From positions 1-32,203 of the forward strand of contig JAUIFD010000021.1 of assembly GCA_030429485.1 (NCBI GenBank): 32,203 nucleotides of DNA, read 5' to 3'. A model generated the notes under the pieces. The model saw nothing but the letters and a program-made list of their open reading frames with translations, was not told the origin of the DNA and did not search any database. Position 1 is the first letter of the stretch. Each line of letters begins with the position of its first letter. The DNA is from Phycisphaerae bacterium. Lineage in GTDB: Bacteria > Planctomycetota > Phycisphaerae > Phycisphaerales > UBA1924. This document shows, piece by piece, positions 1 through 32,203 of the stretch. A program made the translations under genes and the position numbers.

Positions 1-966
1 ATGGCGGACGTGACTGCGACCCCCGCCACCGGGCCCGAGTTCACGCCCGTCGAGCTCAACCTCCACACGCCGCGTTCGCCCGGCGTCGGGCGGGTGGTCG
101 AGACGCGCCTCTGCACCGCGTCCAAGCGGGCTGCGGGCATCGTCCGCCACGTCGCCATCGACGTCTCCGACACCAGGCTCGCCGGCGCCTTCCGCGCCGG
201 GCAGTCCTTCGGCGTGCTGCCCCCGGGCGACGCCGACAACGGCAAGCCCCACAAGGTCCGCCTCTACTCCATCGCGAGCCCTTCAACCGGTGAAGACGGA
301 CAAGGGCGCATCCTCGCCACCACCGTCAAACGCACCATCGCCGAACACTGGGAGCACCACCGTCTGTTCCTGGGCGTCGCGTCCAACTGGCTCTGCGACC
401 TCCAGGAGGGCGAGGAGGTGCATGTCACCGGACCGGCTGGCAAGCGATTCGTCCTGCCCGCAAGTCCGGCGGAGCACGACTACCTCTTCTTCGCGACCGG
501 CACGGGGATCGCCCCCTTTCGCGGGATGATCATGGAACTCCTCGCACAGCAGATCCCCTCCCGGATCGTGCTCGTCGCGGGTACCGCCTATGCGACTGAC
601 CTGCTCTACGACGCTGAGCTTCGCGCGCTCGCCGATCAGCACGAGCGGTTCACCTATCTCACCGCGCTGAGCCGCCAGCCGCAGTCCGACGGCTACGCCC
701 CGATGTACACCGACTCTCGCGTCACGGCCCACGCGGATCTGTTCGCCCCACTGCTCGCGAGCCCGCGCACGCTCATCTACGCGTGCGGGATCGCGGGGAT
801 GGAGGTCGGGCTGTTCGCTCGGATTGTCGACCTGCTGGGACCGGAGGGAAGCTCTGGGTATCTCATCGGCGAGCCGGCCGACCTCGCGTCCCGAAGCGAG
901 TGGACCCGCGCCACGCTCCACAGCGCCGTTCGACCCACCGGTCGGGTGATGGTGGAGGTCTACTAG
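1..966 (+). CDS. Plant-type ferredoxin-NADP(+) reductase (FAD flavoprotein)
   Basis: Probable ferredoxin/flavodoxin-NADP(+) reductase, a soluble flavoenzyme passing electrons between ferredoxin and NADP(H). The FAD-binding barrel carries RLYS (residues 87-90) with the following IAS, and a plant-type SNWLCDL stretch near 128-134 followed by a TGPAGK loop. The NADP domain has GTGIAPFRGM (167-176), LSRQPQ (223-228, the place of the usual SREQ 2'-phosphate site) and ACGIAGMEVG (261-270). The chain ends in VEVY with a terminal Tyr, which in this family stacks on the FAD ring. At 321 aa it has full family length without an N-terminal phycobilisome linker. The ATG lies on the first base of the window, so no ribosome site is visible and a start further upstream cannot be excluded. 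The next gene is on the same strand after a 124-base gap. Family assignment is strong; the physiological direction is unknown. Confidence 0.93.
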   Translation: MADVTATPATGPEFTPVELNLHTPRSPGVGRVVETRLCTASKRAAGIVRHVAIDVSDTRLAGAFRAGQSFGVLPPGDADNGKPHKVRLYSIASPSTGEDGQGRILATTVKRTIAEHWEHHRLFLGVASNWLCDLQEGEEVHVTGPAGKRFVLPASPAEHDYLFFATGTGIAPFRGMIMELLAQQIPSRIVLVAGTAYATDLLYDAELRALADQHERFTYLTALSRQPQSDGYAPMYTDSRVTAHADLFAPLLASPRTLIYACGIAGMEVGLFARIVDLLGPEGSSGYLIGEPADLASRSEWTRATLHSAVRPTGRVMVEVY

Positions 967-1011
967 GGATGAGCCCGGTCCCCGCTCGGCGTCGCGTTCG
1001 GCGGTGTAAGC

Positions 1012-1040
1012 TTGCACCTCCCGTGGGGCACTGGTACGGT
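1012..1040 (+). promoter_or_regulatory. Possible sigma70-type promoter
   Basis: TTGCAC (1012-1017) and TACGGT (1035-1040) are separated by 17 bases, with the start codon of the next gene about 50 bases downstream. The spacing is ideal but the -10 is imperfect, and such matches arise by chance, so this is a suggestion only. Confidence 0.3.
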
Positions 1041-1090
1041 CCTCGCCCGTCGCGCTGCGGCGGCGTTCCCCCCAAGCAAGGAACTCTCGC

Positions 1091-2209
1091 GTGCTCCGAC
1101 GCACAGGCGTGAAATCCACGGTCTTCGCCGCGATCGGGGCGGTGATGCTCGCGGCGCTCGGGGTGGCGCCCGCAGCGGCGCAGACCAGTCCCATCCCCGA
1201 TGCGCTCATCACAAAGACCACTGCGCTCTCGCCTGACGAACGCGGGCAGGTCGAGGCCTACGTCAGCGCCGCACTGGCCGACTTCCTGTCGGGCGACTCG
1301 ACCAGGCAGAACCGTGGCCGTGAGCGGCTCGTCAACCCGATCAGCGCCGACCGAGCGAACGTCTCGGTCGCGTTCCGCCAGGCCTATTCCGAGTCGGTGG
1401 TGCCGGGTCTGCGATCGGCGCTCGAAGCGGATGACGAGAAGCTCGCGGGCGCCGCGCTCTTTGTCGCGGGGCAGACGGCGACGCAGGCCGCGTGGGACCT
1501 GCTCGATCAGCACCTGAACGACGAGAGTGTGACGAAGCGCATGTCGGCCGCTGGAGGGGCGCAGGCCCTCCTCCGCGCCGTGCAGACCAACGCCCCAGCA
1601 GTGCAGCCGGCCGCGATCTCTCGCATCGTCGCCCGCCTTGACGCGGCCTACGGGGCCGAGCAGAACGCGTGGGTCGCCGATTCACTGTCCCGGGGACTGG
1701 CCGCCGCGGGCGGGATCAGCCGCGACGGGTTCGGGGCCGCGGCGAGCGACGCCTGGGCCCGTCTTGCCATCACCACGGGGAACCGGCACAAGGCCTACCG
1801 GGGCAACGGCGAGCTGGCCGCCGCCCGTGCGCGGATGACGACGCTCCGCGTCCTCGAGCGCCTCAACCGCGAGGTGCTCCCGCCCGTCACCGTCGAGCCA
1901 CGCATCGCCCGGGAGTCGGCTGTACTCGGCGGGATCGCGCTCGGCACTATCGCAGCCGACGCACTCGCAAACAACATCGATGAATCCACCCGTAGCGAAC
2001 TGGTGCTGACCGCCCGAGTGGCCGGGCTGGTGATCGACCTCGCCTGTATCCGCCTGAATCGGGAGGCGCTAGGCGCATCGAAGCTCGCCGATATGCTGGA
2101 GAACGGCGACGACGTCCAGTTCGGCGACGCTGCGAAGCGCATCGTCCTTCGCATCCCGCAGCTCGACCCACAAATCGACGCGCGCCGCTTCGAAGAGATC
2201 TTCAAGTAA
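1091..2209 (+). CDS. Exported hypothetical protein, mostly helical
   Basis: A 372-aa protein of no family I recognise. The N-terminus is a Sec signal peptide: basic MLRRTGVK, a hydrophobic core and an APAAAQ cleavage region near residue 30. The mature part is rich in Ala, Arg, Leu and Glu with short helices (for example around residues 110-150, where helices of similar length follow each other), suggesting an alpha-solenoid or HEAT-like fold, which is inference. No catalytic motif, membrane segment after the signal, or C-terminal sorting signal is visible. GTG at 1091 is preferred because AAGGA (1078-1082) sits 8 bases upstream. A GTG at 1109 would give a shorter signal peptide and is the alternative. 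The gene converges with fabD, with only 39 bases between the stops. Confidence 0.75.
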   Translation: MLRRTGVKSTVFAAIGAVMLAALGVAPAAAQTSPIPDALITKTTALSPDERGQVEAYVSAALADFLSGDSTRQNRGRERLVNPISADRANVSVAFRQAYSESVVPGLRSALEADDEKLAGAALFVAGQTATQAAWDLLDQHLNDESVTKRMSAAGGAQALLRAVQTNAPAVQPAAISRIVARLDAAYGAEQNAWVADSLSRGLAAAGGISRDGFGAAASDAWARLAITTGNRHKAYRGNGELAAARARMTTLRVLERLNREVLPPVTVEPRIARESAVLGGIALGTIAADALANNIDESTRSELVLTARVAGLVIDLACIRLNREALGASKLADMLENGDDVQFGDAAKRIVLRIPQLDPQIDARRFEEIFK

Positions 2210-2248
2210 AGCAGCCGTCCGGCCGGCGACCTCACAAAGACACGCGAT

Positions 2249-3181
2249 TCAGCCAGGAACGTCGTGCGTCTGCACCAGGGTCTCGCGAGAGATCCGCCGC
2301 ATGAGCCCAGCGAGTGTCTTGCCAGGCGCGGCTTCATGGAACGCGGCGCCGGCTTGATCCGCGACAAGCCACTCGCAGCACGCCGACCACCGCACCGGGC
2401 TCGTCAGCTGCTCCACAAGCCGCCGCCGGATCGACGCTGCGTCTGCATCGTGGGGTGTGCCCGTGACATTCGACAACACCGCCGCGTGCGGCGCCTCGAT
2501 CGCGGTCGACTCGAGCGCTGCCGAGAGGCGATCCGCCGCCGGCTGCATGAGCGGGGAGTGAAACGCCCCCGCCACCGCGAGCGGCGCCGCCCGGAGTTTG
2601 TGATCCGGCGCCATCGCCGTCGCTCGCTCGCACGCTGCCTTCGTGCCCGAGATCACGACCTGCCCCGGCGCGTTGAAGTTGGCCGGGACGAGCACGTCGC
2701 CATCGCTCGCGGCCTCGCACAGCGCCTGCGCCGATGCCTCGTCGGCACCGATCAGCGCCACCATGCCCGAAGGCGACGCCTCGGCCGCCTCCTGCATCGC
2801 GAGCCCACGCAGCGCAACGAGCTGCAGACCGTCCTCAAACGAGATCGAACCGGCCAGGTGCAAGGCGGTGTACTCGCCGAGCGAGAGCCCCGCGTAGGCC
2901 ACCGCCTCGCCCGCGCTCAGGTGGCCCGCCTCTTCCAAACCGCGCACCGACGCGACGCCCGCAGCGAAGAGCGCCGGCTGGGCGACGTCCGTCCGGTTGA
3001 GTTGATCCGCTGGGCCTTCAAAGCAGAGCGTTGAGAGCGGCGCAGGGAGCGAGTGAAGATCCGCATCCGCCCGCTCGAAGACCTCCCGCGCCGCTCGGCT
3101 CGCCGCGAACCAGGCTTGCCCCATCCCGACCGCCTGGGCGCCCTGCCCGGGGCACAACACCACCACACGTTGATCGCTCAT
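2249..3181 (-). CDS. fabD: Malonyl-CoA:ACP transacylase FabD
   Basis: Transfers malonyl from CoA to acyl carrier protein, supplying extender units for type II fatty-acid synthesis in the cytoplasm. The 310-aa length is typical. Family landmarks are the N-terminal PGQGAQ (11-16), nucleophile elbow GLSLGE with Ser100, the substrate-binding Arg in LRG (124-126), GQVVISG (173-179) and GAFHSP with the catalytic His208. The elbow reads GLS where many FabD proteins read GHS; the Ser is intact. ATG at 3181 is preceded by TAGGA about 8-9 bases upstream. No other fatty-acid gene (fabH, fabG, acpP, fabF) is adjacent in this window, so the usual fab cluster is broken up here. The neighbour upstream is a divergently transcribed PEP-CTERM gene. 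Confidence 0.95.
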   Translation of the reverse strand: MSDQRVVVLCPGQGAQAVGMGQAWFAASRAAREVFERADADLHSLPAPLSTLCFEGPADQLNRTDVAQPALFAAGVASVRGLEEAGHLSAGEAVAYAGLSLGEYTALHLAGSISFEDGLQLVALRGLAMQEAAEASPSGMVALIGADEASAQALCEAASDGDVLVPANFNAPGQVVISGTKAACERATAMAPDHKLRAAPLAVAGAFHSPLMQPAADRLSAALESTAIEAPHAAVLSNVTGTPHDADAASIRRRLVEQLTSPVRWSACCEWLVADQAGAAFHEAAPGKTLAGLMRRISRETLVQTHDVPG

Positions 3182-3275
3182 GCGGCGATCCTACGGCCCA
3201 CACGCCGGCCGCACCCCCGCTCGCCAGCGGAGGAGCCCCAACCGCGACCCGCCCGTTGCGGAATCCCGATTTGAT

Positions 3276-3303
3276 TTGCGAACACTCGTCTCGTTCTGAT
3301 AAA
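3276..3303 (+). promoter_or_regulatory. Possible promoter of the PEP-CTERM gene
   Basis: TTGCGA (3276-3281) and GATAAA (3298-3303) are spaced by 16 bases in the fabD/PEP-CTERM divergent region. A transcript starting here would begin about at 3310 and run straight into the terminator hairpin at 3314-3350, before the gene's ribosome site. The match is reasonable but untested. Confidence 0.4.
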
Positions 3304-3313
3304 GTGGAGCGAC

Positions 3314-3350
3314 CGGAGAGAAGCGACTTTGTCGCTGCTCTCCGTTTTTT
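3314..3350 (+). terminator. Intrinsic terminator in the leader of a PEP-CTERM gene
   Basis: The arm CGGAGAGAAGCGAC (3314-3327) pairs with 3331-3344 (GTCGC, TG, CTCTCCG), leaving a TTT loop, 13 pairs and one mismatch, followed at once by six T (3345-3350). It lies only 3 bases before the AGGAGG-type ribosome site (3354-3360) of the gene at 3366. No gene on the plus strand ends upstream; fabD points away. It therefore sits in the 5' leader and would stop transcription before the gene unless overridden, as an attenuator does. Alternatively it terminates a very short unannotated RNA. Confidence 0.75.
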
Positions 3351-3365
3351 CATAGGAGGTCCTGA

Positions 3366-4136
3366 ATGTCGTACGGTTCGTGCGTGTCGCGCCGCTGGTC
3401 GGCGCGCTGTGGGCGTGCAATGTGCGTGTTCGCCATCGTTACCCTGGGCGCGCCATCGGCCTCCGCCACAGAGGTCATCACCATACGAAGCGGGCAGGTC
3501 GGCAATGCGCCGGGCCTTTCCGGTCAGCCCGACGACTCCATCACCATCAACCCGTGGGGCAATCCCAACATCTTCCCCGTCCTCAACACCGCCTTCACCC
3601 CGGCTGACTTCGCGGCAACGGCCAGCGGCCCCCCGGCGGTGGTGGTGAACCCATGGATCACCTGCATGGGCGGCGTCACCGCCCCGCTCTCCGACCCGCT
3701 CGCGCGTTGGGTGAACTTCACCACGGATAACGCCGGCTACGGCTACGGCGGGTCCGTCCTCTACGCCGTGCCTTTCTACATCAACACCACCACTATCACC
3801 AACGCCACGGTCTCTTTCGAGGGCGGCACCGACGACGTGCTCGGCGACTGGTACTCCAACGACGGGCCCAACCTCGACGGGCTCTACATCAATGGCAACC
3901 CCGCGGGATACCAATACCAGGGCTTCAACGCCGCGGCACCAACGACGCACACCCAGAACATCACCGCGATGGTGAACCCCGGGCAGAACTACCTCTACTT
4001 CTACCAGCGCGACCTCGGCGCGGGCGCGGGCGGCATCATCTTCTCCGGCACGATCACGGTGACCCCCACGCCACAGGTCGTAACGGTGCTCGCGCTCGCG
4101 TCGCTCACCGCGACGCGACGCCGCCGGCGCACATGA
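3366..4136 (+). CDS. PEP-CTERM-like exported protein
   Basis: A 256-aa exported protein with a cysteine-containing, basic N-terminus, a hydrophobic core and a likely cleavage after ASA (32-34). The mature region is rich in Gly, Asn, Thr, Tyr and Trp and looks like a beta-sandwich; the segment with WYSNDGPN, GLYINGN and the later NITAMVNPGQNYLYFY resembles exported beta-sandwich domains common in PEP-CTERM proteins. The C-terminus has the sorting layout: VTPTPQ, a hydrophobic stretch VVTVLALASL, then TATRRRRRT. In this class an exosortase is thought to recognise and process the tail at the membrane; no exosortase gene is in the window. ATG at 3366 has AGGAGGT (3354-3360) five bases upstream. 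The leader holds an intrinsic terminator, so expression may be conditional. Function of the mature domain is unknown. Confidence 0.82.
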   Translation: MSYGSCVSRRWSARCGRAMCVFAIVTLGAPSASATEVITIRSGQVGNAPGLSGQPDDSITINPWGNPNIFPVLNTAFTPADFAATASGPPAVVVNPWITCMGGVTAPLSDPLARWVNFTTDNAGYGYGGSVLYAVPFYINTTTITNATVSFEGGTDDVLGDWYSNDGPNLDGLYINGNPAGYQYQGFNAAAPTTHTQNITAMVNPGQNYLYFYQRDLGAGAGGIIFSGTITVTPTPQVVTVLALASLTATRRRRRT

Positions 4137-4151
4137 TCCCGCATCCCCGTG

Positions 4152-4177
4152 CCACTGACCTGCTCTGAGGTCAGTGG
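4152..4177. terminator. Hairpin between convergent genes, likely terminator
   Basis: CCACTGACCT (4152-4161) pairs perfectly with AGGTCAGTGG (4168-4177) around a 6-base loop. It stands 15 bases after the stop of the PEP-CTERM gene. There is no T-tract on the plus strand (a run of C follows), so its strength as an intrinsic terminator is uncertain. Confidence 0.5.
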
Positions 4178-4205
4178 TCCCCCACCCAACTCCATCGACA
4201 CCTGT

Positions 4206-4231
4206 ACGCGACCGGACACCTTCGGTCGCGT
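4206..4231. terminator. Second hairpin, beyond the gyrB stop
   Basis: ACGCGACCG (4206-4214) pairs perfectly with CGGTCGCGT (4223-4231) around an 8-base loop, about 25 bases downstream of the gyrB stop on the minus strand. With the hairpin at 4152-4177 it forms a pair separating two convergent genes. It lacks a long U-tract. Confidence 0.45.
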
Positions 4232-4256
4232 TTCGCGCGCACGCAGCGTGCGTCGC

Positions 4257-6953
4257 CTACACGTCCAGGTTCTTCACCTCGAGCGCGTGATCCTCGATGA
4301 ACTTCCGGCGCGGCTCCACCTGCTCGCCCATCAGCGTCGAGAACAGCTCCTCGCACTCCTGCCCCATGTCCCACGTCACACGCATGAGCGTGCGCGCAGT
4401 CGGGTCCATGGTGGTCTCCCACAGCTCGTCGTAGTTCATCTCGCCGAGCCCCTTGAACCGCTTGATCTCAAGCCCTCGCCGCCCGATCTCGTGCAGCGTG
4501 CCCAAGATCGAAGCAAGATTCGGCGCCTCGACAACGCGCGACTGGGCTTCGGAAGGAGCTTCGCCGTCTTCGCCCGCGTCGTCCGCGCTCGAGGAAGCCT
4601 TGCCCTTCTTCGTGGTTTCCCAGATGAACCGGGCCGGGAGCTTGGCGCCGGTCACCGACTCCTCCTGCACCAGCGCGTAATCGTCGATCGAAAGACCGAG
4701 TGACGCGAGCTGCTCGATGATCTTCCCGAGCTCACGGTTCTCGTGCAGTTCGCGGATCACACCCTCAGGCTTGGGCAGCGCCTCTTCCCCGCTCGCTTCG
4801 ACCGTCGTCTCTTCGCCCTCTGCATCATCGTCGTCATCGGTATCGACGAGGCGGAGCCCCTCGCGATCCACGACCGCGAACGCGCCCTCCTCATCCCACG
4901 CGTACGCGTCGCGGTTCTGCCACGTCACCTTGTGCGAGGGCAACCGCCCCTTGCCGTCGGGGTCATGATCCCGCTGGCGGAGCAGGTCGACGAACAGCGC
5001 CCCGCGACGCTCCGCAATCGTCACGAGCTCCGCGAGACGACGCAGGAGCTGGATCGCCCGCGAAAGGTCCTGCCCCTCGATGCGGCGCTCGACGGGCGGC
5101 TCGGTATCGATCGGCTGATCCGGGTCATACGCCGAGACATCGCGCACGACGAGCGTCGAGCCGTCGAGCCCGAGTTCGGTCAGCGTGTCTTCCAACACAC
5201 GGTCGTTGAGCACGTACCGCTTCGTCTTCCCGCGCGCGATCTGATAGAGCGGCGGCTGCGCGCAGAACACGTGCCCACGCCGGATCAGCTCCGGCATCTG
5301 ACGGAAGAAGAACGTCAGGAGCAGCGTGCGGATGTGGCTCCCGTCCACGTCGGCGTCGGTCATGATGATGACCTTGCCGTAGCGCAGGCGCGACACATCG
5401 AAATCCGAACCGATGCCGCAGCGCAGCGCCGCGATCATCGTCCGGATCTCCTCAAACCCGAGGATCTTGTCGATCCGCGCCTTCTCGACGTTCAGGATCT
5501 TGCCCTTGAGCGGCAGGATCGCCTGCGTGTCCGTATCGCGCCCCTGCACCGCCGACCCACCGGCCGAATCACCCTCGACCAGGAAGATCTCCGCCCGGTC
5601 CACGTCCTTGGTCTTGCAGTCCTTGAGCTTGTGCGGCATCGAGCCCGATTCGAGCGCTGTCTTCCGTCGCGTCAGCTCGCGCGCCTTCCGCGCCGCCTCC
5701 CGCGCCTGCGCCGCGATCACACCCTTCTGGCAGAGCCGCTTCGCCTCGCTCGGGTGCTCCTCGAGCCAGGTCTCCAGCGCCTCCGACACCGCCGCCGAAA
5801 CAAAGCCCTCGATCTCCGGATTGAGGAGCCTCTCCTTCGGCTGATTATTGAACGTCGGGTCCGGCAGCTTCACCGAGATGATCGCGATCAACCCTTCGCG
5901 CAGGTCCTCGCCCGTCGGCGTCGGATCTTTCTCGCGGATGATCCCCGCCTTGCGCGCATACCCGTTGACCGTCCGCGTCAGCGCCGTCTTGAACCCCTGC
6001 GCGTGCGTCCCGCCGTCCACGTTGTTGATGTTGTTCGCAAACGTCAGCAGCTGCTCGTTGTACCCGTCGTGCCACTGCAGCGCGACCTCGCACAACAAGT
6101 TCGCCTCCGCCTCTTCCTTCCGCAGGTACACCGCCGACGAGACCGCCGTCTTCGAGCCCATCAAATGGTCGACATACTCGACAAGCCCGCTCTCCGCCTT
6201 GAACACCGCGTGCTTGGGCTTGCCGTCCGCGCCCACGCGCTCGTCGTGCAAGCGGATCGTCACGCCGGGGTTCAAGAACGCCAGCTCGCGTAGGCGCGTC
6301 GCGAGCGTCTGGTAGTTGAACGTCGTGTCCGGGAAGATTGTCGGGTCCGGGTGAAACGTCACCGACGTCCCCGTCTTCCGCTCCGCAGCCGCGGGAATCG
6401 CCCCCACCACCACGAGTTGCTTGGTCACCCGCCCGCGCTCGAACTCGATCCGATGCACCTGCCCATCGCGATACACCTCGACCTCGAGCCGGTCCGACAG
6501 CGCGTTGACGCAAGACACGCCCACGCCGTGCAGCCCGCCCGAGACCTTGTACGCCGACCCTTCCTGCCCAAACTTGCCGCCCGCGTGCAGCTTGGTCATC
6601 ACGACCTCGACCGCGGACTTGCCGTTGAGCGCTGGGTCCTCGTGCTTCATGGGCTCGATCGGGATGCCACGCCCGTCGTCCACCACCGTCACCGACCCGT
6701 CAGGCTCGACCGAGACCGACACCGTCGTCGCATACCCCGCCATCGCCTCGTCGATCGAGTTGTCCACCGTCTCGTACACCAGGTGGTGCAGGGCGTTAAG
6801 CCCCGTCCCGCCGATGTACATCCCGGGGCGCTTGCGGACCGCCTCAAGCCCCTCCAAGACCTTGATCTGGTCGGAGGTGTAGCCGTTCTTCTGGACCGGC
6901 TGAGTGGCCGGCTTGGCGGGCGTTTCGGTGGCGTCAGGCATGTCGTCTGGCAT
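4257..6953 (-). CDS. gyrB: DNA gyrase subunit B
   Basis: ATPase subunit of gyrase, which with GyrA introduces negative supercoils. The GHKL ATPase domain shows RKRPGMYIG, DNSIDEAMAGY, VDDGRGIPI and GGLHGVGVSCVNALS. The transducer has QLLTFANNINNVDGGTHAQG. The TOPRIM part has the EGDSAGGSA motif and DADVDGSHI. The C-terminus carries RFKGLGEMN and ends EVKNLDV. At about 898 aa it is longer than a minimal GyrB because of an insertion between QPPLYQIARGKTKRYV and RFKGLGEMN, in the place where E. coli GyrB also carries an insertion. Here it includes an acidic run, DTDDDDDAEGEE (about 4800-4850), and a second acidic linker. ATG at 6953 is chosen; an in-frame TTG at 6992 would add 13 residues of low-complexity sequence, and neither has a clear Shine-Dalgarno. 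The minus-strand hexamer TACAAT at 7022-7017 could be its -10. No gyrA, dnaA, dnaN or recF is adjacent. Confidence 0.96.
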   Translation of the reverse strand: MPDDMPDATETPAKPATQPVQKNGYTSDQIKVLEGLEAVRKRPGMYIGGTGLNALHHLVYETVDNSIDEAMAGYATTVSVSVEPDGSVTVVDDGRGIPIEPMKHEDPALNGKSAVEVVMTKLHAGGKFGQEGSAYKVSGGLHGVGVSCVNALSDRLEVEVYRDGQVHRIEFERGRVTKQLVVVGAIPAAAERKTGTSVTFHPDPTIFPDTTFNYQTLATRLRELAFLNPGVTIRLHDERVGADGKPKHAVFKAESGLVEYVDHLMGSKTAVSSAVYLRKEEAEANLLCEVALQWHDGYNEQLLTFANNINNVDGGTHAQGFKTALTRTVNGYARKAGIIREKDPTPTGEDLREGLIAIISVKLPDPTFNNQPKERLLNPEIEGFVSAAVSEALETWLEEHPSEAKRLCQKGVIAAQAREAARKARELTRRKTALESGSMPHKLKDCKTKDVDRAEIFLVEGDSAGGSAVQGRDTDTQAILPLKGKILNVEKARIDKILGFEEIRTMIAALRCGIGSDFDVSRLRYGKVIIMTDADVDGSHIRTLLLTFFFRQMPELIRRGHVFCAQPPLYQIARGKTKRYVLNDRVLEDTLTELGLDGSTLVVRDVSAYDPDQPIDTEPPVERRIEGQDLSRAIQLLRRLAELVTIAERRGALFVDLLRQRDHDPDGKGRLPSHKVTWQNRDAYAWDEEGAFAVVDREGLRLVDTDDDDDAEGEETTVEASGEEALPKPEGVIRELHENRELGKIIEQLASLGLSIDDYALVQEESVTGAKLPARFIWETTKKGKASSSADDAGEDGEAPSEAQSRVVEAPNLASILGTLHEIGRRGLEIKRFKGLGEMNYDELWETTMDPTARTLMRVTWDMGQECEELFSTLMGEQVEPRRKFIEDHALEVKNLDV

Positions 6954-7075
6954 CGTGAATCCGGGCTCGCCAGCGGGGCCGCCGTGCCCCAACGGGGCCC
7001 GGATCGGCTGGCCCTTATTGTAGGTTTTGCCGGGGCGAAAGTCGCGTTCCGGAGCGATCGAAGGAACTCGCTGCA

Positions 7076-7999
7076 GTGCATGAATCGACGAGCGAAATGC
7101 CGCCTTCAGACCCCCAGGATCGCGTTTCCCTGTCGCGCTCGGTCGGCGCTCTCACCGACAACTCCTGGACGCCCACCGCGAGCGGCACCGCCGTCATGGT
7201 CCGCCTTGCAATGCCCATCGTCCTCGTCCTCGCCCTGATGGCCCCCATCGTCACCAACATCCTCGGCCTGCCCGCAAACCCCATGTGGGTCGTCGGCATC
7301 GTGATCGGGCTCATCGCGGTGCCGTGGTTTATCTGGTGGAGCATCGGCGCCATCAAGCGCGAGTGGAGGCTCCCGACCATCCGGGCGTACCCCGATCGCT
7401 CAGCCCGCGTCCGCGCCGCGTGCTTCGAAGAACAGGCCGACCACGTCCGCGCCGTCGATCACGCCATCGACGCGAGCTTCGACCCGCTCATCCTCCGCAT
7501 CTGGCTCGGATTCAACTACGGGCGCGAGGTCTCCCCCCTCTGGGGCGTGATCTACTGCACGCTACTCGGCGCATTTGTCCTGATGTCCAAGGTCACTACC
7601 GGCCTCTGGTGGCCGCCCCACTCGGGCTTCCTCATCGTCATGTCAGCGCTGGTCGTCACCCAACTCTCGATCGCGTTCATCTTCCCCGTCTACGTCCGCA
7701 TCGTGCCCGGCAGGGCCGACGTCTTCCGCTACTACCCCCTCCGCCCGACGCCGGACGTCATCACCCACGACCTCCGACGCATGACCGTCCAAGTCGACTA
7801 CCGCGGCAACGTCGTCGTCCTCTCCGTCCCCGCCAACGCCGAGACCATGGCCCAACGAAAGGCATCAGGCGACCCCGACCCCATCGCCTTCTGGGCAGGG
7901 CTCGGCCCCGTAGGCCGCGAACGCCTCGACACCGTCCTCCGAGCCGCGCTCACCGAAACCCCCACCCCACCCGTCTCCGACACAGAACTCAACGGGTAG
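7076..7999 (+). CDS. Hypothetical four-pass membrane protein
   Basis: A 307-aa protein I do not recognise. Four hydrophobic segments are visible at roughly residues 45-65, 70-92, 153-172 and 184-206, giving two hairpins separated by a charged helix-rich stretch of about 60 residues (100-150) and followed by a soluble C-terminal region of about 100 residues. That tail contains RYYPLRPTPDVITHDLRR and VVVLSVPANAET and could be a small alpha/beta domain. GTG at 7076 is supported by AAGGA (7061-7065) ten bases upstream; an ATG at 7097 would remove seven residues. It is divergent from gyrB and ends 9 bases before the convergent purB stop. No motif identifies a substrate or activity. Confidence 0.7.
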   Translation: MHESTSEMPPSDPQDRVSLSRSVGALTDNSWTPTASGTAVMVRLAMPIVLVLALMAPIVTNILGLPANPMWVVGIVIGLIAVPWFIWWSIGAIKREWRLPTIRAYPDRSARVRAACFEEQADHVRAVDHAIDASFDPLILRIWLGFNYGREVSPLWGVIYCTLLGAFVLMSKVTTGLWWPPHSGFLIVMSALVVTQLSIAFIFPVYVRIVPGRADVFRYYPLRPTPDVITHDLRRMTVQVDYRGNVVVLSVPANAETMAQRKASGDPDPIAFWAGLGPVGRERLDTVLRAALTETPTPPVSDTELNG

Positions 8000-8008
8000 A
8001 TCGCACCA

Positions 8009-9709
8009 CTACACCCCCCGATCCGAGGCCTCCAAACCCTCAAGCTCCTCTCCATACCGCTCACGCAACGGCTCAACCACCTCCCGGATAAACCGCTCCG
8101 TCTGCTCCACGCTCCGCCCCACGTACTGCATCGGATCGAGCAGGTGCTCCTCCGTCAGCAGGTGATGCACGCTCGCAAACGCCGGGTCCGCACGCAAACG
8201 CTCGATCAGATCGTTCTCGAGCCCTTCCGCCTTCACCCGCATCCCGGCAGCCTGCGCATGCACGCGGATCTTCTCGTGCAGGTCCTGGCGATCACCGCCA
8301 GCCTTCACCGCCGCCATCAGGATGTTCTCCGTCGCAAGGAACGGCAGCTCCGCCATCAGATTCTTCCGCACCATCGCCTCGTGCACCACAAGCCCGGACG
8401 CGACCTGATGCATGAGATCCAGCGCCCCGTCCAACGCCAGAAACGCCTCCGGCAGCGACAGGCGCCGGTTCGACGAGTCGTCCAGCGTGCGCTCAAGCCA
8501 CTGCGTCGCTGCGGTGTCGTACGCGTTGCCGACGAGATTCATCACAAACCGCGTCAGCCCGCAGATGCGCTCGCACTTCATCGGGTTCCGCTTGTACGGC
8601 ATCGCCGACGACCCGATCTGCTTGCTCCCAAACGGCTCGTCGATCTCTTTGCGATTCGAAAGCAGACGAATGTCCGTCGCGATCTTGTGGAGGACGGAGG
8701 CGATAGAGGCGAGGTAGGCCAGGCAGGACGCGTCATAGACCCTCGGATAGGTCTGGCCGGTGATAGGAAACGTGTAGGCATAAGTGAAATCGCGGGCGGT
8801 GTTCGCGGGTTCTCTACGCTCCCGATCTGCGCGTATGGCTTCATCGACCTGCTCAGGCGAGAGCCCTCCCGCAGCAAGCGCCTCACGCTCGACATCCTCC
8901 CACCGCGACTCCCGTACGAGGTTCGCAGCCTTGTAGTCGTACTTTGGCCCACAACACTTCGACGAGCACGACGCTCCGCAACTCTCTCGCCAGCGCCACC
9001 TGTGAATCCGCCCAATGAAGCGATACTCAAGCCCGTTAACCAGCTCGGCGTCATCCTGCAACAGCGCTAAGAACGATGCTTGCGTGCCAGTCGCCCCCCG
9101 CAACCCTCGAAACCTCGGCATCTTGAAAGGCTGCTCTTCCAGCGCAATCGCGAGGTCAGAAGCCCAGTTGCCAAGTCTCCGGCCCATGGTGACCGGCTGT
9201 GCAGCCTGGTAGTGGGTGAAGCCAAGTGAAGGAACACGGATGCAATCGGCGGACCGATCCGCCAAGGCACAAGCAACACGTGCGACCTTCCTCCCGATCA
9301 CATCAAGCGACCAACCGATCAACAACAAGTCCGCATTACACACCACATCCTGGCTCGTACATCCAAGATGGATAATCGCCTTCGCCTTCGGGCACTGCTC
9401 GCCCAGGCAATGCACATGCGCCATCACGTCATGCCGAAGATCGCGCTCGAGCTCCGCCGCCCGCTCAATCTCCGCATCCGTGATCCCGCGCTCGACAACC
9501 GCCCGAAGCTCGGCCACCTGCTCCGCGGAGACGAGCGGCGTCTCCCACCCCTTCGTCACCTCGTGCTGCGCTTCCGCGATCGCGAGCCAGATCCGCCGCC
9601 ACGTGTTGAACTTGTGCCGGGCCGACCAGATGCGGAGCATCTCGGGCGACGCGTTCCGCGTCGCGAGAGGCGAGACATAGGTGTCATACGAACTCGGTGC
9701 GTCACTCAT
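8009..9709 (-). CDS. purB: Adenylosuccinate lyase with a Cys-rich insertion
   Basis: Fumarase/aspartase-superfamily lyase that removes fumarate from SAICAR and adenylosuccinate in purine synthesis; a cytoplasmic homotetramer. Visible are the catalytic-region histidine in HDVMAHVH (93-100), TSQD (118-121), THYQAAQPVTMGRR (165-178) and the fumarate-lyase signature GSSAMPYKRNP (366-376) with the mobile-loop serines. Length is 566 aa against about 430-490 for most PurB. The excess is mainly one block, residues about 228-310 (8780-9028), between QASFLALLQDD and PITGQTYPR, which are close together in ordinary enzymes. The block holds CGASCSSKCC (Cys244, 248, 252, 253) followed by a charged helical stretch. 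The reading frame is uninterrupted and resumes exactly, so it is an insertion, not a frameshift. ATG at 9709 has no strong ribosome site. It follows the TPR gene by 210 bases on the same strand. Confidence 0.93.
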   Translation of the reverse strand: MSDAPSSYDTYVSPLATRNASPEMLRIWSARHKFNTWRRIWLAIAEAQHEVTKGWETPLVSAEQVAELRAVVERGITDAEIERAAELERDLRHDVMAHVHCLGEQCPKAKAIIHLGCTSQDVVCNADLLLIGWSLDVIGRKVARVACALADRSADCIRVPSLGFTHYQAAQPVTMGRRLGNWASDLAIALEEQPFKMPRFRGLRGATGTQASFLALLQDDAELVNGLEYRFIGRIHRWRWRESCGASCSSKCCGPKYDYKAANLVRESRWEDVEREALAAGGLSPEQVDEAIRADRERREPANTARDFTYAYTFPITGQTYPRVYDASCLAYLASIASVLHKIATDIRLLSNRKEIDEPFGSKQIGSSAMPYKRNPMKCERICGLTRFVMNLVGNAYDTAATQWLERTLDDSSNRRLSLPEAFLALDGALDLMHQVASGLVVHEAMVRKNLMAELPFLATENILMAAVKAGGDRQDLHEKIRVHAQAAGMRVKAEGLENDLIERLRADPAFASVHHLLTEEHLLDPMQYVGRSVEQTERFIREVVEPLRERYGEELEGLEASDRGV

Positions 9710-9919
9710 CGCGCGATTCTACGCGCCGCCTCCGTCGCTCTTGTCTTCCTCCCACCCCTCATGGCACGGGCGTCTCGCCTGTGCTCTCCCCGGCTCGTTC
9801 AACTGCAGCCCGCCGGACTCCTTGTGCATCCCACGCCAAGCCGACCGAGCCAACCGGGTGTCCACATCGCAAGGAGCCTCAGGAGATCACGGCCGAGACG
9901 CCCAGCCACGAGGACCTAG

Positions 9920-10966
9920 TTACCGCCCATACTTCGACATCAAATCCACGATCTTCGGCTGGTTCTGCTTGATCGCGAGCGAGGTCTGCATGGCCTGGCG
10001 CGCCTTGGTCAGCGCCGCCTGGTCCGTGCGGTTCGACCACAAGTACCGGTTCAGGCTGCACACCGCCACGCCGTTGTGCGCGGGATAGTGCGACGGATCA
10101 AGCCGCACCGCCTGCTCAAACGCCGCCAGTGCGTCGGGGTACTGCTTGTTCCGAAACAGCGCCGAGCCGAGCCGCTCGTACGCCGTCGCCGACGGGTCGC
10201 GCCGGATCACCTCGCGCAGCGTGCCCGCCATCTCCGCGTGCCGCCCCACGCGCCCGTACGCGTCCGCGAGGTTCAAGAGCAGCTCGGGCGTCATCGCCAT
10301 CCGCTCCGCCGCCGCCTCATACTCCGCGATCGCCGCGTCGTATTGCCCGAGCGCCGCGTACGTCGCGCCCAGATTTGTGCGCGCAGCCCCGTCCTCCGGT
10401 CGCAGCTGCACCGCACGCTGGGCGTACGTCAACCCCTGCGAAGGTTCCCCGATCTGGAGGAACGCCGTCGCGAGGTTCAGGTTCGCGTCAAACGAGTTGG
10501 GATCGATCGACAGCGCCCGCAGATACGCCCCGATCGCGTCCTGCAAGCGCCCCATGAGTTGCAGCACCAGCCCGTGCCCGTACTGCGCCTGGAAGTTCGT
10601 AGGGTCGCGTCGCGACGCCTCCGCGTACAACGGCTCCGCACGGTCGTAGTCACCGCGCTCGCGGTGGATATCGCCCGCCTCCAAGTACGCGAGCGTGAGT
10701 TCGGGGTTGAGCTCAATGGCGCGTTCGAGCTCCGCGAGCGCGTCGTCCGCCCGCCCCTCAGCCCGCATCTGGCGAGCGCTCGTCACCGCGGCCGACGCGG
10801 CAAAGGTATTCGACGCCGGCTCCGCGGCGCCCCGTGCCGAGTGGCTGGGCGCCGTCGTCCCGGCATCCGCCATGTCGTTTGAGCCGCCCCCCCAGACACC
10901 GCACCCGGGCAGCGAGCCGACCGCGAGAGCAACGACAACGAATCCTGGCTTGGTCGCGATCCTCAC
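9920..10966 (-). CDS. TPR-repeat lipoprotein
   Basis: A 348-aa protein of tandem tetratricopeptide repeats, a helical scaffold for protein-protein contacts. The start MRIATKPG leads into a hydrophobic core and SLPGC, a plausible lipobox with Cys22, followed by a Gly/Ser/Ala-rich linker of about 60 residues. Roughly seven repeats follow, with typical positions such as ALAELERAIELNPE, AIGAYLRALSIDPN and ALAAFEQAVRLDPS. GTG at 10966 is preferred because AGGAG sits about 8 bases upstream and it yields a compact lipoprotein signal. An upstream in-frame GTG at 11044 overlaps the nfo stop as GTGA and would add 26 mainly polar, Arg-rich residues; translational coupling makes it a real alternative. 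Last gene of the run that begins with rnc. Partner unknown. Confidence 0.8.
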   Translation of the reverse strand: MRIATKPGFVVVALAVGSLPGCGVWGGGSNDMADAGTTAPSHSARGAAEPASNTFAASAAVTSARQMRAEGRADDALAELERAIELNPELTLAYLEAGDIHRERGDYDRAEPLYAEASRRDPTNFQAQYGHGLVLQLMGRLQDAIGAYLRALSIDPNSFDANLNLATAFLQIGEPSQGLTYAQRAVQLRPEDGAARTNLGATYAALGQYDAAIAEYEAAAERMAMTPELLLNLADAYGRVGRHAEMAGTLREVIRRDPSATAYERLGSALFRNKQYPDALAAFEQAVRLDPSHYPAHNGVAVCSLNRYLWSNRTDQAALTKARQAMQTSLAIKQNQPKIVDLMSKYGR

Positions 10967-11040
10967 GCGGCGGCTCCTGTCTACAAGTCTCGTCCGAGTC
11001 GATTCTTGCGCGTTACTTCGGCCCGGCGGGGCGGCGGGGT

Positions 11041-12000
11041 TCACATTCCCTCGACCGCCTCCACCAACCCGCGAAGTCGGCGTGCGTTCAGCGTGTCAAA
11101 CGCTGTTCCCGCCTCCGTCTCGCCCTTCGGGGTCTCCATGATCATGGGTACCCCGGCCAGGGTCGGGTGGTTCACCACCGCTGCAAACCCCGACCGGGCG
11201 AGCCGCGCCGCCCGCGTCGAGCCCCCGATCGTGCCCTCCCCGATCTGGGCGTGCCGATCCCGCCGAGAGTCGAACGCCGCCATCGAGTCGTTGAGGTGCA
11301 CCACCCGCATGTGCCCGAGCCCGCACGCCTCGTCGAACGCCGCGAGCGTCGCATCCCCACCCTCGCGGGTCGAGAGGTCGTACCCGCCGGCGTGCGCGTG
11401 GCAGGTGTCAAAGCAGAACCCCACGCGCTCGGGCTCGCCCGTCGCCTCCACGATCAGCCCGCGCAGCGTCGCGAGCTCCTCGAACGTGCGCCCCAGGTTC
11501 GACCCCGACCCGACCGTGTTCTCCAAACACGAGACGATCGCCACGCCCCGCGTGCGCTTGAACAGCTCCCTGTACGCGCGCGCAATCCGCTTGATCCCCT
11601 CCTCGCGCGTCGACGTCGTGAACGCGCCGGGATGATGCACGAGGTACGGGATCGCCAGGCTCGCGCACCGCTCGATCTCGACCACCATCAGATCGATCGA
11701 TTTCTTCCACAGCTCATCGTCCGGCGACGCGAGATTGATCAGATAGCTCGCGTGCGAGACAACCCGCCCGAGCGCACGCGACCCATCAACCCCAGGGTGG
11801 TCGCATCCAGTCGCCGCACGCCACCCCAGGCGGTCGAGCTCCGCAAACCACGCCGCCACCGCGTCGTCCGCGAGCGGCTTGACGCGCCACTGCTGCTGGT
11901 TCTTCGTAAACACCTGCACGCAATCGAGCTTCAGGCGCTCCGCTTCCAGCAGCGCCCTGTGCATCCCGCCAGCGATCGAGAGGTGCGACCCGAGCAGCAC
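11041..12000 (-). CDS. nfo: Endonuclease IV, AP endonuclease
   Basis: Zinc-dependent apurinic/apyrimidinic endonuclease of base-excision repair, an AP-endonuclease TIM barrel. Family marks are the N-terminal GSHLSIAGGM, VFTKNQQQW, the VHHPGAF segment, SCLENTVGSGSNLGRTFEEL, the FCFDTCHAHAGGYD motif holding metal ligands, HLNDSM, and DRHAQIGEGTIG. The C-terminal part NHPTLAGVPMIMETPKG supplies the last glutamate of the metal site. Length about 319 aa, slightly longer than E. coli Nfo (about 285). GTG at 12000 is chosen because it gives the usual MLLGSHLS beginning; reading further upstream would run antisense-like, Arg-rich sequence through the preceding gene. The start lies 2 bases after the dehydrogenase stop (12003), implying translational coupling. 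Confidence 0.94.
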   Translation of the reverse strand: MLLGSHLSIAGGMHRALLEAERLKLDCVQVFTKNQQQWRVKPLADDAVAAWFAELDRLGWRAATGCDHPGVDGSRALGRVVSHASYLINLASPDDELWKKSIDLMVVEIERCASLAIPYLVHHPGAFTTSTREEGIKRIARAYRELFKRTRGVAIVSCLENTVGSGSNLGRTFEELATLRGLIVEATGEPERVGFCFDTCHAHAGGYDLSTREGGDATLAAFDEACGLGHMRVVHLNDSMAAFDSRRDRHAQIGEGTIGGSTRAARLARSGFAAVVNHPTLAGVPMIMETPKGETEAGTAFDTLNARRLRGLVEAVEGM

Positions 12001-12002
12001 CG

Positions 12003-12785
12003 TTACGGATAGTCCTGGCGCGTCGGGCGGATGAGCGTATCCGACACGTGCACGTGCGCAGGCTGACCGACGATGAACGCGATCGTGCGCGCGATATCCG
12101 CCGGCTCGAGCAGCGGGCCCAGCGCCTCGCGCCGCTGGGCGAACCACGCGTCGTCGTACCCCGCCACGCCCTGAAACTCGGAGACCACGAACCCCGGCTC
12201 GACCAGCGGCACGCGCACGCCCCGCGGCGCAAGCTCGCGGCGCAACGCCTCAGCGAGCGAGTTCACCGCAAACTTCGTCGAGCCGTACATCGACGAGAAA
12301 GGCGAGATATGCCGCCCCACGTTCGACCCGATCACCACGATGTCGTGCGCGTGCGTCGTCCACGCCTCGCCCGCGCTCTTCATCGCCTCGATGTGCGCGA
12401 GCATGCGCTCGGCTGCCGCCCGCATGAGCCGGGCCGCCCCGAGCAGGTTCGTCCGGACCATCTCCTCCCACTGCCCGGGGTCGGAGGTCAGGACACTCCC
12501 GTCGAGCCCGCGCCCGGCGTTGACCACCACCAGGTCCGCATCGCGCTTGTACGCCTCGCGTGCCGTATCGAGCATGCGGGCGACGCACGCCGGGTCCGCC
12601 GCGTCGCCCGGCGCCTCCACCACGCGATGGCGCCCGAGCTCGTGCGCGAGCGCTGCCAGACGCTCCGCGCGGCGCGCGTTGATCACGACCTGCGCCCCCC
12701 GCGCCACCAGCTCGCGCGCCACCGCCTCGCCGATCCCCGCGCTCGCGCCCGACACCACCGCGATCCGCCCCGCCAGATCGCTCAA
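12003..12785 (-). CDS. Short-chain dehydrogenase/reductase
   Basis: Classical SDR of 260 aa: Rossmann fold with the glycine motif GASAGIG (13-19), NAG (89-91), catalytic Ser154 and YGSTK (Tyr167, Lys171), then a PGFVVSEF stretch after the active site. It should oxidise or reduce a hydroxyl/keto group with NAD(P)(H); the substrate cannot be told. An Arg pair, ARRAERL (37-43), follows the second strand, which in this family often goes with NADP preference (inference). The start is TTG at 12785, which overlaps the stop of the upstream DUF2959 gene as TTGA. All sequence upstream in this frame is Arg/Gly-rich shadow of that gene. There are 2 bases to the nfo start, so the three genes are very likely cotranscribed. 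Confidence 0.9.
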   Translation of the reverse strand: MSDLAGRIAVVSGASAGIGEAVARELVARGAQVVINARRAERLAALAHELGRHRVVEAPGDAADPACVARMLDTAREAYKRDADLVVVNAGRGLDGSVLTSDPGQWEEMVRTNLLGAARLMRAAAERMLAHIEAMKSAGEAWTTHAHDIVVIGSNVGRHISPFSSMYGSTKFAVNSLAEALRRELAPRGVRVPLVEPGFVVSEFQGVAGYDDAWFAQRREALGPLLEPADIARTIAFIVGQPAHVHVSDTLIRPTRQDYP

Positions 12786-13429
12786 GCCCCGAGCCCCATG
12801 TCCGAGATAAACGAATCCGCCTCCGCGATCGATGCGTTCATGTCGGCGATGAGCTGGTTGATCTGCCCCTCGAGCTGTCCGACCGTGCCCTCGAGCGACG
12901 CGATCGCCTGCGCGTTGAGGTTGTGCTTCAGGAAGAGCACCTGATCCGAGAACGCCGCCAGCACCGGGTCCATCTTGCTCTCCGCCCGGCGCATCTTGGA
13001 GATCAGCTCGCCATACCGATCCTGCGTCTGGCGGAGCGTCTCGGCGCTCGACGCCCGCAGGCTCGAGTCGGTGTACTCGTCGAGCTCGTTCTCCCACTCC
13101 TTGAACATCTTCTTCGCGACCGCCTCCACCGAGTCGATCTTGTCGCTCACGCCCTCCGCCTCGCTCTTCGAGCGCTTCAGCTCGCGGTCGAGCTTCTTGT
13201 AGAGCGATTCGAGGTTGCCGCCGTCGTAGTCGGTCAGCGCCTGAAACTCCTCGAGCGTCGTCGCGAACTGCTCCTTCGCGTCTTCCTGCTGATCGCGCGC
13301 ATCCTCCACGCGGTCCACAAGCTGCTCACGCTTCTCGATCCCGAACGTCTCGCGGATCGCGATCCCCGTCGAGGTGCACGCGGGCTGGAACAGGCCGACA
13401 AGAACGACAGCGACAAGACCTCGGACCAT
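12782..13429 (-). CDS. DUF2959-type lipoprotein, coiled coil
   Basis: A 215-aa exported protein matching my memory of the DUF2959 family: the segments KREQLVDRVEDARDQQEDAK, YDGGNLESLYKKLD, KMFKEWENELDEYTDSSLR and DQVLFLKHNLNAQAIASLEG follow that family's layout closely. The function of the family is not known. The N-terminus MVRGLVAVVLVGLFQPAC looks like a lipoprotein signal with a non-standard QPAC box (Cys18). Most of the mature chain is alpha-helical with heptad-like spacing, so a rod or bundle in the periplasm is likely. ATG at 13429 has AAGGAG about 7 bases upstream. The stop overlaps the dehydrogenase TTG start by 4 bases. Confidence 0.87.
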   Translation of the reverse strand: MVRGLVAVVLVGLFQPACTSTGIAIRETFGIEKREQLVDRVEDARDQQEDAKEQFATTLEEFQALTDYDGGNLESLYKKLDRELKRSKSEAEGVSDKIDSVEAVAKKMFKEWENELDEYTDSSLRASSAETLRQTQDRYGELISKMRRAESKMDPVLAAFSDQVLFLKHNLNAQAIASLEGTVGQLEGQINQLIADMNASIAEADSFISDMGLGA

Positions 13430-13467
13430 GCGGGGCTCCTTCTGGCGCAGGATAGTCCGCCCGGCGC

Positions 13468-13893
13468 CTAGCGAACAAGCTCGACCACAACCGCAAACAC
13501 AGTGGCGAGCGGGGGCGCCAACGCCGGCAGGATCGCGTGATAGAAGAGCCTCCGACGTCCTCTGATCGGAAGGACACCATCCGCACGAAGCCGCCGAGCG
13601 GCGCGCGTAGTCATCATCAGCCCCACGACCGGGCTCACCACCCAGAGTGGCACGGTCGCGCGCGCGACCAGCGCCTCGAAGGCCCCCCAAAGGGGACCCA
13701 CGACTCCGAGGCCAACCGCGAAGACAACGCCGTTCAGCACGAACGCGACGACCAGGTGCTGCCAGTCCTCGCCCGCACTCGGCGCCGCGCCAGGGTCAAA
13801 CGGCGTGGCACACTCGGGACACACATCGTCGTGGCCCGCCCCATCCAGGTCATACCCGCACCGGTGACACAATCTGAGCCTGCGCTCGCCCAC
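13468..13893 (-). CDS. Zinc-ribbon membrane protein, hypothetical
   Basis: A 141-aa protein starting with a small zinc ribbon: CHRCGYDLDG (9-18) and CPEC (25-28), a CxxC pair on each side of a short loop. Proteins with this CxxCGYDLxG beginning are frequent in planctomycetes, as far as I know without assigned function. Two or three hydrophobic segments follow (about 45-70, 80-94 and 117-138), separated by an Arg-rich loop (TTRAARRLRADG), so the ribbon is probably cytoplasmic with a short membrane anchor. GTG at 13893 is the start; no strong ribosome site. It lies 34 bases after rnc and 38 bases before the DUF2959 gene. Confidence 0.75.
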   Translation of the reverse strand: MGERRLRLCHRCGYDLDGAGHDDVCPECATPFDPGAAPSAGEDWQHLVVAFVLNGVVFAVGLGVVGPLWGAFEALVARATVPLWVVSPVVGLMMTTRAARRLRADGVLPIRGRRRLFYHAILPALAPPLATVFAVVVELVR

Positions 13894-13927
13894 GCAGCCA
13901 GCCTACGACATCGCAGACTCGCCGCGT

Positions 13928-14674
13928 TCAGTCCTCTTCGGTCACCACCGTCGCATCCCCCACCACGACGTATCCCCCGCCGTCCATCTCCGCGACGACA
14001 CCCAGCGCGACAAGCGCCAACAGCGCCGCCTGTTGCTCGGCCTGCTTCTTCGACTGCCCCCACGCCGCCTCATACGCGTCGGCCCCGATCTCCACCGCGA
14101 TCTTGAACGCCTTCGCGTGGTCCGGGCCCTTCTCATCGAGCGCGCGGTAGAACGGCGTGATCCCCAACTGCTGCTGACAGTGCTGCTGCAACACCGACTT
14201 GAAGTTCTGCTGATGCCCGCTCGCCTCAGCCGCCTCGATCAGCGGCTCGAGCAACGGCTCGAGGAACGCCCGCGCCGCCTCGAGCCCGCCATCCAGGTAA
14301 ACCGCCCCGATGACCGACTCGAGCACCGCCGCCGAGAGCGACGAGGGCAGTTCGCCCTGCTCGCGCATCCCCTTGCCGAGCACGAGCAGATCATCGAGCC
14401 CCATCCGCCGAGCGAGGCGAGCGCACGTGCGCCGCGACACCGCGGTGGACTTGATCTTGGTCATATCTCCCTCGAGCAGGTCGGGGAAGGTCGTGTAGAT
14501 CAACTCGCACGCGACGAGCCCGAGCACCGCATCGCCCAGAAACTCCAGGCGCTCGTTCGACTCCAGGCGGTTGTCCGCGACCGACGCGTGCAACAGCGCG
14601 AGTTCGAGCAGGGCGGGATCGCGGAACTGGTATCCCAGCGTCTGCTGGGCCGCCTCCAGGCGAGATAGGTCCAT
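13928..14674 (-). CDS. rnc: Ribonuclease III
   Basis: Double-strand-specific endoribonuclease for rRNA and mRNA processing, 248 aa. The RNase III domain shows the signature NERLEFLGD (40-48, Glu43/Asp48 region) and the second motif VLESVIGAVYLDGG (117-130) with Glu119. A C-terminal dsRNA-binding domain runs from NFKSVLQQ (157) through GPDHAKAF to GQSKKQAEQQAA (206-217). Odd point: in E. coli and Aquifex enzymes an Asp stands three residues before that Glu (D114 and E117 in E. coli); here it is Ala116, so one of four metal-binding acids appears to be missing. ATG at 14674 has GGAG seven bases upstream. A Val/Asp/Glu tail of about 15 residues follows the dsRBD. First gene of the minus-strand run to 9920; divergent from rpmH. 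Confidence 0.94.
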   Translation of the reverse strand: MDLSRLEAAQQTLGYQFRDPALLELALLHASVADNRLESNERLEFLGDAVLGLVACELIYTTFPDLLEGDMTKIKSTAVSRRTCARLARRMGLDDLLVLGKGMREQGELPSSLSAAVLESVIGAVYLDGGLEAARAFLEPLLEPLIEAAEASGHQQNFKSVLQQHCQQQLGITPFYRALDEKGPDHAKAFKIAVEIGADAYEAAWGQSKKQAEQQAALLALVALGVVAEMDGGGYVVVGDATVVTEED

Positions 14675-14888
14675 CACAGGGCTCCGGGGCCCCCGCGCAG
14701 GCTGCACATCACGCCAAGACGCGGCAGGCACCAAACACACACCTGATCAGACCGGATCGGCCCAGGCGGGCGAAAGCCTGCCGGGGGCGATCGAGCCCGA
14801 TCGACCCGAGACGAGCGGAGCCTAACACGTTGCCCCGCAAAGACCAACGCCAAACATCGGGCTTCGAAGCCGGGGGCTCCACCCCGGA

Positions 14889-14917
14889 TTGCCGTCGCGC
14901 AGGTCCGAGCCTAATGT
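14889..14917 (+). promoter_or_regulatory. Probable rpmH promoter
   Basis: TTGCCG (14889-14894) and TAATGT (14912-14917) are spaced by 17 bases, placing the start of transcription about 15 bases before the rpmH ATG. Directly upstream lie the palindrome GCTTCGAAGC (14861-14870) and a short hairpin, CCGGGG (14870-14875) with CCCCGG (14882-14887), which may be regulatory or chance in GC-rich DNA. Confidence 0.5.
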
Positions 14918-14938
14918 TCCGACCCGCCGGAGCCCCTC

Positions 14939-15073
14939 ATGCACTACCCACGCCGCACAAGCAAGATCAAACGACGCCGCAAGTTCGGTTTTCGGGCCAC
15001 GATGCGGACCCGATCCGGGCGCAAGCTCCTCAACCGGCGTCGCCGGATGGGGCGGAAGGTCAACCGCCTCTAG
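14939..15073 (+). CDS. rpmH: 50S ribosomal protein L34
   Basis: A 44-aa, strongly basic protein: the core TSKIKRRRKFGFRATM and SGRKLLNRRRRMGR match the L34 pattern (SKIKRKRKHGFRARM, SGRKVLARRRAKGR) almost position for position. It is a structural protein of the large subunit, bound to 23S rRNA. The N-terminus MHYPRR differs from the common MKRTYQP. The ATG has GGAG (14929-14932) six bases upstream and a good promoter match 22 bases upstream. In most bacteria rnpA (RNase P protein) follows rpmH; here the next gene is on the opposite strand and no rnpA-like frame is present, so the pair is separated. The gene is easily missed because of its size. Confidence 0.93.
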   Translation: MHYPRRTSKIKRRRKFGFRATMRTRSGRKLLNRRRRMGRKVNRL

Positions 15074-15115
15074 ACGGCTCCCCGCCTGTGATCAGACAGG
15101 TCGGCGACCGCGTTC

Positions 15116-16348
15116 CTACTCAAACACGATCTTCTCGCGCAGACGCCCCTGCTTGTCGCGCGCCCATTCCAGGCGCAGACTCGGGCGCACGCCCTCGGAC
15201 ACGACCCCCGGCGGCAGGCCCTTCGACGCTGGCGACACCATGCGCAAGCTCGCGGGCGCCGGATAGACCCGTGGTGAGCCTTCGGGTGGAAAGTACCGCG
15301 GGTCGTCGGCGCGCCGCACAAGCCGCACCGCGTGGTCATACGTGACGAGCTGGAACCCGCCTCGTCGGAGGAGTTCGCCCAGGTCGTCGATATTGTCCGG
15401 CACGCGGTCCGGATCGCGATCGTGCAGTGCGCGTATGCCCGCCGCAATGAACTCAAGGCGATCCGCGGTCGTCGCGAGCTGGTCCGGCTTCATCCCGCCG
15501 CCCGCGTACTTGCGCCACTCACTCTCGAGCCCGCCGATCCCGCGCCGACCAAACGCAGCCTGCTCCGCGTCCTCGAATGACTTGCCATCCGAGAGCCCCG
15601 CAAGCAGCCGACGAAACCGCCCCTCGTACTTCCCACCATCCGCGTGCATCAAGAAGTGCACGACGCCCCACGATTGCCAGTACATCGTCCGCGTCGACGT
15701 GTGCCCCGACGCGACGCGCGAGACCCAGTCTTTCGGCGTCAACGCGAACAGCTCCCCAAGCGGGATCAACCCGTCCGCGTCCGACAGCTCCTTCAAGTAC
15801 TCCGCGCGCTCCGACGGCACGAGCCCCGTGATGAAGCGCGTCCGCGTCAGGATCGAGTGCTCGAAGTAACCCGCGAGCCCCTCGTCGAGCCAGCGCGGCA
15901 GCTCTGTCGCCAGCTCCTCGTACGCGAACTGATGGAAGCCCTCGTGCTGCATCGTGCGCAGCGTCTGCATGTACGACCCGCCGTTGACGAAGCCCGCCAT
16001 CGCCGACTCGTCACCGCGATGGAAGAACATGCCTCCGGTGCCCGCCGCGTTGATGCCGCGTTTGGCGAGGAGACCCGCATACTCCTCGCGCGTGTCGAGC
16101 AGGTAGATGCGGGCGCGCTCCTCGGCATCGCGCCGGGCACCGCGTTTGAACCACTGCATGTACGCCGAATAGGCCCGATCCATGTGGCGCGCGACCTCGG
16201 TTGCGGTCTCGCGGTCCGCGTCGGAGTGCACCTCCACCTTCGCGGCCCGATAGATCGGAAGCGCCCGCTCCTGAGCCCACGCCCGCGGCAGGCCGACCAC
16301 GCCCACGACAAGCCCGAGAACGCCGACAATGACCGCGCCGCATCGCAT
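15116..16348 (-). CDS. Secreted HExxH peptidase, DUF1570-type
   Basis: A 410-aa exported protein. The start MRCGAVIVGVLGLVVGVVGL and a RAWAQE cleavage region (22-27) form a Sec signal peptide. The mature part carries a gluzincin-like zinc site: HEGFH (His135, Glu136, His139) followed after about 16 residues by RWLDEGLAGYFE with Glu156 as likely third ligand. The arrangement resembles the DUF1570/peptidase-MA-like group frequent in planctomycetes; the substrate is unknown. The active-site residues are intact, unlike those in the giant protein at 24279. The later domain (residues about 230-410) has no motif I recognise. Start chosen at the ATG giving the signal peptide; no clear Shine-Dalgarno, and an in-frame start further upstream would precede the signal with polar sequence. 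Confidence 0.82.
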   Translation of the reverse strand: MRCGAVIVGVLGLVVGVVGLPRAWAQERALPIYRAAKVEVHSDADRETATEVARHMDRAYSAYMQWFKRGARRDAEERARIYLLDTREEYAGLLAKRGINAAGTGGMFFHRGDESAMAGFVNGGSYMQTLRTMQHEGFHQFAYEELATELPRWLDEGLAGYFEHSILTRTRFITGLVPSERAEYLKELSDADGLIPLGELFALTPKDWVSRVASGHTSTRTMYWQSWGVVHFLMHADGGKYEGRFRRLLAGLSDGKSFEDAEQAAFGRRGIGGLESEWRKYAGGGMKPDQLATTADRLEFIAAGIRALHDRDPDRVPDNIDDLGELLRRGGFQLVTYDHAVRLVRRADDPRYFPPEGSPRVYPAPASLRMVSPASKGLPPGVVSEGVRPSLRLEWARDKQGRLREKIVFE

Positions 16349-16437
16349 ACCAGAGGAGCGTATCGGGCAGGAGAAGGGGGCCGCGTTACCGCCGCCGGCG
16401 CGAGCGCAGGCGATAAGGCCGCCGCACGCTCCCAATG

Positions 16438-17028
16438 TCAGGATGCGGACGGTGCTTTCCGCCCGCGCCGACAAGTGCCGATCCCGGCCATCGAGATCAA
16501 CCCGAGCACACCAGACGCCGGAACCTGATAGATGCGAGCGCCAACAACTGTGGTCGGCACACTTGTGCGATCAAACGCGTCGTCACTGAGATACACCGAC
16601 GCCCCCGGGGTCGGCGAGCTTGCGTTGACCTCCGCCGTGATATCCACGTAACCAAATCCAGCGCTCACGTGCGTGTACTGCGCAAGCGGGATCGGGTTAA
16701 GCGCCGTACCGCCGATCAACAACGGCACGTTATAGGTCTGGACGTCCTCCCACCCACCGTCACCCGTCGCGACCGGCGGAAGGGAAAGATTGCCGACACC
16801 ATTCAGGAAAGCGAACTCGGTCGCCTGCGCACCAGCACCAACAACCTTGATATCAAACCAGTAGGCCGCGAAGGCAACCGCATCGGACACCTCGGCGACG
16901 ATGGTGACCGTCGTCGTGCCGCCGAACGTCGCGATCACCTCGTCTTCCGGAATGAACCGAATCGTGACGCTCTGCGCATCAGCAGCCGAGCACACCCCGG
17001 CGACAAAGACACTCGCGATGCGCTTCAT
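16438..17028 (-). CDS. PEP-CTERM paralog 1
   Basis: A 196-aa member of the three-gene exported family. Signal peptide MKRIASVFVAGVCSAADA, mature start QSVTI shared with both paralogs. The body shares TTTVTIVAEVSDAVAF, AYWFDI, FLNGVG and the VPTTVVGARI block with paralog 2. The C-terminus is a sorting tail: QVPASG, hydrophobic VLGLISMAGIG, then CRRGRK, with six extra residues after it. Most divergent of the three: the NFPPALGG motif is replaced by NVPLLIGG. ATG at 17028 has GAGGAG about 8 bases upstream (17037-17042). Its upstream region from 17045 on is an inverted fragment of another paralog, so the original promoter may be lost and expression may depend on read-through from paralog 2. Confidence 0.82.
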   Translation of the reverse strand: MKRIASVFVAGVCSAADAQSVTIRFIPEDEVIATFGGTTTVTIVAEVSDAVAFAAYWFDIKVVGAGAQATEFAFLNGVGNLSLPPVATGDGGWEDVQTYNVPLLIGGTALNPIPLAQYTHVSAGFGYVDITAEVNASSPTPGASVYLSDDAFDRTSVPTTVVGARIYQVPASGVLGLISMAGIGTCRRGRKAPSAS

Positions 17029-17044
17029 CACGACGGCTCCTCGT

Positions 17045-17188
17045 GGTTATGACAGTGTGCAGCTCGCGAACTTCCCGCCGGCCCTCGGTGGCAACGCCGC
17101 GAACCCCATTGCGCTGTTCAGCTACACGCTGATCTACAACGGCGGCGCGATGATGTGCGCCAGCGTGACCAACCCGAACTCGGCCGCT
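17045..17188 (+). pseudogene. Inverted fragment of a PEP-CTERM paralog
   Basis: Read on the plus strand, these 144 bases encode 48 residues from GYDSVQLANFPPALGGNA through SYTLIYNGG to TNPNSAA. They align without gaps to the middle of paralog 3 (17905-18465, minus strand): 37 of 48 residues and, by hand count, 119 of 144 bases are identical, with uninterrupted identical blocks of 30 bases (17069-17098 against 18174-18145) and 22 bases (17111-17132 against 18132-18111). There is no signal peptide, start or C-terminal tail, so it is a dead remnant. It begins 3 bases from the ribosome site of paralog 1 and ends about 8 bases from the stop of paralog 2. Confidence 0.85.
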
Positions 17189-17195
17189 GCGGAGC

Positions 17196-17780
17196 TCACG
17201 TGGTCGCGCGCGACCGCCGCCGCGAGGTCGCGAGCACGCCGCAGGCCATCATCACGCCCACCGCGCCGGGCGCCGGCGTCTGCGACATCCGCGCGGCGAC
17301 GATCGTCGTCGGCACTTCGACCGCGGCGAAGTCGCCCGCGTTGAGGTAGACCAGCGCCGCGGGCGCCGCGGAGTTCGGGTTGGTCGCGGTCAGCACGTCG
17401 CCCACCCACGGCCCGTCCGATGTGTGCGTGTACCGGCACAGCTCGATCACGCTCGCCGAGCTACCACCCAGCGCCGGCGGGAAGTTCGCGGTCTGCACCG
17501 ACTCCCATCCGCCGCCGTTGGCGGTGGGCAATGGCGAGAGCGCACCGAGCCCGTTGAGAAACTCGAAGCCCGAGACGATCGCGGGCGCGTCGGTCTGAAT
17601 ATCAAACCAGTATCCCGCGAACGCCGCCGCGCCATGCACCTCCGCGACGATCGTCACGGTCGTGACGCCCCCGATGCTGATGAGATCCGGCTCGTCGGGC
17701 ACGATGCTGATGGTGACGGACTGTGCGCCAGCCGATGTCACGGCCGCCAAAAGCGAGAAAGCAACGGTTCGCACCTTCAT
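17196..17780 (-). CDS. PEP-CTERM paralog 2
   Basis: A 194-aa exported protein, middle member of the array. Signal peptide MKVRTVAFSLLAAVTSAGA, mature start QSVTISI. It shares AAAFAGYWFDI, FLNGLGALSPLPTANG, ESVQTANFPPALGG, ATNPNSAAPAALVYLNAGDF with paralog 3 and VTTVTIVAEV and VEVPTTIVAARM with paralog 1, so it is intermediate between them. The C-terminal sorting tail is QTPAPG, hydrophobic AVGVMMACGVLA and TSRRRSR. ATG at 17780 has AGGAG 8 bases upstream. The stop lies directly at the edge of the inverted fragment, so the last residues (ATT) may have been set by that rearrangement. A palindrome and the paralog 3 terminator lie upstream, implying separate transcription from paralog 3. Confidence 0.83.
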   Translation of the reverse strand: MKVRTVAFSLLAAVTSAGAQSVTISIVPDEPDLISIGGVTTVTIVAEVHGAAAFAGYWFDIQTDAPAIVSGFEFLNGLGALSPLPTANGGGWESVQTANFPPALGGSSASVIELCRYTHTSDGPWVGDVLTATNPNSAAPAALVYLNAGDFAAVEVPTTIVAARMSQTPAPGAVGVMMACGVLATSRRRSRATT

Positions 17781-17805
17781 GTGAGCACTCCTGCAGCGTG
17801 TGCAT

Positions 17806-17817
17806 TCCAAGCTTGGA
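17806..17817. promoter_or_regulatory. 12-base palindrome upstream of paralog 2
   Basis: TCCAAGCTTGGA is a perfect palindrome 26 bases before the start codon of paralog 2, between that gene and the terminator of paralog 3. It may be an operator or an RNA hairpin in the leader; no protein can be named. Confidence 0.2.
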
Positions 17818-17839
17818 CCATCAACGCGAGATGACCATG

Positions 17840-17869
17840 AAAAAACCCCCGCCAAGTGATTGGCGGGGG
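17840..17869 (-). terminator. Intrinsic terminator of paralog 3
   Basis: On the minus strand CCCCCGCCAA (17869-17860) pairs with TTGGCGGGGG (17855-17846) around a 4-base loop, 10 perfect pairs followed by six T (17845-17840). It starts 36 bases after the paralog 3 stop and isolates it from paralog 2. Confidence 0.92.
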
Positions 17870-17904
17870 TCGGAGTCTCGTATTCGCCCGTGAGGGCGAG
17901 TCGA

Positions 17905-18465
17905 TTAGCGGCGGCGGCGAGCCGCGGCCAGACCACCGAGGCCGAGCAGAGCGGCCGAAGCGGGGGTCGGAACGCCGATCGTGGCGCCGTTGACGTCGGT
18001 CGCAACCGGGGTCGCGGCGAAGTCACCGGAGTTCACGTACACCTGGGCGGCGGGAGCAGCCGAGTTGGGGTTGGTCGCGGTGGTCAGCTCGATCACGCCA
18101 CCGTTGTAGGTCAGCGTGTAGCTGAACAGCGCGAGGGGGTTCGAGGCGTTGCCACCGAGGGCCGGCGGGAAGTTGGCGGTCTGCACTGAGTCGTACCCGG
18201 CGCCGTTGGCGGTCGGGGCGGGGCTCAGGGCGCCAACGCCGTTGAGGAACTGGTGGTTGGACGCCGTGCCGTCACCACCGGTGGCGACGAGGTCGAACCA
18301 GTAACCAGCGAACGCGGCCGCGCCAGAGAACTCGGCGGACACGGTGACGGTCACATCCTCACCAGCGGCCGGCGTGTAGTTGCTGGCCTCGATGTTGATG
18401 GTGACGGACTGGGCGGAAGCAGCAGCAGCGATGCCCGCGACGCCAAGGATTGCAGCAATCTTCAT
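17905..18465 (-). CDS. PEP-CTERM paralog 3
   Basis: A 186-aa exported protein, the most canonical member of the array. Signal peptide MKIAAILGVAGIAAAASA, mature start QSVTINIE. The beta-rich body contains VTVTVSAEFSGAAAFAGYW, FLNGVGALSPAPTANG, YDSVQTANFPPALGGNAS and TATNPNSAAPAAQVYVNSGD. The C-terminus is a textbook PEP-CTERM-like tail: VPTPAS, hydrophobic AALLGLGGLAA, then ARRRR. Such proteins are exported and processed by an exosortase and end on the surface or in extracellular matrix; the role of this family is unknown. ATG at 18465 has GGAG 9 bases upstream. It has its own strong terminator. Its codon use (many GGC, GTC, ACC, GCC) is very regular, in keeping with high expression (impression, not a calculation). 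Confidence 0.88.
   Translation of the reverse strand: MKIAAILGVAGIAAAASAQSVTINIEASNYTPAAGEDVTVTVSAEFSGAAAFAGYWFDLVATGGDGTASNHQFLNGVGALSPAPTANGAGYDSVQTANFPPALGGNASNPLALFSYTLTYNGGVIELTTATNPNSAAPAAQVYVNSGDFAATPVATDVNGATIGVPTPASAALLGLGGLAAARRRR
18055..18198 (-). repeat. Inverted-repeat partner of 17045-17188
   Basis: This internal part of paralog 3 is the reverse-complement counterpart of the fragment at 17045-17188; paired positions sum to 35243. The two arms are 144 bases, 83 percent identical, with about 870 bases between them that contain all of paralog 2. Recombination between the arms would flip paralog 2. Confidence 0.8.
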
Positions 18466-18734
18466 CTCTTCGATCTCCAGAAAAAAGACTCCGAACTCTC
18501 CTCATGTGCCGGGGCAAGGCGTTTCGCTTGCTGTGATCCGGCCCAACGGTGCCATTGACTTAGGCACAAGCGAACGTACCCCACGCCAGAGCACGTGCCA
18601 GTCATTCACACGTTTTTGTTCATGCCGGCCCAGAAACAACGCCGACGCCCCGCTCACCCGCAGAATCCGCGCAAACCAACCCCGGTCCGATCATCCGTCG
18701 GCCTTGGCACTTTGGAAAGAGTGTGCGGGAAGCG

Positions 18735-19304
18735 CTAGGAACCGACCCGAACACCAACCGGCTGCGCAGCAACAGGGTGATTCGGCAGGACCGAGAGCCC
18801 CAGGGGAATCCTCCGGCCGTCCGGACCCGAAGGGGGAATCCCGTCCTCGTCGATGATCCGTTGGATCGCCATCACGCCCTCGATAAGCTGTTCCGGACGT
18901 GGAGGGCACCCGGGGATGTAGACATCCACCGGTATGAACTGGTCACACCCCTGCACAGTGGCGTACGTATCGAAGATGCCACCGGTCGAGGCGCACGCCC
19001 CCATCGAGATCACCCACTTCGGCTCGGTCATCTGGGCGTAGATCCGCTGGAGCACCGGCAGCATCTTGATGCCCACACGCCCGGCGACGATCAGCAGATC
19101 GGACTGCCGCGGGCTGAACCGCATGACCTCCGCCCCGAAGCGGGCCAGGTCGTACCGCGAGCACGCCGTCGCCATGAGCTCGATGCCGCAGCAGGCGGTC
19201 GCGAACGGAATTGGCCAGATCGAGCTGCGCCGCGACCAGTTGATCACCCGGCGCAGCTGGGTGGTCAGGAACGCATCCGTCGGAAGTGCAGCTTCGATGC
19301 CCAT
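18735..19304 (-). CDS. nuoB: NADH-quinone oxidoreductase subunit B
   Basis: Peripheral-arm subunit of respiratory complex I that carries iron-sulfur cluster N2, the last electron carrier before quinone. The cluster ligands are visible: CC (38-39) in [10 protein letters not shown], Cys104 in GACAS and Cys133 in PGCPPRPE. The length of 189 aa is normal. ATG at 19304 follows GGAG by 7 bases; a GTG one codon upstream is the alternative. nuoB usually sits between nuoA and nuoC; here the flanking genes are an ACT-like protein and a PEP-CTERM protein, and no other nuo gene is in the window. A second locus for the remaining subunits must therefore exist if complex I is made. The 269 bases between its stop and paralog 3 hold no gene; they contain only the upstream region of paralog 3. 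Confidence 0.95.
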
Positions 19305-19343
19305 CACCTAGCTCCGTCGTGCGGGGACGCCCGCCACAGGAGA

Positions 19344-19772
19344 CTAGGCGGGATCGGGCGGGCGCGCACCATTAAGTAGGGATCGCTCCGCAGCTTCGAG
19401 ATCGTCGGTCCGCACGACAAACTGCGGGGCCGACCCGTTGCCGCCCGCCCGGTAGGCATACCGGACGTTGACCCCCTCATCCGCCAGTCGGATCGCGATC
19501 TCGCGGAACGCCGCGTCCTCACCCGCCTCGACGAGCAGGACCTCCGCCTCGGCGATCGGACCCGCCCCAGCGTCGGAGAGGCCCTCCACGACGCGTCTGG
19601 CACGCGATTCCTCGGCTGCGATCAGCCGAACCAAGCCCCGCCCGTTGTGCTCGGCGACCGCCAGAGCGGTCGGCGCCGTGCCAGCTGCGGCCAGCGCTTC
19701 GAGCACACCGGCCAACTCGCCGGGGCGATCGTGCAGATAGACCGAAAACTCTCGGGCTCTTGAGACCTGCAT
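19344..19772 (-). CDS. Tandem ACT-like domain protein
   Basis: A 142-aa cytoplasmic protein. The first half begins SVYLHDRPGELAGVLEALAA, the strand-helix start typical of ACT domains with the conserved RPGEL turn. The second half (from about residue 76) repeats the pattern less clearly: VLLVEAGEDAAFREIAIRLADEGVNVRYAYRAG, then FVVRTDDLEAAERSL. ACT domains bind amino acids or other small ligands and regulate enzymes; there is no catalytic domain attached. ATG at 19772 is the only start before the Arg-rich shadow of other frames; a GAGGAG lies about 13 bases upstream, further than usual. Situated 39 bases before nuoB on the same strand and possibly cotranscribed with it. Confidence 0.75.
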   Translation of the reverse strand: MQVSRAREFSVYLHDRPGELAGVLEALAAAGTAPTALAVAEHNGRGLVRLIAAEESRARRVVEGLSDAGAGPIAEAEVLLVEAGEDAAFREIAIRLADEGVNVRYAYRAGGNGSAPQFVVRTDDLEAAERSLLNGARPPDPA

Positions 19773-19863
19773 GCGCGAGTCAACGCTCCTCTCGCAACGC
19801 GGGAAGTCAGGGATCGTCTGTTCGTGGGCTGCGACTCGAAGGGTGCTTCGCCCTGCCCGCCGT

Positions 19864-19914
19864 TTCAGGCCCCCCTCCCTGACAAGGGCCTGAACACTAG
19901 GCGGTTTCCGCCTA
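19864..19914 (-). terminator. Double hairpin after the yihY-like gene
   Basis: Two perfect hairpins follow each other: TAGGCGG/CCGCCTA (19898-19904 with 19908-19914, 3-base loop, overlapping the stop codon) and TTCAGGCCC/GGGCCTGAA (19864-19872 with 19886-19894, 13-base loop). No U-tract follows, so termination is likely but not certain. Confidence 0.45.
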
Positions 19915-21264
19915 CGCGGTCGCGGGCGAGGCTTCGCCCGGCGGGCTGCTCTCGGCGTGCTGAGGACGGAGCGGCACCCCCTGGAAGGCCTCGATCTGCG
20001 CCCGCCTCGCCTTCGCGACGCTCTCGTCGCGGAGTGCGCCCCGGGCCTGATCGAGCCCGACGCGCAGCACCGCCCCCGAATCGACCGCGTGCGGCGGGCG
20101 GGCCATCGTGAAACTCTCCTCCTCGCCCGCCTCCACCCGGTGGACGATTCCCGCGTCGAGCAGCCCCTCGAGCAGCCGCTCGACCAGCGTCTCGGGCAAC
20201 CCAAGCTCCTGCGCGACGTCGTCGAGCCGGGCGGCCTGCCCGTCCTCGAACCGACGCGCCACGGCCGATGCCACCGCGAGCGCACACGCCGGATCAGCGA
20301 AGGCCTGCTCTTCGACAAAGCCGGCGGCCGTCGCGTCGCGGAAAGTCTGGAGGAGATACGTCACCTGAAGGCCGAACAGGATGATCAACCAAGTGAGGTA
20401 GATCCAGAGCAGGAAGATCGGCACGAGCCCGATGGCGCCGTACACCTTGGTATACCCGCGCGCGAGCGAGACGACGTACGCCTCGAGCCCGAGCTTCGCA
20501 AACTCCCACATGATCGCCGCGAGGGCCGCGCCCGCGAGTGCGGGGTTCAAGTGCACGCGGGCGTTGGGCACCGCCTTGTACATCAGGAGCAGCACGAGCG
20601 TGCTGATCAGCGTCGAGATCGCGAACCCGATAAGCCTCGAGAACTCCGACGCCGCCCCGCCAAGCGCACCAAGCGACGCCGCGGCCTGGTCGCCCACGTA
20701 AAACGTCGCGAAGAGCAACAGCACGCCGAGCGTGAGCAGCGTCCAGTACTGGGTGAGCCTGCGCAACCACGACCGCCCGGTCGGCGCGTGGAAGAGCTGA
20801 TTGAACGCGCGCTCGATCTCGATCAGGAACGACATCGCCGCGTAGATCAGTGCAGCAAGGCCCGTCAGGCCGATCGTGATGAGCGGCGCCTGCTCGACGC
20901 GGTCCACAATCTCGGAGATCCAGCTCTCCAAGCGAGCAATGGACGGCGCCGCCGCCTCGACCGTCACTTCGGGGCTCGTCGGCTCCTCGCCGATCTCGAT
21001 CTCCGAGATCCCCGTGTATTGGAAGATCGCCTTGACCGCCGACTCCACACGCTCCTCGCTCGCGAACGCCCCGAGAATCGCGAGCCCGATCACGAGCACC
21101 GGCACGATCGCGAAGATCGTGCGATAGGCCAGCGCCGCGGCCATGCGCGGCAGTTGCGAGCGGTAGATCTGACGCAGCGCAAACCGCGAGACTTCGAGCG
21201 TGCGCCCCACCGTCGGCGGCTCTTCCCGCTGTTTCAGGCTCTGCTCGGTCGGCTCGTCTGTCAT
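19912..21264 (-). CDS. YihY/BrkB-family membrane protein with winged-helix tail
   Basis: A 450-aa inner-membrane protein of the YihY (formerly RNase BN-annotated) family, whose function is not settled. Six hydrophobic segments are visible at roughly residues 42-68, 127-150, 173-192, 208-230, 240-262 and 276-305. Family sequence marks include MAAALAYRTIFAIVPVLV at the first segment and GYTKVYGAIGLVPIFLLW near the last. The C-terminal part (about 318-385) has a winged-helix look: LAVASAVARRFEDGQAARLD, ELGLPETLVERLLEGLLDAG, as in longer family members. An acidic loop (80-110) lies between segments 1 and 2. The start codon overlaps the stop of the pseudouridine synthase as ATGA, so the two are translationally coupled. 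Followed by two hairpins. Confidence 0.88.
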   Translation of the reverse strand: MTDEPTEQSLKQREEPPTVGRTLEVSRFALRQIYRSQLPRMAAALAYRTIFAIVPVLVIGLAILGAFASEERVESAVKAIFQYTGISEIEIGEEPTSPEVTVEAAAPSIARLESWISEIVDRVEQAPLITIGLTGLAALIYAAMSFLIEIERAFNQLFHAPTGRSWLRRLTQYWTLLTLGVLLLFATFYVGDQAAASLGALGGAASEFSRLIGFAISTLISTLVLLLMYKAVPNARVHLNPALAGAALAAIMWEFAKLGLEAYVVSLARGYTKVYGAIGLVPIFLLWIYLTWLIILFGLQVTYLLQTFRDATAAGFVEEQAFADPACALAVASAVARRFEDGQAARLDDVAQELGLPETLVERLLEGLLDAGIVHRVEAGEEESFTMARPPHAVDSGAVLRVGLDQARGALRDESVAKARRAQIEAFQGVPLRPQHAESSPPGEASPATA

Positions 21265-22121
21265 GAGCGTGGTGGGCGCCCGCGCGCCGCTCCGTTCTTC
21301 GACTTATCCCCCCCGCCCTTTCGCGAGCCGACCGCCTCGCGCAGGAGCCTGAGCTCCCGCCGATCGAGCTCGCGCCACTCGCCGCGGGCGAGCCCCTTGA
21401 GCTGCAACGGCCCGATCGCCACCCGCTCGAGCTTCTTCACAGGCCGCCCCACCGCCGCCAGCATGCGGCGCACCTGGCGGTTGCGTCCTTCCTTGAGCGT
21501 CAGGCGAAGCGACGTACGCTCGCGATCACGGCGGACAACCTCGAGCTTCACGTGCGAGGCCCGCACGGCGCCGACGGTTCGCCCTTCCTTCCGCTCCGCC
21601 AGATAGATGCCCTGCTCGAGCGCCTCGATCTCCTCATCCTCGAGCCGGCCCTTGACCACGACGTGGTAGGTCTTCTCGACGCCGTAGCGGGGGTGGGTCA
21701 GGCGGTTGGCGAGTTCGCCGTCGTTGGTCAGGAGCACCAGCCCCGTCGTGTCGAAGTCGAGCCGGCCGACCGGATAGAGGCGCACGCCCGAAGGGTGGTC
21801 CACGAGGTCGAGCACGGTGCGGCGCGCCGCCCCCGGCTCGTCCATCACGGTCGAGAGCGTGCGCGCGGGCTTGTTGAGCATCACGTAGATGTGCCGCTCG
21901 CCCTTGGGGAGCGGACGACCATCGACGGTGACCGTGTCCTCCGCCGGATCGATGAGCACCGGGAGTTCTCGGACGATCTCGCCGTTCACCCGGACGCGCC
22001 CTTCCTGAATCAGCAGTTCCGCGTGCCGGCGCGACGACAGCCCCGCGTCCGCGATCACACGCTGCAGGCGCACGCGACCCGTGCGCCCCTGTGCACCAGA
22101 AGTTCGGCGTGCGGGGGGCAT
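21261..22121 (-). CDS. RsuA/RluB-family pseudouridine synthase
   Basis: Converts specific uridines in rRNA to pseudouridine. An S4 RNA-binding domain comes first (LQRVIADAGLSSRRHAELLI, 19-38; GRVRVNG, 41-47), then the catalytic domain with GRLDFDTTGLVLLTNDG (119-135; catalytic Asp122), HPRYGVEKTYHV and KEGRNRQVRRM. These features fit RluB or the 16S-specific RsuA; the choice cannot be made from sequence alone, although 23S-type RluB is more common. A basic tail (SRKGGGDKSKNG, then GRPPRS) closes the protein at 286 aa. ATG at 22121 is chosen; a GTG at 22160 would add 13 residues and neither has a good ribosome site. Divergent from the coiled-coil gene, coupled downstream to the YihY gene. Confidence 0.91.
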   Translation of the reverse strand: MPPARRTSGAQGRTGRVRLQRVIADAGLSSRRHAELLIQEGRVRVNGEIVRELPVLIDPAEDTVTVDGRPLPKGERHIYVMLNKPARTLSTVMDEPGAARRTVLDLVDHPSGVRLYPVGRLDFDTTGLVLLTNDGELANRLTHPRYGVEKTYHVVVKGRLEDEEIEALEQGIYLAERKEGRTVGAVRASHVKLEVVRRDRERTSLRLTLKEGRNRQVRRMLAAVGRPVKKLERVAIGPLQLKGLARGEWRELDRRELRLLREAVGSRKGGGDKSKNGAARGRPPRS

Positions 22122-22215
22122 CAGAGCCAAGTGTACGCGGACGTTGCGCACGCTCGGCACAAATCACGCGTCAGCGTGCGCACGGACGATGTGCCCCGGC
22201 GCAAAGGAGTGCCGC

Positions 22216-24180
22216 ATGAGCCGCATGGATGAGACGATGGTCGTGGATGACGTGTTCCTGAGCCCCCGGGTCGTGGACTCGGCGACCTATGAGGAGCTCG
22301 CGGGCTCGCTCCGGGATGTTCTGCAGGAAGCCGTCAAGCAACGCTCGGCGCTCGAGGGCGCCACCCGTGCCGCCCACGAGGAGCTCGCCTCGCTCAAGAA
22401 GCTCGCGCATGACTTGCGCCAGAAGCTCGCGCCGGCCGCCAAGCTCCTCCCCACGATCGACGAGCGCGTGGCGCGAGCGGACGCGAGGATCGCCAACCTC
22501 ACAGATACCGAGGCCATCGCCTCGCTCGTCGAGCCCGTGCTCCAGGAGGCCGCCTCGCGCCTCGCCAGCGAGCACGCGGACCGGATCCGCGAGGAAGTCG
22601 GCTCGCTCGACGCCCGCCTGGCCCAGACCAAGGCCGCAAGCGAATCGCTCACCGAACTCCACGGAACCGGCGCCGACCTGATCGCGGGGTTCGAGGCTCG
22701 CATCGCGGCAATGGAGACCCGCCTTGCGGACGCGGAGAACGGCGCCGAGCAGGCGACGCAGCGTGTCGAGCGGGCCATCGAGCGTGCGGGCGAGGTGGGA
22801 AGGCTCGGTGACCGGGCCGCGCAGGCGGCTGACGAGCTGCGTGACGTGCTCTCGTGCGTCGAGCGGGACAGCGAGCGCCACGCCGGCGCGCTCGAAGAGC
22901 GTGCGAACCAGCTCCTCGAAACGCTCGGCGCTCGCACCGACGAGTTGATCGAACAGAGCCACGACCGGATCCGCGCGGTGCTCTCGGTCGCGGAAGACCG
23001 TGCGGCCCGTCTGGCGAAGGAAGCGATGGACCGCGTGGAGCGGGACACCGCGGAGTGCCTCAGCACCCACCTCGCAAGCGCGGAAGCTCAGTTGCGGACG
23101 AGCGCGGCGAAGACCGAGGCGCAGGCACGGGAATGCGAGGCGGCGATCGACGCGAAGGGGCGCGCGGTGTTCGCGGAGATCGAGCAAGACGCCAAGACGC
23201 TTCAGGGTGAAATCACCGGCGAAGCCGCGCGCCGCCGAGCGGATCTTGAACTCGCTGCTCGGACCTTGGAGGAGGCGCGTGCGCAGCAGCGTTCCGAGGC
23301 GGAGGCGATGCTCGCTCGGGCGGAGGAGCGGGTCAGAGAGGCATCCGAGCGTGCCGCGACCCGCGTACGCGTGATCGGGGACCAGGCCGAAGTGCGTGCC
23401 GAGCATGCTCGCCAGAGCGTGCAGGACGAAGGGGAGGAGACCGCCCGGCGCCTGACAACCCTCGTCGAACAGGACCTTGAGTCTCGCCTCTGGGAAAGTG
23501 TGGCGCAGGTCGAGGAGGACACGGTCGAACGACTCGGCCTCGCCGTTCGCACGCTGGAAGCCCAACTGCAGGAAGAAGCGCACCGCATCGAGAGCCTTGC
23601 CCAGCGCTGCCGGGCGCCGGGCGAGGAGATCGAGGCGCTCGTGGAGTCGGCGCAAATCCGGGCGAGAGAGCGCACGTCGGCTGTCGTCAACGAATGTGCC
23701 GCCGAGATCGAGTCAGCACTCGACCGTCTCTCGCTGCGGCTCTCGCAGGCGGTCGGACAGGCCGAGGGCGAGGGAGCGGGGCGCGTGGCGGAAGTCGAGG
23801 CCCGCCTGGAGACGGTCCTCGCCGACGTCGAACGCAAGTGTGAATCTGTGCGTACGCGGTTCCTCGACGAGCTCAATGGCACGTCGCAAGAGGCGGGCGC
23901 ATACGCCGACCGGACCGAAGCTCGCCTCGGATCGCTCGACCTCCGGGCGAAGAGCATCTCCGACACACTCGCCCGGAAGCTGGACGAACTGAACGACGAG
24001 GCCTCGCGCCTGGCGGATCAGTCGGATCTCGCGGAGCTGATCGCGGGTGCACGGGCACGGCGGGCCAAGGCTGCGGAGAAGCGCACCACGCGCGAGACCA
24101 AGTCGCCTCGCCCGTCGACCAAGGGACGCGGTACCGGGTCTCGTCGCACCCCCGGCGGGCGTGGTAGCCGTGCCGCGTAG
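22216..24180 (+). CDS. Long coiled-coil protein with basic C-terminal tail
   Basis: A 654-aa protein with no family I can name. From residue about 20 to 615 it is almost entirely Ala, Glu, Arg, Leu, Asp and Gln with heptad-like hydrophobic spacing, with few Pro, Trp, Phe or Tyr, so a very long coiled coil or helical rod is expected. The first 20 residues (MSRMDETMVVDDVFLSPRVV) are non-helical in character and could be a docking motif. The last 35 residues are a Lys/Arg/Ser/Gly tail (TKGRGTGSRRTPGGRGSRAA) suited to bind nucleic acid or acidic partners. There is no signal peptide or membrane segment, so it is probably cytoplasmic. ATG at 22216 has AAGGAGT (22204-22210) five bases upstream, a strong site. 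Apart from SMC-like or cytoskeletal roles, no function can be argued; there is no ATPase motif. Confidence 0.8.
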   Translation: MSRMDETMVVDDVFLSPRVVDSATYEELAGSLRDVLQEAVKQRSALEGATRAAHEELASLKKLAHDLRQKLAPAAKLLPTIDERVARADARIANLTDTEAIASLVEPVLQEAASRLASEHADRIREEVGSLDARLAQTKAASESLTELHGTGADLIAGFEARIAAMETRLADAENGAEQATQRVERAIERAGEVGRLGDRAAQAADELRDVLSCVERDSERHAGALEERANQLLETLGARTDELIEQSHDRIRAVLSVAEDRAARLAKEAMDRVERDTAECLSTHLASAEAQLRTSAAKTEAQARECEAAIDAKGRAVFAEIEQDAKTLQGEITGEAARRRADLELAARTLEEARAQQRSEAEAMLARAEERVREASERAATRVRVIGDQAEVRAEHARQSVQDEGEETARRLTTLVEQDLESRLWESVAQVEEDTVERLGLAVRTLEAQLQEEAHRIESLAQRCRAPGEEIEALVESAQIRARERTSAVVNECAAEIESALDRLSLRLSQAVGQAEGEGAGRVAEVEARLETVLADVERKCESVRTRFLDELNGTSQEAGAYADRTEARLGSLDLRAKSISDTLARKLDELNDEASRLADQSDLAELIAGARARRAKAAEKRTTRETKSPRPSTKGRGTGSRRTPGGRGSRAA

Positions 24181-24213
24181 ATGACGCGAAGAACAAACTG
24201 AGCCACAAAGCGA

Positions 24214-24242
24214 ACCGTGCCCGGGAGCAACCCGGGCACGGT
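24214..24242. terminator. Strong hairpin between convergent genes
   Basis: ACCGTGCCCGGG (24214-24225) pairs perfectly with CCCGGGCACGGT (24231-24242) around a 5-base AGCAA loop, 12 pairs. It lies between the stop of the coiled-coil gene and the stop of the giant gene and could end both transcripts, although no T-tract follows on either strand. Confidence 0.6.
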
Positions 24243-24278
24243 GCGTTACATGGGTTGTCGCGCTGGTGGCGCTCCGGG

Positions 24279-27200
24279 TCAATCGTCCTGCGTGATCAGG
24301 TCGATCAGCAGCCCGGAGTTCTGCAGTCCGAGGTAGAAGTCGGTGTTCGCGACGGTGTCGGCTTCGAAGGACAGCGCCCGATCGGCGTTGGTGAATCCGA
24401 ACGTCTGCCCGCCCGAGACATCGATGGTGGGGCTATCCGCCGCCATGATGTCGTTGACGTTGCCGGTGCCACCGAGGTCCGACCCGATACGGAGCCCCAT
24501 GAGTTCGCCGATGCGGCGTCCCACCGCCGCGGTGAGCGACGAGGTGAACGCCTCGATGCCCGCCTCGCTCGGTGAGAATCCGAACAGGGCGAACGACGGG
24601 AGGAACACCACACCCTCGTCCGATCGATCGGCATTGAACGGATCGGAGTGCTGCGCATATCCGAGCGGCTCGTCGAAGAACGCCGCGCCGGCGAGTCCGG
24701 CGCCGAAGCCGGAGAACGACTGCGTCGTGGCGCCGTTGATCGGATCGCTCGACGACGTGAGGAAGATCGTCGAGAACGGTTCGAACTCGAAGTCGCGTGG
24801 GTTGGTCGAGATGTTCACGTCGAGCCCGGCATCGTCGAAGATGGCCTCCAGGTTCGAGATCACACTGTCAATGAAGTACTGCGAGAGCGACTGCCCGTCG
24901 AGCCGCTCGCCGACGAACCCGAGCACGCCTGTGTCGAACTCGTCGAGCGAGGTGGTCTGCCCCGCGACCTGGAGCCAGTCGATCTCGCCACCGCGCGTCT
25001 CGAGGAAGACGTTCTGCTTCCGCTCGACGAACTCCGCCGCGCCATCGGTGACCACCTCGATCGCGTAGTCGGTGTTGTAGACACCCTGCACGTACAGGGC
25101 GTACGAGGCGTTGCGCCCAGCGAGGTCCTGACGCTCGGGTGCGATGAACTCGATGAAGAAATCGCCGTTCTCGTCGAAGCCGTAGGTGGCGTTGTCGCCC
25201 TGGGCGAGCGTGCCGGGTGTACCGCCGTTGGGCGAGAAATCGCTCGGCGAGAACACCAGGATCGCGTTGTCGATCGCATCGGACGATGTCGTATCGAAGA
25301 GACCGAACTGGACACGTCCGACGTAATCGATGACCGCCTGGTTGGGATCGCGTGAGCCAAGGTCGGCGCCCAGGTCGGCGAGCTTGATCGTCGCTCGGAT
25401 CACCGTTCCCGCGGTGATCGGGTTGTGGTTGTTGAGATGGAACACATCGATATCGGGCGCGACCGTGCCCGGCAATCCCGCGAACCCAGGATCGCCGATC
25501 GAGGTGTTCACCGTGACGACTCGGCGGCCGGTGGTATCCGAGGTGGAGACGCCACCGTCCCCGTCCTCGCCCGAGACCGAGTCGTCGCTCGTGCCCGCGA
25601 CGCCATCGGCGCCGGTGTCGAGCCTGAAGACATATGCGCCGCGGGTGATCGAGGCGAAGTCGTCGCCCGTGCCGAAGCTCCCGTCCGGCCCGGCGAACTC
25701 GGAGGGCAGCGGGGCGCGAACCAGGTTGCGCCCGTCGCCCGCGTCGGTCGACGCGTCGAATCCGGTGTCACCATCATCGAAGACCTGCACCGTGAAGGCG
25801 TAGCTGCCGAGGGTGTTGTTGGCGGCGCCGACGAAGTTGACCCCGGTTCCGCTCACCAGATTCTCGATGTTGCCGTTGCCGATGGCGATGTAGTAGGTCC
25901 CTGTCTCCTTGACGAGGATGTTCTCCGTCTCGGTGAAGGTATCGCCCGATTCGTCGATCTGCCCCGGCAAACGGATGACCGTTGACGTCTCGGAGAACGT
26001 GTCGATCAACTCGCCGTCCGGGTTCAGAATGGCCCGCGTCGCGCTGAGCGCCGCGCCCTCCATGAGCCCGAGGCGGAGGATCTGTCCAGCTTGCAGCGTG
26101 ATCGAGTAGACGTCGATGTCCCCGCGGAACGGGAAGAGGATCGTGTCGTTGTCCGGGTGGTCGCCGATCGTGCCACGGACCTGGAAGATCGCGTTGGCGT
26201 CGGGCAGCCCATCCGGTGTGACGTTGTTGTCCAAGACGATGTCGAGGCTCGCGGGACCGTAGAAATCAATGTCGGCCGACTGCGTGCCGGAGCTCACGGT
26301 CACCGTGCTCGGCGCGAGCTTATCGCCCGGATCACCGACGAAGGTGTCCTGCGAGTAGTTGTCGCCCTGCTGAGCGCGGCCGTCGCCATCGCCGTCGAGA
26401 CGAGCGGAGACCGACTGGGCGCGGATCAGCTCAGCGTTGAGTTCGAAGCGGTAGGCGCCCGGTCCGGGACGACCCGGCAACTGAGGCAGATCACGACGCG
26501 TCACCTCGGTTGAGAACGTGATGTAGAGCACGTCCTCTGCATCGTCGTAGTTGAGGAAGTAGTCCACGCCGTTGATGAGCGAGATGGGCGCTTCGCCCGT
26601 ACCCCGCACCTCGGAAACAACGAGCCCAACATCGAACGTCGCCTCGTCCATGGGCTGGTTGAACTCGATCCGTGCCGTGAAGACGCCGCTCTGCTCGGAG
26701 ACCGTGAGGGACGTGACGGCGATCGGAAGCGGATCGATGTCGACACGCTCGATCTCCAGGTTGCGATCGTTGATCGCGTTCGCACCCCCCGCGGTGACGG
26801 TGCCGAGCCTGCCCGTCGAGAAGATCCGGAATGACTCGGTATCGCGGTTGGAGCCGATGATCTGCCCGCCCACCGATACCGGGCCGAGCAAGGCGCGACC
26901 GGAAGTGACCGTGTCGTCGCCGGTGCCGAAGAACCCGTCGGTTCCGCGGAGGCCGCCGCCCGCGATGTCGGAGCGGACCAGATCACCCGTAATGGTGATC
27001 AACTGCGACACGCCCGAGGTCGCCCGGTCCGCGTCAAACGGGTTGTCGGTGCCGTCGGCGTCGAACTCCGCGTTGTCGCCAAGATCACCGCCGATGAGGA
27101 TCTGCGAATCGACCACGTCACCCTCGACGGTCAGGAAGTCGAGGTAGTCGCTCGCGGAGATGCGCGACTCGAAGATGCCCGCGGCGGTGACGTTCGCCAG

Positions 27201-30200
27201 CGCCGTGCCCGCTCGGATGCGGGCGTTATCGATCACCCCGCCAATGGTGAGGTGCCCGATGGTCCGATCGACGTTCATCGAGGCGCGGACGCCGCCGCCG
27301 ATGGTCATGAAGCCCGACGAGTAGATATCGATCCGAGTCTCCTCAGCGACCGACGGGTCAGGGTCGGCGAGCGTGAGATCACCCACGTTGCCCGAGATGG
27401 TGACGTAGGCCGCGTTCTTCGCGGTGAGGTACGCCCCCTCAAACGAGCCCGTGATGAGGTTGGTGATGTGCTGCCCGACCTTCAGCGAGCCCGTGCCACG
27501 GAAGTGCCCGGTGATGATGGTGTCGGCATAGGCGTCGACATAGATGTCCGAATCGCCCTCGAGGTTCGCCCGGACGACCAGAGAGCGGATCGAGGCGCTG
27601 TTGCGCGACACGATGTCGAAATCGGTGAGCGTCAAGTCCTCGTTGGTCGCGGTGACCTCAAGCGTCGTCGAGTAGTTGGACTCGCCGAAGATCACGCGGC
27701 TCGTTGCGTCGTCCCAGAACGCGCGGCCGGCGCCGTTGAAGAGGATCGTGCCAGAACCCGACCCGTTCGAGAACGAGAACGGCGTGCCCGCCACGAGCTC
27801 GGTCCCGGTGTAGCCGCGGGCCGCGTCTTCGTCGTTGATAAGGACGGCGAAGCCGCCAGTCTCAGCACGCCCGCCGGCGCTCGCCTCAGTCGCAAGCGAC
27901 TCGGAGTAAACCGAGGCGTTGACGACCCAGCCGTTGGTGTTGACGTTGCGAACGAAAGAAACGCCCGGCTCGGCCAGCTCGTCCCCAGTGTTGTAGACGC
28001 CGTCCGCGCCGGCGGTCTGCCCGGCGACGATGGTGGTGTTGGTCAGGCTGCCCGCGGCGAACACCGTCTCAATGAAGCCAGAGTTCGTCACGTCGGCGTT
28101 GTCGCCGACTCCGCCCGGGCGCGCATCGGCGCCGAAGGACCGGACGCCGGCGATGATCGTCACCCCGGCGATGTGTGTGCCCGCGATCACGCGGTAGATC
28201 GAGTCGCGAGCGCTGATGACAGAGCTGCCCGGACCGGAGAGTCCGTCTTCCTGGATGCTCGCCGAAGAGGAGATCGTCCCGATGGCCCAACCGGCGTGGA
28301 TGGTCACCTCGAACATCGATCCACCGGTGGTGACAACGCGTCCGAGGTTGCGCCCGGCGCTGATGCTCGGCCCGTCGATCGCAGACGACGCGGCGACACC
28401 GGGGGGGAGCTGGTTGCGCAGGTTGTCGTAGGTGTCGGCGGACGACATGCACGGGTTGACGCCGATATCGCCGAACACGCCGTCGGGGGTCGCGGTGACA
28501 GTGACGAAGTAGAGCGTGTAATCGGCGTGGATATCGCCGTACAGATTGCCGAACATGATGTCGACGGTGACCAGATCGCCGTCGTAGGCGGCGATGAGGT
28601 TGTCGGCAAGGAACGAACCGCCGAAGACCGTGACCGACCCAATGCCGCCCGAGTACGAGATCACGTTGCCGTCGAAATCGCCGACGACATAGACCGTCTC
28701 GATGCGTCCCGAAGCGATAATCGAGCCCTGACCGAGCTGATCGAACCCTGGACGGTTCACGACCGGCCCGAGCGTGATCGAGTTAATGGTCTGCCCGACC
28801 CGGAGATCGGAGAAGAGCTGTGCGCCCGCCTCCAGCGAGTCGAGCGTGCCACGCACCACGAGCTGGCCCGGATCGCTCCGACGCCCGACATGACGCCCGA
28901 CGATCAGGCGATCGACATTGGCCGCGAAGTCGGTGGAGGAGAGCAGATCGCGTGCAGCGATGATCTCGGTGACCGAGCCCGCGCTCGTGGTCGTCCGGAT
29001 GAACGCCTCGATGTCACCCTCGGTGGTCTCGATCCGCTCGATCGGACCGGACGAGGTGATCGAACCGGTGATGCGTGTCCGCGCCGTGATGCGATCGATG
29101 CGCCCCTGAGGCCCGGTGACGTTGATGTTCGTGTTGTAGATCTCGTCGGTCACCTCGAGCAAGACGAGCGGGCCCGACGCGAACAACTCACTCGCGCGGA
29201 GTGACCCGCCGACCGAGATGTCCTCGAACTGCCCGCCGACGAAGCTGCTCGCGACAATGTTGCGGGTCGCGATGACGTCGGTCGCGTTGTTATCAACATC
29301 GAGATCGACACGGACGAAATCGCGAGCCGCGAGCCGCCCCGTGATCGAACCGAGCACGTCGATAACAAGATCGCTGATGTCGCCGGCAAGCCCGATGGTC
29401 TCGATCGTCTCGATGTCCTGGCCCACCAGGATCTGGTTCAGGCGGAACTCGAGGAACTCGCCGGTGATCGTGGAGTTGCGGAACTCCACCGCGCGGATAC
29501 GTCCCACATCCGCGAGCGCGTCGATCACGGTCGCGTCGTAGACGCCGCTGCGAAGCTCGAAGCTGTCCAGCGTGCCGGTGGTGATCCGGCTGCCGATGAA
29601 GTCGGCCTGGTCGCCCTGGATGTCGGCGATGTCACCGACGATGACGGGGTTATCCGGGAAACCCGCCGCCGAGAGCCAGAAGTCGTCAAAGAGAAACGTA
29701 CCGATCTCAAGATCGACGGCGTCGGCATTGAAGAGCTGGATGCGATCGATCCCACCGACCTCGGCGAATCCATCGAGACCCGGAGGCCCAGAGTTTGCCA
29801 GATCGATGTTGTTCGCGATAATCAGGCCGGAGAGCTGCGCCCCCTCGTGCGCACGTCCGTCGACCGTCAGCTCGCGAATCTCGTCTTCTGCAAAGACGCC
29901 CGCGGTCGCGAAGGGCGTCTGTGCCGCAGCGGCGATGCCCATGCCAAGATCGATCTGGTTCACGATGAACGCGTAGACCTGCCCGACGAGCCCGTGGAAC
30001 TCGCCCTCCGGCGCATCCGCGTCGCTGTCAATGATCAGCTCGATCAACTCGCCGGCCTGGTCCTGCAGGATCAGATCGCCCACAGAGCCCGAAACTTCAA
30101 CAAGCGTCACGCTTCCCGTACGGATGACCGCGCCATCGAGGTACCCGTCGAGCGGCGAGCCGATGTCGTCGAGGTAGGCGTTGTCGGGTGCGCCGTTCAC

Positions 30201-32203
30201 GTCGGTGATCGGACGGAAGGTCCCGCCGTTCCACCCGCCGTACATCGCACCTTCGTTGATGCCGAGCCCATCGAGCACGCCCGTCCCAGACCCACTCGCG
30301 AGCCCGAGCCAAGGCCCGAGGCGTGAAGGCCCGTAGCTGACCAGCTGCGTGCTGCCCAAGTTGCCATCGACGATCTCGAGCCGGTCCAGACCCACGACGT
30401 CGATCGCCACGATATCGCCGCCCGGCGTGTTGTTGCGGATGCGATCGAAGGCGGCGCCGCCCGTCTGGTCGATGCGCCACACATCGACTTCGACGTCGCC
30501 GTCGATATCGATCTCGGACTGCTCGTCTGCGCCCTCAACAATGATGCGCCCGATGGAGATCGGCGCACCGTTGCCGTTCGGCGAGCCCTGGCTCAGGATG
30601 CGCAGACGAATGCCACCCGTTAGATCGAGGTCATCGATCTGCGCGATCGCGACGCCCTGCGACGAATCGATCGAGAGCACGCGGATCACGCCGACCGCCT
30701 GATCGTTCGCCGCGCCCTCGGCGGAGATGAGCACGCGACCGCCCGCGTCATCGACAAACAGGACCGGCTGCCCGCCGAGAAGATCGAACGACGTATCCAC
30801 GCCGTTGCCGATATCGGTGAGCATGACGTCGGCGAACCGCAGGTCAGAGTCCTGCCCGAGAACGATGTCCGGATCACCGCCGAAGAACCCGATCTCGTCA
30901 TCGCCTGGCGAGTCACCGACGTCACCTGTCGGGACGGAATCCTGACTGACGAGGAACGCGCCGACCGTCGATCCCGGCGCGGTCGTGAGTGAGAAGACCT
31001 CCGCGTAGACGTGGTTGCCAACGCGGATCATGCCGATATCGCCGCCGGGCCCTTCCGCATCGAGCCCTGAACGGACCGAGAGCCCGAGCCCGAGCGGACG
31101 CTCTTCCTCGTCCTGATCGACGCCGATCGCGCCCCGGATGTCGATCCGACCGATGCGCCCACCGACATCGAGCACGGTCCCGCCGAGCACGTCGCCCTCG
31201 GCGCCGGAGAACCCGCCGCCGCCGGCAACAGGCGAAAGACCCGTGACCCAGACTCCGAGGTCCGCTCCAACGGTGAACCGCGGGGCGGTGATGCCAGCGC
31301 CGACCTCGGAACCAGCGAAGAACCCGAAGAGCGATCGCGGCACCGTGATCGCCGCGGCGCCCGTGGTCAGCAGGTCGTCGTCCTCGTCATCCTCGTTGGC
31401 GTTGTTGATGATGCTCGACGGTGAGCCCTCCGAACTATCACCGCCGACGATGCCCGCGCCGGAGATGATCGCTCCGGCGTCACCTCGGGTGAGCGTCACC
31501 GCGCTCGGGAGCCCAAAGCCCAACCCCGCACCGGAGCGAACAAGGCCCATCGTCGTCGACGCCATCCCGGTGAGCACGATCGAGTACGTGAACGGGTTGT
31601 TCAGACCGTCGGAGGCGCTCGTGATGCCCACGCCGGAAACGACGAGGTAATACACGCCCGGCTCGGTGGGCTCGAAGCGGATGAACTGGGTGAGGTCGAG
31701 ACGCTCGGTGAACTGGTTGGCCGCGAGCGTGCGCCCGTCCTGATCAACGATCCTCGCCACCGGCGCCAGACCGCCCGCGAAGTCCTCCGGCGCCAACTCC
31801 ATGAGGATGGGCGTCGAGCCGTCGGAGGCGAACGCGTACACGTCGGCCGGATCGTCGGCGTTGATCGGGTCCGCCCCACCAAGCGACCCGTTGATGCGCA
31901 CACCCGTGCCGAGCGACCCGATCCACTCCGCGTTCAGAATGGAGTCGTTGCGGTAGTTGACGGCGCCGTAAACCACAGGCTGCGAGACGTTCCGGAAGAA
32001 CCCGGTGTCCGCCCCGGGCAGGACGTACGAGAACGCAAAGGAGGAGACCACCGCGGCCTCGCCGTCTTCGGCGTTGGGATCGACCGGCGAAATCGCCTCT
32101 TTCTCGCTGTATGTGAAGGTCGAGAGCGGCGGACGGTTGTCAGGATCGTTGACGTCGCCCAGCACCGTGATGTCGAGCACAGAACGCCCGGCAGCCGAGT
32201 ACT
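24279..32203 (-). CDS. Giant secreted beta-rich protein, 5' end outside window
   Basis: At least 2,640 residues; the frame is open to the right edge (reading YSAAGRS before a GTG at 32180), so the N-terminus and any signal peptide are missing. Numbering here is from that GTG. A PPC-like module spans about 110-205 (DVYAFASDGS ... GVYYLVVSG), followed by an acidic run NEDDEDDD (262-269). From about 290 to 1800 come many short beta-coil repeats of the type IGRIDIRGAIG and VDRLIVGRHVG, pointing to a long beta-helix. Then an Ig-like segment (26290-26715; VFTARIEFNQPMD), a DGDGDGRAQQGD calcium-like loop, and two more PPC-like modules (about 25780-26180 and 25050-25455). DGxxGTxDD-type motifs recur near 26930, 25670 and 25600. 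The last 250 residues resemble a metzincin peptidase, but its zinc motif is RRIGELMGLRI (24486-24518). It ends in ITQDD without a visible sorting tail. Probably a surface or matrix protein; role unknown. Confidence 0.85.
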   Translation of the reverse strand, partial: YSAAGRSVLDITVLGDVNDPDNRPPLSTFTYSEKEAISPVDPNAEDGEAAVVSSFAFSYVLPGADTGFFRNVSQPVVYGAVNYRNDSILNAEWIGSLGTGVRINGSLGGADPINADDPADVYAFASDGSTPILMELAPEDFAGGLAPVARIVDQDGRTLAANQFTERLDLTQFIRFEPTEPGVYYLVVSGVGITSASDGLNNPFTYSIVLTGMASTTMGLVRSGAGLGFGLPSAVTLTRGDAGAIISGAGIVGGDSSEGSPSSIINNANEDDEDDDLLTTGAAAITVPRSLFGFFAGSEVGAGITAPRFTVGADLGVWVTGLSPVAGGGGFSGAEGDVLGGTVLDVGGRIGRIDIRGAIGVDQDEEERPLGLGLSVRSGLDAEGPGGDIGMIRVGNHVYAEVFSLTTAPGSTVGAFLVSQDSVPTGDVGDSPGDDEIGFFGGDPDIVLGQDSDLRFADVMLTDIGNGVDTSFDLLGGQPVLFVDDAGGRVLISAEGAANDQAVGVIRVLSIDSSQGVAIAQIDDLDLTGGIRLRILSQGSPNGNGAPISIGRIIVEGADEQSEIDIDGDVEVDVWRIDQTGGAAFDRIRNNTPGGDIVAIDVVGLDRLEIVDGNLGSTQLVSYGPSRLGPWLGLASGSGTGVLDGLGINEGAMYGGWNGGTFRPITDVNGAPDNAYLDDIGSPLDGYLDGAVIRTGSVTLVEVSGSVGDLILQDQAGELIELIIDSDADAPEGEFHGLVGQVYAFIVNQIDLGMGIAAAAQTPFATAGVFAEDEIRELTVDGRAHEGAQLSGLIIANNIDLANSGPPGLDGFAEVGGIDRIQLFNADAVDLEIGTFLFDDFWLSAAGFPDNPVIVGDIADIQGDQADFIGSRITTGTLDSFELRSGVYDATVIDALADVGRIRAVEFRNSTITGEFLEFRLNQILVGQDIETIETIGLAGDISDLVIDVLGSITGRLAARDFVRVDLDVDNNATDVIATRNIVASSFVGGQFEDISVGGSLRASELFASGPLVLLEVTDEIYNTNINVTGPQGRIDRITARTRITGSITSSGPIERIETTEGDIEAFIRTTTSAGSVTEIIAARDLLSSTDFAANVDRLIVGRHVGRRSDPGQLVVRGTLDSLEAGAQLFSDLRVGQTINSITLGPVVNRPGFDQLGQGSIIASGRIETVYVVGDFDGNVISYSGGIGSVTVFGGSFLADNLIAAYDGDLVTVDIMFGNLYGDIHADYTLYFVTVTATPDGVFGDIGVNPCMSSADTYDNLRNQLPPGVAASSAIDGPSISAGRNLGRVVTTGGSMFEVTIHAGWAIGTISSSASIQEDGLSGPGSSVISARDSIYRVIAGTHIAGVTIIAGVRSFGADARPGGVGDNADVTNSGFIETVFAAGSLTNTTIVAGQTAGADGVYNTGDELAEPGVSFVRNVNTNGWVVNASVYSESLATEASAGGRAETGGFAVLINDEDAARGYTGTELVAGTPFSFSNGSGSGTILFNGAGRAFWDDATSRVIFGESNYSTTLEVTATNEDLTLTDFDIVSRNSASIRSLVVRANLEGDSDIYVDAYADTIITGHFRGTGSLKVGQHITNLITGSFEGAYLTAKNAAYVTISGNVGDLTLADPDPSVAEETRIDIYSSGFMTIGGGVRASMNVDRTIGHLTIGGVIDNARIRAGTALANVTAAGIFESRISASDYLDFLTVEGDVVDSQILIGGDLGDNAEFDADGTDNPFDADRATSGVSQLITITGDLVRSDIAGGGLRGTDGFFGTGDDTVTSGRALLGPVSVGGQIIGSNRDTESFRIFSTGRLGTVTAGGANAINDRNLEIERVDIDPLPIAVTSLTVSEQSGVFTARIEFNQPMDEATFDVGLVVSEVRGTGEAPISLINGVDYFLNYDDAEDVLYITFSTEVTRRDLPQLPGRPGPGAYRFELNAELIRAQSVSARLDGDGDGRAQQGDNYSQDTFVGDPGDKLAPSTVTVSSGTQSADIDFYGPASLDIVLDNNVTPDGLPDANAIFQVRGTIGDHPDNDTILFPFRGDIDVYSITLQAGQILRLGLMEGAALSATRAILNPDGELIDTFSETSTVIRLPGQIDESGDTFTETENILVKETGTYYIAIGNGNIENLVSGTGVNFVGAANNTLGSYAFTVQVFDDGDTGFDASTDAGDGRNLVRAPLPSEFAGPDGSFGTGDDFASITRGAYVFRLDTGADGVAGTSDDSVSGEDGDGGVSTSDTTGRRVVTVNTSIGDPGFAGLPGTVAPDIDVFHLNNHNPITAGTVIRATIKLADLGADLGSRDPNQAVIDYVGRVQFGLFDTTSSDAIDNAILVFSPSDFSPNGGTPGTLAQGDNATYGFDENGDFFIEFIAPERQDLAGRNASYALYVQGVYNTDYAIEVVTDGAAEFVERKQNVFLETRGGEIDWLQVAGQTTSLDEFDTGVLGFVGERLDGQSLSQYFIDSVISNLEAIFDDAGLDVNISTNPRDFEFEPFSTIFLTSSSDPINGATTQSFSGFGAGLAGAAFFDEPLGYAQHSDPFNADRSDEGVVFLPSFALFGFSPSEAGIEAFTSSLTAAVGRRIGELMGLRIGSDLGGTGNVNDIMAADSPTIDVSGGQTFGFTNADRALSFEADTVANTDFYLGLQNSGLLIDLITQDD

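Follow-up and report, generated by a model that had tools for sequence, protein, structure and literature searches.

A probable pseudo-metzincin domain with a replaced zinc site at the C-terminus of giant proteins in Phycisphaerales

Results

Organisation of the locus

The window, by which we mean the whole 32,203-nucleotide stretch of DNA that was analysed, corresponds exactly to one contig (G000:C63) of a Phycisphaerae bacterium, and is occupied at one end by a giant ORF. This ORF has neither a start codon nor an upstream stop, because the contig ends there. Complete relatives of the giant protein are about 3,000-3,460 aa in length, and 34/42 of these carry an N-terminal LEPRxLL-like motif (LEPRQLLF-like or LEPRxLLF-like), which was matched by no NCBIfam model; the window ORF itself lacks the N-terminus. 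We take such an N-terminus to be a mark of surface or exported giant proteins, and the window protein would be described as a beta-helix-type protein that is probably exported. The features of the giant ORF and its C-terminal domain are as follows.

24279..32201, minus strand: giant ORF, 2640 aa, 5' part missing at the contig edge
24282..25016, minus strand: predicted pseudo-metzincin domain (metzincin fold without the zinc site), starting QNVFLET (AlphaFold2, Foldseek, relative L167, HMM homology)
24831..24887, minus strand: first long helix of the domain, model residues 72-90 (AlphaFold2 model)
24618..24644, minus strand: D-x2-N-x4-D block (DPFNADRSD), ahead of the former active-site helix (conservation)
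24501..24566, minus strand: former active-site helix, model residues 179-200 (AlphaFold2 model)
24486..24518, minus strand: RRIGELMGLRI, where HExxHxxGxxH is expected (sequence, alignment)
24435..24455, minus strand: NDIMAAD, Met-turn equivalent (sequence, position)
24291..24317, minus strand: C-terminal helix of the domain, model residues 262-270 (AlphaFold2 model)

We additionally identified a coiled-coil-like ORF (22081-24180, plus strand), whose direction converges with that of the giant gene. About 10 relatives have an ORF of weak similarity at the equivalent position, and a 494-aa frame antisense to the plus-strand ORF is probably spurious. A DUF1570/Peptidase_MA-like ORF (15116-16474, minus strand) contains an intact HEGFH, and probably encodes an unrelated zinc peptidase.

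Within the C-terminal domain, the stretch FTSSLTAAVG precedes RRIGELMGLRI. Both of these, and NDIMAAD, were found where an earlier, sequence-only reading of this DNA had described them, to which we add that they lie on the minus strand. That reading had proposed that every zinc and catalytic residue of a metzincin was replaced, and our results agree: Arg195 and Glu199 occupy the positions of the first and second His, Arg196 that of the catalytic Glu, and Ile205 that of the third His, and a search for another HExxH able to form a zinc site found none in the entire ORF. The last 250 residues contain one His and no Cys, and therefore an ordinary His/Cys zinc site is impossible there. NDIMAAD corresponds to a Met-turn by its position, but the Met itself, although present in the window, is kept in only 31/82 members of the family.

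Homology of the domain to metzincins

Searches with the window protein, and with its last 273 residues, gave nothing above chance in Pfam, NCBIfam or PDB sequences (phmmer), and the domain is unannotated in Pfam and NCBIfam. No match was obtained from a Pfam M10 scan of the window's own genome, or from a profile search (A1) against PDB sequences. As no library family names the domain, its assignment rests on relatives and structure.

An HMM constructed only from the window's family (f1), without active sequences, recovered HExxH-containing orthologues from f4, a sister family within the order, with E-values of 1e-33 to 4e-38, indicating that the metzincin resemblance seen in the sequence-only reading goes beyond a chance motif. 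The same HMM also reached active domains in further giants, those of f5 and f6, at up to 2e-13 (1e-11 to 1e-13), and a profile-profile comparison of f1 against the active members gave a probability of 99.2 and an E-value of 2.7e-19 over 158 columns. The active-member profile in turn matched stromelysin-3, myroilysin, MMP-1, karilysin and adamalysin II in the PDB (best E-value 6e-4), and most active members matched the M10, Reprolysin and DUF4953 families of Pfam, mostly weakly. On these profile comparisons, the homology of the domain to metzincins is independent of the motif.

Predicted structure

An AlphaFold2 model of the window domain, calculated with 46 family sequences, had a pLDDT of 80.7 (>90 in most of the core) and a pTM of 0.81, and that of a short-loop family member (L167) had a pLDDT of 87.0 and a pTM of 0.88. 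The predicted elements are, in order, two strands, a long helix, four strands, a long helix bearing the motif, and a C-terminal helix; the model thereby contains the mixed beta-sheet, the two long helices, of which the second carries the position of the zinc motif, and the C-terminal helix of the metzincin fold, with Foldseek E-values above 1e-3. The top ranks of the Foldseek search against the PDB were held by ADAM-8, an archaeal zinc peptidase (3lmc), MMP-8 and snake venom metalloproteinases, the best E-value being 5e-3 (probability 0.97) and the TM-scores about 0.3-0.5. By itself, the predicted fold is only suggestive of a metzincin. As no E-value passes 1e-3 and the TM-scores are moderate, the fold call leans on sequence homology and on the identity of the top-ranked structures.

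Distribution of the domain and replacement of the zinc site

We searched for relatives in 61 genomes of the same order, including 37 of the same family (the window's own among them). The domain was found in 28/61 of the order genomes and in 21/37 of the same-family genomes, in the latter always in an open frame. An order-wide profile search returned matches in 115/400 genomes, with the strong matches mostly in f1, and a locus search with a narrower alignment returned 49 loci. The named f1 relatives are Phycisphaerales MAGs.

Residues were counted across 82 distinct f1 sequences, none of which (0/82) contained HExxH. The first His column is occupied by Arg in 79/82 and by Gln in 3; the catalytic Glu column by Arg in 70/82, Gln in 6, His in 4 and Thr in 2; and the second His column by Glu in 77/82 and Gln in 5, a uniformity that speaks against drift at the site. 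The third His column usually holds Leu or Ile; other sequences have Thr, Val, Met or Phe, and one has His. The conserved Gly of HExxHxxG (Gly202) is present in 82/82. By conservation, Arg195 (96%) and Glu199 (94%) rank within about the top 30 columns of the domain, Arg196 being conserved at 85%, and the domain as a whole is about as conserved as the remainder of the giant protein.

Active orthologues

Orthologues with an intact HExxHTLGLRH at the same columns were identified in five genomes (L023, L025-L028) of a single f4 genus, g40, in the forms HEVGHTLGLRH, HEAAHTLGLRH or HEVSHTLGLRH (HE[VA][GAS]HTLGLRH). Collinearity between the f4 proteins and the f1 profile extends across nearly the full length (1129 bits), and f1 and f4 therefore have one and the same protein, which in f4 retains the active site and in f1 lacks it.

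We compared columns fixed in at least 17/19 active sequences with the same columns in 45 f1 sequences. The four zinc and catalytic columns were lost in 45/45, and Gly147, Asp153, Asn156, Asp161, Gly202 and Gly258 were kept in 98-100%. Ala190, Asn191 and Val192 of the active-site helix have mostly become Thr, Ala and Ala in f1, indicating that the helix itself was remodelled and not the ligands alone. For close pairs, dN/dS was about 0.03-0.28, similar to that of the active orthologues, values for distant pairs being unreliable due to saturation and high G+C.

The D-x2-N-x4-D block (24618-24644, minus strand) is near-invariant in both active and inactive members. It is possibly a structural metal site, or a site that locks a loop, that has outlived the zinc site.

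Number and history of losses

In a tree built with the motif columns excluded, f1 formed one clade (99/99) with f3 as its sister (98/82), and f4 formed another (99/89) with the isolate PNC21 at its base. Two further inactive versions of the giant protein were observed in L022 and L024 (G038 and G051), with the motifs KELAKTFGLRE and MELGRLMGLRL. These are the motifs of f3 and of PNC21, respectively, and unlike f1 they keep the catalytic Glu and have lost all of the His residues.

Parsimony on the motif-free tree required two losses of the zinc site, although a single clade of all inactive sequences was not rejected by the AU test (p = 0.077). There was accordingly at least one loss, and two or more are likely, because of the branch support and because PNC21 shares its family with the active genus. 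The outgroup giants are all of the active type, and activity was therefore most likely ancestral.

All five g40 genomes with an active giant also encode a second, separate protein of approximately 1,060-1,117 aa, which has its own degenerate metzincin helix with the motif [AS]HYIGRNLGLR[AP]E and the Met-turn SIMNEDI (L129, L130, L131, L133 and L134; for example G055:C32:4410-4778). The replacement sets differ between groups, being RR..E in f1, KE..K in f3, ME..R in PNC21 and HY..R in the second g40 protein.

Discussion

A non-catalytic module derived from a zinc protease

Descent of the domain from a zinc-dependent protease is well supported, making it a pseudo-metzincin, for which we infer a lack of activity. 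On the computed metzincin homology, zinc-site loss, clade-wide replacement residues, intact frames and low dN/dS, we consider it likely (roughly 80%) that the domain is a pseudo-metzincin in which Arg and Glu have replaced the zinc site, and that it now serves as a non-catalytic module. The ancestral giant protein would have ended in a zinc metalloprotease domain. In the ancestor of f1, this domain would have lost every zinc-binding His, three in all, together with the catalytic Glu. The helix would have been re-stabilised without zinc by Arg and Glu (i, i+4) at the first two His positions, while the third came to be occupied mostly by hydrophobic residues. Because the first and second His positions are on one helix, four residues apart, Arg195 and Glu199 probably form an intrahelical salt bridge in place of zinc. 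The fold would be held by purifying selection, and judging from its residues the window domain would have neither peptidase activity nor zinc binding. Its most likely use would be to bind a ligand via the old cleft or surface, or to cap and anchor the C-terminus of a probably exported giant protein.

This is close to what the sequence-only reading had proposed, a pseudoprotease that keeps its fold as a binding or structural domain, in a gene that is not decaying as a whole, and we find that proposal supported, while the role itself is one that we infer. The checks that it had suggested returned a predicted fold that is metzincin-like (best PDB matches being metzincins, with moderate scores), HExxH members with the same full-length architecture, and zinc and catalytic residues consistently missing in one clade.

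Two alternatives would deny the domain either its ancestry or its function, and we give hardly any credence to either. A chance motif in a domain unrelated to metzincins might be suspected from the lack of Pfam, NCBIfam or PDB-sequence matches to the window protein, but is contradicted by the fold and by transitive homology, which links the window's family to the active orthologues at 1e-38 and to the other active giants at 1e-11 to 1e-13, and the active members in turn to PDB sequences of MMPs, adamalysin and myroilysin (best 6e-4). Decay of a functionless domain would account for the missing catalytic residues, but is contradicted by the open frames in relatives, the low dN/dS and the replacement residues fixed across the family, in a domain conserved to about the same extent as the rest of the protein.

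The domain could instead have been repurposed, with Arg-Arg...Glu providing a new zinc-independent activity or ligand site. The conservation of Arg195 and Glu199 at the level of the structural core, and of Arg196 at 85%, would be expected of charges that form a new catalytic or ligand site in the former active-site cleft; nevertheless, a salt bridge accounts for opposite charges at i and i+4 of a helix, and the rare substitutions are conservative (Gln for Arg195 or Glu199), with the changes of Arg196 to Gln, His or Thr suiting packing over chemistry, and we regard this explanation as improbable. We judge equally improbable a role as regulator or decoy, in which the domain would partner an active protease of its own cell, as is known of inactive homologues in some enzyme families. 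Other HExxH metzincins are encoded elsewhere in family genomes (the window's own genome, for example, has such a frame of 1,064 aa on C236), and the f4 genomes contain both an active giant and a different inactive protein; against this, the other HExxH metzincins are distant, with a match limited to a short stretch around HExxH, and no protease is conserved beside the giant gene. Downstream of that gene lie the coiled-coil gene, a gene for an RluD-like pseudouridine synthase and one for a BrkB-like protein. A broader proposal, in which metzincin domains of planctomycete giants repeatedly lost their zinc sites to different residue sets, proteases were recurrently converted into binding modules and Arg-Arg...Glu is itself a new functional centre, either ligand-binding or catalytic without metal, seems doubtful to us, if somewhat less so than these two.

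Comparison with known metzincins and pseudoproteases

Our search of the literature, limited to open-licence papers and as such weak evidence of absence, found no description of a bacterial pseudo-metzincin, and no precedent for a family-wide non-catalytic bacterial metzincin with active orthologues in the same 3,000-aa protein.

In animals, pseudoproteases are a familiar class. Among these, the inactive ADAMs (ADAM2, ADAM11, ADAM22, ADAM23 and UNC-71) are M12 pseudopeptidases (PMC11266112). Like the window domain, they are metzincin homologues in which the zinc ligands and the general-base Glu are substituted, within a multidomain protein, and with a surface location and a non-catalytic role that in our case are presumed. 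They differ in that the window domain is bacterial and lies at the C-terminus of a protein of approximately 3,000 aa; in that f1 has a uniform Arg/Glu pair, whereas the ADAM replacements are varied and often Gln or Leu (PMC11266112); and in that ADAM pseudopeptidases typically keep the Met-turn, the Met of which is retained by a minority of f1.

Of the Pfam metzincins, Reprolysin_3/_5, Peptidase_M10 and DUF4953 (Met-zincin) match active members around the zinc helix, with a best value of 8.5e-07 in one member, whereas the window domain itself matches none. The f5 and f6 giants of Phycisphaerales, with frames of about 1,600 to 19,800 aa, contain a metzincin domain whose zinc helix likewise follows a D..N....DEA block, but differ from the window protein in that all 14 in the tree keep HExxHxxGxxH. 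Open frames that reach about 19,800 aa and include an active-type metzincin domain were observed in f6 genomes (for example G066:C1:500792-501067).

The closest comparison is with the giants of the f4 genus g40 (L023, L025-L028), which share the same full-length protein, C-terminal domain and LEPRxLL-type N-terminus, and differ by their intact HExxHTLGLRH. The two form a natural before-and-after pair, for considering how a zinc fold persists without zinc, and what role a dead protease plays on a bacterial giant protein.
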